From Nitrososphaerota archaeon (GTDB taxonomy: Archaea; Thermoproteota; Nitrososphaeria; Nitrososphaerales; Gagatemarchaeaceae): a DNA stretch of 50,569 bases. The notes under the pieces were generated by a model that searched no databases, had not been told where the DNA came from, and saw nothing but the letters and a program-made list of their open reading frames with translations. A program made the translations under genes and the position numbers. The stretch lies in contig JAFMAI010000003.1 in NCBI GenBank assembly GCA_029785085.1, forward strand, positions 1 to 50,569, written 5' to 3'. Shown here one piece after another: positions 1 to 50,569 of this stretch; position 1 is the first letter of the stretch; the number at the start of each line of letters is the position of its first letter.

Positions 1-303
1 GTTGGAGCTCCCGTCGAGCGGGTCCATTGCCACGCTGACCCCTCCCTTGGACTCCACTGGCTCCTCCATCTCCTCTGAAGCGACCTCAGCGGCGTGCCCT
101 GTAGCAATGAGGGCCTCGACGAACACGTCGTTGGAGTAAACGTCGATCGCCTTCTGAGCCTCCCCGGACGGGTTGGTCTCCTCTAGGAGCCCTGTCTTGA
201 ACGGTATGCTCCCCCAGACCTCCAAGCTGGCCTTCGCGACGGCGGCGGTGAGGGCGGCCAGGTCTTCGGGCGCGTTGAGCCTCAGGAACTCTTCCAGTTT
301 CAT
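1..303 (-). CDS. fbp: Fructose-1,6-bisphosphatase class I, N-terminal part (cut by window edge)
   Basis: Reading leftwards from the ATG at 303-301, an open frame of 101 codons runs off the window start. It begins MKLEEFLRLN and ends in DPLDGSSN, the metal- and phosphate-binding signature of class I fructose-1,6-bisphosphatases; an EE pair (residues about 78-79, before MEEP) fits the upstream metal-binding glutamates. The enzyme removes the 1-phosphate from fructose-1,6-bisphosphate in gluconeogenesis, in the cytosol. A TATA-like box on the minus strand (about 328-336) lies about 28 bases before the ATG, so the transcript is probably leaderless. It is divergent from a class I aldolase, the enzyme making its substrate. 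Many archaea instead use a bifunctional FBP aldolase/phosphatase, so a separate class I FBPase is notable. The C-terminal catalytic part lies outside the window. Confidence 0.88.
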   Translation of the reverse strand, partial: MKLEEFLRLNAPEDLAALTAAVAKASLEVWGSIPFKTGLLEETNPSGEAQKAIDVYSNDVFVEALIATGHAAEVASEEMEEPVESKGGVSVAMDPLDGSSN

Positions 304-327
304 CGGTCGCCGCTGATCGGGGCGGGG

Positions 328-386
328 CTTTTAGGCGTATGGACAGGCTGCCTGAATGTATGTCGAACGGTGAGAGCGTTAAATAG
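328..386. promoter_or_regulatory. Divergent box A elements of fbp and aldolase genes
   Basis: The 104-base gap between the two start codons holds two TATA-like boxes. CCTAAAAG (minus strand, 328-336) is centred about 28 bases before the fbp ATG, and GTTAAATA (plus strand, about 378-385) is centred about 26 bases before the aldolase ATG. Both spacings predict transcription starting at or next to the start codon. No clear operator palindrome is seen between them. Confidence 0.6.
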
Positions 387-407
387 GCCAAGGGCGGCTT
401 CCCCCTC

Positions 408-1157
408 ATGAAGCGCGACCTGATGGAGAAGTTCCTCACCGGGGGGAAGAGCATGATCCTCGCCTATGACCAGGGGCTGGAGCACGGGCCTTCGTCCGAC
501 TTCAACGACAAGAACGTCGACCCAGCCTATATCATGGACATAGCCGCCAAGGGGAGGTTCAACGGTGTCGTGTTCCAGAAGGGGGTGGCCGAGCGGTTCT
601 ACGACGGGAGGGTCCCCTTGATTGTCAAGCTCAACGGAAAGTCCAGCCTCCTCAAGGGAGAGCCAGTCTCGCGGCAGGTGTGCAGCGTGGAGCAGGCGGT
701 GTCGCTCGGGGCGAAGGGAGTCGGGTACACCATCTACCTGGGGAGCGAACACGAGCCGAGGATGTTCAGCGAGTTCGGAGAGATACAGGAGGAGGCGCAC
801 GAGAGGGGGATGCCCGCCATAGCCTGGATCTACCCCCGAGGCGCGGCGGTCCAAAACGACACCTCGAAGGAGACGGTCGCCTACGCCGCCCGGGCCGGGC
901 TGGAGCTTGGGGCGGACGCGGTCAAGATCAAGTACACTGGTGACCCGGAGAGCTTCTCCTGGGCTGTGAAGGCTGCGGCGGGGGTCAGGGTCTTCATGAG
1001 CGGCGGGCCTAAGGCACCCACCGACAACGACTTCCTGCGCCAGGTGGAGGGGGTCGTCCGCGCTGGCGGGACAGGCGTAGCCGTCGGGAGGAACGTCTGG
1101 CAGAACCAGGACCCCCTAGCCATGGCCGGGAAGCTCGGAAAGGCAATCTTCGGCTGA
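408..1157 (+). CDS. fba: Class I fructose-bisphosphate aldolase (archaeal DhnA/FbaB type)
   Basis: This 249-residue protein is of the archaeal class I (Schiff-base) aldolase family. It has the N-terminal AYDQGLEHGP segment (residues 19-28), the VKIKYTG segment (172-178) expected to hold the Schiff-base lysine, FMSGGPK (phosphate-binding strand, about 196-202) and GVAVGRN (about 223-229). It cleaves or forms fructose-1,6-bisphosphate from glyceraldehyde-3-phosphate and dihydroxyacetone phosphate. Length is normal for the family (about 250-280). The ATG at 408 is supported by box A about 26 bases upstream, giving a leaderless mRNA; there is no Shine-Dalgarno sequence. It lies head to head with the FBPase gene, so the pair can make fructose-6-phosphate from triose phosphates. 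Confidence 0.93.
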   Translation: MKRDLMEKFLTGGKSMILAYDQGLEHGPSSDFNDKNVDPAYIMDIAAKGRFNGVVFQKGVAERFYDGRVPLIVKLNGKSSLLKGEPVSRQVCSVEQAVSLGAKGVGYTIYLGSEHEPRMFSEFGEIQEEAHERGMPAIAWIYPRGAAVQNDTSKETVAYAARAGLELGADAVKIKYTGDPESFSWAVKAAAGVRVFMSGGPKAPTDNDFLRQVEGVVRAGGTGVAVGRNVWQNQDPLAMAGKLGKAIFG

Positions 1158-1164
1158 CCTTCAG

Positions 1165-2148
1165 TCAGTTCGACAGAAGTCTCCAGGACAGGACTATCCC
1201 AAGCGCGGAGAGGACCGCTGCGAAGCCTGCAAGGACGCTGAAGTCTACCCAGAGGGGGGCCAGGACATGGTAGCCCGCGGCGGCTGCCGACGCGGACCCT
1301 GAGCCCAGCAGCATCTGCCTCACCCCGTCGACGGCGTAGCTCACGGGGTTATACTTCACCACGGACTGGAGCCAAGAGGGCATCATGGCGACCGGGAGCA
1401 TGGCGTTGCTGGCAAAGAGGAGAGGGAGGTTGAGGAGGTTGATGATGGCCATCTGGGTCTGCCAGTCGCTGGACCTCAGAGCCAGCATGACGAACAGCGA
1501 GGAGAGCCCGAAGGACATCAGGAACAGCAACACGAACGACCCCCCTATGGTAAGCACGCTGAAGTAGGAAGTGTCCATCTGGACCCCGCCCACGCTCCCC
1601 AAGACCACCGCAATGACGAGGACTATCGCCGCTTGGATGAGAGACCGCACCGTGCTCTGAGAAATCTTCGCGACCACGATGGCTCCCCGCCCGACCGGGG
1701 TGCTTAGCGCCTTGTTCATGAACCCGAATCTCCTGTCCCAGACGACCGACATCCCTGAGAAGGCGGCGGTGAACAGGATGATGAACGCCAGCATCCCGGC
1801 GGCGAGGTAGGAGAAGTAGCTGCTGGTGCCGAAGGTGCCGAGGTTGAGGACACTCGCCTCTGCGGGTGTCACCCCGGGGAGGCTCGTGAAGATCTTGCCG
1901 ATGTTGAACGCGAGGCCGAACAGGCCCAGCCAGACCACGGGCTGGACCAGGGATATGATCAGCTGGATGGGATTCTTGTACCACTTTACCAGGTCCCTGT
2001 TGGTCAGCGCCCACAGGCCGTGAAGGGGGCTCTTGTTGAGCGTCGGAGCCGCGCGGAACGACCTCTCCATCTCCCGTTCCTTCTGCTCCTCCTCTATCGC
2101 CTGCTCTTGCGTCGTGACCGTGGACCTTGCCGGGACGTCCTCCGCCAT
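1165..2148 (-). CDS. ABC-2 type exporter permease (DrrB-like)
   Basis: An ABC-2 family permease of about 327 residues with a hydrophilic, charged N-terminus (about 50 residues), then about six membrane segments; the region KWYKNPIQLIISLVQPVVW is typical of DrrB-like drug or lipid exporters. It is last in a PadR-ATPase-permease operon and starts at the end of the ATPase gene. A GTG at 2154 is in frame, but ATG 2148 is preferred: GGTGA in the tail of the ATPase gene lies 7 bases before it. It would form the membrane channel for the ATPase encoded just upstream. The substrate is unknown; family members move hydrophobic drugs, lipids or glycans. Confidence 0.85.
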   Translation of the reverse strand: MAEDVPARSTVTTQEQAIEEEQKEREMERSFRAAPTLNKSPLHGLWALTNRDLVKWYKNPIQLIISLVQPVVWLGLFGLAFNIGKIFTSLPGVTPAEASVLNLGTFGTSSYFSYLAAGMLAFIILFTAAFSGMSVVWDRRFGFMNKALSTPVGRGAIVVAKISQSTVRSLIQAAIVLVIAVVLGSVGGVQMDTSYFSVLTIGGSFVLLFLMSFGLSSLFVMLALRSSDWQTQMAIINLLNLPLLFASNAMLPVAMMPSWLQSVVKYNPVSYAVDGVRQMLLGSGSASAAAAGYHVLAPLWVDFSVLAGFAAVLSALGIVLSWRLLSN

Positions 2149-2155
2149 CTTCACG

Positions 2156-3160
2156 TCACCTGCGGGCCCTCATCATCGTCACCCTCTGCTTGAACGCGTC
2201 CATCTTGTTGGACTCTTCCTCTCTGATGCTGCGCCCGGTGAACTCCAGGTATGCTTCGTCGAGGGTGGGCTTGGTGAGCGATATCTTGGTCACGTGCAGC
2301 CCCTTCGACCTGATCAGGTCGATGACCTTGATGGAGGACTCCTCGCCTGCCTCCGACTTTATCCTGTATTCATGGCCGTTCTTCTTGACCTCCCTCACCA
2401 GCGGTATCTTCTTGATGTCCTCTGAGATGTCCGGCTCCGCCTCCGCTACGCCCACGACTAAGACGTCCCCGCCTATGCTGGCCTTCAGCTCGTCCGGGGA
2501 GCCTATCTTCACTATGCGGCCGTGGTCCACGATCGCTATCCGGTCGCAGAGGGAGTCGGCCTCCTCCAGGTAGTGGGTGGTGAGGAAGAGGGTCATCTTG
2601 TACTCCTCCTTCAGCATCTTGATGTAGCTCCATACGGCGGTCCTTGTCTGCACATCCAGTCCAAGCGTCGGCTCGTCGAGGAAGAGCAGCTTGGGGTAGT
2701 TGATCAGCCCGCTGGCGAGCTCCAACCTTCGCCTCATCCCGCCGGAGTAGGTGCTGACCTTCCTGTTCGCGGCGTCTTGCAGTTCGACGAGCTTCAGGAG
2801 CTCCATGGCGTGCGGCTTGGAGTTGCTCCTCGGTATGCCATAGAGGTCTGCGCAGAGCACTATGTTCTGCAGGCCGGTCAGGTCCTCGTCGGCGGTATAC
2901 TCCTGAGGGACGACCCCGACCACCCTCCTGACCTCGTTGGGGTGCCTGTGGATGTCCAGTCCTGCTATCTCCGCCTGCCCGCCCGAAGGCTTCAGCAGCG
3001 TCGTGAGCATGCTTATGGTGGTGGTCTTCCCTGCCCCGTTGGGTCCTAGGAACCCGAAGACTTCGCCTTCCTTGATTTCAAAGGAGACGCCGTCCACTGC
3101 CTTCAGTGCCCCGAAGTTCTTTGACAGCCCCTCCACCCTGACCAGCGGCCGTTGGCTCAT
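2156..3160 (-). CDS. ABC exporter ATP-binding protein (DrrA-like)
   Basis: A 334-residue ABC ATPase with Walker A GPNGAGKTTT (about residues 39-48), signature YSGGM, Walker B LLFLDEPTLGLD, and the extra C-terminal domain of the DrrA family ending in LDEAYLEFTG. It energises export through the permease encoded downstream. Its start overlaps the end of the padR-like gene by 4 bases (ATGA), indicating translational coupling in one operon. A daunorubicin-resistance-like multidrug or lipid exporter is the best description; actual substrate cannot be read from sequence. Confidence 0.9.
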   Translation of the reverse strand: MSQRPLVRVEGLSKNFGALKAVDGVSFEIKEGEVFGFLGPNGAGKTTTISMLTTLLKPSGGQAEIAGLDIHRHPNEVRRVVGVVPQEYTADEDLTGLQNIVLCADLYGIPRSNSKPHAMELLKLVELQDAANRKVSTYSGGMRRRLELASGLINYPKLLFLDEPTLGLDVQTRTAVWSYIKMLKEEYKMTLFLTTHYLEEADSLCDRIAIVDHGRIVKIGSPDELKASIGGDVLVVGVAEAEPDISEDIKKIPLVREVKKNGHEYRIKSEAGEESSIKVIDLIRSKGLHVTKISLTKPTLDEAYLEFTGRSIREEESNKMDAFKQRVTMMRARR

Positions 3161-3594
3161 TGCTTCTCTCCCAGCTTTGAAAGCCTGCTCGCGAGCTTCC
3201 TTATCTCGTTCCCCCCGCCCGCGAGTTTTGGATCGTTGGACCGCGAAAGGTCTTCCAGATATGACGTGTAGCTGGAGATCACTTCAATGGCGCCTTCTAC
3301 GGACTTCGGCGCCTGCCCCATCTGCTCCGGCCACGGCCAGGGGTGGTCTACCTCTTCCTTCCCGCTCGTGGTGAGGGAGTATCTGTCGTCCGCGGAACGG
3401 CTGAGGACGCCCTCCTCCACCATGCGCTTCAGCAGGGGATAGATCGAGCCAGGGGACGGCCTCCACCAGCCTTGGAGATTCGCCTCCATCACGTCCATTA
3501 TCTCCGCACCCGACTTCGCACTGTCCCGCACGATGTAGAGGATCCAGCGGCGCAGACCCTTGTGCGTGCGCTTGGCCCAGTCGAAGTTGAACAT
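3157..3594 (-). CDS. PadR-family transcriptional regulator
   Basis: A 145-residue protein with a PadR-type winged helix: the segment SGAEIMDVMEAN is followed by the hallmark SPGSIYPLLKRMVEEGVL and a basic wing (LSRSADDRYSL). The C-terminal half is probably helical and dimerising. It is the first gene of the operon with a DrrAB-type exporter, the usual arrangement of PadR autoregulators that are released by the exported compound. The start at 3594 lies 12 bases downstream of two perfect palindromes (3607-3630), its likely operator, which occupy the place where box A should be. Confidence 0.9.
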   Translation of the reverse strand: MFNFDWAKRTHKGLRRWILYIVRDSAKSGAEIMDVMEANLQGWWRPSPGSIYPLLKRMVEEGVLSRSADDRYSLTTSGKEEVDHPWPWPEQMGQAPKSVEGAIEVISSYTSYLEDLSRSNDPKLAGGGNEIRKLASRLSKLGEKQ

Positions 3595-3606
3595 GGTCTC
3601 TATTTT

Positions 3607-3630
3607 CCGATATCGGAACTCCGATATCGG
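3607..3630. promoter_or_regulatory. Duplicated palindromic operator before the padR-ABC operon
   Basis: Two identical 10-base perfect palindromes, CCGATATCGG, are separated by AACT. They sit 13-36 bases before the PadR start codon, so they overlap the expected box A and a bound dimer would block TBP/TFB. The GATATC cores resemble known PadR operators. This supports autorepression. Binding by this PadR protein is inference. Confidence 0.75.
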
Positions 3631-3652
3631 GTAGATTTCAAGTTATCTGAAG

Positions 3653-3671
3653 GCTCCCTGCGGCAGGGAGC
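3653..3671. other. Perfect 8-bp hairpin in the padR/antiporter gap
   Basis: GCTCCCTG-CGG-CAGGGAGC forms an 8-bp stem with a 3-base loop. It lies between the divergent padR operator and the antiporter gene, about 200 bases before the antiporter start. It has no run of T after it on either strand. Function unknown: an operator or RNA hairpin is possible. The rest of 3631-3868 shows no convincing gene. Confidence 0.4.
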
Positions 3672-3868
3672 GCGGCGGAGGAGGGGGCGGCTCTGAGAGC
3701 GTAGCCTGTCTCATGGTCGACTTCACCACCCTGAGACGGCGCCCCGCAGGAGAGCCTGTCCTCAAATACCTATCCGGTGCCCCCCCACCAGGCTTGAAGG
3801 CTCAATGTCAGCTCGGCCGCGCAGGGGACCCTGGAAGGCCGAAGCACTGGTCTTGGAGTTGACCCCTG

Positions 3869-5413
3869 TTGGCGCTCTCTCCTGAGACGTTCCTGCTAGT
3901 TCTATCCTCGATCATATTCATCGGGTTCGTGGGGAACATCCTGCTGAACAAGAAGGGGATACCCCAGACTCTGTTCCTCATAGCCGCGGGGATCGCGACC
4001 CGCTGGTTCGCGGTCCTACCCACGTCCACGGTCAACGCGATGCTGCCGCTGCTTTCCCAGGTCACCCTCGCCATGGTGGTCTTCGACATAGGCATGAGCA
4101 TGAAGATCAGGGAGGTAGTTTCGGAAGGGAGGTCGGCGATCACCCGGTCGAGCGTCTACATGATTCTCTCCATCTTGGTGACCTCCTTTCTGTTCACCGC
4201 GGTCCTGCACTGGAACCTGTACCAGTCCCTCTTCCTCGGCTCGGTAGTCGGAGGAGAGATCTCGATGGTCATAATCCCCTACATGGGGAACAGGATTTCG
4301 CAACGGGGGCTGGTCTCCAACCTGTCGATGGAGTCCGTCTACGATTCGCTCGTGCTGATCATACTGTTCACGGTCCTGCTGAACGGATACAGCCAGAACG
4401 CGCCCCTGGACTTCAGCGGGTTGTCCCTCATCTCCTCGAGCTTCTTCCAGCAGCTCTCCATCGGCCTGGTCGGAGGGGTCCTCCTCGGGTTCGCCTGGGT
4501 CAGAGTTGCCAAAGCGCTCGGGCAGTCGGAATACTTCTACGTCGCGACTGTGGGTTATGTCCTCCTGGCCTACGTGCTGATAGGGAACATTGGCGGGAGT
4601 GGCGTGATAACGGTCCTAGCCATAGGGCTGGTGATGAAGAACATGACAGACATCCCCGCTTCATTGGGCTTCGGGACTGCCATGCCTGCGGTCTCGCTCA
4701 ACTACATCTCGGCGTTCCAGACCGAAATCTCATTCTTCTTGAGGACGTTCTTCCTCTTCTTCCTCGGATTCTCCCTCCCCCTCGGCGTCCTGACGTCGCC
4801 CCTGGTGTACTTCGAGTCGATTGCGGTGGTGGGGACCCTGGTGGTCACCAGGGTGCTCAGCACGGAAGCGGTCGACTGGAAGAAGACGACCAAGGACAGA
4901 AGGGTAATCGAGTCGATGATGGCCCAGGGACTGACGCCAGCCCTCCTGGCCACCACGCTGGTTGCGGACTCGATCGCAGGCTCCAACCAGATACTCCCCA
5001 TCGCAACTCTGGTAATCATCGGGACTAACGTGATCACAGCTGTCGGGGCGAGGCGGTTCAAAGGCCAGACCGAAGGGCTCGACCTGGCTTCGCTCGCCAC
5101 CATCAGCCCGCTGGTCAAGGAGCTGAGCGGGATGGTCGAAGGGCTCGACCAGAACCAGCTGGAGAGCTGGGCTGAGAAGGTGGAGGAGGATGCAAGGAAC
5201 GCGGCTCCCCCCGACGTGAAGGCCAGGGTAGGCCTCCCCAGGCCGAGCACAGGAAGCGACAAGCGGGTTGAGCTGAAGGTTTCGTCGAGCGCCCTCCCTT
5301 ACATCATCGACGCGATCCGGAAGAATAAGGAGTCGATGCCGCAGGGGACGAGGTCATACTTCGAGACTCTGGAAGAAGTCCTGACCAGGCAACTCGGCGC
5401 CCGCCAGCCGTGA
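3869..5413 (+). CDS. Cation/proton antiporter (CPA/NhaP-KefB-like), with cytosolic C-terminal domain
   Basis: A 514-residue membrane protein with about 12 transmembrane segments over residues 1-400 and a soluble charged tail of about 110 residues. FDIGMSM (about residues 74-80) matches the CPA motif after the third to fourth helices, and MESVYDSLVLI (about 154-164) matches the ES..D ion-binding region of sodium/proton or potassium/proton antiporters. The start is TTG at 3869: an in-frame stop lies immediately upstream (3860-3862) and TTGGAG at about 3852-3857 can act as a ribosome-binding site. The C-terminal tail may be regulatory. Ion specificity cannot be decided. Confidence 0.85.
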   Translation: MALSPETFLLVLSSIIFIGFVGNILLNKKGIPQTLFLIAAGIATRWFAVLPTSTVNAMLPLLSQVTLAMVVFDIGMSMKIREVVSEGRSAITRSSVYMILSILVTSFLFTAVLHWNLYQSLFLGSVVGGEISMVIIPYMGNRISQRGLVSNLSMESVYDSLVLIILFTVLLNGYSQNAPLDFSGLSLISSSFFQQLSIGLVGGVLLGFAWVRVAKALGQSEYFYVATVGYVLLAYVLIGNIGGSGVITVLAIGLVMKNMTDIPASLGFGTAMPAVSLNYISAFQTEISFFLRTFFLFFLGFSLPLGVLTSPLVYFESIAVVGTLVVTRVLSTEAVDWKKTTKDRRVIESMMAQGLTPALLATTLVADSIAGSNQILPIATLVIIGTNVITAVGARRFKGQTEGLDLASLATISPLVKELSGMVEGLDQNQLESWAEKVEEDARNAAPPDVKARVGLPRPSTGSDKRVELKVSSSALPYIIDAIRKNKESMPQGTRSYFETLEEVLTRQLGARQP

Positions 5414-5469
5414 CCCGGCTCTGCCTCCTGGACGCTTCCGACGACCCTCACCAGAACCAAGGCTCGGAG

Positions 5470-6582
5470 TCAGGCTTCGTTCTCCCTGAAGCCCAGCTCA
5501 CTCAGCGCGCGCTCGAGCGCCAGCATAGCCCTCCTCGCCTGACGAGGGCGGGCGTTGTATCCCATGTTCCCGAGCCTGAGCACCTTTCCGGAGAGCTTAC
5601 CCCAGGACCCTGCGATCATCACCCCATGGCGCTCCTCCATGAGCCGCAGCAGCCTGGCCTCGGGGACTTGCGCCGGGCGCCTGACCGCGGTCACAGTGGG
5701 AGAGTGATAGTCATCCCTCTTCGGATAGGGGACCAGCCCCATCCCCCTGCAGCCTGACAGGATGAGCTTTGAGACCCGCCTGTGGCGCTCGAAGGCGCGC
5801 GGGAGCCCCTCCTCGAGGGCGATGTCCAGCGCCTCGTCCAGGGCGGCGATGTCAGAGACCGACGGGGTGTACGGGAACAGCCTCTTCTTGTTCCACCACT
5901 CTTCCCACTGCCAGAGGCTCGCGTAGTACGCAGGGACGCGGGGGCCGCGCCGTCTCACGACGCCCCATGCCCTCTCGCTCACTGAAACCAGAGCCAGGCC
6001 AGGGGGCGCGCTCAAGCACTTCTGGCTCCCACCTAGGCAGACGTCGACCCCCCAGGAGTCTGTCTCAACCGGAGTTCCGCCCAAGGACGAAACGGCGTCG
6101 GCGATGAGCATGACGCCTCGCTTCCGGCAGGCCGCGGCAACCTCCCGCAGCGGGTTCAGGACACCGCTGGGTGTCTCGCAGTGAACGAAGGTGGCGACCT
6201 CTATCTCTCTGTCGGCGTCGAGGGCTGCCGCCACCGACTCGGGGTCCACCGGCCGGTCATAGGGTCCCCGGACCGCAACCGGGATCCCGCCGTACATCTT
6301 CACGAAGTCTACGAAGCCGTCGCCGAAGACCCCGTTGGTGACGGTCAGCACCTTCTGCCCCCTCGCCACGAGAGACGCGACCGCGGCCTCCAGTCCGAGG
6401 AGTCCCTCCCCGGACATGATTAGGACGTCGTTCTTGGTCTTCATCAGCCGCCTCAGCTTCCCCTGGGTCAACTCGTAGGACTTCGCGAAGGCTGGGTCCA
6501 GGTCGGGGTTCGTTATGGGCCGCGCCATCCTCCTCAGAACTCTAGGGGGGACCTCCGTCGGACCGGGGGTGTAGATCAGCAA
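5470..6582 (-). CDS. Class V aminotransferase (alanine-glyoxylate / serine-pyruvate type)
   Basis: A 370-residue PLP enzyme of fold type I. It starts with the family signature YTPGPTEVPP, has the cofactor-binding stretch MSGEGLLGLEAA (about residues 56-67), the aspartate in LIADAVSSLGG (about 160-170) and the PLP lysine in GGSQKCLSAPPG. Relatives transfer amino groups from alanine or serine to glyoxylate or other oxo acids, and some act on (S)-ureidoglycine or phosphonates. The start is a TTG at 6582, the only start placing TPGPTEV at the N-terminus. It diverges from an amino-acid permease gene. A second paralogue lies at 11881-13020. Confidence 0.88.
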   Translation of the reverse strand: MLIYTPGPTEVPPRVLRRMARPITNPDLDPAFAKSYELTQGKLRRLMKTKNDVLIMSGEGLLGLEAAVASLVARGQKVLTVTNGVFGDGFVDFVKMYGGIPVAVRGPYDRPVDPESVAAALDADREIEVATFVHCETPSGVLNPLREVAAACRKRGVMLIADAVSSLGGTPVETDSWGVDVCLGGSQKCLSAPPGLALVSVSERAWGVVRRRGPRVPAYYASLWQWEEWWNKKRLFPYTPSVSDIAALDEALDIALEEGLPRAFERHRRVSKLILSGCRGMGLVPYPKRDDYHSPTVTAVRRPAQVPEARLLRLMEERHGVMIAGSWGKLSGKVLRLGNMGYNARPRQARRAMLALERALSELGFRENEA

Positions 6583-6651
6583 GTGGTTGGTTCGCCCGGG
6601 CGCTGCGGAGACATGAATCGTTTATACATTGTCTCTGGGCCTGAGACCTGT

Positions 6652-8304
6652 TTGACGGAAGAGAAGGTCTTCGTCAGGGAGTCGACCGGCCTTGTGAAGG
6701 CGATGTCCCCACACCACGCTTTCATCTACAACATGATGGCGGTGGGCCTGACCGGGTTCACCGAAGCCGTCCTCTTCAGCTATGGGCCCGCCGTCCTCCC
6801 TGGCGGGGACGTTGGCCTCGGTATACTGACCACGGTCCTGGCCGCCGTCCCTTTCTACGTCGTCGTCTCCATGCTTGCGTCGTCGATGCCCAGGGCAGGC
6901 GGCGACTATGTGTGGCAGAGCAGGGTCCTGAACCCCGCGGTCGGGTTCGCCGCCACCTTCAGCGCGTGGTCGATCTGGCAGTGGTTCTTCTCGGCGTTCC
7001 TCGGATCAGTGATGGTGACGCTCTGCCTGCAGCCGCTCTTCGCTGAGCTGGCTCATGCCACAGGGATCGCCGGATACGCCTCGCTGGCCACGGAGCTCCA
7101 GGCTCCCGCGGCGACCTTCGCGGTCACCACCGTCATCCTCCTGCTGGGGCTCTTGGTGGCAGCCCGGGGGATGCGGTTCTATGTGAAGGTGCAGTACGTC
7201 CTCTTCGGGGGCGCACTCCTCTCGCTCCTGACCATGTTGGGGCTGCTACTGGCGAGCACCCATCAAGACTTCGTCAGCAGCTTCAACGCCGCCGTATACT
7301 CATACAACAGAACGATCGGGCCGGACGCATACCAGACCATCATCAGCGCCGCCCAGGGGAGCGGGGTGGCGCTGGGGCAGAAGTTCAGCGCGTATGAGAC
7401 GATCACCCTCTGGGCCATCGCCTGGCTGTCGCTGGGGTACGCCGGATGGTCCATCTACAACCTCGGCGAGATCAAGCGCGCCGGGAACTTCAGGCTTCAG
7501 CTCTTCCAGATAGTTGGGTCCTACCTTGCCATAGGCGCCCTTTGGGCCCTGACCTGGTACGCCTATTCCGGGACAGTCGGCCTCCAGTTCATCCACGCGT
7601 TCAACGGGCTCTGGTTCGGGAGCAACCCCGGTCCGGTCGGAGCGGTCCTGAACGTAGTGCCGGACCCGTTCTTCCCATACATCATCAGCCTCCTGTCAGG
7701 TAATCCGCTCGTCCTCGCGGTGATCTTCATCGGGATGATGATGGGGATATTCCAGGTGGTCCTGATAGTCTACTTCGCCAGCACGAGGATCATGCTTGGG
7801 GCCGCCATGGACAGGGTGCTTCCGAGCAGGGTGTCGTCGGTCAGCCCCCGGTCGGGCGCACCGCTGTTGGCGCTGCTGGTGTCCTTCGCCGGGAGCATGG
7901 CCTGGCTCTACTTCGTGGTCTACCAGTTCAACGCCATAGGGTCCTACGTTGCTTCGGCGGGGTTCGGGACAGAGGTCGCATACCTGCTCATCTGCGTCAC
8001 CGCCATGGTGTTCCCGTTCAGGCTGAAGGACGTGTACGAATCGTCCCCGATAAGCAGGTACACGGTCTGGAAGATTCCCGCCGTCTCGGTGGCGGGAGCC
8101 CTCGCGCTGGCATTCAACCTCTTCCTCGCCTACGAGTACGTGGCGGGGCCGAACCTCTTCCTGACCTACCCGCTTCTGCAGTCGGACGAGTTCGTGCTCG
8201 GGCTTTTCGTCGCCTGCCTCCTGGTCTACCTAGTCGCCAGGGCGGTCAGAAGGAGGCAGGGGATTGAGCTGGGCCTCTCATACAGACAGATCCCGCCGGA
8301 GTGA
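6652..8304 (+). CDS. APC-superfamily amino-acid/amine permease
   Basis: A membrane protein with about 12 helices. The N-terminus has the APC features MMAVGLTGFTEAVLF and a conserved stretch SSMPRAGGDYVWQSRVLNP (short-chain amino-acid permease pattern). It imports amino acids or amines by ion coupling. The open frame extends up to GTG 6583 and ATG 6613, but TTTATACA at 6620-6627 looks like box A. Transcription would then begin near 6650, making the TTG at 6652 the likely leaderless start (550 residues). The shorter N-terminus also matches APC proteins better. Divergent from the class V aminotransferase, which may act on the imported substrate. Confidence 0.85.
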   Translation: MTEEKVFVRESTGLVKAMSPHHAFIYNMMAVGLTGFTEAVLFSYGPAVLPGGDVGLGILTTVLAAVPFYVVVSMLASSMPRAGGDYVWQSRVLNPAVGFAATFSAWSIWQWFFSAFLGSVMVTLCLQPLFAELAHATGIAGYASLATELQAPAATFAVTTVILLLGLLVAARGMRFYVKVQYVLFGGALLSLLTMLGLLLASTHQDFVSSFNAAVYSYNRTIGPDAYQTIISAAQGSGVALGQKFSAYETITLWAIAWLSLGYAGWSIYNLGEIKRAGNFRLQLFQIVGSYLAIGALWALTWYAYSGTVGLQFIHAFNGLWFGSNPGPVGAVLNVVPDPFFPYIISLLSGNPLVLAVIFIGMMMGIFQVVLIVYFASTRIMLGAAMDRVLPSRVSSVSPRSGAPLLALLVSFAGSMAWLYFVVYQFNAIGSYVASAGFGTEVAYLLICVTAMVFPFRLKDVYESSPISRYTVWKIPAVSVAGALALAFNLFLAYEYVAGPNLFLTYPLLQSDEFVLGLFVACLLVYLVARAVRRRQGIELGLSYRQIPPE

Positions 8305-8319
8305 GCGACGGCGGGCGGC

Positions 8320-8667
8320 TCAGCGCGGTGGCTCGAACGCGCCCAGCACCAAGTTGACGAACCTGTAGCACTGGAGCTTGGCTATGAAGAAGCCGACGAG
8401 GACGAGCATCACGAACTCCAAGGTGGCGAAGGAGAATAAAGACGCGAAGACTAGGAGAGGTATCAGCGCAGCCCTCTCCCGCCTGGAGGAGGTGAGCAGC
8501 TGGGCCGCCAGGTAGAGCGTCCAGCCCCTGGACATCCTGACCTGCGCCTTCGCTCTAGACTTCCAGCCGTCGATCGCCCGCCGCGTGGAAGCGGTCTTCG
8601 CCTTCAAGTCTCCAGAACCACTCGACGGCAACTGCGACAAAGCGATGTTTATCCTTTGTTGACACAA
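8320..8667 (-). CDS. Small hypothetical membrane protein
   Basis: An up to 115-residue protein that I do not recognise. The N-terminal half is polar and basic (KAKTASTRRAIDGWKSRAKAQVR); the C-terminal half has two adjoining hydrophobic stretches (ALIPLLVFASLFSFATLEF and MLVLVGFFIAKL), so probably a helical hairpin. The start is uncertain. GGATAAAC near 8645-8654 on the minus strand looks like box A and lies inside the long version, favouring a TTG start at 8631 or 8607. It ends 15 bases from the convergent permease gene. Function unknown. Confidence 0.55.
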   Translation of the reverse strand: MCQQRINIALSQLPSSGSGDLKAKTASTRRAIDGWKSRAKAQVRMSRGWTLYLAAQLLTSSRRERAALIPLLVFASLFSFATLEFVMLVLVGFFIAKLQCYRFVNLVLGAFEPPR

Positions 8668-8778
8668 TGGCGGGTCGAGCCATCTGGGGGACGGGCATGG
8701 GCACGGGGTGACCGAGGTCCCTGGCTGATTTCATTCACCAGACGAAGAAATAAAAAAGGAAGCAGGTCCTGCTGCACG

Positions 8779-8862
8779 ATGGCTGGAGGAGCGCTCATTT
8801 CAGCTGCGCAGCGCATCAGTTCCGTCGAACCTAATGGACATGGATTCCCTAGAGTCGGGTGA
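8779..8862 (+). CDS. Possible leaderless 27-codon ORF before the ureohydrolase gene
   Basis: ATG at 8779 opens a 27-residue frame (MAGGALISAAQ...) ending at TGA 8860-8862. An A/T-rich box (AATAAAAA, about 8747-8754) is centred about 28 bases before the ATG, the spacing seen at leaderless genes in this window, while no box A is found close to the ureohydrolase start at 8900. It could be a leader peptide, a tiny protein or simply part of a 5' leader. No homology recognised. Confidence 0.25.
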   Translation: MAGGALISAAQRISSVEPNGHGFPRVG

Positions 8863-8899
8863 TAGCTTGTCAGCGGCCTCACCGACGGCGGTGGATTAG

Positions 8900-9811
8900 A
8901 TGGTATGCCTGATTTCTGCCCCGTCTAGCCTCGGCCTCCGACCCCCCAGGACCGGAGCCATACCAGGCTGCTACAAGGCTCCTGAAGCATTGCGTAGAGC
9001 GGGACTCTTCGAGTCGTTCGAGCGGAGAGGCGGGTCTGATTGCGGGACGGTGGAACCAGGCAGTTATCTGCAAGAGGTCTTGCCTGGCTCGGTGCGCAAT
9101 CAGACCAGGATCGTCGAGTTTTCGAGACTGCTTTCTTCTAAGATACTGGACACACTTCGGGGAGGCGACGCCCCGCTGGTCGTGGGAGGGGACTGCAGCA
9201 TCCTGATAGGATCAGGAATCGCTCTCAAGAAGGCGGGCCGCTATGGGCTCGTCCATCTCGACGGGCATACAGACTTCAGGAACCCTGGCAACAGCGACTT
9301 GGTGGCGAGTCTCGCGGGGGAGGACCTCGCTGCGGCTGTGGGCTTGCACTGGGACGGGGTATCGGACATCGACGGTCTCCGACCGTACTTCGAACCTGAG
9401 GCCACAGTCCATGCGGGGTGCCGAGACGGCGACGAGCACATTTCAGAGGTCGCCGAGAAGATAGGGGCGGTTCTGCCAGCCTCGGAGATGCGACGCCGGG
9501 GGATGAAGAGCGCGGCCTCAACGATACGGGCGACCGTGGAAAGGACCGGCCTTGACGGGTTCTGGCTCCATTTGGATGTGGACATACTGGACCCGACGGT
9601 GATGCCCGCCGTGGACTCTCCATCACCTGGAGGGCTGGACTGCGGACAGCTCGTGGAGCTGGTGGAGCGGCTCTCCCCTGGCGCAGTGGGAGCAGAGGTC
9701 ACCATTTTCGACCCTGAGCTCGACCCCACTGGAAGATATGCACGAGTGGTCGCCGGCCTGGTGGACGAGGGCATGATGCACCTGGGCGAGGAGTCCCAGG
9801 CCCGAGTCTGA
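8900..9811 (+). CDS. Arginase/agmatinase-family ureohydrolase with Cys in the first metal motif
   Basis: A 303-residue ureohydrolase-fold protein. Metal motifs: GGDCS (about residues 98-102), HLDGHTDF (about 119-126, matching DxHxD) and HLDVDILDPTVMPAVDSPSPGG (matching the DxDxxDP motif) in the C-terminal half. Family enzymes hydrolyse guanidino groups of arginine, agmatine, guanidinobutyrate or formiminoglutamate using two manganese ions. In classical arginase the first motif is GGDHS, whose histidine is a manganese ligand; here cysteine replaces it, as in a subgroup of uncharacterised arginase-like proteins. GGTGG about 6 bases before the ATG may be its ribosome-binding site. Substrate undetermined. 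Confidence 0.85.
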   Translation: MVCLISAPSSLGLRPPRTGAIPGCYKAPEALRRAGLFESFERRGGSDCGTVEPGSYLQEVLPGSVRNQTRIVEFSRLLSSKILDTLRGGDAPLVVGGDCSILIGSGIALKKAGRYGLVHLDGHTDFRNPGNSDLVASLAGEDLAAAVGLHWDGVSDIDGLRPYFEPEATVHAGCRDGDEHISEVAEKIGAVLPASEMRRRGMKSAASTIRATVERTGLDGFWLHLDVDILDPTVMPAVDSPSPGGLDCGQLVELVERLSPGAVGAEVTIFDPELDPTGRYARVVAGLVDEGMMHLGEESQARV

Positions 9812-10035
9812 GGGCGGATCCGCTCCGCCCTGCGCTTACGGTATCAACGGAGCACGCTGACTGGACCAGCCCAATCAAGGAGACTCGAGCCGCTTTCTGC
9901 AAACGGGATTCGCCATGTGCGTCACCAGCTAGCAAGGCAAGGCGAGGGCGCGGTTAGCCCGGTTTCGGAGGCCGTTCGACAACGCGCTCGTAATGCGTAG
10001 CGGGTCTGCGCTCTGGGCTCCTTTGGCAGCCAGGC

Positions 10036-10557
10036 CTATCTCGTCGAAGTGTAGCCGCTGACTGCCCCGACGAGGCCCCCGGCTAATCCGAATGCCACCG
10101 CTGCAAAGGGACCGAAGAACACGCCGACGACGATTCCGATGATCGTGCCCACGGCGAAGTCTTTCACGACCGCGCTGGACCAGTTCTGGGCGACCACAAG
10201 CCCTGTCAGGGCATAGTTCGTGAGGTACAGGCCCACGTACTCGGGGGAGAACGCGCGTATCACTACCAGGTCCAGATACCACAGGTAACCCGTGAGGATG
10301 TTCCCGACAGAGAGGAGAACCAGGAGTTCCCTCCTCAGACTGTCGCGACCGAGGCGGGTGACCAAGAGCCCCACCACCAGCACGAGGGGGAACCAGACTA
10401 CGCCTAATCCCCAGTAAGGGACGCCAAGGAGTGAAGCATACGGAGAGAATTGCACGTGGGACCAGTATGTGGTGAACGCGTTTTCCTGCCAGGCGTGCAC
10501 TAACGCCTCGGCCACCCCGACCACCGAAAGGAAGATGAAGACAACTGACGCCTTCAT
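10036..10557 (-). CDS. VKOR-family membrane protein lacking all cysteines
   Basis: A 173-residue protein with about four to five transmembrane helices. The stretch SPYASLLGVPYWGLGVVWFPL closely matches the VKOR family pattern that normally follows the conserved cysteine (CSxxL...G.P). Vitamin K epoxide reductases and bacterial/archaeal VKOR proteins use two cysteine pairs to pass electrons from DsbA-like proteins to quinone. This protein contains no cysteine at all, so it cannot be a disulfide oxidase; a quinone-binding or structural role is possible. GCTTAATACA (minus, about 10581-10590) is a box A about 29 bases upstream of the ATG, so the gene looks expressed and leaderless. It is divergent from a cupredoxin gene. 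Confidence 0.7.
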   Translation of the reverse strand: MKASVVFIFLSVVGVAEALVHAWQENAFTTYWSHVQFSPYASLLGVPYWGLGVVWFPLVLVVGLLVTRLGRDSLRRELLVLLSVGNILTGYLWYLDLVVIRAFSPEYVGLYLTNYALTGLVVAQNWSSAVVKDFAVGTIIGIVVGVFFGPFAAVAFGLAGGLVGAVSGYTSTR

Positions 10558-10908
10558 GCAGCAGCTCTACGAGCCGTCAGTGTATTAAGCGGCAAAGACG
10601 TTTTCCAAGGTTGAGAACAGGCCACAGGATTCATCATCGAGTAGGCGCGCGTCGATAGTCTGGCCGTGCGGGGCCGAACGCTGACTCTCTCAGAAAAGGC
10701 CGGGAGCTCGTCATTCACGAGGTCCGGCATCGCCTTCGTGCCAGGCACCCTCGTGCAGCCCTCCTCAGACTCTCTGAGCCCAAGGTGATGTAGCGCCTGT
10801 GGAGTGAGTCTGAGCCCTTCCAGCCAAAGTGGGTTGTGGAAAACCTCCCCGAGCGAGCCAGGGCGCGGACAGCAGGGCACGCCTGAGGTTACAGGCACGC
10901 CTCCGTGA
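10558..10908. other. Intergenic stretch, no gene recognised
   Basis: Between the VKOR-like gene and the cupredoxin operator no open frame has a convincing family match. The VKOR-like box A lies at its left end (10581-10590). A 114-codon minus-strand frame covers most of it but has low-complexity composition and no recognisable motif; it may be chance or decayed sequence. Confidence 0.4.
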
Positions 10909-10944
10909 TTCTCAGTTCTGAGAACCGCCTTGGGGGCTTAAATG
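10909..10944 (+). promoter_or_regulatory. TTCTCA-N4-TGAGAA operator and box A of cupredoxin gene 1
   Basis: The inverted repeat TTCTCA-GTTC-TGAGAA spans 10909-10924. Box A (CTTAAATG, 10937-10944) is centred 16 bases beyond its right end. The same palindrome at the same distance from box A precedes the Rieske/cytochrome b operon (23355) and the DsrE2-TusA-SQR operon (33815). A site just upstream of BRE/box A is the usual position of archaeal activators; binding protein unknown. Confidence 0.7.
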
Positions 10945-10960
10945 ATTCTATGGCGAGAAA

Positions 10961-11563
10961 ATGCGGTCCATGAAACTGGCGGCAATCGTCCTGATAGCGA
11001 TGATTGCGCTCGGGATAGTGGGGTGGGGATGGGTCATCGGAACCACCACGAGCGTGAACGTAGCTGTAGGCGCCCCCCAGCCATTCAAGCTGACATTGCT
11101 GATAACAGCAGATTCGCCGTGGAATGCCACTACCAGCGGCCCCCGCTATTGGGTAGTCACGCCGCAAGGATTGGAGTCGTCTGCCAACATCACCCTTCCG
11201 GTCAACACGGTCATCCAACTGACCATCATAGACCAAGACGGAGCTACACCAATTCCAGCGCAATACAGCAATGTTGAAGGGACGATAACCAACGTGATCT
11301 CCGTGACCAATGACACGACGGGCGCCATGCAAACCGCTACTTCGCTGGATAACGATACGCAGATCGGGCATACATTCACCATTCAGCAGCTGAACCTGAA
11401 CATTCCAGTGGGAGCCCATGTGAATGAAACCGCGGAATTCATTCTGACCCAGACGGGAACGTTCACTTGGCGTTGCGAAGTCCCATGCGGGTTCGGGCCT
11501 GCTGGATTGAATGGGCCAATGGACGGGCCAGGCTGGATGCAGGGAACTGTCACAGTCAGATAG
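10961..11563 (+). CDS. Membrane-anchored cupredoxin with CuA-like Cys-x3-Cys motif (paralogue 1)
   Basis: A 200-residue protein with one N-terminal hydrophobic segment (about residues 5-27) that anchors a beta-rich extracytoplasmic domain. The C-terminal part shows GHTFTI (candidate His ligand), LNLNIPV, then WRCEVPCGFGP and GPM...GWM. Fold and order resemble cytochrome oxidase subunit II. The C-x3-C spacing equals that of the CuA loop (CSExCG.xH..M), but the loop histidine is replaced by proline and the methionine is displaced, so the copper site must differ. It probably carries electrons from the cytochrome b/Rieske complex, whose operon begins with a paralogue. ATG 10970 is an alternative start, 29 bases after the box A centre. 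Confidence 0.8.
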   Translation: MRSMKLAAIVLIAMIALGIVGWGWVIGTTTSVNVAVGAPQPFKLTLLITADSPWNATTSGPRYWVVTPQGLESSANITLPVNTVIQLTIIDQDGATPIPAQYSNVEGTITNVISVTNDTTGAMQTATSLDNDTQIGHTFTIQQLNLNIPVGAHVNETAEFILTQTGTFTWRCEVPCGFGPAGLNGPMDGPGWMQGTVTVR

Positions 11564-11768
11564 GACGGCCCCACAGATCTGGCGAACGACTCCTTTCCGT
11601 TCAAGGACGGCGACCCTCCTGGAGTTCGAGACCGAAGGCAGAATCTTCGAGTCAAGAAAGGCCTTGCGTCCTAGCCAAAGGGTCGAGTTCTCGGGCGGCG
11701 GGGGCTGATTTTGGTTATCGGTAGCCTTGGAGTTTGATATATGCTCCGATTCATAGAAAGTCTAAGAA

Positions 11769-11841
11769 TAGCCCGGCTAGGATTCGAACCTAGGTCGAAG
11801 GCTCCAGAGGCCCCCATCCTTGACCACTAGACGACCGGGCT
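11769..11841 (-). tRNA. tRNA-Gln (CTG)
   Basis: On the minus strand a full cloverleaf is seen: acceptor AGCCCGG pairs with CCGGGCT, the anticodon stem GGGGC/GCCTT closes loop CTCTGGA with anticodon CTG (codon CAG), the T arm is CTAGG-TTCGAAT-CCTAG, and the discriminator base is A. No intron and no encoded CCA. A box A-like CTTTTATCG (minus, about 11868-11877) lies about 30 bases upstream. It lies between the cupredoxin gene and the end of an aminotransferase gene. Confidence 0.93.
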
Positions 11842-11880
11842 GCAGTTCGGGAGTGCGACCGCGGTGCCGATAAAAGCGTT

Positions 11881-13020
11881 CTATCGAGTGTTCCGTCGTT
11901 TCGCAACAGCCACGGGCCGCGCCGACGCCCCTGTCTCTTCCATCACATCCCCCATGTGGCCCAGCGCCTTCCCGAGCACGTCGGGCTGCAGGATCCCGAA
12001 GTGGCCTATCCTGATCATCCTGTCCTTGTCGTCGTAGATCCCCCTCGACACCATCACATGGTGCTCGCTCTCGAGGTTCTTCTGTATCTGGCCCGCCTTC
12101 CCATCCTCAACCCAGAAAGAGGTGACCGTGTCCGCCCTGTGGCCTTCCTCTGCCACGAATTCCTGGCCCCACTCCGCCACCTTGGCTCTGGTGATCTCCC
12201 CCAATTTCCTGTGCCTCTCCCACCTGTTCTCGATCCCTTCCTCCTTCGCCTCCAGGAGCGACTCCCTCAGGGCCAGCAGGACCTGGGTGGCGGGCGTTGC
12301 CAGGTACATCTTGGGGTCGTCCATGATTGGCTTCCACCTGAGGAGGTTCATGTAGTATCCTTCTATCGGGCTCTTGCGGTTCTCCATGTGCTCCAGGGCG
12401 CGCGTAGATACGGCCAGGAGGACCGCGCCAGGAGGCCCGGCCAGGGCCTTCTGTGAGGCCGTGAAGACCACGTCCGCACCGAGCCTGTCGAAGTCCAGTG
12501 GGACGCCTCCCACGGCGCAGACCGAGTCGACCACCGACATAGCCCCCGCTTTCTCGCACTCTTCCACCAGTTCGGCGACGGGGTTCAGTATCGAGCTCGA
12601 AGTGTCTACGTGGGTGATGAACACCGTTGAATACTTCGACTTGCGGAGCTGCCGCCTCAGGGCGTCGGGGTCCGCCGCGCTCCCTCCCTTGAATTCGAGC
12701 TTGTCAGCCTTCGCCCCGTGGACCTCGTTGAGCATCAGCATCCTGTGGCCGAAGTAACCGTTGATCAGCGTCAGTGTCCTGTCCCCCCTGGACACAAGGC
12801 TGACCACCGACGACTCCATCCCGATGGTCCCAGACCCCGTGAACACGAACTGTACACCCGCCTCGTTCTTGAAGACGTACCTGGCCAGGGCTACCGTCTC
12901 CTTGAACGTCGAGTAGAACTCCGCGCCGACGTGCGGGAGCTGGGGGCGGGCCATGGCGTCCCTTACGCGCTTGGAGAGGTTCGTCGGTCCCGGTATCAGC
13001 AGGAGCGTGTCATCCAACAT
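11881..13020 (-). CDS. Class V aminotransferase (second paralogue)
   Basis: A 379-residue PLP enzyme related to alanine-glyoxylate/serine-pyruvate aminotransferases. It has LLIPGPTNLSKRV at the N-terminus, FTGSGTIGMESS (cofactor phosphate), VVDSVCAVGG (PLP-ring aspartate) and FTASQKALAGPPG with the PLP lysine. The start is ATG 13020 or the GTG one codon earlier. The tail (about 25 residues, ending RPVAVAKRRNTR) is basic. It lies downstream of a SerB-like phosphatase on the same strand (48-base gap), which suggests, without proving, serine or glyoxylate metabolism. Substrate is not certain. Confidence 0.88.
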   Translation of the reverse strand: MLDDTLLLIPGPTNLSKRVRDAMARPQLPHVGAEFYSTFKETVALARYVFKNEAGVQFVFTGSGTIGMESSVVSLVSRGDRTLTLINGYFGHRMLMLNEVHGAKADKLEFKGGSAADPDALRRQLRKSKYSTVFITHVDTSSSILNPVAELVEECEKAGAMSVVDSVCAVGGVPLDFDRLGADVVFTASQKALAGPPGAVLLAVSTRALEHMENRKSPIEGYYMNLLRWKPIMDDPKMYLATPATQVLLALRESLLEAKEEGIENRWERHRKLGEITRAKVAEWGQEFVAEEGHRADTVTSFWVEDGKAGQIQKNLESEHHVMVSRGIYDDKDRMIRIGHFGILQPDVLGKALGHMGDVMEETGASARPVAVAKRRNTR

Positions 13021-13068
13021 CACAAGTGCCCCCCTCGTCTTGGGCCACCGTGTGTAAAAACCCTCCCC

Positions 13069-13701
13069 CTATCTGAGGTGGCCGAGGACATCGGAGAGCG
13101 CGTCTATGTGTATGATCTCCGGGTCAGGGACGCGGGTGGTGTGGGCGAGCATGAACCCGAGCCCTGCCGACTTCAGGAAGGCGAGGTCGTAGATGGTGTC
13201 CCCGACGGCTATGGTCCTCTTCGCCGGGATCCCCACCTTCTTCAGGAGCCTGGCGTAGGCGCGGTCCTTCCGGGTAGGGTCGACGCGGCCGACGCCGGTC
13301 GGGAGGAGCTCGCCAGATCCGTCGAACCTGAGCCCGTTGGCCACCCAGTAGTCTATCTCCAGCTCCTCTGCCACCTCCTTCGCCAGGATGTCGATACCGG
13401 ACGTCACCAAGGCGGTCTTCATCCCCCGCGACCTGAGTTCTTCGAAGAGCCCCGGCGCCTCCTTCCTGATCCTGTACCCCGACAGTATCTCGGCAACCTG
13501 GCCGCGGGTGACCCTCCTCGGCCAGCAGGCGATGTCCCTGCGCATGAACTCCTTGTAGTCGATCTTCCCCTCTGTGTAGAGCTTCAGGGAAGCCTCGCCG
13601 AGACGCTCTGTCCCGAAAGCCTTGTGCAACGCCACCCAGCTCCCGTTGTGCTCGAGGACAGTCCCGTCCAGATCGAACGCGGCCAACCTGAACTGGCTCA
13701 T
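13069..13701 (-). CDS. HAD phosphatase, phosphoserine-phosphatase-like
   Basis: A 210-residue HAD-IB enzyme: DLDGTV at residues 10-15 (nucleophile Asp10), a helical cap, LVTSG (motif II), a lysine in PTRKDRA (motif III) and VGDTIYD (motif IV). The closest family pattern is SerB, which hydrolyses phosphoserine, but related archaeal proteins act on other small phosphates. Its start overlaps the end of argS by 4 bases, so the two are probably cotranscribed and translationally coupled. The adjacent class V aminotransferase is compatible with serine synthesis or use. Confidence 0.82.
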   Translation of the reverse strand: MSQFRLAAFDLDGTVLEHNGSWVALHKAFGTERLGEASLKLYTEGKIDYKEFMRRDIACWPRRVTRGQVAEILSGYRIRKEAPGLFEELRSRGMKTALVTSGIDILAKEVAEELEIDYWVANGLRFDGSGELLPTGVGRVDPTRKDRAYARLLKKVGIPAKRTIAVGDTIYDLAFLKSAGLGFMLAHTTRVPDPEIIHIDALSDVLGHLR

Positions 13702-15593
13702 ATCCTGTCCCTGACAGGTATCCCCATCAGGCTCATCGCCTCTGCCAGCACCCTGCTCGACGCGTCGACCAGGGCAAGACGCGCGTCCCTGGTGTCCGGG
13801 TCGGGCTCTTGGTTGACCGGGACGCTCTCGTAGAAGTCGTTGAAGGCCTTGGCGAGGTCATGCGAGAACTTTGCTATCTCCCTGGGGGAGAGGAACTCCC
13901 CCGCGGTCTCGGCCGCGAGGTCCAGCATCGACATCTTCTTCGCTAGCTTCGCCTCCTGAGGCCTGGTCAGCTTTGAAGCAGACTCTAGCGAGACCCTGGG
14001 CTTGCCCTCGGTCTTCCCGAGGATCCGTCGCGCCCTCGCGTAGGTATAGAGGAGGTAGGGGCCTGTGTCCCCCTGGAACTGGAGGGCGTCGTCCATGTCG
14101 AAGACGATCATCTTGTCAGGGTCCTGCTTGAGGAGGTCATACCTCAGCGCTGCCACCGCCACCCCCTCGGCCACCCCGTCGACCCACGCCTCGGACTCCG
14201 AGAGGTTGCGCTTCCTGGTCTCTGCCTTTGCCTTCTCCTTCAGTCGTTCGAGGACAGTGTCGACGTTGACATAGAGCCCCTTCCTCCCGGACATATGGAC
14301 GAACTCGCCGTCGATCCCGAACCCCAGCTGCGAGGCGGTCTTCTTCGACAGCGCCACCACCTCGTAGCTCCTGTGCAGATAGCGTCTCGATGCCCCCTCT
14401 CGGAGCCTGTCCAGCACCTTCGCCACTATCTTCTGAAGGTAGCTCTGCCTGGTGTCTATGACCGAGACGGCCAACTCCGCCCCTCCGAAGTGGACCCTGG
14501 CCTTGCCACCTGAGAGGGTCGTGGAGTAGACCGGCCCGTCGGGCTGGACCTCGGGATAGACTTCGTAGCCGAATGGGTCCCCTATCAGTCCGATCTTCCA
14601 GGCTGCATATGGGATGTCTTTCGCCACGTACACGGCCGTCCCGTCTGACCTCACAACCACCTTCTCCTCCCCCGTGTCTGGGTCGGGTATGACCCAGCAT
14701 CCCTTGTTCTCCCCCTCCGGCTGGAACCTGACGTACCCCAGCTTCTTCAGGGACTCGAAGATCTTCTCCCACATCCCCGAATGCACCAGCTGCGACTCCC
14801 AGTTGAGCAGGTCGTAGCGGGCCCCAAGCCTCCAGCAGGTGACAAGCTGGGCCGCGAGTATCTTCCTCACTATCCCCCGCGTGTATTCGGCCAGGTCTCC
14901 CGAGCCCTTCTCGATCTCTCTCAGCACCAGGGACCTCTTCTCCTTCAGGGGCGGGTTGGTCTCGTACTCCTTGGTCACCCTGGTGTATACGCTATCGCCG
15001 CAGTACACGTCATACTTTGCGCCCGGCGGAGCCTCGTCTGGGAGCCCCAGGAACTTGAACCCGACGATGATGTCCGCCACCTGGGCCCCGGAGTCGTCCA
15101 CGTAGTTCAGGGCCTGGACCCTCTCGCCTAGGTAGCGCATCACGCGGACCAGCGAGTCGCCGAGGACGAGGTTGCGCGCGTGGCCTATGTGGAGTGCCTT
15201 GTTGGGATTGACGTTGGTGTGCTCGATCGCCACCGGCTCCCCCTTCTCCTTGGAAGCCCCCAGGTCCCCCGCCGAGATTTCCTCTATGGCGTCGAGGACG
15301 AACCTCGGGACGTTGATGCCGAAGTTGATGAACCCTCCCCTATGCGGGGACACCAGTCCGATGTACTTCGACTTCTTCGCCAGCTCCATGGCCTCGGCGG
15401 CTATCTCCAGGGCCAGGGCCCCCGGCTCCTTACCCGACTCCTTGGCCAGGCGGATCGGGACGGCGCTCGCTAGGTCCCCGTAGCCGTCGTTGGGCGGGAG
15501 GGCGACGTCTACCGCGGCGTCCTTGTAGCCCAGCGCCCTGCAGGCATCGGCCAGGACCTCTTCCACCTCCGCCTGGAAGTCGAGGAACTTCAA
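13698..15593 (-). CDS. argS: Arginyl-tRNA synthetase
   Basis: Class I synthetase charging tRNA-Arg with arginine. The order is: Arg-N additional domain (about residues 1-80), the HIGH motif as HIGH (135-138, in NPNKALHIGHARN), a KMSKS-equivalent MSGRKG, and a C-terminal DALR anticodon-binding domain ending MGIPVRDRI. The open frame reaches 15740 but the extra 49 residues have no counterpart. TTG at 15593 puts LKFLDFQAEV first, gives 631 residues, and lies 30 bases after a box A (CTTTTATCG, about 15619-15627). It heads an operon with the HAD phosphatase. Confidence 0.95.
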   Translation of the reverse strand: MKFLDFQAEVEEVLADACRALGYKDAAVDVALPPNDGYGDLASAVPIRLAKESGKEPGALALEIAAEAMELAKKSKYIGLVSPHRGGFINFGINVPRFVLDAIEEISAGDLGASKEKGEPVAIEHTNVNPNKALHIGHARNLVLGDSLVRVMRYLGERVQALNYVDDSGAQVADIIVGFKFLGLPDEAPPGAKYDVYCGDSVYTRVTKEYETNPPLKEKRSLVLREIEKGSGDLAEYTRGIVRKILAAQLVTCWRLGARYDLLNWESQLVHSGMWEKIFESLKKLGYVRFQPEGENKGCWVIPDPDTGEEKVVVRSDGTAVYVAKDIPYAAWKIGLIGDPFGYEVYPEVQPDGPVYSTTLSGGKARVHFGGAELAVSVIDTRQSYLQKIVAKVLDRLREGASRRYLHRSYEVVALSKKTASQLGFGIDGEFVHMSGRKGLYVNVDTVLERLKEKAKAETRKRNLSESEAWVDGVAEGVAVAALRYDLLKQDPDKMIVFDMDDALQFQGDTGPYLLYTYARARRILGKTEGKPRVSLESASKLTRPQEAKLAKKMSMLDLAAETAGEFLSPREIAKFSHDLAKAFNDFYESVPVNQEPDPDTRDARLALVDASSRVLAEAMSLMGIPVRDRI

Positions 15594-15642
15594 GACAAGA
15601 TGTCCTAGAACGTTCACGATAAAAGGTATCTTTGAGGGCGCG

Positions 15643-17439
15643 TCACGCCTGCTTGGACTGGAGGGCGTACATCTCGGCGAAAGCGCCGCCTGGCACAGAA
15701 ACGAGCTGGTCGAAGGTCCCCTCCTCCACCACCCGCCCATGGTCGAGAACCACTATCCTGTCAGCCAGCCTGATGGTAGAAAGCCTGTGCGCCACCATGA
15801 TGGCTGTCCTCCCCTTGATCATGGCGCCGAGCGACCTCTGGATCTTCAACTCAGTGAAGGGGTCGAGGCCTGACGTTGCCTCGTCCAAAATCAGCACCTT
15901 CGGGTCCCGCATGAGGGCCCGGGCGAAGCAGATCAGCTGCTTTTGGCCCATGGAGAGGTTCGTGGCCCCCTCGGCGACCATGGTCGCGTATCCGTCCGGG
16001 AGGGACGAGATGAAATCGTCAACCCCGAGCGCCCTGGCCACGCCCTTCACCTCCTCGATGGAAGCGCCCGGCCTGCCGTACCTGATGTTGTCTGCCACGC
16101 TGGCCGTGAAGAGGATCGGATCCTGGGGGACCACGCTCATCCGCCCCCGGAAGTCCCTGAACCTGAGCGTCTTCAGGTCGACCCCTCCGACGAGGACCGA
16201 CCCCTGCTGAGGGTCGTAGAAGCGCTGGACCAGGCTGACGATGCTGGACTTCCCTGCTCCGGTCGCCCCGACTATAGCCACCACCTCCCTGGGCTCGACC
16301 TTCAGGTTGATGTCGTTGAGGACGGGTGGGCCTTTGGAATAACCGAAGGTCACGCCCCTGAGCTCGACCCCCCAGTCTGCCTGCGGGTCGATGGAGACAG
16401 GGTCGGCGGGCTCCTTGACCTCCACCTGGGTGTTGACTAGTTGCGTCACCCTGTCGAGCCCGGCGACCGCCGACTGGAACGAGTTGTAGAACGTGGTCAA
16501 CTGGATTATCGGGTTGAAGAAGGCGTTCACGTAGAGCATGAAGGTCACTATGGTCCCGACGAGGAGGCGGCCGGCGAGGACCTCGGTGGCGCCGTACCAC
16601 AGGACGAGGGCGAGACCTACCGCCTCTATCGCCTGGACGATGGAGTTGAACGCTGAGGTGTACTTGGTGGCCCGCAGGTTCGCCAGCATGTTCTCGCTGT
16701 TCACTGCGTCGAAGTTCTCCGAGACCCGGTCTTCGCTGACGAAGGCCTGCGTCACCCTCACCCCGCTTATCCCTTCCTGCAGCTTTGCCGTGACCGCGGC
16801 GATCTTCTTCCTGGTCTCCACGAAGCTCCTGGAGATCCTCCCCTGGAAGAGGAGGGTGGTCACGACCAGGGTCGGGATCACCGTGAAGGAGACGAGACTG
16901 AGGTCGATGTTGAAGACGAGCATTATGATCACGATGGAGACTATGGTCAGGAAGCCCGAGAGGACCTGGGGGAGCTGGAACGTGACGAAGTCTTCCACCG
17001 CGTCTACGTCATTCATTATGTAGGACATGATGCGCCCGGTCTCCTTGGAGGAGAAGTAGGACGGCGAGAGGCGCTGGAGGTGGTCGAAGGCGTCCCTCCT
17101 GATGTCCCTCAGGGAGTTCTGTCCCACCACCTGCATGGCGTAGGTCCTCCTGTTGTCTGCCGCGTAGTTGGCGACGTAGAGCAGGGCGTAGGAGCCGGTG
17201 AGAAGGGCGACCCCTTCGTAGTTGCCCGCAAGCATGTCGTCCACCGCGAAGCCCAGCAGGACCGGTCCTACGATACCGACCGCCGAGATGGAGAGCAGGC
17301 CACCCAGGGTGACGGCCAGGTCCCGCCGGTAGCCCATGACGTAACCCACCAGCTTCCTGATGAGGTAGCCGTCGCTGTATCTCCGGTCCTTGCGCGTGTC
17401 GGGGTCGTCGTCGCTGATGTACATCCCGCGAGTCCCCAC
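15643..17439 (-). CDS. ABC exporter half-transporter with degenerate signature motif (subunit of heterodimer)
   Basis: A 598-residue ABCB/MsbA-type protein: six membrane helices over about residues 35-320, then the nucleotide-binding domain. Walker A is GATGAGKSS (391-399), the signature is LSMGQ (495-499) in place of LSGGQ, and Walker B ends LILDEATS with catalytic Glu520 present. Its GTG start shares one base with the TAG stop of the neighbouring half-transporter, which has the opposite defect, so the two surely form a heterodimer with one degenerate ATP site. ATG for Met6 is an alternative start. The substrate could be a lipid, drug or peptide. Confidence 0.9.
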   Translation of the reverse strand: MGTRGMYISDDDPDTRKDRRYSDGYLIRKLVGYVMGYRRDLAVTLGGLLSISAVGIVGPVLLGFAVDDMLAGNYEGVALLTGSYALLYVANYAADNRRTYAMQVVGQNSLRDIRRDAFDHLQRLSPSYFSSKETGRIMSYIMNDVDAVEDFVTFQLPQVLSGFLTIVSIVIIMLVFNIDLSLVSFTVIPTLVVTTLLFQGRISRSFVETRKKIAAVTAKLQEGISGVRVTQAFVSEDRVSENFDAVNSENMLANLRATKYTSAFNSIVQAIEAVGLALVLWYGATEVLAGRLLVGTIVTFMLYVNAFFNPIIQLTTFYNSFQSAVAGLDRVTQLVNTQVEVKEPADPVSIDPQADWGVELRGVTFGYSKGPPVLNDINLKVEPREVVAIVGATGAGKSSIVSLVQRFYDPQQGSVLVGGVDLKTLRFRDFRGRMSVVPQDPILFTASVADNIRYGRPGASIEEVKGVARALGVDDFISSLPDGYATMVAEGATNLSMGQKQLICFARALMRDPKVLILDEATSGLDPFTELKIQRSLGAMIKGRTAIMVAHRLSTIRLADRIVVLDHGRVVEEGTFDQLVSVPGGAFAEMYALQSKQA

Positions 17440-19223
17440 TACGGCCCGACCTCCTCTGACGACACTTCCTGGGGGGCATACTGTGACCGGTACAGCTTTG
17501 CATAGGTGCCTCCGAGCGCCAGGAGGTCCTCGTGGGTCCCGTCCTCCACCACGTTTCCTCCGTCGAAAACCACTATGCGGTGGGCCAGCCTTAGGGTCGA
17601 AAGCCGCTGGGTGATGATGATGGTGGTCCTCTGCTTGACCACCTCTTCCATGGCGTCGGCGATGGCATACTCGGTCCCCGCGTCGACGCTGGAGAGCGAG
17701 TCGTCGAGGATGAGAACGCGAGGGTCAGTCAGGAGGGTCCTGGCGATGGCGATCCTCTGCTTCTGGCCCCCGGAGAGGGTCACCCCTCGCTCCCCGACCC
17801 GCGTCTCATACCTCTCTGGGAAGCGGTCAATGAACTCGTCAGCCCGGGCGAGCCTGCAGACGTTCTCCACCTCCTCCTGGGGGGCGTCGGTCCTTCCGTA
17901 GCAGACGTTCTCCCTGATGGTCGCCGAGAAGAGGAAGATGTCTTGGCTCACCAGCCCCACAGACCCCCTGAGGGACTTCAGGGTCACGTCCCTGACGTCT
18001 ATCCCGTCGATTTTCACTGCCCCCTTGGTCGCGTCGTAGAACCGCGGGATGAGGTTCGCCATGGTGGTCTTCCCTGAGCCGGAGACACCCACGAACGCCG
18101 CGACCTGGCCTGGAGGGATGACCAGGTCGACCCCCTTCAGCACCTCCCTCCCGGCGCTGCCGTACCCGAACCTGACGCCTTCGAACCTGAGCTCCCCCTT
18201 CACCTCGCCGAGCTGCACCGCGCCGGGTCTGTCCTTCACCTCCGCCTTCGCGTCGGTGACCTCGAGTATGCGGTCGAACCCGGCCATACCGTTCTGCCCT
18301 ATGAGGATGAGCTGCCCCAGAAACCTGCTGGGTCCGGACAAGAGGGCGAGCAGGCTGGCGGCGGCGACGAGCTCCCCCAGCTTGGAGGCTGCGATGAGGG
18401 GTTCCCCCGCCCTTGAGGCCGCGATGACCGGGCCGCTCCCGATGTAGTAAAGCACGGCCACGGCGAGGCTGATGACGAGGCTCAGCAGTGGGACGTAGAC
18501 GGCCCTGACGGCGGACGAGCCGACGATGCCGTCTCTGTAAGCCTGGTTGGCGGCAGCGAAGCGCGACGCCTCGCCATCTTCGGCGGTGAACGACCTCACT
18601 ATCCGGGCCCCCGTGACGTTCTGCTGGAGGACCGAGTTCATCGTCCCGTAGTTCTTTCTGGTGAGCCGCCAGAAGGGGCCCTGGGTCTGGCTGAACTTCC
18701 AGCTGAGCGCCAGGATGACAGGGAAGACGACCGAGACGATGGCCGCCAAGCGAAGGTTGAGGTAGAAGAGCGACACGACCACTCCCCCTACGAGGAAGGC
18801 GTTCGAGAGGAGCTGGCCCAGGCCGAATGCGACGAACCTGCGGACCGCCTCCACGTCCCCCGTGGCCCTCGACATCAGCTGGCCGGTCTCGTTGCGGTCG
18901 TAGAAGCTGAACGACTGCGACTGGATGGAGTTGAAGATGATGTTTCGCAGGTCGTAGACCAGTTTCTGCCCCAGCGTCTGCCCTCCGTAGCTGAGCCCGA
19001 AGCTGAAGGCCGCGGAGGCTGCGCTGACAGCCACGATCTCCACGGCGAGGAAGGCTACGGACGAGACCGGCGACTTGGCCACTATGTCACTGACCGCCTC
19101 GCCGGTGAGGAACGGGACCAGGACCCTGAACCCGGTGAGAGCGGTTACGCTGACAAGCATCACGACTACTGTGCGCCAGTGCCCTTTCGCGAGCGAAATC
19201 AGACGGAAGTACTTACCGAACAT
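17439..19223 (-). CDS. ABC exporter half-transporter with Asp at the catalytic Glu position
   Basis: A 594-residue ABCB-type half-transporter with six helices and a C-terminal ATPase domain. Walker A is VGVSGSGKTT, the signature is a normal LSGGQ, but Walker B reads LILDDSLSS, with Asp in the place of the catalytic Glu. With the partner's LSMGQ signature this builds one degenerate and one full ATP site, as in TM287/288 and LmrCD-type heterodimers. ATG 19223 is chosen because box A (GTTTTTAAG, minus strand, about 19264-19272) lies within the longer frame that reaches 19367. It is first in the operon and divergent from an MFS transporter. Confidence 0.9.
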   Translation of the reverse strand: MFGKYFRLISLAKGHWRTVVVMLVSVTALTGFRVLVPFLTGEAVSDIVAKSPVSSVAFLAVEIVAVSAASAAFSFGLSYGGQTLGQKLVYDLRNIIFNSIQSQSFSFYDRNETGQLMSRATGDVEAVRRFVAFGLGQLLSNAFLVGGVVVSLFYLNLRLAAIVSVVFPVILALSWKFSQTQGPFWRLTRKNYGTMNSVLQQNVTGARIVRSFTAEDGEASRFAAANQAYRDGIVGSSAVRAVYVPLLSLVISLAVAVLYYIGSGPVIAASRAGEPLIAASKLGELVAAASLLALLSGPSRFLGQLILIGQNGMAGFDRILEVTDAKAEVKDRPGAVQLGEVKGELRFEGVRFGYGSAGREVLKGVDLVIPPGQVAAFVGVSGSGKTTMANLIPRFYDATKGAVKIDGIDVRDVTLKSLRGSVGLVSQDIFLFSATIRENVCYGRTDAPQEEVENVCRLARADEFIDRFPERYETRVGERGVTLSGGQKQRIAIARTLLTDPRVLILDDSLSSVDAGTEYAIADAMEEVVKQRTTIIITQRLSTLRLAHRIVVFDGGNVVEDGTHEDLLALGGTYAKLYRSQYAPQEVSSEEVGP

Positions 19224-19323
19224 CAACACGGACCGCTGGATTGTAGCCCCGCCGTGCTCGCTTCTTAAAAACCGCGAAACCCCCGACTTATAGCGACCAG
19301 CCTGGGCGGGGCATCTTCGTACC

Positions 19324-20553
19324 TTGAGCGGCGACCAGCCTGTGAACAGCGAGCACGAGACGGACAAGCGGTCCCTGGGCTACCTCGCCGCCCTTCGCGT
19401 CCTCAGGAGCGTGGCCGCAGGGATGATCAACGTCGCGTTCCCGTTCCTGGTGCTCACCGAGTTGCACTTGGGCACCTTCATCCTGGGGGTGATGTACTCC
19501 GCCGCGACGATGGCCACTGCCCTCATGGGGCTCGGCGTGGGGGTCGCCGCAGACTTGGTGGGGAGGAGGATCTCGTTCGTGGTCGCCCTGGCGCTCCTGC
19601 CGCTGTCCGCATTCCTGGTGGTGGCGAGCACCAGCGTCCCCTCGCTATTCGTCGCGGCGATCGTCGGCGGGATCTCAGCCACGGGGTCCCTCCCCGGCGG
19701 AGGGGTCGGAGGGGCGGCCCAGCCCATACAATCCATCCTCACCACGGAGCTCACGTCGAGGAAGGACAGGACCAGATACTACTCGCTCCTGGCGTTCATA
19801 TCGGGCGTCGCCTCAGCCGGAGGCGCCTACCTCGGAGGTTTCGGTGCGATACAGGACGTCTTCGCGGTCGCCGCCGTCCTGGGCGCGGCCTCGGTGCTTC
19901 TCACTCCACTGGTGAGGATGGAGAAGTCTGTGCGGCGCTCGTTCAGGATAAAGTCTGGCTCGGCCATAGGCAAATTCAGCATCACTGGGATGCTGAACGG
20001 CCTGAGCCAGGGCCTGGTCACCCCCTTCCTGATACCGTTCTTCATCGTGCTCTATGGGGTGACCAGGCAGGAGATGAACGTCTTCGCCGCCGCGTCTGGG
20101 CTCATAGCGTCCTTCGCGCTCCTCCTCGCCCCTAGGATAGAGAGGCGACTGGGATTCCTCCGCGGGATGCTGGCCACCCGCGGCTTTTCGGTGGTGCTTT
20201 CTGTCTTGATGCCCCTGATCCGCCTGTTCCCGGTGTCCCTCTCGATCTATCTGCTGCTGCCTGCCACCAGGGTGATGGCATTGCCGGTCCAGCAGGCGGC
20301 CATGATGGACATGGTCTCCGGAGACGAGAGGGGGACCGCATTCGGCATCAACCAGACGACCAGGCTCGTGGCCTCGTCAGGCGGCACCTACTTCTCAGGG
20401 TTCGAGTTCGCGGCCGCGGACGCCGATCCGTTGGCCATAGACTACCCGTTCGCGCTGTACGGGGTGGTCCTCGCGCTCAACCTCGGCCTCTACTGGTGGT
20501 TCTTCAAGAGGTACAGGCCCCCGCCCGGGGTGACCGGCGCGGCTGCGAAGTGA
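19324..20553 (+). CDS. Major facilitator superfamily transporter
   Basis: A 409-residue protein with about 12 membrane segments in two similar halves. The loop between helices 2 and 3 (VGVAADLVGRRISF) carries the MFS motif G..aDr.GRr. A glycine-rich loop (TGSLPGGGVGGAAQP) follows helix 4. It lacks features naming a substrate; drug efflux or metabolite export are both possible. The start is TTG 19324, about 35 bases after box A ACTTATAG (about 19286-19293); GTG 19339 is an alternative. It diverges from the heterodimeric ABC exporter. Confidence 0.85.
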   Translation: MSGDQPVNSEHETDKRSLGYLAALRVLRSVAAGMINVAFPFLVLTELHLGTFILGVMYSAATMATALMGLGVGVAADLVGRRISFVVALALLPLSAFLVVASTSVPSLFVAAIVGGISATGSLPGGGVGGAAQPIQSILTTELTSRKDRTRYYSLLAFISGVASAGGAYLGGFGAIQDVFAVAAVLGAASVLLTPLVRMEKSVRRSFRIKSGSAIGKFSITGMLNGLSQGLVTPFLIPFFIVLYGVTRQEMNVFAAASGLIASFALLLAPRIERRLGFLRGMLATRGFSVVLSVLMPLIRLFPVSLSIYLLLPATRVMALPVQQAAMMDMVSGDERGTAFGINQTTRLVASSGGTYFSGFEFAAADADPLAIDYPFALYGVVLALNLGLYWWFFKRYRPPPGVTGAAAK

Positions 20554-20596
20554 GATTGGAGGCGTGCTTAACTCGTCGGCCCCAGAAGGGTGACGC

Positions 20597-20686
20597 GGGC
20601 CCGTAGCCCAGCACGGACAGGGCGTCAGCCTCCGAAGCTGAAGCGCGAAAGCTCAGAGACCGTGGGTTCGAATCCCACCGGGCCCG
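20597..20686 (+). tRNA. tRNA-Arg (CCG) with an enlarged, 20-base variable region (possible intron)
   Basis: Acceptor GGGCCCG pairs with CGGGCCC, discriminator G; D arm GCCC...GGGC; anticodon stem TCAGC/GCTGA closes loop CTCCGAA with anticodon CCG (codon CGG); T arm GTGGG-TTCGAAT-CCCAC. Between the anticodon stem and T stem are 20 bases instead of about 5. D-arm and acceptor sequences fit archaeal tRNA-Arg, not type II Leu/Ser tRNAs. About 15 of these bases are extra and could be a small intron between positions 43 and 46 (the AG repeat leaves the exact site ambiguous), or a novel extra arm (AGC-GCGAAA-GCT can pair). Confidence 0.85.
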
Positions 20687-20767
20687 TTCAGTTTCTCCGG
20701 ACATCACCTGTGAGCAAAGCCGTAGATTTGTGGCTGTTAAATAGCAGACCGCGCCTTGTTATTTATG

Positions 20768-21052
20768 ATGGCCACGAAGGTCCCCGGCTGGCTCGAACGG
20801 GTGCTCCTCCCTCAGATGAACGAGTTGAAAGGGGAAATAAAAGCGCTCGATGCGAAGGTTGGTGGGTTCGAGAGCAAAGTAGAAGGAGAGTTCAGAGCCG
20901 TTCATTCCGAAATAGGACGACTAGACGAGAAGATAGAGTCTCTGGACAAGCGACTCGAGACCAAGATTGACGGCTTGGACAAGCGAATGGATGTGACCCA
21001 ACGTGTCGCGGTCATCGAAGAGAGAATGCGCGAACTCGAAGCCAAGCACTAA
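20768..21052 (+). CDS. Small coiled-coil protein
   Basis: A 94-residue protein beginning MATKVPGWLERVLLPQMNEL, then an almost uninterrupted series of heptads (LKGEIKALDAKV..., IGRLDEKIESLDKRLETKIDGLDKRM) to the end; it should be an oligomeric coiled coil. Similar short proteins, with a conserved VPxWLxxxLLP start, occur in many archaea, often near toxin-antitoxin genes; function is not known. Box A (TTAAATA, 20737-20743) is centred 25-28 bases upstream, so either ATG 20765 or 20768 is a leaderless start. It lies just after tRNA-Arg, at the entry to a toxin-antitoxin-rich stretch. Confidence 0.7.
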   Translation: MATKVPGWLERVLLPQMNELKGEIKALDAKVGGFESKVEGEFRAVHSEIGRLDEKIESLDKRLETKIDGLDKRMDVTQRVAVIEERMRELEAKH

Positions 21053-21357
21053 CCCACGACGGCGCTAGGCGAGCACGACGTTGCGTACCTCCCCCGCCAT
21101 TCAGATTCGAACCTGTTACGAGTCCAGACCCCACTGGGCCCGCGTTGAAATAGTTCGGAATGGGTTCCGTCTAGCTCGAGTAGCCCGAGTCAGGCGATTC
21201 TTTGGCACGGCTTCAGACTGATGTGAAGTGATCGGCCAATGTGAATTACTACAACTTGCCCCTGTTCATCGCCGAGAGTTGCGGCATTGATCCCTACCAC
21301 ACGTGGGTCCGGGCAAACTTTTTAGGGTAAGAAAGTAAGAACGCTAAGTGAGTCGGC
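21053..21357. other. Non-coding stretch with a tRNA-like scrap and the antitoxin promoter
   Basis: No gene is recognised here. On the minus strand around 21105-21140 the sequence resembles part of a tRNA: CTCGTAA, a typical anticodon loop, is followed shortly by a T-loop-like GGTTCGAATC, but the stems do not pair, so it is not a working tRNA. An A/T-rich box (CTTTTTAGG, about 21319-21327) lies 31-39 bases before the AbrB antitoxin ATG. Confidence 0.4.
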
Positions 21358-21630
21358 ATGGAGAAAGCTGATGTCGTGGTCGTAAGCAGCAAGGGCCAGG
21401 TCGTCATTCCCCAGGACATAAGACAAAAGCTTCGAATCGGAGCAAAGAGTAAGCTCTTGGTGTATCAGTACGAGGATGCGCTCATTATGAAGAAGCTCGA
21501 AGTCGAGGGAGTCGAGAAGTCGCTGGAGGCGATTTATAGGCGGGTCGATGCCAGGAAGGCTAAGTTCGGGAAGCTCGGAGAGGCAGAGATAGAAGAGCTC
21601 GTGCAGAAATACAGACACGTGAAGAGTTAG
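21358..21630 (+). CDS. AbrB/SpoVT-family antitoxin (VapB-like)
   Basis: A 90-residue protein with an N-terminal swapped-hairpin AbrB domain, recognised by VVSSKGQVVIPQDIRQKLRIGAKSKLL (about residues 9-35, cited as the family's KGQv.IP..iR pattern), followed by an acidic-basic helical tail that would bind the toxin. It precedes a PIN-domain toxin gene by 8 bases, the usual antitoxin-first order. It should bind its own promoter and neutralise the toxin. Confidence 0.85.
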   Translation: MEKADVVVVSSKGQVVIPQDIRQKLRIGAKSKLLVYQYEDALIMKKLEVEGVEKSLEAIYRRVDARKAKFGKLGEAEIEELVQKYRHVKS

Positions 21631-21638
21631 CTTCTACG

Positions 21639-22079
21639 ATGAGGGCAGTCCTCGACACGAACGTCCTCATATCGGCGCTCATAAGAGGCGGAAAGCCTCG
21701 CAAGTTGATGAACGCCCTTCTCGGCGCCAGACACACTCTGATCCTTTCAGAGCGCATAGTTGCCGAGTTCTCGCTGGTGAGCTCGGACGATAAGATCAAG
21801 AGGTATGTGGACGACGACGATGTTGCATCATTCCTGGGTGCGGTTCTGTCGAGGGCGACCTTCACAGTGCCCGAGGGAACAATTCAAGTCCTGGGTGACG
21901 CCGATGGCGATGTCTTAGCTGCGGCGAGGGCCGGAGACGCTGATACCCTCGTCACTGGTGACAAGCACTTGCTGGAGCTCGGCAAGTTCGGTCGCACCCA
22001 GGTGGTCACAGTCAAGGGGGCCCTCTCTTTACTGGGACGTCAGAAGAGGGTCCGCGGTCAAAGGGTCAAATCGAACTAG
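21639..22079 (+). CDS. PIN-domain toxin (VapC-like ribonuclease)
   Basis: A 146-residue PIN-domain protein. Acidic active-site residues are visible: VLDTNVLIS (Asp6), a central SERIVAEF region, and DADGDVLAAARAGDADTLVTGDKHLL with the C-terminal aspartates. It matches the 'putative toxin component, PIN family' type (COG1569). It would cleave RNA when not bound by the AbrB antitoxin encoded just upstream. The last 15-20 residues are basic (GRQKRVRGQRVKSN), possibly for RNA binding. Confidence 0.85.
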   Translation: MRAVLDTNVLISALIRGGKPRKLMNALLGARHTLILSERIVAEFSLVSSDDKIKRYVDDDDVASFLGAVLSRATFTVPEGTIQVLGDADGDVLAAARAGDADTLVTGDKHLLELGKFGRTQVVTVKGALSLLGRQKRVRGQRVKSN

Positions 22080-22239
22080 ACACGTCCTATCCTGGCTTGG
22101 ATTCGAACCCACAATAGGTCTGTACCCTATCCCGTCCGTAATGCACTCTCCTTCAGTTACGGCAGTCTCCCGAGGCAAATTGATCTTTGCGATGAAAGGC
22201 TTATATCGATAGTCTGCACGTTGAACGACTAGACGAACG
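22080..22239. other. Spacer with tRNA T-arm-like scrap and antitoxin promoter
   Basis: On the minus strand around 22095-22135, ATAGG-GTACAGA-CCTAT makes a 5-bp stem with a 7-base loop, and GGTTCGAATCC follows, as in the 3' half of a tRNA. The T stem does not pair and no acceptor or D arm is found, so this is at most a remnant. GCTTATATCG (about 22198-22207) is a good box A for the following antitoxin. Confidence 0.4.
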
Positions 22240-22449
22240 ATGGAAACAGTGAAAGTTTCGCGGAAGTATCAAGTAGTTATTCCCGAGAAGTTGCGGGAAG
22301 AGGCGCACATCAAACCGGGCGATAAGATGGTGGCTATAGCAAAGCATGGAATCTTGCAGTACGTGCCCGTGCGTCCCCTGAGCAAGACAAAGGGGATGGT
22401 CCCCGGACTCGATGTCAAGGAGCTTAGGGACGAGAGCGATAGTGCTTGA
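22240..22449 (+). CDS. AbrB/SpoVT-family antitoxin (second pair)
   Basis: A 69-residue AbrB-fold antitoxin: VKVSRKYQVVIPEKLREEAHIKPGD at residues 4-28 is the DNA-binding hairpin pattern; the tail VPGLDVKELRDESD is the probable toxin-wrapping segment. Its TGA stop overlaps the TTG start of the PIN toxin gene by 3 bases (TTGA), so translation is coupled. Box A lies about 36 bases upstream, predicting a short leader of about 10 bases. Confidence 0.85.
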   Translation: METVKVSRKYQVVIPEKLREEAHIKPGDKMVAIAKHGILQYVPVRPLSKTKGMVPGLDVKELRDESDSA

Positions 22450-22817
22450 TCAGCGTGGACAGCTACGGCTGGATTGAGAGGTTCACAAGCGGCCCGAAGG
22501 CCCCCGCGTACAACCGGCTCATTGACGCCGAGAAGCCCGAGGATCTAGTGACCTCGGTGGTGGTGCTCTACGAGGTCTACAAGAAGGTGAAAGGAGTCAA
22601 AGGTGAAGAGAAGGCGCTCGAGGCGGTAGCGGCCCTCAGCCAAACCAAGGTCGTGGTCGCAGACCAGACCCTGTCTTTGGAGGCGGCAGACTACAGTCTC
22701 GAGCACGGGCTGCACATGGCGGACGCGCTCGTCTATGCCGCTGCCCGTCAGAATTCGGCCGTGTTGTACACCAGTGATGAGGATCTCAAAGGGCTTCCTG
22801 GAGTCGCCCTCGTCTAG
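22446..22817 (+). CDS. PIN-domain toxin (second pair, VapC-like)
   Basis: A 123-residue PIN-domain ribonuclease: ISVDSYGWIE (first Asp), VVVLYEVYKK (Glu), HMADALVYAAA (Asp) and YTSDEDLKG (last Asp) supply the four acidic positions. The length is normal for VapC. The TTG start overlaps the antitoxin stop; GTG 22455 is a weaker option because it would remove the first beta strand. It differs clearly from the first PIN protein, so the two pairs are not a recent duplication. Confidence 0.85.
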   Translation: MISVDSYGWIERFTSGPKAPAYNRLIDAEKPEDLVTSVVVLYEVYKKVKGVKGEEKALEAVAALSQTKVVVADQTLSLEAADYSLEHGLHMADALVYAAARQNSAVLYTSDEDLKGLPGVALV

Positions 22818-23354
22818 TCACGACAAACGGACGTCTTTGTGGCGAAAGGATTCGAACCTGACTCTCGCGGATTACTTGGCATTTCTATCCTTCAAGTAGG
22901 CTTCTGCGCCTCGTGCTAGGAGGACGAGCGCGCAGGCAAGGACGCTGGGGGGCCTTTACCGACTTCTGATGCTGGCCAATGGGAACACCGCCAAGTGTGA
23001 GTCGTTTATGGCATGTTGAACCAAAGCTGCACTCGGTGCTCTTCAAGACGCACTGTCATAACTGAATGCCATGCCGAAAGTTTTGAATCAATCCGCGGGC
23101 ACCGTTGGTTCTGGACAAGCATCAGCGGGCAGGGATGCAATTCGCGGTCAGGGCCTTCGTCGTGGGAGGAGACCCCCGCGTCGACGTGACGTGCAGGACC
23201 TTCTGCCCGATGGAGAGGACAGCCTACACCCCCCTGAGGGACAGCGCGAAGGTGGGTGCCGTCAAGGCACCGTGTCTGAAGGAATCTTGAGCGCACCAAG
23301 CACGGAATCGCATTCATGCCGGACACCTGAAGCGAGATTCTCTGCTGAGCCCAG
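22818..23354. other. Mostly non-coding stretch, with a tRNA-like scrap
   Basis: Immediately after the second toxin, minus-strand sequence about 22848-22875 contains GGTTCGAATCC, again like a tRNA T arm, but the flanking bases do not pair. The remaining DNA to the cupredoxin operator contains only one short candidate frame (23105-23290). The region looks like a scar between the toxin-antitoxin island and the respiratory operon. Confidence 0.4.
23105..23290 (+). CDS. Possible small protein or gene remnant
   Basis: A 61-codon frame (TTG start; ATG at 23135 would give 51 residues) with strong G/C preference at third codon positions, as in real genes of this genome. It has a TCRTFCPMERT segment with two cysteines spaced C-x3-C. 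I do not recognise the family. It ends 65 bases before the operator of the cupredoxin operon. It may be a small protein, the decayed end of a larger gene, or chance. Confidence 0.3.
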   Translation: MVLDKHQRAGMQFAVRAFVVGGDPRVDVTCRTFCPMERTAYTPLRDSAKVGAVKAPCLKES

Positions 23355-23389
23355 TTTTCAATTCTGAGAATCGACCCGATGTCTTATAT
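23355..23389 (+). promoter_or_regulatory. TTTTCA-N4-TGAGAA operator and box A of the Rieske/cytochrome b operon
   Basis: TTTTCA-ATTC-TGAGAA (23355-23370) has one mismatch to the perfect palindrome found at 33815. Box A (CTTATAT, 23383-23389) is centred 16 bases after it, the same distance as at the two other sites. Transcription should begin near 23413, at the TTG start of the cupredoxin. Confidence 0.7.
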
Positions 23390-23414
23390 CATATTGAAAG
23401 ACCGGTTTTGGTAC

Positions 23415-24101
23415 TTGAGCACTCGGACTACCCTAATCGGAGGCCTTACCGTTGCGGTGCTTGCGGTAGCCCTCGTCATCTCCGGCTTTGGCGCGGCGCT
23501 TGCAGTCGGCGGAGTCGGGTCAAAGGTCGTGTCCACCACGACGGTGACTCCGACCACCAACTCCACCGCTGCTTCCCCCTATGTGGTGACCTTGGTCATC
23601 ACGACGAACAGCGTGTTCAACTCCACCGTCAAAGACCAACCCGCCTTCTTCGTTCTCGGCCCAAACGGCCTGGAGTCCACGGCGAAGATCTCGCTCCCTG
23701 CGAATCGCCTGATCAAGCTGGTGATCGTCTGCTATGACGACGGCAACGCGTCCCTCGTGCTCCCCAACGACAACGTCGTGTCCGGGACCACAGGCAACAG
23801 TATCTACGTGACCTCCAACGACAACGTCAACGCCAGCCAGGGCCCGTCCGGAATAGTGCTGAAGGGCGGAGCGAACCTCACTTCGGTCCCGCTCTCTGAA
23901 ATCGCCCACACCTTCACCGTGCCAGCGCTCAACCTCAACATCCCTGTGCCGCTCAGTTCGACGGTGGTCGCCTACTTCAAGGTGGGCCAGGCCGGGTCCT
24001 ACTTCTGGTTCTGCGAGACCCGCTGCGGCTTCGGCCCCGACGGCACGCTGGGGGCGATGTCATCCTCCGGTTGGATGACCGGCTCGCTGGTGGCGAGCTG
24101 A
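23415..24101 (+). CDS. Membrane-anchored cupredoxin with CuA-like Cys-x3-Cys motif (paralogue 2)
   Basis: A 228-residue protein with an N-terminal membrane segment (about residues 5-32), a Thr/Ser-rich linker and a C-terminal cupredoxin domain. Candidate copper ligands: His in AHTFTV, two cysteines in FCETRCGFGP and Met in LGAM or GWM. The histidine of the canonical CuA loop is absent, as in paralogue 1 at 10961. The frame extends to ATG 23379, but box A overlaps that start; TTG 23415, 29 bases after the box A centre, is preferred. It heads the operon of the Rieske protein and cytochrome b, so it is the likely electron acceptor of that complex. Confidence 0.82.
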   Translation: MSTRTTLIGGLTVAVLAVALVISGFGAALAVGGVGSKVVSTTTVTPTTNSTAASPYVVTLVITTNSVFNSTVKDQPAFFVLGPNGLESTAKISLPANRLIKLVIVCYDDGNASLVLPNDNVVSGTTGNSIYVTSNDNVNASQGPSGIVLKGGANLTSVPLSEIAHTFTVPALNLNIPVPLSSTVVAYFKVGQAGSYFWFCETRCGFGPDGTLGAMSSSGWMTGSLVAS

Positions 24102-24143
24102 AATACCGGCGACGCATGCTCTGGGAGCGGTGACCTGGAACCA

Positions 24144-24788
24144 GTGAGCGCTGAACAGCCTGGGGACTCAACCGGAGGAGAGGCTGACAAGTCGAGGCGG
24201 GAGTTCCTGAAGATAGCTGCCGCCATCTCCGGCGCCCTCGCCGTGGGGGGGATAGCTTCGGTGATGAAGTCCGTTGTGATTCCTGCGGTCCCCACTACGT
24301 CTGGACCGCAGACAAGCTTCCCTCGTGTCAAGATCTCGAGCGTGTCGGAGCTCTCCACTGGGGTCGTTGTGATATTCAACTATCCGCTCGGCAACGAGCC
24401 GAACATCCTAGTGAAGCTCGGCCAGAAGGCCGAGGGCGGCGTAGGGCCCGACGGCGACATCGTTGCGTTCAGCCAGATCTGCCAACACCTTGGGTGCATA
24501 TGGGGGTTCGTCGCCGCGGGCAAGTCCCCCACTGTGAACCCATCCTTCGTCGCCCCTGCCCCCGTAGGATACTGCCCATGCCACGGGAGCGTCTACGACC
24601 TGCTCGAGGCTGGCAAGGTGATCGGAGGGCCTGCTCCGAGGCCCGCGCCACAGGTCCAGCTACAGGCCGACTCGTCCGGAGACATCTATGCGGTGGGCAT
24701 GGGGCCGCCCACGATATTCGGCCATGACACAGGGTCCACCGATGTGGCGGACGACCTCCAGGGCGGAACCCTGGTCAGCTCGACATAG
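24144..24788 (+). CDS. Rieske iron-sulfur protein with Tat signal
   Basis: A 214-residue protein starting with GTG. SRREFLK (about residues 18-24) before a hydrophobic stretch is a twin-arginine signal/anchor. The two cluster-binding boxes are CQHLGC and CPCHGS, each giving one Cys and one His ligand for the 2Fe-2S centre plus the disulfide cysteines; all are present. The insert between the boxes (about 25 residues) is longer than in mitochondrial proteins. It takes one electron from quinol at the outer side of the membrane and passes it on, here most likely to the cupredoxin encoded upstream. It is followed by cytochrome b with a 13-base gap. Confidence 0.93.
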   Translation: MSAEQPGDSTGGEADKSRREFLKIAAAISGALAVGGIASVMKSVVIPAVPTTSGPQTSFPRVKISSVSELSTGVVVIFNYPLGNEPNILVKLGQKAEGGVGPDGDIVAFSQICQHLGCIWGFVAAGKSPTVNPSFVAPAPVGYCPCHGSVYDLLEAGKVIGGPAPRPAPQVQLQADSSGDIYAVGMGPPTIFGHDTGSTDVADDLQGGTLVSST

Positions 24789-24801
24789 AGGTGTGGATCA
24801 G

Positions 24802-26277
24802 GTGGCAGAAAAGTCCGGTCTAATTCAGCGGATGGCTGGCTGGTTCGACTCGAGGTTCGGCCTGAGCTACCCCCTCCTCCGGCCGGTCCCGCGCTACGCA
24901 CTGAGCCCGTTCTACTGGCTGGGCGCCCTGGCGGTGGTAGCCTTCGTCATCCAGGGTGTGACAGGGGCAATCATGATGCTCTACTATGTCCCCAGCCCGA
25001 CCCAGGCGTACTCGTCCACCCAGTACGTCTTCCAGAGCGTCTACAACGGCAGGTTCCTTGAGACCATCCACCTCTACACGGCCTACGCCATGATCATGCT
25101 CGCGTTCATGCACATGATGAGGGGGTACTTCGTGTCTGTCCACAAGAAGCCCAGGGAAGCCATGTGGATCATAGGGATGCTGATGGGCTTCGTGACCCTG
25201 GGGTTCGGATTCACAGGATACCTGCTCCCCTGGACGGTCGTCTCCAAGTCAGCCACCGACGTCGGGATAGGGATGGTCACCGCCCTCCCCCAGCCTATCT
25301 CATCTCTCCTGACATTCCTGATAGTCGGCAACGGAGGGAACTCGGCGGAGCTCCTGAGGTTCTTCGACCTGCACGTCATGCTCCTCCCAGCGGCGCTGTT
25401 GATACTCCTGGTGGCGAAGATGTACATGCTCGAAGCCCACGGAGTGGCCGACCCCACGAGCGGGTCCCCCGCCGAGCCCAAGCCGAAGCTCTCCCCCATC
25501 TTCCCGGACGTCACCATGTACCTCTTCGAGCTGTCACTGCTCTTCGGGGCCGGGATGCTGCTGATATCCGCCCTGTTCCCGCTCAACCTCCCGCCCCAGT
25601 ATACCCCCGCGGCCGCTTCGCAGTTCATCCCCCAGCCCGACTGGTACTTCCTCTGGGTCTACCAGGTCCTCAAGATCAAGATATTCGAGGGCTCCACTGG
25701 CCTTGCCATGGCGCTCACCGTGGTGTCAGCGATCTTTGTCCTCCTGATCATACTCCCGTTCATCGACCGGGGCAAGAACAGGGAGATCTCCAAGAGGCCG
25801 GTCTACACCACCCTGGGAGTCATATTCGTGACGGAGGTAGTGGTCCTCTCTTACTGGGGCCTGGTGACGCCGGGAATGATCATCCCCGTAGAACAGGCCG
25901 CGCTGGTGGTAGGCGGTACAGCCCTGCTGATGGCGGTGGGCTCGGCCTTGGTCTACAGGCTGATGTATTCCAGGGCCAAGGGGAGGCTTGCGCTGGCGCC
26001 AGCGAAGAGCATACCTTCCTCGGAGCTGAGGAACGGGCTCGCGTTCACTGGGCTGGTCGCCCTGGGCGCTTTCTCGGTCGGGACGCTGGTGAACGGCTCC
26101 GCAGGGCTCCTGATGGGCGGCCTTTCTGTCGCCGGCCTGGAAGTGGTGAGCGTCTCCGCCGTGCTCCTCGGCCTCGACCTGCTAGGGAGCGTCTTCCTCA
26201 TCTACAGGCTTGACCTCAGGACTGGGAACATCAAGCGGAGGGTCAGGGTCCTCGAAGCGGGATGGAGGGGCAATTGA
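24802..26277 (+). CDS. Cytochrome b (b6/subunit IV fused), with Lys at the fourth haem-ligand position
   Basis: A 491-residue membrane protein, N-terminal cytochrome b domain joined to a subunit IV-like domain (PDWYF, the variant of the PEWY quinol-site motif) and extra C-terminal helices. Haem ligands: His90 (ETIHLY), His104 (FMHMM) and His191 (DLHVML). The partner of His191, expected in AHLY-type sequence 15 residues on, is Lys206 (VAKMYM; codon 25417-25419). GTG 24802 is chosen because GAGGTG lies about 8 bases upstream; GTG 24793 is an alternative. It oxidises quinol together with the Rieske protein. Confidence 0.92.
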   Translation: MAEKSGLIQRMAGWFDSRFGLSYPLLRPVPRYALSPFYWLGALAVVAFVIQGVTGAIMMLYYVPSPTQAYSSTQYVFQSVYNGRFLETIHLYTAYAMIMLAFMHMMRGYFVSVHKKPREAMWIIGMLMGFVTLGFGFTGYLLPWTVVSKSATDVGIGMVTALPQPISSLLTFLIVGNGGNSAELLRFFDLHVMLLPAALLILLVAKMYMLEAHGVADPTSGSPAEPKPKLSPIFPDVTMYLFELSLLFGAGMLLISALFPLNLPPQYTPAAASQFIPQPDWYFLWVYQVLKIKIFEGSTGLAMALTVVSAIFVLLIILPFIDRGKNREISKRPVYTTLGVIFVTEVVVLSYWGLVTPGMIIPVEQAALVVGGTALLMAVGSALVYRLMYSRAKGRLALAPAKSIPSSELRNGLAFTGLVALGAFSVGTLVNGSAGLLMGGLSVAGLEVVSVSAVLLGLDLLGSVFLIYRLDLRTGNIKRRVRVLEAGWRGN

Positions 26278-26546
26278 GGATCGCAGCGACCTTGCTGGCT
26301 ATCCAGGTGGTCTTCCTCGTCGCCCTGCAGGGGACCTCCATCGTGGTCATCTGGCTGCTCAACCCTCTCACGCAGTCCGCGACCGACACCTTCGCGCTCT
26401 ACCTCAGCGTCGACCTGCTCGCCTTCGTCATGATGTCTTACCTGTACAGATCTAGGCGCTCCGGTGGGGAGCCTAGCTCCGCCTGGCTCGCCGTCGGCTA
26501 CCTCGTCCTGGTCGTGCTGCTGGTGTCCAACCTAGCGCTCTCCTAG
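26262..26546 (+). CDS. Small membrane protein at the end of the Rieske/cytochrome b operon
   Basis: A 94-residue protein with about three hydrophobic segments (residues about 5-33, 42-60 and 72-93) and a short basic loop (RSRRSGG). It overlaps the cytochrome b gene by 16 bases, so it is cotranscribed and probably a small subunit or assembly factor of the complex. I recognise no family. Its TAG stop is interlocked with the TAG stop of the convergent peptide-transporter ATPase gene in one CTAG. Confidence 0.75.
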   Translation: MEGQLRIAATLLAIQVVFLVALQGTSIVVIWLLNPLTQSATDTFALYLSVDLLAFVMMSYLYRSRRSGGEPSSAWLAVGYLVLVVLLVSNLALS

Positions 26547-27556
26547 CGCACGGGCGCCGGGGTGCTCTTCTCTTCCTTGTGATATAGGAAGCAGGCCACC
26601 TCCCTCCCTCCGGCCGATGCAAGCGCGGGGGCCTTCTCCCTGCAGAGCCCGAAGGCGTACTTGCACCTGTTGCTGTACCTGCACCCCTTGGGTAGGTCGG
26701 TGAAGCTCGGCGGGTCCCCCGAAATCTTCACGTCGGCTACCTTCTTAGAAATGTCCATGGTCGGGACGCAGCTGAGCAGGTCCTTGGTGTACGGGTGCAT
26801 CGGATCCCCGATCACGTCCTTCGAGGCCCCGCGCTCTACCATCTCCCCGGCGTACATCACGGCGACGCGGTCTGAGACATACTGGGCGACCGCCATGTTG
26901 TGGGTGATGAAGAGATAGGAAGCGCCTGACTTGGACTGGAGGTCCAGGAGGAGGTTCAGGATCTGAGCCTGGATGGAGACGTCCAGGTTCGAGGTCGGCT
27001 CGTCTAGGACCACGAACTGCGGATCCCCGACTATGGCCCTGGCGATCCCGATCCTTTGCCTCTGCCCACCCGAGAACTCGTGGACGTACCTCGACTTTGC
27101 CGAGGGGTCGAGGCCGACAAGAGCCATGGCACGAGCGGTCCTCTCCTCGATATCGGCCCGGTCCTTCATCCCAGACCCGTAAAGGGGCTCCGACACTATG
27201 TCCTTCACATGGAGGCGGGGGTCGAGGCTGGAATATGGATCTTGGAAGACGATCTGCATCTTCCTCCGGAGCCTGCGGAGCTCCGAACCCTTCAGTTCGC
27301 CTATGTCCTGACCGGAGAACACCACCCGCCCTGCGCTCGGCTTCACCAGCCTCAGCAGCGCGAACCCCAGGGTCGACTTGCCGCTCCCCGACTCCCCTAT
27401 GACAGTCATGACCTCTCCCTTCTTGACGGAGAGGCTCACGCCGTCCACAGGCTTCACCTCCCTGTGGACGCTCCCGAGGAACCCGGTCCTGACCTTGTAG
27501 GTGACGCTGAGCGCTTCCGCGCTCATCACGTCGTCAGTAGAGATGGCACGCGACAA
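26543..27556 (-). CDS. dppF: Oligopeptide/dipeptide ABC importer ATPase (DppF/OppF type)
   Basis: A 337-residue ABC ATPase of the peptide/nickel class: Walker A GESGSGKST, signature FSGGQRQRIGIARA, Walker B FVVLDEPTSNLDVS, and the C-terminal oligopeptide-transporter extension with cysteines (KGCRYSNRCKYAFGLC, then ACFLY), which can hold an iron-sulfur cluster in related proteins. The last gene of the dppABCDF operon. The long version overlaps dppD by 23 bases; ATG 27526 is an alternative start, 8 bases after the dppD stop. It drives import together with DppD. Confidence 0.92.
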   Translation of the reverse strand: MSRAISTDDVMSAEALSVTYKVRTGFLGSVHREVKPVDGVSLSVKKGEVMTVIGESGSGKSTLGFALLRLVKPSAGRVVFSGQDIGELKGSELRRLRRKMQIVFQDPYSSLDPRLHVKDIVSEPLYGSGMKDRADIEERTARAMALVGLDPSAKSRYVHEFSGGQRQRIGIARAIVGDPQFVVLDEPTSNLDVSIQAQILNLLLDLQSKSGASYLFITHNMAVAQYVSDRVAVMYAGEMVERGASKDVIGDPMHPYTKDLLSCVPTMDISKKVADVKISGDPPSFTDLPKGCRYSNRCKYAFGLCREKAPALASAGGREVACFLYHKEEKSTPAPVR

Positions 27557-28568
27557 AGTGGTCTTTCTCCATCTCTTTCAGAGCCGTCTCTTCAACCCTG
27601 CACCTATCCATGGCGAACTTGCAACGCGGGTTGAACTTGCACCCCGACGGGAGCTTCATGATGTCCGGCGGGGACCCCGGTATCTGCTCTATCCGCTTCT
27701 CCCCCTTGAATCCGCCTGGGATAGAGCCGATGAGCCCCCTCGTGTACGGGTGGAGAGGGTTATGCAGCACCGCCTCGGTGGGGCCGAGCTCCACCACCTC
27801 CCCAGCGTACATCACAGCCACCCTCTGAGCCACCTGCCCGACCACCAAGATGTCGTGGGAGACGAATATGATAGACGTCCCCTCGTCCCTGCTGAGCTTC
27901 AGCAGCAGCGAGAGGACCTGGGCCTGGGTGGTGACGTCCAAGGCGGTGGTGGGCTCGTCCGCGACCAGGAGCCGGGGGCGCAGGAGGAACGACATGGCTA
28001 TCATCACCCGCTGCCTTTCTCCTCCTGAGAGCTCGTGCGGATACTTCGCCGCCGTCCGCTCGGGGTCGCTTATCCTCACCTGGCGCAGCGCCTCCACCGC
28101 CTCCTTCGACGGGGGTGCCCGTCTCTCTGGGCCCATGGAGAACCTCGGGTCCGGGCCCCGGGGGACGGAGACGCTGTCCGAGCGGAACATCTCGAGCTTG
28201 TGGTGCTCCCTCCTGGAGACCACCGCTTCGGAGAGCTGGTCCGAGACCCGCATCACCGGGTTGAGGCTGGTCATCGGCTCCTGGAATATCATGGTCATCC
28301 CCGCCCCCCTGTAGAGGTGGGCGTCCTTGCTGGGCAGCCCCACTATGTCCTTCCCCAAGACGTCGACCTTTCCCCTCGCCCGCGCGTTGGCCGGAAGGAG
28401 CTTGATGATGGCCAGGGCGAGGCTGCTCTTCCCCGAGCCGCTCTCCCCCACCACACCGATTACCTCGCCGGCACCGACCGAGAGGTTGACCCCGCGGACC
28501 GCGCTTGCCCAAGCCGACTTGGTCCGGTAGTCTACCCACAGGTCAGAGACGGCCAGCGTCTCTGTCAT
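27534..28568 (-). CDS. dppD: Oligopeptide/dipeptide ABC importer ATPase (DppD/OppD type)
   Basis: A 344-residue ABC ATPase: Walker A GESGSGKSS, signature LSGGERQRVMIAM, Walker B LLVADEPTTALDVT and the peptide-transporter C-terminal domain with a cysteine pair (SGCKFNPRCKFAMDRC). An insert of about 40 residues between the Q-loop (FQEPMTSLNP) and signature (HHKLEMFRSD...) is longer than usual. The start overlaps the end of dppC by 4 bases (coupled translation). Confidence 0.92.
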   Translation of the reverse strand: MTETLAVSDLWVDYRTKSAWASAVRGVNLSVGAGEVIGVVGESGSGKSSLALAIIKLLPANARARGKVDVLGKDIVGLPSKDAHLYRGAGMTMIFQEPMTSLNPVMRVSDQLSEAVVSRREHHKLEMFRSDSVSVPRGPDPRFSMGPERRAPPSKEAVEALRQVRISDPERTAAKYPHELSGGERQRVMIAMSFLLRPRLLVADEPTTALDVTTQAQVLSLLLKLSRDEGTSIIFVSHDILVVGQVAQRVAVMYAGEVVELGPTEAVLHNPLHPYTRGLIGSIPGGFKGEKRIEQIPGSPPDIMKLPSGCKFNPRCKFAMDRCRVEETALKEMEKDHFVACHLY

Positions 28569-29449
28569 CTCTGTCCCCTCAGCCTGGGGTCGAACACGTC
28601 CCGCAGCCCCTCACCTGCCAGGGCGAACCCCAACGCGAGCATCATGAGAGTGAGCCCGGGGAAGAAGGACCACCACCAGTTCCCAGGCAGCGCGCTCAGG
28701 CCGTCGTAGACCATCCTTCCAAGCTCCGGGGTCGGAGGTGACGCCCCAAGCCCGAAGAACGCGAACACCGAGTAAAGGAGGAGCACCGTCCCCATGTCAA
28801 GTGTGGCGTAGACTACCATCACCGAAGCCAGGTGGGGGATCACATGCGTCCTTATGATCCTCAGCTTCCCGAGCCCGGAAGCCTCGGCGGCGCGCACGAA
28901 GGGCATCTGTTTGATCATCAACACCTGCGCCCGCGCGAGCCTGGTGTAGAACGGCCATCCCACGATTATCAGGGCCATCTCGCTGTAGAAGACCCGGAGG
29001 CCTTCGGCACTCGCACCCAGGATCGCGGCTATCGTGAGCGCGAGCACTATTGAGGGGAACGCGAAGAAGAGGTCCGCGACCCTAAGCACCAGCTCCTCTA
29101 TCCATCCCCCGTAGTAGCCCGCGAAGGTACCGAGGAGGAGCCCGATCCCCACGCTCGCCCCGACCACCTCGAAGGGTATGGCTATGTCGATCGGGAGGGC
29201 GGCGACGACCCTGGCGAAGATGTCCCTCCCCTCTCTGTCGGTGCCGAAGAGGTGGGCCAGGGAAGGGGAAGCGTTAGCGCTGCCGAAGTTGAGGGTGTCA
29301 GGAGAGTAGCGTGCGACGAGGTGGTAAGCAGGGGGCCAGGTCGCAAGGGCGGTGAGCACCAGGAAAGCGACCAGTATCGCCACGCCTGCCACGGTAGCCC
29401 AGTTTCCGAACACGATGCTCAGCGTTACCGACGACTCGCTCCTGCTCAA
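28565..29449 (-). CDS. dppC: Peptide ABC importer permease (DppC type)
   Basis: A 294-residue permease with an N-terminal helix, a periplasm-like loop ending in HLFGTDREGRDIFAR (the DppC signature GTD..GRD...R), then five more helices. The EAA loop (EASGLGKLRIIRTHVIPH) contacts the ATPases. It pairs with DppB to form the channel. Four-base overlaps with dppB and dppD show a compact operon. Confidence 0.92.
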   Translation of the reverse strand: MSRSESSVTLSIVFGNWATVAGVAILVAFLVLTALATWPPAYHLVARYSPDTLNFGSANASPSLAHLFGTDREGRDIFARVVAALPIDIAIPFEVVGASVGIGLLLGTFAGYYGGWIEELVLRVADLFFAFPSIVLALTIAAILGASAEGLRVFYSEMALIIVGWPFYTRLARAQVLMIKQMPFVRAAEASGLGKLRIIRTHVIPHLASVMVVYATLDMGTVLLLYSVFAFFGLGASPPTPELGRMVYDGLSALPGNWWWSFFPGLTLMMLALGFALAGEGLRDVFDPRLRGQR

Positions 29450-30513
29450 TATCCCACCCTGGTCCTCGGGTCGAGGAAGCCGTAGCCGATGTCGACAACC
29501 AAGTTGCTGAGTATGATGACCACGGTGATGAGGATGAGGCTCCCAATCAGCGAAGGCGTGTCGAAGGTGATGAGGCTCTGGGCCACGTAGTAGCCCAGCC
29601 CGTAGTAGCTGAAGACCGTCTCGACCACCAGGCTCCCGGCCACCAGCCCGGCGAACACCACCCCCATCAGTGTGAACGCCGGGAGGAGCGAGTTCCTCAG
29701 GGCGTGCTTGAAGATCACGGCGTTCTCCCTGAGCCCCTTCGCTCTGGCCGTCCTGATGTAGTCCTGGTCGAGGACCTCGAGCATGGAGACCTTGACCAGC
29801 CTGACTATCCCGCCGAAGCCGAAGAGGACCAGGGTCACGACGGGGAGGACCGCGTGGGCCACCGCCGATGAGAAGGCCGCCCAGTCACCGACGAGAAGGG
29901 CGTTGAGGATGGGCATGTTGTCCACAAGCCAAAAGCCGGTGACCTTCCCCGCAAGAGGGTTGTAGAACTGGAACGGAGGGACGGTGGCGCCAAGTATGGG
30001 GTTGATGGGCTGCGAGGACGGGAAGGTGTGCGTCCCGTAGGCGAAGACCAGAAGCAGCCCCAGGGCGACGAGGAATGGTGGAGCGCTCCTGACCGTGGTG
30101 TACGTCACCTTGATCAGGCTGTCCGCTGCGCCGTTGGGTCGCATGGCTGAAACGACCCCTAGGACAGTCTCGAGGCCTATCTTGATGACGAACGCTATGA
30201 GCGTCAGCTCCAGCGTGACCGGGAGGTACTCCTCGATGAGCGACAGGACCGGCTGCTGGTAGAGTGGAGAGGTCCCCCAATTCCCCGTGAAGACGTTCAT
30301 GATGTAGTAGTAGAACTGGACATACCAGGGGCTGTAGAGATGATAGGTCTGGGCCACAAGCTGGACCTGTGCCTGAGTAGACTCAGGCCCAGCCCAGATC
30401 ACAGCGGGGTTCGGCGCGGCGATGTTGGTCAGGTAGAAAATAATCAGCAGCTCTCCGATGATGACGAAGAACCCGAAGAGAACCCTACGGGCTACGTAGG
30501 TGGCCAGCCCCAA
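29446..30513 (-). CDS. dppB: Peptide ABC importer permease (DppB type)
   Basis: A 355-residue permease of about six helices. It has the DppB N-terminus (YVARRVLFGFFVIIGELLIIFYL) and an EAA loop with DQDYIRTARAKGLRENAVIFKHALRNSLLP. The 2nd segment has a long outward loop. It is separated from the binding-protein gene by 9 bases. Together with DppC it lets peptides through the membrane. Confidence 0.92.
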   Translation of the reverse strand: MGLATYVARRVLFGFFVIIGELLIIFYLTNIAAPNPAVIWAGPESTQAQVQLVAQTYHLYSPWYVQFYYYIMNVFTGNWGTSPLYQQPVLSLIEEYLPVTLELTLIAFVIKIGLETVLGVVSAMRPNGAADSLIKVTYTTVRSAPPFLVALGLLLVFAYGTHTFPSSQPINPILGATVPPFQFYNPLAGKVTGFWLVDNMPILNALLVGDWAAFSSAVAHAVLPVVTLVLFGFGGIVRLVKVSMLEVLDQDYIRTARAKGLRENAVIFKHALRNSLLPAFTLMGVVFAGLVAGSLVVETVFSYYGLGYYVAQSLITFDTPSLIGSLILITVVIILSNLVVDIGYGFLDPRTRVGY

Positions 30514-30522
30514 CGTTACTGC

Positions 30523-32463
30523 CTAGGTTAGGGTAGCGTAGAAGGTCCCGAGCAGCGCCGCGTTCCAGGCGAACCCCTGAAGGCTCGATGAAGCGACGGT
30601 ATAGGCGGTGAAGTCATCCAGCCATACGTATTGCGCCTGCTGCTTGTATATGCTGGTCATGTTGTTGTAGTACTGCTGAAGCAGCACTGGGTTCGAAGTG
30701 TGTATCGCCTCGTTGATGAGCTGGACTACCTGGGTGTTGTTGAAGTACGCAGGGTCGCCGTGGTGGCACCTCGCGGGGCAGTTCCCGAGATACGCCGATG
30801 GGTCAGACGGCCCTACGAACACGACCGAGTTGCCGGAAATCTGGAAGGCAGGGTAGTTCGAGGAGGTCGCTGGGTTCAGTTCGTCCTCGATGATCGTCGC
30901 GAAGGCCTCAGGCGAGGGCGTGACAGTCACCCCTATCTTTGCGAGCTGCGACTGGATGATGTTCGCTTCTTCCTGGTCGGCGCTGCTGCCGGAGATGTAG
31001 ATCAGGTTGAGGACAGGAAGCGTTTTGCCTCCGCTGTTTATCACGGTGCCGTTTGGCAGGTTAAGCTTGAACCCCGCCTGCGACAGAAGGTGGATGGCCA
31101 TGTTCGCGTTGTAGGGGTAGCCGGGGAAGGTGGAGTTGTAGTATGCCATGGCCGGGTCCAGGGGCCCCACATAGGACTGGCTGTATCCTGCGTACACGCT
31201 GTGCTGGATCTGGGACGCATTGACTCCGTACTCCAAGGCCAACCTGACGCCGGTGATGTTGTAGGGATACTGGTACGCGTCGATCGCCAAGAAGTCAATC
31301 GTCGGGGTCGGTCCCCAGTTGTGAACCGTGATCCCTGTGTAGTTGCTCACTTCGTGCAGGTCCGGAATCTCCACTTGGGAGATCTGGGCCACGCCCTGCT
31401 GTATGTCGCTCACACGGATCGCCTCGTTCGACTGGTAGTCGATGACCACCGTCTGAATCGACGGAGGAGTCAGCCACACGCTGCGCTGGGAAGCCGACAG
31501 CTTTGCCGCCCAGTAGTTTGGGTTTGCCTTCAGCACGACGTTCGACCCTCCGAGAGGGGTCGTCAGGGTGTAGGGCCCTGAGCCCAAGGCGTTCTTGGTC
31601 GTGTACGAATTCGCGGTGTCTATCTGTACCCCTCCATGGGAGGTTACGAAGGCCGGGTCGACTGCGTCGCCGAGTCCGCCGGAGATCACCTGGAGGAAGT
31701 CGGCGTATGGGAAGTCGAGGTTGATCTTCACCTGGTCCGTCCCTGACACAGAGACCGCCTGGTTGGAATACGACATTATGCTCTTGACCGTGGAGTTCGC
31801 GGCATCAAAGTGCGAGAGTATCGACGCCAAGTCGTTGGCGGCCTTCTGATACGCCTGCGTCTGGCCCGAGGGGAAGCTGTAGCCGGCGGAGGCGAGCGCC
31901 TGCTCAACGCCGAATGGGAGCCTGATGTTACCCTTTGTCGTCGCAGTCACGTTCCCGGTGAAGCCTGCCCCTCCGTTGACGGCCAGGACCTGGCTCACGT
32001 AGGAGGATATGCCTAGGTTGAGGACCATCGTCCTGTAGAACGAGTACCAGATAGTGCTGGCGTTAAGGGGAGTGCCGTTGCTGAACGTCTCGGCAGGATA
32101 GAGATTGAACGTATAGTTCAGCCCGTTGGACTCGGTCCAAGTCTGCGCGAGGACGCCCACGAAGCTGGAGCCGCTCCTGCCGTTGTAGAACACAAGTCCC
32201 TGGTACACGTTCTGCATTATCTCCCCTCCTGGGACATCATAGCTTGACGCGGGGTCGACGCTCACGGGAGCCGGGATCTCGTCCACTGTGATGGACCCCG
32301 GAGCCTGGACGGAAGCGCTACTTGTGGTGGTTGTGGCGCTAGAGTGACTCGGGGGAACTACCACGAAGAAATATGCTGCGCCTGCTACCACGAGGATTGC
32401 AACAACGATCACCGCAACAGCCGCTCGGGCAATGCCTGACTTTCGCTGGCGCAACCAATCCAT
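30523..32463 (-). CDS. dppA: Peptide-binding protein of ABC importer (solute-binding family 5)
   Basis: A 646-residue extracellular binding protein (DppA/OppA family), with VDEIPAPVSVDPASSYD and IMQNVYQGLVFYNG near the N-terminus, as in family 5. The start MDWLRQRKSGIARA before a 20-residue hydrophobic stretch resembles a class III (archaeal prepilin-like) signal with cleavage after SG, followed by a Ser/Thr-rich linker that is often glycosylated. It captures peptides and delivers them to DppBC. It is first in the operon. Its leaderless promoter with a TRP-box-like palindrome lies at 32480-32516. Confidence 0.92.
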   Translation of the reverse strand: MDWLRQRKSGIARAAVAVIVVAILVVAGAAYFFVVVPPSHSSATTTTSSASVQAPGSITVDEIPAPVSVDPASSYDVPGGEIMQNVYQGLVFYNGRSGSSFVGVLAQTWTESNGLNYTFNLYPAETFSNGTPLNASTIWYSFYRTMVLNLGISSYVSQVLAVNGGAGFTGNVTATTKGNIRLPFGVEQALASAGYSFPSGQTQAYQKAANDLASILSHFDAANSTVKSIMSYSNQAVSVSGTDQVKINLDFPYADFLQVISGGLGDAVDPAFVTSHGGVQIDTANSYTTKNALGSGPYTLTTPLGGSNVVLKANPNYWAAKLSASQRSVWLTPPSIQTVVIDYQSNEAIRVSDIQQGVAQISQVEIPDLHEVSNYTGITVHNWGPTPTIDFLAIDAYQYPYNITGVRLALEYGVNASQIQHSVYAGYSQSYVGPLDPAMAYYNSTFPGYPYNANMAIHLLSQAGFKLNLPNGTVINSGGKTLPVLNLIYISGSSADQEEANIIQSQLAKIGVTVTPSPEAFATIIEDELNPATSSNYPAFQISGNSVVFVGPSDPSAYLGNCPARCHHGDPAYFNNTQVVQLINEAIHTSNPVLLQQYYNNMTSIYKQQAQYVWLDDFTAYTVASSSLQGFAWNAALLGTFYATLT

Positions 32464-32479
32464 TAGTGTTGCTGATGTC

Positions 32480-32516
32480 AGATATAAGTAAACTTAGCAT
32501 GTACAAAAGTGTACAT
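32480..32516 (-). promoter_or_regulatory. dpp operon promoter with TRP-box-like palindrome
   Basis: On the minus strand, box A (CTTATATC, 32481-32488) lies about 22 bases before the dppA ATG. Upstream at 32499-32516 is ATGTACA-N4-TGTACAT, a perfect 7-bp inverted repeat containing TGTACA twice. The palindrome is 36-53 bases from the A of the start codon, precisely as for the related palindrome before trpB2 (48306-48323). Confidence 0.75.
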
Positions 32517-32557
32517 TCGTCCAGCTATTGCCTCCGCGACGCTCCCGCCGGCCGCCG

Positions 32558-33688
32558 TCATCCGCGCCGTGCCCGGAGGTGCTCGGATATCCTTGAGATC
32601 CCCGCACTGATCCTCGGCGCCTCCTCGGCGCAGAACACGAGCCGGATATGGCCTTCGCCGCTTGGCCCGTACTTGACCCCCGGCATTGTCTTGACCCCCG
32701 CCTCCTCGAGCTCTGACGCCAGCCGAACCGTGTGCCTTGAGTAGGCAGAGAAGTCAGGGAACACCTCGAACCCCGCGCTGGGAGTCTCGAAGGAGACGTC
32801 CTTCACCTCGGCCAAGGCGCCCAGCATGACCCGCCTCCTCCTGTCGAGCTCTTCTATCATAGAGCGCACCGACCCCGAGCACCGGGCCAGCGCCGCGGCC
32901 CCGGCATACTGCACGGCGTAGCTGACCCCGCCGTTGTACTCCTCCGAGAGGTGCTTTATCCTGTCGGCGTTCCTCCTGCCTGTGACCAGGTAGCCCAGAC
33001 GCCATCCGGTCATGGCGTAGGTCTTTGAGAAGCTGCTGACGACGTAAAGCTGGTCGAGGAGCCCCCTGTCGTCGAGCAGGGTGTGGTGGGCGGACCCGTC
33101 ATAGAGAATCCTCGCATAGCACTCGTCGATCAGCAGTGAGACCGTCTTGTTCTCCTTCAGCAGTTCTGAGAGAGCGTCCAACTCTGCGCGGGTGCACACG
33201 CTCCCGGTCGGGTTGTTCGGGTCGCAGAGGTAGATCATCTTGGTCTTCTCCGACACCGCTGATCTCAGGGCGTCAATGTCCAACTTCCAGTGCTCCTCTT
33301 CGAGGAGTGGGACGAACACCGGCTTCACGCCGAAAGCCTCCAGTTTGTCTATGAAGGCACTGTAGGTCGGTTCAGGGACGACTATCTCGTCGCCGGGCCT
33401 GGTGGTGGCCTGCACCGAGAGCGACAATGCCTCCTGGGCGCCATGCGTCGGGCACACCTCTCCCAGCGGGTCTACCTGGACGGCCATGTCATCCAGGTAG
33501 TATTGGGCGATGGCTCTGTGCAGGACGTGTCCGTCGAACCCTCGGGCAGGGAAGTAGTGGGTGCAGCCGTTGGCCACCGCATAGTTGAACGCCTCGATGA
33601 TTTTTTCGTCCGTCTTGAAGTAGGGGTCGGCGACCCACATGTTGATCGGGCCCTCGACGCCGTCACCGCGGTCCTCCGATCTGGCCAT
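32558..33688 (-). CDS. Class I/II PLP aminotransferase (aspartate/tyrosine-type)
   Basis: A 376-residue fold-type I aminotransferase: GAQEALSLSVQA (cofactor phosphate), YLCDPNNPTG (PLP ring), LLIDECYARI, SSFSKTYAMTGWRLGY with the PLP lysine, and a C-terminal HIRLVFC in which the arginine binds the substrate carboxylate. It transaminates an amino acid; which one is not evident. Box A (AGATATAGG, minus, about 33712-33720) is 28 bases from ATG 33688, giving a leaderless start. It lies upstream of, and on the same strand as, the peptide importer operon, which has its own promoter. Confidence 0.88.
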   Translation of the reverse strand: MARSEDRGDGVEGPINMWVADPYFKTDEKIIEAFNYAVANGCTHYFPARGFDGHVLHRAIAQYYLDDMAVQVDPLGEVCPTHGAQEALSLSVQATTRPGDEIVVPEPTYSAFIDKLEAFGVKPVFVPLLEEEHWKLDIDALRSAVSEKTKMIYLCDPNNPTGSVCTRAELDALSELLKENKTVSLLIDECYARILYDGSAHHTLLDDRGLLDQLYVVSSFSKTYAMTGWRLGYLVTGRRNADRIKHLSEEYNGGVSYAVQYAGAAALARCSGSVRSMIEELDRRRRVMLGALAEVKDVSFETPSAGFEVFPDFSAYSRHTVRLASELEEAGVKTMPGVKYGPSGEGHIRLVFCAEEAPRISAGISRISEHLRARRG

Positions 33689-33814
33689 GGATGACCGTGA
33701 CGTCGGGGTTCCCTATATCTCCCTTCGCCGCGCCGGCCGACAGAGGAGGGGGCAGCCTTGGACAGCCGCAGCGAGGGTGTCCGGCGAGTTGCAGGAGAAA
33801 AGGCACGCTGGGGT

Positions 33815-33849
33815 TTCTCAGAATTGAGAAACGGGTTTCCGATTTATTA
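33815..33849 (+). promoter_or_regulatory. TTCTCA-N4-TGAGAA operator and box A of the DsrE2-TusA-SQR-ArsR operon
   Basis: TTCTCA-GAAT-TGAGAA (33815-33830; arms extend to 7 bp with flanking T/A) is the best copy of the shared palindrome. Box A TTTATTA (33843-33849) is centred 16 bases after it. Transcription would start near 33873, 10 bases before the first ATG. Confidence 0.72.
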
Positions 33850-33882
33850 GCCATCTGTGGCTGTGAACATTCGTGGATTCGA

Positions 33883-34383
33883 ATGTCCCAAGTAACATCG
33901 CTGAGGACTGAAGAGGAGGAGGAACAGACAGAGAGGATGCTCATCATCCTCTCCAAGGGGTCGATGGACATGGCGTATCCGGCGCTGATGATAGCCACGA
34001 CCGCGGCGACGATGGGGAAGGAAGTCCACATGTTCTTCACGTTCTGGGGCCTGCAGGCCGTGAGCAAGAAGAGCGTCGGCTCGCTCAAGGTGTCCCCGGT
34101 CGGAAACCCCGGGATGCCGATGCCGAACATACTAGGCATGATCCCCGGCATGACCGCCATGGCCACCAGGATGATGGGCGGGAAGATGAAGAAGGCGAAG
34201 GTGCCGAGCATCCCGGACATGCTCAAGATGGCGAAGGACCTCGGGGTGAAGCTGCACGCGTGCTCGACCACCATGGAGGTGATGGGGGTCTCGAGGGAGG
34301 CGCTCGTCGACGAGATAGACGACGTGGTCGGCGCAGCCACCATGGTGTCGCTGGGGGAGGGTGGGCAGACCATCTTCATCTAG
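33883..34383 (+). CDS. DsrE2-like sulfur-carrier protein
   Basis: A 166-residue DsrE/DsrF-like protein. The C-terminal part VKLHACSTTMEVMGV (Cys at about 126) is the DsrE2 pattern for the persulfide-bearing cysteine; a Met- and Pro-rich middle (GNPGMPMPNILGMIPGM) is also typical. DsrE2 accepts sulfane sulfur and exchanges it with TusA. The frame is open upstream to 33691, but ATG 33883 is chosen since the promoter lies at 33815-33849. The TusA gene follows after 9 bases. Confidence 0.88.
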   Translation: MSQVTSLRTEEEEEQTERMLIILSKGSMDMAYPALMIATTAATMGKEVHMFFTFWGLQAVSKKSVGSLKVSPVGNPGMPMPNILGMIPGMTAMATRMMGGKMKKAKVPSIPDMLKMAKDLGVKLHACSTTMEVMGVSREALVDEIDDVVGAATMVSLGEGGQTIFI

Positions 34384-34392
34384 GTGATCAAA

Positions 34393-34638
34393 ATGTCGAC
34401 AACAGAGCAACGCAAAGTAATCGATTCGAGGGGGAGCTTCTGCCCAGGGCCGATCACTGACCTCTTCAAGGCATACAGGAGCGCTCAGCTGGGAGATGTC
34501 ATCGAGCTCCTGGCTACCGACCCGGCAGCAAAGGCTGACGTCACCGCCTGGACGCAGAAGAGCGGCAACGAGCTCGTGGGGATAGTAGACGAACAGGGAT
34601 ACGCCCGCATCACTGTGAGGGTGACGAAGAAGAGATGA
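34393..34638 (+). CDS. tusA: TusA/SirA-family sulfur-carrier protein
   Basis: An 81-residue TusA-fold protein with the family motif DSRGSFCPGPITDL: Cys in CPxP carries the sulfane sulfur. The rest (AYRSAQLGDVIELLATDPAAKADVTAW) matches the beta-alpha-beta core. It exchanges sulfur with the DsrE2 protein encoded upstream. AGGTGATC at the end of dsrE2 is a ribosome-binding site for ATG 34393; the GTG at 34384 in frame would be too close to it. It overlaps the next gene by 4 bases. Confidence 0.9.
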   Translation: MSTTEQRKVIDSRGSFCPGPITDLFKAYRSAQLGDVIELLATDPAAKADVTAWTQKSGNELVGIVDEQGYARITVRVTKKR

Positions 34639-35906
34639 CGGATGAAATGAAACGAGTCGTCATAGTCGGGTCGGGCGACGGAGGGACGTTCACCGCCAAC
34701 CTGCTTGCGTCCAAGCTGCGCAAGGAGATCAAGGGCGGACTCGTCTCCGTGCAGCTCGTCGGAGAGCATCTGCTTCACCCCTTTCAACCCGGTAACCTGG
34801 ACATCGCCTTCAAAGGGGCGGTCCCGGACAAGTACGTGAGGGCTGAGACTGACCTCATCCGGAAAGGCGTCGAGTTCATCAAAGACCCTGCTGTCAAAAT
34901 CGACTTCAGTGCGAGGTCGGTGGCTACCAAGAGCGGCAGAACCCTCCCGTATGACTACCTGGTCATCGCGACAGGGGCCGTGGCCGACCCGTCGAAGATC
35001 CAAGGCCTAGCAGAGGGCGCGCTGAACTTCCACACCGGAGGGGCCGACTCCCGGCGCGTCTGGGAGGCCCTGCAGTCGTTCGAGGGCGGGACCATCGTGG
35101 TCGCCATCGCAGGCACCCCCCACAAGTGCCCCCCGTCGCCCAACGAGGCGGCGTTCATGCTGGATGAGTTCTTCCAGAAGAGGGGGACGAGGGGCAAGGT
35201 GAAGATCAGATTCCTCACCCCATATCCGCGCCCATACCCGGCAGAGAAGGTCTCCCACGTTGTGGAGCCGATGTTCCAGAAGAAGGGGATAGACGTCGTC
35301 ACCTTCTTCAACGTCGATTCGGTGGACCCAGCGAAGCACAAGATCTACTCTCTGGAAGGCGAGGCATTCGACTATGACCTGCTCATAGCGGTCCCGCCGC
35401 ACCACGGCGCGGATGTCATCGTCAACTCAGGCATTGGGGACCAGGACGGGTACGTGCCCACAGACAAGGGGACCATGAGGGTGGTCGGCCAGGAGGGGGC
35501 CTACTGCATCGGGGACGCGACCACCATTCCTGTCTCCAAGTCAGGGGTCGTGGCGCATCTCCAGTCCGTCGTGGTGGCGCACAACATCATCGCCGAGATG
35601 AACCGGGCCAAGGGGCTCCTGGAGTATAACGGCAGGATCAACTGCCCCATGGAAGTCGGCAATCACAAGGGCATCTTCGTGTCAGCCACCTACACGTCTC
35701 CGCCGGTGGATCAGTCTCCTTCGACCGTCAAGTATTACATGAAGAGGTCGTTTGCCATGATCTACTGGCGCGCCCTGGGTGGAGGCCTTGAGAGGGTGTT
35801 CGACGTCTTCTTCGGGCAGACGAGGTTCCCAGCGACCGAAAAGGAGGAGCCCGAGAAGACAGCTGTCGCACCTGTGGCCTCCCAGGGCGGAAAGCGCGAA
35901 GCGTGA
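34635..35906 (+). CDS. sqr: Sulfide:quinone oxidoreductase-type flavoprotein
   Basis: A 423-residue FAD-dependent disulfide oxidoreductase: VVIVGSGDGG (about residues 8-17, FAD), YDYLVIATGA (about 105-114), GTPHKCPPSPNEA with a conserved cysteine (about 181), INCPMEVG with a second cysteine, YCIGDAT (second FAD motif), and a C-terminal amphipathic stretch (MKRSFAMIYWRALGGG) for membrane attachment. Such enzymes oxidise sulfide to sulfane sulfur and reduce quinone. Here the sulfur may pass to TusA/DsrE2, and electrons via quinol to the bc-type complex. Type of SQR cannot be fixed without alignment. Confidence 0.85.
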   Translation: MTDEMKRVVIVGSGDGGTFTANLLASKLRKEIKGGLVSVQLVGEHLLHPFQPGNLDIAFKGAVPDKYVRAETDLIRKGVEFIKDPAVKIDFSARSVATKSGRTLPYDYLVIATGAVADPSKIQGLAEGALNFHTGGADSRRVWEALQSFEGGTIVVAIAGTPHKCPPSPNEAAFMLDEFFQKRGTRGKVKIRFLTPYPRPYPAEKVSHVVEPMFQKKGIDVVTFFNVDSVDPAKHKIYSLEGEAFDYDLLIAVPPHHGADVIVNSGIGDQDGYVPTDKGTMRVVGQEGAYCIGDATTIPVSKSGVVAHLQSVVVAHNIIAEMNRAKGLLEYNGRINCPMEVGNHKGIFVSATYTSPPVDQSPSTVKYYMKRSFAMIYWRALGGGLERVFDVFFGQTRFPATEKEEPEKTAVAPVASQGGKREA

Positions 35907-35907
35907 C

Positions 35908-36249
35908 ATGAACAGCACCGAGGCAGAAGAGGAGTTCAACAAGCTGCAGGCAGAGTTCTGCAAGGGGATGGCTCACCCAAAGCGGATACGCATCCTCAGG
36001 GCTTTGAAGGGCGACGAAAGGACCGTAGGCGAGCTGGCAGAGCTCACTGGGCTGCCGCAGTCAAATGTCTCACAGCACCTCGCCGTCTTGAGACAGATCG
36101 GGCTCCTGTCGGCGCGCCGGAGCGGCACCAACGTCTACTATGCCATCAGTGACCGCAGGATAGTGGAGGCGTGCGAGTTGGTCAGGGGATGCATCAGCGA
36201 GAGGCTGAGAAGGTCGCAGCGGGTGATGCTGGCAATGGAGCCGTTGTAG
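35908..36249 (+). CDS. ArsR/SmtB-family regulator with three cysteines
   Basis: A 113-residue winged-helix repressor: AHPKRIRILRALKG, TVGELAELTGLPQSNVSQHLAVLRQIGLL (recognition helix) and the wing RRSGTNVYYAI. Cysteines at 18 (first helix), 89 and 95 (last helix) face each other in the ArsR fold and could sense persulfide or metals, as with thiol-based SqrR/BigR regulators, although the positions differ. Last gene of the sulfur operon, 2 bases after the sqr stop. ATG 35908 is chosen on fit with the family start. It is a candidate for binding the TTCTCA-N4-TGAGAA sites. Confidence 0.88.
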   Translation: MNSTEAEEEFNKLQAEFCKGMAHPKRIRILRALKGDERTVGELAELTGLPQSNVSQHLAVLRQIGLLSARRSGTNVYYAISDRRIVEACELVRGCISERLRRSQRVMLAMEPL

Positions 36250-36368
36250 AGTTCGTCCTCGCTCCCGTTTTCTGACGTGTGACTCTGACGCGCCAGCTAG
36301 CGGTTGAACAGAGCCGGCGCCAATTGACCAACAGATATTAACGAGTGAGAATTTCTGAACAACACTTG

Positions 36369-37640
36369 ATGAAGTTTCTCTTCGTGACCGAAGAAAGCCT
36401 CTCGGCGGATCTGGCGTGGCAGCTCAAGAAGGAAGGGCACGATGTCAAGATGTACTGCCACGGCCAGGGGGAGAAGGACGTCGGGCTGGGATTCTTCGAC
36501 AAGGTGGAGGAGTGGGATTCTCTGAAGGACTGGGCTGATGTCATCGTGTTCGACGACGTGGGGACCGGAGCCAAGGCAGAGATGCTCCGCGGCGAGGGGA
36601 AGTTCGTCGTCGGGGGGAACCCGTACACTGACAAGCTCGAGCTGGACAGGGAGTTCGGCCAGTCGGAGCTGAACTCGGTCGGAGTCGACGTGCTGCCGAG
36701 CTGGAACTTCACCTCCTTCGACGAGGCCATAGAGTTCGTGGGAGGAAACCCCGACAGGTACGTCCTGAAGCCGAGCGGCAAGGCGCAGAGTGAGAAGGAG
36801 CTCCTCTTCATCGGCCAGGAGCCTGATGGCAAGGACATACTCCAGGTCCTGGAGCACTACAAGGCGACCTGGTCCAAGAAGATCAAGGAGTTCCAGCTTC
36901 AGAAGTATGCAGAGGGAGTGGAGGTCGCGGTGGGGGCGTTCTTCAACGGGAAGGACTTCGTCATGCCAGTCTGCGTTAACTTCGAGCACAAGCGGCTGTT
37001 CCCCGGCGAACTCGGCCCCAGCACCGGTGAGATGGGCAACTTCTGCTACTGGACCAAGGACAGCCCGGTGTTCGAGCGCACCCTGGGTAAGACGAGGGAG
37101 AAGCTTGCCGCCAGCAAGTTCGTAGGCTACATAGACATCAACTGCATCGTGAACGGCAAGGGCATCTGGCCCCTCGAGTGGACGCCGAGGTTCGGCTACC
37201 CGATGATAAGCATACAGATGGAAGGCATCACCAGCGAGTGGGGCCAGTTCCTCTATGACATAGCCCGCGGCAACGAGGCGCAGCTGAAGGCGAAGAAGGG
37301 GTATCAGGTTGGGGTCGTAGTCGCTATCCCCCCTTGGCCCTTCGAGGACGAGAAGGCGTTCAAGAAGTACTCCGAGGGGGCGACCATCCTCTTCAGGCGC
37401 CAGGCCCTCGACGGGGTCCACATCGGCGAGGTGAAACAGGAGGGAGGGGACTGGCGCATCGCCGGGAACTCAGGCTACGCCCTGATCATCACCGGCTCAG
37501 GAGCCACCATGGCAGACGCCATCGACAGGGCGTATCAGAACGTAAAGAACGTGATGATTCCCAACATGTTCTATCGTAGCGATATAGGGAAGCGCTGGGC
37601 CCGCGAGAGCGACCTGCTGATCAGCTGGGGATACATCTAG
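36369..37640 (+). CDS. PurD-like ATP-grasp protein
   Basis: A 423-residue protein similar to phosphoribosylamine-glycine ligase. It has an N-terminal nucleotide-type domain (MKFLFVTEES), the ATP-grasp core with RYVLKPSGKAQSEKELLF, GPSTGEMGNF (PurD: GPNTGGMG), DINCIV and WPLEWTPRFGYP (PurD: EFNxRFGDPE). Metal-binding positions thus deviate: E in LEWTPRFGYP is kept but the following D/E is changed to Tyr. No other purine gene is nearby, so a different ligase reaction is possible. Box A GATATTAAC (about 36333-36341) points to ATG 36369, 8 codons inside the longest frame. Confidence 0.72.
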   Translation: MKFLFVTEESLSADLAWQLKKEGHDVKMYCHGQGEKDVGLGFFDKVEEWDSLKDWADVIVFDDVGTGAKAEMLRGEGKFVVGGNPYTDKLELDREFGQSELNSVGVDVLPSWNFTSFDEAIEFVGGNPDRYVLKPSGKAQSEKELLFIGQEPDGKDILQVLEHYKATWSKKIKEFQLQKYAEGVEVAVGAFFNGKDFVMPVCVNFEHKRLFPGELGPSTGEMGNFCYWTKDSPVFERTLGKTREKLAASKFVGYIDINCIVNGKGIWPLEWTPRFGYPMISIQMEGITSEWGQFLYDIARGNEAQLKAKKGYQVGVVVAIPPWPFEDEKAFKKYSEGATILFRRQALDGVHIGEVKQEGGDWRIAGNSGYALIITGSGATMADAIDRAYQNVKNVMIPNMFYRSDIGKRWARESDLLISWGYI

Positions 37641-38026
37641 GGCATCTGGCTCCGCCGCCAGCCTGGGCGCGGCCTTCGCCGTGAGACCACATACCAGCCC
37701 ACGAGCGCGATGATCAGCACCTCGACCGCCAGCCCGACGAGTAACGTCGCCGTCGCGGCCAGATCGCCGCTCGCTACGAGCTGATAGTGGGCAGGCTGGG
37801 AGACGGTGGAGGCGAAGGCGACGACCGCGAGGACGAGCCCAAGGTAATAGGAGGCCCTGGGCCGGATGAAGGTGAGTGCTCCGTCGACCACGAACAGGGC
37901 CTCCCCCAGGGCCACGGAGTAGAAGACATCAGTCGGGAGCACGGGGCGGACCTCGTAGAGGAACAGGACGCCGAAGAGCGCCGCGAAGATGATGACGCCC
38001 TGGATTACCCTCGGCAGAGAACTCAT
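37637..38026 (-). CDS. Four-helix hypothetical membrane protein
   Basis: A 129-residue protein with four hydrophobic segments (about residues 8-26, 34-50, 60-77 and 88-113) and a basic tail (RRRPRPGWRRSQ). No family recognised. AGGAGG, 8-13 bases before the ATG, is a strong Shine-Dalgarno sequence, unlike the leaderless neighbours. Its TAG stop is interlocked with that of the convergent ATP-grasp gene (CTAG). Confidence 0.7.
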   Translation of the reverse strand: MSSLPRVIQGVIIFAALFGVLFLYEVRPVLPTDVFYSVALGEALFVVDGALTFIRPRASYYLGLVLAVVAFASTVSQPAHYQLVASGDLAATATLLVGLAVEVLIIALVGWYVVSRRRPRPGWRRSQMP

Positions 38027-38138
38027 CGTCCGCCTCCTTCTGGCCGGTTATTTCAGAATATGCGCATGCAAACGGGTCGAAAACAGGGCACGCCGTCCCC
38101 TCGAAAGTCTTTTGAGACGTAACCGAGGCGGAAGGCCG

Positions 38139-40631
38139 ATGGCACAGGCGCACAGGTCTTTCAAGCTGCCGGAGTCGAAGCCGCACTACCCCCCGCCGCT
38201 GGAATTCCATACGGCACACACCAAGGTCGAGCTGGCTGTCGACTTCGAGAAGAAGAGGATCTCTGGGTCGTGCACCCTGGAGATAGAGCCCATCAAGGAG
38301 GGGCTGAGGTCTGCCCGGCTGGACGCCTGCGGCCTGGAGGTGGCTGAGGTCAAAGTGGACGGGAAAGGCGTCGCCTACGAGTACGACGGCGCCACCCTCG
38401 AGGTGCCGCTCCCCGCAGGGGAAGGGAAGAGGACGATAATGGTGCGATACGCAGCGTCCCCCAAAATCGGGATTTACTTCATCGGCCCCGACAAGGAGCA
38501 TCCGGAGAAGGAAGTCCAAGCATGGACCCACACCGAGACGGAAGAGTCGCGCTATTGGTTCCCGTGCCACGACCACCCTGGGGACAAGTCGAGCAGCGAG
38601 CTCGTGCTGACGGTCCCGAAGGACTTCAGGGTGATATCGAACGGGAAGCTGCTGTCGTCGAAGGTCGAAGGGGACAGGGCCACCTTCCACTGGCTCGAGG
38701 AGACCCCCCACTCGTGCTATCTGACATCCTTCGTAGCAGGGAGGTTCGGGGTCATCACCCAGGAGGCGCGCGGGGTGCCTCTGAACTACAACTTCTCCGA
38801 GTCCAAGAGGGAGGACGCGCTCAGGTACTTCGGGGAGACGCCGAAGATGCTGGAGGTGTTCGAGGACCTCACCGGTGTCAAGTACCCCTACGTCAAGTAC
38901 GACCAGTCCGCCGTGCAGGACTTCGTCGCCGGAGGGGAGGAGAACCTCAACGCCACCACCCTGGCCGACAACTACTTCCCCGACGCCGCCTCCGAGGAGG
39001 ACTTCTCGGTGAGCTACTCCAATGTGGCCCAGAGGCCCATGGACCTGGTCTCGCACGAGCTGGCCCACCAGTGGTTCGGCGACTACGTCACCTGCGCCGA
39101 CTGGCCCCACGCCTGGCTGAACGAAGGCTTCGCATCTTACTTCCAGGAGCTCTACGTGGAGAAGACCCGTGGGACAGACGAGATGATTTGGCACCTCAAC
39201 CACAGGACCCAGGACTACTTCGAAGAAGACGAGAAGGAGTACAGAAGGCCCATAGTGGAAAGAGACTATGTCTGGCCGGACGACCTCTTCGACAGCCACC
39301 TTTACCCCAAGGGAGCGTATAGGCTCCATGAGCTCAGGTTCGTCGTAGGAGACGGCCCCTTCTTCCGGGGCATCTCGCTCTACCTGAAGTCGCATGCCCT
39401 CTCGACCGCGGAGACCAACGACCTCAGGCGGGCCATGGAGAAGGCCAGCGGCATGCAGCTCGAGGAGTTCTTCGAGCAGGCGTTCTGCAAGCCGGGCCAT
39501 CCGGAGTTCGACGTGGCCTACAGCTGGGACGACGCCACTTCAGCCGCCACCCTCAGGGTGAGACAGACGCAGGAGACAGAAGACGGGACCCCGGTGTTCA
39601 AGCTCCCCTGCGAGGTGGCCTTCTACGTCGGAGGCAAGAGGGAGAGCCACCGCGTGCTTCTGGACTCGGCCGACCAGACTTTCACCTTCAGCCTAGCGTC
39701 GAAGCCGTCCGTCGTAGAGTTCGACCCCAGGGGGTGGCTCCTGAAGAGGGTGAAGTTTGACAAGACCGTCGGCATGCTGCTGAACCAGCTCGAACAGAGC
39801 CAGGACGCCCTGAGCAGGGCCAATGCGGCCATGCAGCTTGGCGAGGCGAAGGACCCCTCGGCCGTCGGCGGCTTGGCCAGGGCTGCGGCCAGAGAGCAGT
39901 TCTGGCACGTTCGGGCGTCCGCGTTCAGGGCCCTGGGTGACATAGGCACCGACGGGGCACTCGAGGCTCTCCTCGGCGCAGGACCCCCCAAGGACAGGCA
40001 TGCGAGGAGAGGGTTCGTCGCAGCCCTCGGGAACTTCAAGGACGAGAAGGCGAGGGAGGTTCTCCTCAAGGTCCTGAAAGAGGACCAGAGCCCCTACGTG
40101 CGCTGTGAGGCGGCCCTCAGCCTGGCGAAGTCCTGGCCAGAGGGGGCGCTGCAGCCCCTGAAGGAGGCCATGAAAGTCCACACGGTCAACGAGACGCTGG
40201 CCGAGGCCTGCGTAGCGGCCATGGGGAAGCTGAAGGAAGAGGGGGCGAAGGCGATCGTGAAGGAGTCCCTGGCCTATGGACGGCCCACCAGGGTGAGGAT
40301 AGGCGCCCTGAAGGCGATAAAGGAGAGGGGGGCGATCCTCGACGACGAGATCCAGATCATCAAGGAGGTGCTCTTGCACGACAAGGAGTACAGGGTCAGG
40401 CAGATTCTCCTGGCCACGGTGATCAAGGAGCTCCAGGACAGGAGGCTCCTCGACGCGCTGAGGGAGGTCTCGCGTTCTGACCTGCGCCCCGGGCTCAGGA
40501 GGAAGGCGCTCGAGCGGTACCACGAGATCGCCGCGTCGACGGGGCCCTCTGAGGAGCTCGAGAAGATCAGAGGCGAAGTAGAGGTGCTCAGGCAGGAGCT
40601 GAGGCGGTCGGCGGCCAAGACGGCCGCCTAG
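38139..40631 (+). CDS. M1-family aminopeptidase with C-terminal HEAT-repeat domain
   Basis: An 830-residue zinc metallopeptidase. N-terminal beta domain (1-240), then the substrate-binding motif as GGEEN (265-269; GxMEN in most relatives, here Glu in place of Met) and HELAH (306-310) plus Glu329 in NEGFASYF, which together bind zinc. From about residue 545 to 805 the usual C-terminal helices are replaced by PBS-lyase/HEAT-like repeats (RANAAMQLGEAKDPSAVGGL, VRASAFRALGDIGTDGALEALL and others), ending in a coiled coil. It removes N-terminal residues from peptides, fitting the peptide importer nearby. ATG 38139 matches the family start. Confidence 0.92.
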   Translation: MAQAHRSFKLPESKPHYPPPLEFHTAHTKVELAVDFEKKRISGSCTLEIEPIKEGLRSARLDACGLEVAEVKVDGKGVAYEYDGATLEVPLPAGEGKRTIMVRYAASPKIGIYFIGPDKEHPEKEVQAWTHTETEESRYWFPCHDHPGDKSSSELVLTVPKDFRVISNGKLLSSKVEGDRATFHWLEETPHSCYLTSFVAGRFGVITQEARGVPLNYNFSESKREDALRYFGETPKMLEVFEDLTGVKYPYVKYDQSAVQDFVAGGEENLNATTLADNYFPDAASEEDFSVSYSNVAQRPMDLVSHELAHQWFGDYVTCADWPHAWLNEGFASYFQELYVEKTRGTDEMIWHLNHRTQDYFEEDEKEYRRPIVERDYVWPDDLFDSHLYPKGAYRLHELRFVVGDGPFFRGISLYLKSHALSTAETNDLRRAMEKASGMQLEEFFEQAFCKPGHPEFDVAYSWDDATSAATLRVRQTQETEDGTPVFKLPCEVAFYVGGKRESHRVLLDSADQTFTFSLASKPSVVEFDPRGWLLKRVKFDKTVGMLLNQLEQSQDALSRANAAMQLGEAKDPSAVGGLARAAAREQFWHVRASAFRALGDIGTDGALEALLGAGPPKDRHARRGFVAALGNFKDEKAREVLLKVLKEDQSPYVRCEAALSLAKSWPEGALQPLKEAMKVHTVNETLAEACVAAMGKLKEEGAKAIVKESLAYGRPTRVRIGALKAIKERGAILDDEIQIIKEVLLHDKEYRVRQILLATVIKELQDRRLLDALREVSRSDLRPGLRRKALERYHEIAASTGPSEELEKIRGEVEVLRQELRRSAAKTAA

Positions 40632-40987
40632 GGTGAGCTCTTCCGGGGGCTCGCGCCTCCTGTTGACGTGACCCTGGACTGCCTTGAAGAGAGCAGCCTC
40701 TTCATCTTCGGCCCCATGGCGTCAAAGACGCTTGCCAGGCTGTACCCTGTCTCGGTGAAGGAGCGGTTCTCGCGAGGCGTGAATATCTCGACGGAGACCT
40801 CGTATCGGGCGTGGTCCCCCGCCGGCTTTTTCGACTTCACCACCGCCCTTATCTCTTCGATGTGGGGATAGACCTTGCATAGGTCAGCAGACAGCCTCTC
40901 GAACTTCGCCTTCGCCTCAGAGGCCTCCAGTGGCTCCTCAGGGAGGCCGACGATGTAGTACGGCGCATGGGGTCCTTCGCTTGGCAT
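40628..40987 (-). CDS. Small alpha/beta protein, tentatively HPF/RaiA-like
   Basis: A 119-residue protein. The core KFERLSADLCKVYPHIEEIRAVVKSKK...ARYEVSVEIFTPRENRSFTETGYSLASVFDAMGPKMKRLL has the beta-alpha-beta-beta-beta-alpha pattern and the late helix '..ld...d...pklkrql' of ribosome hibernation (HPF/RaiA) or dsRBD-like folds. This is a pattern-based guess; no decisive residue is seen. Its TAG stop is interlocked with that of the convergent aminopeptidase gene (CTAG). The tail is rich in Ser/Lys/Arg. Confidence 0.6.
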   Translation of the reverse strand: MPSEGPHAPYYIVGLPEEPLEASEAKAKFERLSADLCKVYPHIEEIRAVVKSKKPAGDHARYEVSVEIFTPRENRSFTETGYSLASVFDAMGPKMKRLLSSRQSRVTSTGGASPRKSSP

Positions 40988-41043
40988 CTCGAAAACCTGG
41001 GGCTTGCTGCTTCAAGGTCCGCTTTATGGATTCCGTGGGCCGG

Positions 41044-41775
41044 TCAGCCGCGGACGTCACCGAGGCCATCAGGCTGGCCCATGGGGCGGAAAGCGGAGGC
41101 ATGCTCCTGCTTGTCCAGGCCATCGAAGAACGACTTCAGCTCCGCGGCAGAAGCGACCGCGTAGTCTGCTCCCTCGCTCCGCAGCCTTTCTACGGAGTGG
41201 TTCCCCGTGGCGAGAGCGACTGCCCTCACCCCCGCAGCCTTGGCCGCCTGTATGTCGTAGGGGCTGTCCCCAACATAGTACGTCGAGTCCACAGGCAGGC
41301 CGAGCCTCGCTGCTGCCATGGCCACCCCTTCGGGAGCTGGCTTCATCAGCACCGTCTCGTCCCTCGTGAGGACGAACTCGAAGTAGCCTCCGATACCTGC
41401 GTTCTCCAGCTTGACCGAGGTGGCGTTCCTCCCGCTGTTGGTCAGGACTGCCATCCTGACGCCGAGACGGCGTAGCTGGTCCAGGGCATCGCGGACGCCC
41501 GGGAGGAGCTCGGCCGCGCCTACCCCGACGGCCTCGAACCTGTCGAGTATGCCGAAAGCGGCCCTGCGCGCCTCCTCGAAGCGGCGCTCGCCCCCCTTTG
41601 GCGTCTGCGACTTCGCCGCGTCCAGTATCAGCTGGGTGTATACCGACGAGTCCAGGACCGAAGTGTCGTACCCCCGGCGCCCCAACTCCTCGATGACCTC
41701 TTTCCTGGCGCTCCGAAGGTCCAACCTGAGGGCGACTAGGGTGCCGTCGAGGTCGAAGATAGCTCCGACTGCCAT
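41044..41775 (-). CDS. HAD-family phosphatase (phosphoglycolate-phosphatase-like)
   Basis: A 243-residue HAD-IA hydrolase: DLDGTL (residues 8-13, nucleophile Asp8), a helical cap (about 18-85), AVLTNSG (motif II), KPAPEG with the lysine of motif III, and YVGDSPYD (motif IV). The order and KPxP/GDSPxD motifs are those of phosphoglycolate phosphatase and pyrophosphatase PpaX-like enzymes; the substrate cannot be inferred. It follows a tiny membrane-protein gene by 6 bases, so both are on one transcript. Confidence 0.87.
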   Translation of the reverse strand: MAVGAIFDLDGTLVALRLDLRSARKEVIEELGRRGYDTSVLDSSVYTQLILDAAKSQTPKGGERRFEEARRAAFGILDRFEAVGVGAAELLPGVRDALDQLRRLGVRMAVLTNSGRNATSVKLENAGIGGYFEFVLTRDETVLMKPAPEGVAMAAARLGLPVDSTYYVGDSPYDIQAAKAAGVRAVALATGNHSVERLRSEGADYAVASAAELKSFFDGLDKQEHASAFRPMGQPDGLGDVRG

Positions 41776-41781
41776 CTGACC

Positions 41782-41922
41782 CTAGATCTTCTTCTTCGCG
41801 AACAGGACGAGAATCGCTATGCCCGCCACGCCTATGGCGACTACGAGGACGGCGATGGCAGTGAGCGTGTCCGAGCCCGCTGCCTGCAGGGCCGACAGGA
41901 CCGGGGACAACCTGGCCTCCAT
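41782..41922 (-). CDS. 46-residue single-span membrane protein
   Basis: ATG 41922 opens a 46-codon gene: a short polar N-terminus (MEARLSPVLSALQAAGSD), one membrane helix (TAIAVLVVAIGVAGIAILVLF) and AKKKI at the inner end. Box A AATAAATA (minus, about 41936-41943) lies 18 bases or so before the ATG, with the HAD phosphatase gene 6 bases after its stop. This promoter position argues that it is a real small gene and first in its operon. Function unknown. A much longer frame passes through it, but the rest of that frame is antisense to the next gene. Confidence 0.65.
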   Translation of the reverse strand: MEARLSPVLSALQAAGSDTLTAIAVLVVAIGVAGIAILVLFAKKKI

Positions 41923-42060
41923 CTCTGGCACTTCGTATTTATTCGTTCCCGGGGAGCGCGGGGCAGCTCCTCCGTCCCTTGGCTCCTTGGCCGCCAACGT
42001 CCGGGCGCTCCGGCGGGCTGGCCTGCAACGATTAACTAGGACCATAGCAGGTTCGGGGGC

Positions 42061-43428
42061 ATGCCCTCCAGGCTCACCCTCTACGGCGGGGTCGGGGAGA
42101 TCGGCGGGAACAAGTTCCTCTTGGAGGACAAGGGGGTCAGGGTGCTGCTCGACTTTGGCACCGGGTTCGCTGACGGCGCGGAGTTCTTCGACGGCAACAT
42201 CTCTCCGAGGACAGTCAACGGGGCAGGGGACCTGTTCGAGTTCGGGCTCCTCCCTCAGATCCAGGGACTGTACTCGGAGAAGGCGCTTCAGAACACTCGC
42301 ATGAAGTACGGGAGCGCCGAAGTCGACGCCATCGTCCTCAGCCACTACCATTCTGACCATGCGGGGAGGATTGCCTACACCGACCCGAAGATACCTGTCT
42401 ACTGCGGGGAGACCACGTCTCTCATCCACGAGGCTTACAGCGACTCGAAGAGCTCCCCCCTCGACGACCACGAGATCAGGAGGTTCAGGACAGGGGCGCG
42501 GTTCAGGGTCGGACCTATGGAGTTCATCCCGGTCCACGTCGACCACTCCATCCCCGGGACCTACGGCTTCGTCGTGCACATGAGCGAAGGGACGATGGCG
42601 TACACCGGGGACTTCCGGTTCCATGGACGCGCGGGTGCTATGACCCTGGACTTCGTCGAGGCGGCGCGCAGGGAGAAGCCTGGGACCCTCCTGACCGAGG
42701 GGACACGGGTCGGCCAGGGGGACGGGAAATCCGGCATGTCCGAGAAAGCCGTCCTCGAGGAGGCTCGAAGGCTGGTCGGCGGTTCTGAGGCGCTCGTGTT
42801 CTCGTCGTTCCGGGGGAACGACGTCGACAGGGTGAACACCTTCTTCGAAGCCTGCGAGGGCTCGGGGCGGAGGCTGGTCGTGTCGATGAGGGTAGCGAAC
42901 CTGCTCGAGAAGCTGAAGGTGGACAGGAAGCTCAGGGTCCCGAGGGTCGGGAAGGATGTCGACGTCTACGTGAAGAGGAAGAAGACAGGGGGGATCGACG
43001 ACTCCGACTACTACAAGTGGGAGAGGAGGTTCCTGGACCGCGGGGTGACGGCTGCCGAGGTGAGAAGGCGCCAGAGGGGGTACTTCCTCCACCTTGAAAC
43101 ATGGGACTTCCCAGAGCTGATAGACATCAAACCGCGCAGGGGAGGGACATACATCCACTCGGCGACCGAGGCGTTCAACGAAGAGGGAGAGAAGGAGGAG
43201 GCGGTGGTCAAGAACTGGGTCCGCCACGTCGGCTTCAGGTACGCCCAGCTCCACGCGTCCGGTCACGCACCAGAGGACGGTGTGTTCACCCTCGTAGACA
43301 GAGTGGGCGCCGCCAAAGTCGTACCCATCCACACAGAGCACCCGGAGTCTTTCGCCCTACGGTCCAGGCGCAGCGGACGGAAGGTCGAGGTCCCCGTCAA
43401 GGGGAGACCGGTGGACATAGGCGCCTAG
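42061..43428 (+). CDS. Metallo-beta-lactamase-fold hydrolase, RNase J/CPSF-like
   Basis: A 455-residue protein starting YGGVGEIGGNKFLLE, followed by the zinc motif SHYHSDHAG (HxHxDH, about residues 96-104), HVDHSIPGTYGF (His), YTGDFRFHG (Asp) and, near the end, LHASGHAPEDG and PIHTEHPE, matching motifs of the beta-CASP ribonucleases RNase J and CPSF. An insert of about 45 residues lies before the HxHxDH motif (AEFFDGNISPR...). It most likely cuts or trims RNA in the cytosol. Box A (ATTAACTA, about 42030-42037) is 28 bases before ATG 42061, so it is leaderless. RNase J identity needs comparison. Confidence 0.85.
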   Translation: MPSRLTLYGGVGEIGGNKFLLEDKGVRVLLDFGTGFADGAEFFDGNISPRTVNGAGDLFEFGLLPQIQGLYSEKALQNTRMKYGSAEVDAIVLSHYHSDHAGRIAYTDPKIPVYCGETTSLIHEAYSDSKSSPLDDHEIRRFRTGARFRVGPMEFIPVHVDHSIPGTYGFVVHMSEGTMAYTGDFRFHGRAGAMTLDFVEAARREKPGTLLTEGTRVGQGDGKSGMSEKAVLEEARRLVGGSEALVFSSFRGNDVDRVNTFFEACEGSGRRLVVSMRVANLLEKLKVDRKLRVPRVGKDVDVYVKRKKTGGIDDSDYYKWERRFLDRGVTAAEVRRRQRGYFLHLETWDFPELIDIKPRRGGTYIHSATEAFNEEGEKEEAVVKNWVRHVGFRYAQLHASGHAPEDGVFTLVDRVGAAKVVPIHTEHPESFALRSRRSGRKVEVPVKGRPVDIGA

Positions 43429-43442
43429 GGCGGTCTCGACGT

Positions 43443-44054
43443 TTGCCTACCTTTTTCTGCGACGTCGGCGGGGTGCTGATCGAGAACCCCTGGGCGAGAA
43501 CAGCGCAGGACGTCGGTGCGCAGTTCGGCAGAGACCCAGGGGAGATGCTCAGGCTGCTCTCCGCTCTCAGCAGGAGGCTCGACAGGGGGGAGTTGGCCCT
43601 GGCGGGGGTCCACAGGGAGCTGGCGGGGGCCCTCGGGGACGGCTACCCTCTTGCGCGCTTCGAGGCTACCCTGGACGCGGCCCTGAGGAAGGTCCAGCCG
43701 GTGTGGGACGCCGTCCAGGCCCTGGGGCACGGCGGCGACTGGGAGGTCATAGCCCTGAGCAACATGTCCTCGGAGGTGTGGGCGTCCCTGCAGAGGAAGT
43801 TCGGCATCGGCGCCCTCTTCAGCTCCGCTGTGCTGTCGTTCGAGCACTGCGTCCTCAAGCCCGACCCGGCAATCTACCAGCTGGCCCTGAGACAGGCGAG
43901 GTCCCCTGCTGGAGAGCGCGTCTTTGTGGACGACGTCCTGGAGAATGTCCAGGCGGCCAAGGCGGCGGGGATGAAGACCTACCTCGCAGAACGGCCTTCC
44001 GATACTGCGCGCTTCATACTCTCCCTTGGAGGCATCCAGGGGACGTCGGCGTAG
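43443..44054 (+). CDS. HAD-family hydrolase (YihX/epoxide-hydrolase-N-like)
   Basis: A 203-residue HAD-IA protein with FFCDVGGVLIENPW (DxGGVL variant in which the usual second Asp is Gly), VIALSNMSSEVW (motif II), KPDPAIYQLAL (motif III Lys) and VFVDDVLENVQAAKAAGM (motif IV DD). This type includes YihX alpha-glucose-1-phosphatase. Loss of the second Asp (acid-base) is common in this subgroup. The start is TTG 43443, 14 bases after the stop of the MBL-fold gene, so both are probably cotranscribed. Confidence 0.78.
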   Translation: MPTFFCDVGGVLIENPWARTAQDVGAQFGRDPGEMLRLLSALSRRLDRGELALAGVHRELAGALGDGYPLARFEATLDAALRKVQPVWDAVQALGHGGDWEVIALSNMSSEVWASLQRKFGIGALFSSAVLSFEHCVLKPDPAIYQLALRQARSPAGERVFVDDVLENVQAAKAAGMKTYLAERPSDTARFILSLGGIQGTSA

Positions 44055-44122
44055 CGCGGCAGCTTCGGGCCTCAGGTCGGAGCGAAGTCAGGTTAAGAAG
44101 CACCGTCGAGGCGAGGTGAGCC

Positions 44123-45562
44123 ATGGAGACCCAGGAAGCGAGGGACCTCGCGGAGGCGGCCGTCTCGAAGGCCCTGAAGGCGGGGGCGTCGTATGCAGAG
44201 GCCAGGGTGCAGGCGACCTGGGAGAGGGAGTTCGGGCTGAAGAACGGGGAGCCGCAGCCGTCGATCTTCGTCGAGGGGTACGGGATAGGGATCAGGGTGA
44301 TCGCCGGCGGGGCCCTCGGATTCGCGGCCACCAACGCCATGCAAAGGGCATCGGTGGGCGAGGTGGCGGTGAAAGCGGTGAAGCTGGCGAAGGCGTCACG
44401 GAGCATGCTGCGACGGCCGGTGGTCTTCGACTCAGCGAAGCCGGCTAGGACCAACTGGGCCGCTCCTGAGACCAAGAAGATCGAGAACGCGGACTCCGCT
44501 TGGCTGAGGCGCGTCCTGGTGGACATCGACGGCAGAGTGGCGGACGGGAGAGCGGGAGTGAAGCTGCCGGGGAGGCTCTTCTACCTGTCCGCCGAGCTCC
44601 AGGAGCGGTATTTCGTCAACAGCGACGGCGCCAGGGTGGCGGGGCGGGTCCCCCGCGTGAGCTTCGGGGGCTCCCTCACAGCCGTGGAAGCAGGCTCAGC
44701 CGCCCAGAGGTTCGTCCAGCAGGGGGAGACGGGAGGGCTCGAAGTCGTGAAGAGGATCGGGCTCGTCGAGAGGGTGGTCGAGGAGGCGAAGGCGATGGGG
44801 AAGGTGCTGAAGGCGTCGGCCAAGCCTCCGACAGAGACGATAGACGTCGTCCTCAGCCCGGAGCTCTCTGGGATCGCGGCCCACGAGTCGGTGGGGCACC
44901 CGCAGGAGGCGGACAGGGTCCTGGGGAGGGAGGGCGCCCAGGCAGGGGAGTCGTATCTGACGGCAGACAGCCTTGGGAGGAAGATAGGCAGCCACGAAGC
45001 GAACGTGAGCGACGACCCCACGCTGCTGCACTCCAACGGGTACGTCCCGGTGGACGACGAGGGGGTTGCTGCGAAGAAGCGCCTCCTGATCAAGGGAGGG
45101 GTCATCAACGAGTTCCTGCAGAACAGGGCTACGGCCGGCAAGTTCGGAGTCAACAGCAACGGCTCGGCGAGGGCGGTCTCCTTCGACAGAGAGCCCATCA
45201 TAAGGATGGCGAACACATTCGTGGAGCCTGGAGACTACACCACCGACGAGATATTCAAGGAGGTGAAGCACGGCGTATACTTCAAGTCGTTCACTGAGTG
45301 GAACATAGACGACAAGAGGCTGAATCAGAGATACGTGGCGCTGGAAGCATACCTGATAGACCGCGGAGAGCTGAAGGGACTGGTCAGGTCTCCGGTCCTG
45401 GAGATCACCACGCCAAAGCTCTGGGGGAGCGTGAAGGCCAGGAGCAGGCACGTGGAGTTCGAGGCAGCCACCTGCGGGAAGGGGGACCCGATGCAGGGCG
45501 CGCCCGTGTGGACCGGCGGGCCGGAGACCCTGCTGACCGGGATAAGGCTGGGGGCGAGATAG
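44123..45562 (+). CDS. tldD: TldD-family zinc metalloprotease subunit
   Basis: A 479-residue protein with the TldD active-site motif HESVGHPQEAD (HExxxH, near residue 253) and the C-terminal GSVKARSRHVEF region. TldD forms a heterodimer with TldE (PmbA), a protease degrading unfolded peptides or maturing RiPP-like peptides. A TATA-like GGTTAAGA lies about 27 bases before the ATG. The partner gene starts 2 bases after its stop. Many archaea keep this pair; with peptide uptake genes it fits peptide breakdown. Confidence 0.93.
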   Translation: METQEARDLAEAAVSKALKAGASYAEARVQATWEREFGLKNGEPQPSIFVEGYGIGIRVIAGGALGFAATNAMQRASVGEVAVKAVKLAKASRSMLRRPVVFDSAKPARTNWAAPETKKIENADSAWLRRVLVDIDGRVADGRAGVKLPGRLFYLSAELQERYFVNSDGARVAGRVPRVSFGGSLTAVEAGSAAQRFVQQGETGGLEVVKRIGLVERVVEEAKAMGKVLKASAKPPTETIDVVLSPELSGIAAHESVGHPQEADRVLGREGAQAGESYLTADSLGRKIGSHEANVSDDPTLLHSNGYVPVDDEGVAAKKRLLIKGGVINEFLQNRATAGKFGVNSNGSARAVSFDREPIIRMANTFVEPGDYTTDEIFKEVKHGVYFKSFTEWNIDDKRLNQRYVALEAYLIDRGELKGLVRSPVLEITTPKLWGSVKARSRHVEFEAATCGKGDPMQGAPVWTGGPETLLTGIRLGAR

Positions 45563-45564
45563 AC

Positions 45565-46893
45565 ATGGACCTGGACGAGCTTAACCGCCTGGCTGTCCGC
45601 GCGGCGGAGGCGCTAAAGGTCGACGACGCGGTTGCGCTCAGCGCCCGGACGGCAGACAGCATGGTCAGGTTCGCAGACAACTCGGCTACGGTGGCCAACA
45701 GAGTCGACGAGGCCGAGCTGACGGTGTACCTGGCGAAGGCGGGGCGGAGGGCGATCGCGTCCACCTCGAACCTCTCGCAGGCTGCGGTGGAGGGGTTCGT
45801 GAAGGACCTCCACGCCTCCATGAAGGGCCTCCCTCAGGGCGAATACGCCCCGCTCCCCGACGGGGCGGCAAAGTACAGCCAGAGCGGCCGGTTCGACAGG
45901 AAAGTGGCAGATGCGGAAGAGAAGCTCCCGGAGCTGGCCAAGGCGGCCATAGACTCCTCCCTGGCCGCAGGCGGGAAGAGGTCAGCCGGGGCCATCAGCG
46001 CGTGGAAAGCGACGGTCGCCATCCTGACTACCTCCGGGACCAGGGGCTCCGACTCGAGGACGGCCATCACGTTGAACATCCGTTCCTTCGGCGAGGGCGA
46101 CGCCAGCGGCCATGGCCTGTCATGCTCGTCTACGCTGCGGGGTTTCGACCCGGTGGAAGCCGGCAGGAGGGCGGGGGAGGGCGCGAAGAGGATGCGGCAG
46201 GCCGCGGAGCCGGACGCAGGGAAGTACGAGGTCCTTTTGAGCCCGGCCGTCGCCTCGAATCTGACCGAGACGGTCGCTGGGGCGGCGTCGGCGTTCTCGG
46301 TAGACGCAGGGACGTCGTATCTCGCCGGGAAGCTCGGGAAGAAAGTCGCCGCGCCGCCCTTCGACCTCACGGACCACGGCGTGGTGGACGGAGGCCTTGG
46401 AGGGAGAGCGTTCGACGACGAAGGGTCCCCCACCAGAGCCACGAAGATCATCGAGGGAGGGGTCCTGCGAGGCTACCTGCACAACCTCACGACGGCGAAG
46501 AAGTGGAAGGCCGAGACCACCGGGAGCGCCGGGCTCATCGCCCCCCACCCGTGGAACCTGGAAGTGGGCGCCGGAGACTCCAGCTACGAGGAGATGGTGA
46601 AAGAGATGAAGAAGGGGATCGTGCTCACCAGCAACTGGTACACACGTTTCAACAACTACAGGACAGGGGAGTTCTCTACCGTCCCCAGGGACGGCGCATA
46701 CCTAGTGGAGGATGGGGAGATCGTGAGGTCGCTGAAGGGGCTGCGCGCCGGAGACGACCAGCTGAGGCTGTTCTCCTCGGTGAGGCTCCTCTCGAAGGAG
46801 CGCGAGTGGGTCCAGTGGTGGGAGGTCGACACCCCCACTCTGTGTCCCTGGATCCTCGTCGACGGCGTCAGCATCACCAGGGCCTACGACTAG
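45565..46893 (+). CDS. tldE: TldE/PmbA-family protease partner
   Basis: A 442-residue TldD/PmbA homologue lacking the HExxxH motif, as usual for TldE: it complements TldD in the heterodimer. The middle (FGEGDASGHGLSCSSTLRGFDPVEAGRRAGE) and the end (PHPWNLEVGAGDSSYEEM, WYTRFNNYRTGEFSTVPRDGAYLVEDGEI) are characteristic. ATG 45565 lies 2 bases after the tldD stop. It ends 9 bases from the convergent trpB2 stop. Confidence 0.92.
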   Translation: MDLDELNRLAVRAAEALKVDDAVALSARTADSMVRFADNSATVANRVDEAELTVYLAKAGRRAIASTSNLSQAAVEGFVKDLHASMKGLPQGEYAPLPDGAAKYSQSGRFDRKVADAEEKLPELAKAAIDSSLAAGGKRSAGAISAWKATVAILTTSGTRGSDSRTAITLNIRSFGEGDASGHGLSCSSTLRGFDPVEAGRRAGEGAKRMRQAAEPDAGKYEVLLSPAVASNLTETVAGAASAFSVDAGTSYLAGKLGKKVAAPPFDLTDHGVVDGGLGGRAFDDEGSPTRATKIIEGGVLRGYLHNLTTAKKWKAETTGSAGLIAPHPWNLEVGAGDSSYEEMVKEMKKGIVLTSNWYTRFNNYRTGEFSTVPRDGAYLVEDGEIVRSLKGLRAGDDQLRLFSSVRLLSKEREWVQWWEVDTPTLCPWILVDGVSITRAYD

Positions 46894-46902
46894 GCAGACC
46901 AC

Positions 46903-48270
46903 TCATCTGACCACGGGGAGGGCGGCCAGAGCCTGCGCCAGCGCCCCCTCGTCTGGTTCGAAGTCCACCAGCCTGTTGGCGAGCTTGTCTTCGTACGCCT
47001 TCAGGTCGAGGAGGCCGTGGCCGCTGAGGTTGAAGAGTATTGTCTTCGCCTCGTTCTTCTGCTTGCACCGCAGGGCCAGATCTATGGCTGCCTTGACCGC
47101 GTGGTTCGACTCTGGGGCAGGGACAATGCCCTCCGTCTGGGCCATGAGCACCCCAGCTTCCATCACCTCGTTCTGTGAGTAGGAGACGCTCCGCATGAAG
47201 CCTTTGTCGATGAGCATGCACATCGAAGGGGCCTTGCCGTGGTACCTCAGCCCCCCGGCGTGGATGGGCGGGCACTGGTAGGTGTGGCCCACGGTGTGCA
47301 TCTTGATCAGCGGTGTCATCTCACCCGAGTCCGCGAAGTCGTACCTGTAGGACCCGCGGGTGGTCGAAGGCACAGCCTTCGGCTCCGACGCGACGAACTC
47401 CGCGTCGCTCTTCCCCCTGAGTTTGTCCTTCATGAATGGGTAGGCCAGGCCGGCGTAGTTGCTCCCTCCGCCTATGCATCCTACTATGTAGTCGGGGTCC
47501 TCGCCGAACTCCTCCATCTGGAGCTTCGCCTCCTGCCCTATGACTGACTGGTGGGTGAGGACGTGGTTTAGGACGCTACCTAGGGCGTACTTCGTGTTGT
47601 CGTGAGTGATGCAGTCCTCAACCGCTTCGCTGATGGCGATGCCAAGGCCACCGGGATGGTTCGGGTCTTTCTCGAGGAACTTCCTCCCGGCGCTGGTCCT
47701 TGAGCTGGGCGACGAGTGCACCTCGGCCCCGTACACCTCCATCAGCGTTCTGCGATATGGTTTCTGCTCGTAGCTGCTCCTCGTCATGTACACCGTCAGG
47801 TCTATGTCGAACATCGCTGCTGCCAGGGCGAGCGCGCTCCCCCATTGTCCCGCCCCCGTTTCTGTGGTCAGGCGCTCTGTCCCCTCCTTCCTGTGGTAGT
47901 AGGCCTGGGCTATGGCGGTGTTCGGCTTGTGGCTGCCGGCAGGGTTGAGATCCTCGCGTTTGTAGAATATCTTGGCAGGGGTCTTCAGCTTTGCCTCCAG
48001 TCTGGCTGCCCGGTGCAGCGGGGTCGGCCTTCCTAGCCGAAGATATGCCTCCCTGACCTCGTCGGGGATCGGGATGAACTCCTGGGTGGAGACTTCCTGC
48101 ATCACGCACTCCTTTGCAAAGAGCCGGAGGAGCGGTTCGGGCGCCATCGGCTGCATGGTCCGCGGATCCAGAGGCGGCGGGAGTGGCTCCGGGAGGTCGT
48201 GCTGGATGTTGTAGTACGCCGCGGGGAGCTTGTCAGAAGAAAGGACTGACTTCAGCTGCGTGGGACTCAT
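46903..48270 (-). CDS. trpB2: Tryptophan synthase beta chain 2 (TrpB2)
   Basis: A 455-residue PLP enzyme. The N-terminal RPTPLHRAARLEAKL, FYKREDLNPAGSHKPNTA (PLP lysine in SHKPN), ETGAGQWGSALA and CIGGGSNYAG are those of TrpB2, which is longer than TrpB1 (about 400). TrpB makes tryptophan from serine and indole; a stand-alone TrpB2 can salvage indole or serve as a back-up. No other trp gene is in the window. Box A (ATTTAACC, minus, about 48292-48299) gives a leaderless start at ATG 48270. It lies divergent from an HTH-ACT regulator, with a palindrome in between. Confidence 0.93.
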   Translation of the reverse strand: MSPTQLKSVLSSDKLPAAYYNIQHDLPEPLPPPLDPRTMQPMAPEPLLRLFAKECVMQEVSTQEFIPIPDEVREAYLRLGRPTPLHRAARLEAKLKTPAKIFYKREDLNPAGSHKPNTAIAQAYYHRKEGTERLTTETGAGQWGSALALAAAMFDIDLTVYMTRSSYEQKPYRRTLMEVYGAEVHSSPSSRTSAGRKFLEKDPNHPGGLGIAISEAVEDCITHDNTKYALGSVLNHVLTHQSVIGQEAKLQMEEFGEDPDYIVGCIGGGSNYAGLAYPFMKDKLRGKSDAEFVASEPKAVPSTTRGSYRYDFADSGEMTPLIKMHTVGHTYQCPPIHAGGLRYHGKAPSMCMLIDKGFMRSVSYSQNEVMEAGVLMAQTEGIVPAPESNHAVKAAIDLALRCKQKNEAKTILFNLSGHGLLDLKAYEDKLANRLVDFEPDEGALAQALAALPVVR

Positions 48271-48291
48271 GGCCCCGGCCCCACCCCAGCA

Positions 48292-48370
48292 GGTTAAATC
48301 GAATCGTGCACGAAACTGTGCATTGTGTCTCCGGTTCAGACGGTGCGGAAACCCTCAATAGCGCACGATT
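48292..48370. promoter_or_regulatory. trpB2/HTH-ACT regulator divergent promoter with TRP-box-like palindrome
   Basis: Minus strand: box A of trpB2 (48292-48299), then ATGCACA-N4-CGTGCAC (48306-48323 read on the minus strand), lying 36-53 bases from the trpB2 start codon, like the ATGTACA-N4-TGTACAT site before dppA. Plus strand: a weak box (CTCAATAG, about 48353-48360) is about 27 bases before the regulator's GTG. A second inverted repeat, AATCGTGC (48304-48311) with GCACGATT (48363-48370), brackets the gap. Confidence 0.65.
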
Positions 48371-48383
48371 CCGGACACGGTTC

Positions 48384-48890
48384 GTGTGGCCTAGCATCAG
48401 GAAGCAGTTCGAGAGGCAGGTGGTCAGGCCAGATATTGTGAGGAAGATGATCGAGTGCGGGATGCGGGTCTCCGAAGACGAGAAGATCTACGTGGGGGAC
48501 GTGGAGGTGGGTTTCACTGCTGTAGCCAGGGCGGTGAAAGTGGACAGAAGGGTGGTGAAGCAGACGGTGCAGCAGATACGGCAGAACCGCTACCTCTACT
48601 CTCTCTTCTCAAGGACGGCCCCCCTCGGGACCAGTTTAGTCGACGTCGTGAACATGCTGGGCTACACTGCTCTGATCATTCAGGCAGACCCCAAGTCCCC
48701 GGGGATCATGGCAGAGGTCGCGGAGATACTCTCGCGTCATGGCATGGTGGTGAGGCAGGCGGTCGCGGAAGACCCGGAGATGGTGCACGACGCGAAGATG
48801 ACGTTAGTGGTGGAGGGGCAGCTCACCGGGCATGTCGTCGAGGAGCTCCATGGCCTGAAGGACGTCCGGAGCATAAAGATCCTGAAGTAG
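48384..48890 (+). CDS. HTH-ACT regulator of amino-acid metabolism (COG2150/TrpY-like)
   Basis: A 168-residue protein. N-terminal half: VGFTAVARAVKVDRRVVKQTVQQI is a helix-turn-helix. C-terminal half: YTALIIQADPKSPGIMAEVAEILSRHGMVVRQAV... is an ACT domain that should bind an amino acid. Archaeal relatives include TrpY, which binds TGTACA boxes and represses trp genes with tryptophan. It lies divergent from trpB2, so control of that gene is likely. The longest frame begins at 48114 inside trpB2; GTG 48384 is chosen as it fits the family start and the promoter spacing. A sugar-kinase gene follows with a 1-base gap. Confidence 0.85.
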   Translation: MWPSIRKQFERQVVRPDIVRKMIECGMRVSEDEKIYVGDVEVGFTAVARAVKVDRRVVKQTVQQIRQNRYLYSLFSRTAPLGTSLVDVVNMLGYTALIIQADPKSPGIMAEVAEILSRHGMVVRQAVAEDPEMVHDAKMTLVVEGQLTGHVVEELHGLKDVRSIKILK

Positions 48891-48891
48891 G

Positions 48892-49848
48892 ATGCCCCGC
48901 AAGTACGACGTGGCCGTGATGCACGACTACTTCGTGGACAGGCTGGTCCATGTGAGGGGGCTCGAGAAGACCATGGCAGAGGTCGCGGAGAAAGCTGCGT
49001 CCGGAGGAGGCGGCATCCATGGGGTGCCACAGGAGGAGATCAGGGGCGGGAACGCCGTGAACCTCGCCCACGCCCTGGCCCGCCTGGGCCTGAGGACCCT
49101 GCTGATTACCCACTGCGAACCCGCACACGAGCACCTCCTGAAGAGCGCCTTCAGAGGGCTGAAGGCAGACCTGAAGGTGAAGCCTCTGCCGGCGGGGCTG
49201 ACGGTCGCATTCGAGGAGAGCACCAACGTGATGCTGTCCGACGGGAGGGGCGCCTCTGACTTCGGACCTTCGGCCCTCGACGAGGACGACTGGACGGGGC
49301 TCGAAGGCTCGAAAGTGGTCTGCTCGGTCAACTGGGCGGCGAACAGGCGGGGGACCGAGCTGCTGCAGGCGCTGAGGCGGCGCCTTGGCGCCGAGAAGAC
49401 CATCTACATAGACCCGGCGGACTTTCGGGACAGGCTGGACAGGTTCATGGCGCTTGCCAGGCTCATCTCGAAGGGGGGGCTCGTCGACTGGGTCAGCATG
49501 AACGAGTTCGAGAGCCTCTCGGCGGCCACCGCCATGGGGATCGAGTCCGCGGACAGGGCGTCCAGGTGCCTTTACCTTGCGAGGGCGCTCGGGGTCGTAT
49601 TCGACATGCACTGCGTCGATGGGGCATACACCAGCGAAGGGACGAGGGTGACAGCCAGCCCCACAAGGTCGATCCGGACGCGCCGCCTCACGGGAGCCGG
49701 GGACGTCTGGGACGCGGCTTCCATCTATGGTAGGTTGAAGGAGATGGACGAGCAGGGGCGCCTAGGTTTCGCCAACAGGGCCGCCAAGCTCTACCTGGAA
49801 GGCAAAGATCCTGTTCCGCCTACCTTGTCGGAGCTGAAGGGGCGCTAG
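48892..49848 (+). CDS. PfkB-family carbohydrate/nucleoside kinase
   Basis: A 318-residue ribokinase-fold kinase: IRGGNAVNLAHALARLGL (about residues 43-60, the GGxxxN substrate-binding region) and RRLTGAGDVWDAA (GAGD with catalytic Asp, near residue 265). Between them SVNWAANRRG and DPADFRD contribute the substrate and ATP side. It phosphorylates a sugar, nucleoside or similar alcohol; the substrate is not evident. The ATG is one base after the stop of the HTH-ACT regulator, so the two are on one transcript. An unusual HDYFVDRLVHVRGLEKT segment precedes the GG motif. Confidence 0.88.
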   Translation: MPRKYDVAVMHDYFVDRLVHVRGLEKTMAEVAEKAASGGGGIHGVPQEEIRGGNAVNLAHALARLGLRTLLITHCEPAHEHLLKSAFRGLKADLKVKPLPAGLTVAFEESTNVMLSDGRGASDFGPSALDEDDWTGLEGSKVVCSVNWAANRRGTELLQALRRRLGAEKTIYIDPADFRDRLDRFMALARLISKGGLVDWVSMNEFESLSAATAMGIESADRASRCLYLARALGVVFDMHCVDGAYTSEGTRVTASPTRSIRTRRLTGAGDVWDAASIYGRLKEMDEQGRLGFANRAAKLYLEGKDPVPPTLSELKGR

Positions 49849-49851
49849 CTC

Positions 49852-50376
49852 CTACTTCTCCAGCATCCGCGAGAAGGTCCAGGCGACCGTGTTGAGGATC
49901 TCGTTGAGCCTCGCCTTCTCCCCGTAGTTCTCGATTATCAGCTTCCCTATGGACCCGTTGGCCTCTTCCACGTCGAACCTCAAGCCAGACCCCTTCGCGA
50001 GCTTGCCCGCCTTCATGAGCTCCTCGTCCTTGGATTTCATCCCCTCGAGTATCTTGCCGATCAGGAAGGACCTGAACGGCGGGGTGGTCGCCTTCAAAGC
50101 GACCCCTGAAGGCTCCACGGCGACGGCGTCCGAGGTTATCGTGGCGACAGCTATGACCTGGCCGCCCTTGTCTCTCTTCAGCTCGCGCGTCTCTGGGACG
50201 TCTTTGGATTCCGCGAGCATCTCTATGGCGGGCTTGAACGTAGACACCCTGAGCGTGGCGTCGACGTAGCCCAGAGTCTCGCTGAGCCTCTCTATCTCTT
50301 CCTGCAGCTGTGCTATCCTCCCCTCGAGCCAGAGCTTCAACTCCGCGGCCCTCTTCACTTCGGCGTCGGAGGACAT
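49852..50376 (-). CDS. Conserved-looking archaeal protein with N-terminal coiled coil
   Basis: A 174-residue protein: a coiled coil at residues about 8-45 (AELKLWLEGRIAQLQEEIERLSETL), then an alpha/beta region (VIAVATITSDAVAVEP..., PPFRSFLIGKILEGMKSKDEEL, LIIENYGEKARLNEIL). I do not recognise a family with confidence. The start is ATG 50376, because TTTTTAG (minus, 50401-50407) lies 28 bases upstream as box A; the longer frame would begin at 50394. The stop is 3 bases from the kinase stop (convergent). Confidence 0.7.
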   Translation of the reverse strand: MSSDAEVKRAAELKLWLEGRIAQLQEEIERLSETLGYVDATLRVSTFKPAIEMLAESKDVPETRELKRDKGGQVIAVATITSDAVAVEPSGVALKATTPPFRSFLIGKILEGMKSKDEELMKAGKLAKGSGLRFDVEEANGSIGKLIIENYGEKARLNEILNTVAWTFSRMLEK

Positions 50377-50463
50377 TGAATGCAGTCCGGACACGTCGCG
50401 CTAAAAACGTTAGTCGACGGCCTCGGAACAGGGGCCCGGAGCGATGAAAGTGTCAAGTCGGCA

Positions 50464-50569
50464 GTGGTTGGGGTGCCCCCGTTGCTGAGGCTGAAACGGA
50501 GGACATCAATCGTGGCTTCGGCCTCGGCCTTCGCCGCCGTGTATGCGGTGCTGGGGACCATCCCGATAT
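50464..50569 (+). CDS. Membrane protein, N-terminus only (cut by window edge)
   Basis: A frame starting at GTG 50464 or 50473 runs off the window: a basic start (VPPLLRLKRRTSIVA) followed by a hydrophobic helix (SASAFAAVYAVLGTIP). This resembles the start of ECF-transporter substrate-binding (S) components and similar membrane proteins. Box and ribosome-binding site are weak. Identification is tentative because only about 30 residues are visible. Confidence 0.45.
   Translation, partial: MVGVPPLLRLKRRTSIVASASAFAAVYAVLGTIPI

Follow-up and report, generated by a model that had tools for sequence, protein, structure and literature searches.

The window, that is, the whole stretch of 50,569 nucleotides analysed here, is part of an incomplete archaeal genome of 0.9 Mb (G000) and carries the genes and sites collected in Table 1. 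Cysteines are the defining feature of VKOR; the gene on which the present analysis is centred, VKORx, encodes a VKOR-family membrane protein whose translated reading frame contains no Cys downstream of the ATG, in agreement with the preliminary description of this DNA, the SCC ahead of it being the reading of the three codons that precede the ATG. The profile search proposed there as a check upholds the VKOR relation suspected from the sequence pattern; indeed, the protein scores 35.1 bits against Pfam PF07884 (VKOR), above the cut-off of 27.5, over residues 33-119. Two ordinary four-Cys VKORs are also encoded by G000, the gene of one of them standing after that of a secreted, presumably DUF929-like, protein.

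As had also been described, VKORx is divergent from a cupredoxin-like gene; an operon encoding a second cupredoxin of the same family, a Rieske protein, cytochrome b and a 94-aa membrane protein (23415-26546) is located 13 kb from VKORx. A Pfam search gave no family name for the divergent cupredoxin-like protein, and a profile of its family (7 rows) finds, with E values down to 4e-7, the CuA domains of cytochrome oxidase subunit II, and also nitrosocyanin (E 4e-4); the structure model of the cupredoxin reaches a pLDDT of only 31. Within this family (the two window proteins and those of L063, L064, L085 and L150), a His, a C-x3-C pair and a Met are invariant in 7/7 rows, and the His which in the usual cupredoxin motif stands between the second Cys and the Met is absent from the seven rows.

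Table 1. Genes, protein features and upstream sites located in the window
Feature	Position	Strand	Remarks
VKORx, VKOR-family membrane protein without Cys, 173 aa	10036..10557	-	ATG start
Glycine-rich C-terminal helical hairpin of VKORx, residues 129-172	10042..10173	-	unaligned in 29/29 Cys-bearing rows
Pfam VKOR PF07884 match in VKORx (profile 43-131)	10201..10461	-	36.3 bits, E 3.6e-9
Tyr111 codon of VKORx, CxxC+4 (human Tyr139)	10225..10227	-	Tyr in 10/10 orthologues
Tyr107 codon of VKORx, at the place of the second Cys of CxxC	10237..10239	-	Tyr in 10/10 orthologues
TATA-like element CTTAA of VKORx	10585..10589	-	
Operator-like site of VKORx	10599..10617	-	weak, 3 mismatches to TTCTCANNNNTGAGAATCG; 41 nt before ATG
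Operator-like palindrome before the divergent cupredoxin	10909..10927	+	1 mismatch
Divergent cupredoxin-like protein, CuA-like family	10961..11563	+	N-terminal membrane anchor
Operator-like site before the cupredoxin-Rieske-cytochrome b operon	23355..23373	+	1 mismatch
Second cupredoxin, same family as 10961-11563	23415..24101	+	start by G023 homology and upstream site; longest frame begins at 23379
Rieske 2Fe-2S protein	24144..24788	+	twin-arginine signal match below Pfam cut-off
Cytochrome b, N and C domains	24802..26277	+	
94-aa membrane protein	26262..26546	+	after cytochrome b also in G003, G067, G088
Third operator-like site, before the DsrE-like gene	33815..33833	+	1 mismatch
DsrE/DsrF/DrsH-like protein	33883..34383	+	likely same regulon

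Descent of VKORx and loss of its cysteines

Orthologues of VKORx were sought among 61 relatives by a protein search and among 400 genomes from the order, a sample of a larger group, with a profile; the scores fall into two classes, VKORx loci at 272 bits or more and everything else at 103 bits or less. The upper class comprises 14 loci in 13 of the 400 genomes, corresponding to 10 different proteins (those of the window, G008 and G029 are identical, as are those of G009, G030 and the second copy of G008) and assigned by our count to nine lineages, with G013 close to G009. The sequences L069 (G008) and L070 (G029) are at least 99.9% identical to the window and belong to two other species bins; one of the two contigs bears a coverage of 1.16 in its name, G008 contains another VKORx, one of the 64% type, and a binning mix-up is possible. 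In a search of 398 genomes of the phylum the best match outside G000 itself reached 36 bits, a class search (400 genomes, many of them shared with the order search) returned orthologue-class matches only inside the order, and one scan of viral contigs gave no relative; as for the open-licence PMC literature, no paper on a Cys-less VKOR was found, by title and beginning of the abstract, among the matches listed.

Both Cys pairs are absent in all ten different orthologues, a single Cys occurring in some of them and only in the C-terminal hairpin or ahead of the core; with respect to the Pfam VKOR cut-off, nine of the 14 loci lie above it and five below (23.9-24.7 bits). VKOR frames collected without a Cys filter amount to 53, namely the 10 VKORx, 42 other full-length rows, all with at least four Cys, and one frame that a contig end truncates (2 Cys). 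In the midpoint-rooted tree of the 52 full rows, the 10 Cys-less rows form one clade (support 100/100), to which a long branch leads; together with 27 Cys-bearing rows they make up a 100/99 clade of 37 rows, unresolved at its inner fork and separate from the 15 further Cys-bearing rows. Sequence comparison thereby establishes the descent of VKORx from archaeal VKORs with loss of the thiol chemistry, and it establishes purifying selection on the gene, pairwise dN/dS being 0.07-0.28 (pairs with estimable dS). The loss of Cys is not local, since ten different orthologues in 13 genomes are without both Cys pairs; the doubt expressed in the preliminary description, that relatives with cysteines might reveal a local loss or a pseudogene, is not borne out. 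The disappearance of every catalytic Cys is what could be expected of a pseudogene; nevertheless a pseudogene, a local loss or a sequencing accident is vanishingly improbable, given that internal stops are absent in 14/14 loci, that 46 positions are invariant among the ten orthologues, and given the conserved upstream site and the dN/dS values just quoted.

The residues lost, kept and gained were read from a comparison of the 10 VKORx with 29 Cys-bearing VKORs selected for the presence of CxxC. The loop of the first Cys pair (Cys43, Cys51) is shortened and devoid of Cys in 10/10 VKORx, and in the fourth-helix CxxC (Cys132, Cys135) the first Cys is replaced by S, N, T or A and the second by Tyr, again in 10/10. 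Twelve positions invariant in VKORx are also found in the majority, or all, of the Cys VKORs compared (H21, E25, G45, W55, F56, G85, N86, Y91, W93, Y111, N114 and Y115); D96, also invariant in the ten, corresponds to Glu in 28/29 Cys VKORs. Y111 occupies the CxxC+4 position, that of human Tyr139, which hydrogen-bonds the vitamin K quinone; for the residue at this position a quinone-stabilising role in DsbB and VKOR has been proposed by the authors of the same paper (PMC11208910). Our alignment shows that quinone-side residues are retained in VKORx; it also places Ala41 at human Asn80, the partner of Tyr139. The position of Ser57, a residue listed as fully conserved in VKOR (PMC4555120), falls beside the deletion in the same alignment and is Ser38 in the window protein, Ser/Thr in 7/10 and Ala in 3/10. 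The glycine-rich hairpin (residues 129-172), and in some orthologues a charged tail too, has been gained and conserved in VKORx, with G137, G141, G145, G149, G160, G161 and G164 invariant in 10/10. The C-terminal 45 residues bear a weak likeness to Mgr2 (E 0.09) and Romo1 (E 0.47).

Structure prediction, the other check that had been proposed, gave a mixed outcome. The model of VKORx, made from three sequences, has six helices and middling confidence (pLDDT 65); Foldseek places VKORs at the top with a probability of 1.00 but an E of 0.1, and VIA-align gives a Z of 10.5 to the VKOR structure 3kp9 and a higher one, 13.6, to an unrelated ROP bundle. The VKORx profile, compared with the sequences of solved structures, found no VKOR, its sole match being the weak one to Mgr2 (E 0.09). 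The model is consistent with a VKOR fold and is no proof of it.

The upstream site and the cytochrome b neighbourhood

The regions upstream of the VKORx genes align in one conserved block which, with the cupredoxin promoters included, takes the form TTCTCA-N4-TGAGAATCG and is often followed by a TATA-like CTTAA; a promoter-like element is indeed present upstream of VKORx and conserved in its relatives, as expected from the earlier remark that the gene keeps its promoter. Two copies of the pattern TTCTCAN{20,24}CTTAA are present in the window, both precisely where VKORx and the cupredoxin diverge (shuffle mean 0.04), and three across the whole G000 genome (control 0). A longer pattern, with up to two mismatches, matches G000 at 10 places (control 0) and each of ten other genomes at 2 to 140 (controls 0 to 9), these controls being reversed patterns and palindromic sites counting on both strands. 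The three sites of G000 with one mismatch, none being better, all fall inside the window: one at VKORx and its divergent cupredoxin, one at the Rieske operon and one at the DsrE gene.

The best matches within 110 nt upstream of the 10 VKORx genes have 0, 1, 1, 1, 2, 2, 2, 3, 3 and 3 mismatches, and matches of this quality (up to three mismatches) occur in 0.13% of shuffled upstream DNA. At this level the site precedes 10/10 VKORx genes vs 13/163 other genes (p 2e-10, to be taken as a guide only because the motif derives partly from the same promoters and the orthologues are related), five of the 13 being cupredoxins of the window family; with up to two mismatches the figures are 7/10 and 8/163 (Fisher 8e-7). 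The comparison genes come from ten flank loci and were called with a simple gene finder; 14/164 less the VKORx copy of L069 gives 13/163. Judged by eye in up to 58 loci, the genes behind the sites encode cupredoxins, DsrE-like, TusA-like, universal-stress-like, flavodoxin-like, ferredoxin-like, oxidase-like and dehydrogenase-like proteins, and HTH_10 proteins; Pfam confirms one DsrE and two HTH_10 proteins among them, and two HTH_10 genes carry the operator-like site themselves. Sites were noted in the window, G003, G033, G067, G088 and G094. The palindrome thus described looks like the signature of a redox/energy regulon of the order, perhaps under the control of an HTH_10 regulator. Since the site is common to VKORx and the cupredoxin/Rieske operon, the two are likely to be co-regulated; the putative regulon appears broad, so that a shared site would speak for co-regulation at most and not for a complex.

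The association of VKORx with cupredoxin, Rieske and cytochrome b genes, which the preliminary description had suggested, holds in part. It is supported by the shared site and by position in 4/9 lineages (the window, G003, G067 and G088), where a window-type cytochrome b lies within 14 kb of VKORx. In G003 a run of genes on one strand starts with a P-type ATPase with YHS domain, a cupredoxin, Rieske and cytochrome b, continues with an 88-aa protein, an HTH protein and a plastocyanin-like protein, and ends in VKORx; in G088 the cupredoxin-Rieske-cytochrome b operon is 12 kb away, and in G067 an intact operon is found at about 10 kb and a broken second cytochrome b at 0.7 kb. On the G067 contig (L086) the broken copy, with in-frame stops (11024-12500), adjoins VKORx and the intact copy is at 1153-2637. 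Cupredoxins flank VKORx on both sides in G033, where a distantly related cytochrome b (29% identity) lies at 6-7 kb. In 5/9 lineages, a whole-genome search located no cytochrome b of the window type less than 14 kb from VKORx on the contigs at hand; besides G033, these are the lineages of G022, G023, G009/G013/G030 and G094, contig ends limiting the view in G013, G030 and G094.

Co-occurrence was evaluated in 46 hand-chosen genomes, including all 13 with VKORx. At a threshold of 374 bits, set post hoc, 31/46 have a window-type cytochrome b, the best score among the other 15 being 82 bits; in G058 and G103 the only such protein is of a type with 51% identity. VKORx was found in 13/31 genomes with this cytochrome b vs 0/15 without it (Fisher p 0.002, uncorrected for kinship and genome incompleteness, and the weaker because the MAGs are incomplete and the genomes kin); a hand count of own-genus genomes at least 85% complete gave 6/13 vs 0/5. 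VKORx was not found in 18/31 genomes with window-type cytochrome b, and is therefore no core subunit.

Possible roles of VKORx and comparison with known systems

Conservation and the shared upstream signal suggest that VKORx has acquired a new, non-enzymatic job around quinones. Our tentative reading is that the VKOR fold, now free of thiols, has been kept as a membrane accessory at the quinone site of a redox-regulated chain of Rieske/cytochrome b and cupredoxin. The protein would consist of the four-helix VKOR fold, with the thiol chemistry removed and the quinone end kept, would reside in the membrane beside a Rieske/cytochrome b quinol:cupredoxin oxidoreductase, and would bind (mena)quinone without disulfide chemistry; it may be an auxiliary subunit, for the quinone site or for assembly, that is produced once the Rieske/cytochrome b chain is switched on. 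Binding of quinone or lipid and membership of a complex are inferred. The more far-reaching proposal, in which a clade of VKORs that once formed disulfides now serves an archaeal quinol:cupredoxin oxidoreductase as a quinone-binding subunit without thiols, an invariant Tyr replacing the quinone-side Cys, is somewhat doubtful. Against the accessory role stand Ala41 at the Asn80 position and the presence, in 2/9 lineages, of a Cys-bearing VKOR less than 3 kb from VKORx.

This close linkage would be expected if VKORx were a pseudoenzyme subunit, inactive itself but partnering or regulating the disulfide system of the Cys-bearing VKOR. VKORx and a four-Cys VKOR are 0.74 kb apart on one strand in G094 (L060, 8886-10769) and about 2.5-2.6 kb apart in the G009/G008/G030/G013 group (L067, 9205-12717 in G009), and in G013 VKORx lies 0.8 kb from a VKOR cut by the contig end; moreover, one or more further VKORs above the Pfam cut-off are encoded in 13/13 VKORx genomes (26 matches, 24 of them read, all 24 with CxxC and at least four Cys). 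However, residues for electron transfer between proteins are absent from VKORx, and the operator-like site (up to three mismatches, within some 170 nt spanning the approximate start) is found in 1/14 Cys-bearing VKOR genes (L088), a weak control because some of these genes may be inside operons, and one from which a fifteenth locus, L105, was left out, its best match being VKORx; such a partnership appears unlikely. It is also conceivable that VKORx is a membrane protein of the redox regulon unrelated to quinones, the VKOR bundle being a scaffold and the glycine-rich hairpin the working part, in membrane packing, gating or envelope protection. The seven invariant glycines (G137 to G164), the weak likeness of the hairpin to Mgr2 (E 0.09) and Romo1 (E 0.47), and the universal-stress-like proteins seen by eye behind other sites argue for such a role, which we hold to be distinctly doubtful, the VKOR core around the former active site being invariant too (Y107, Y111, N114, N86, W93, D96, H21 and E25).

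If VKORx is a quinone-site accessory, a conserved Cys-free VKOR clade with quinone-side residues would mean that quinone binding has been separated from thiol chemistry in nature; the protein would point to an unstudied component of respiratory control, together with its operator, in an archaeal order including Nitrososphaerota/Nitrososphaerales MAGs.

As far as known systems are concerned, the likeness of the hairpin to the glycine-rich hairpins of Romo1 and Mgr2 is non-significant, and no further common feature was seen. With the auxiliary subunits of Rieske/cytochrome b complexes VKORx shares the gene neighbourhood, in some lineages, and the operator-like site; unlike them, it was not found in the 18/31 cytochrome b genomes mentioned above, and we know of no such subunit with a VKOR fold. 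With respect to the archaeal and bacterial VKORs (PF07884; Synechococcus VKOR 3kp9), VKORx differs in the loss of CxxC and of the Cys pair of the shortened loop, in the extra C-terminal glycine-rich hairpin and in the Ala at the Ser57 position in 3/10 orthologues, whereas it has in common with them the sequence profile, the order of the helices in the model, the VW-F-P and GN-x-x-T-x-YLW motifs, and the CxxC+4 Tyr with the Asn three residues further.
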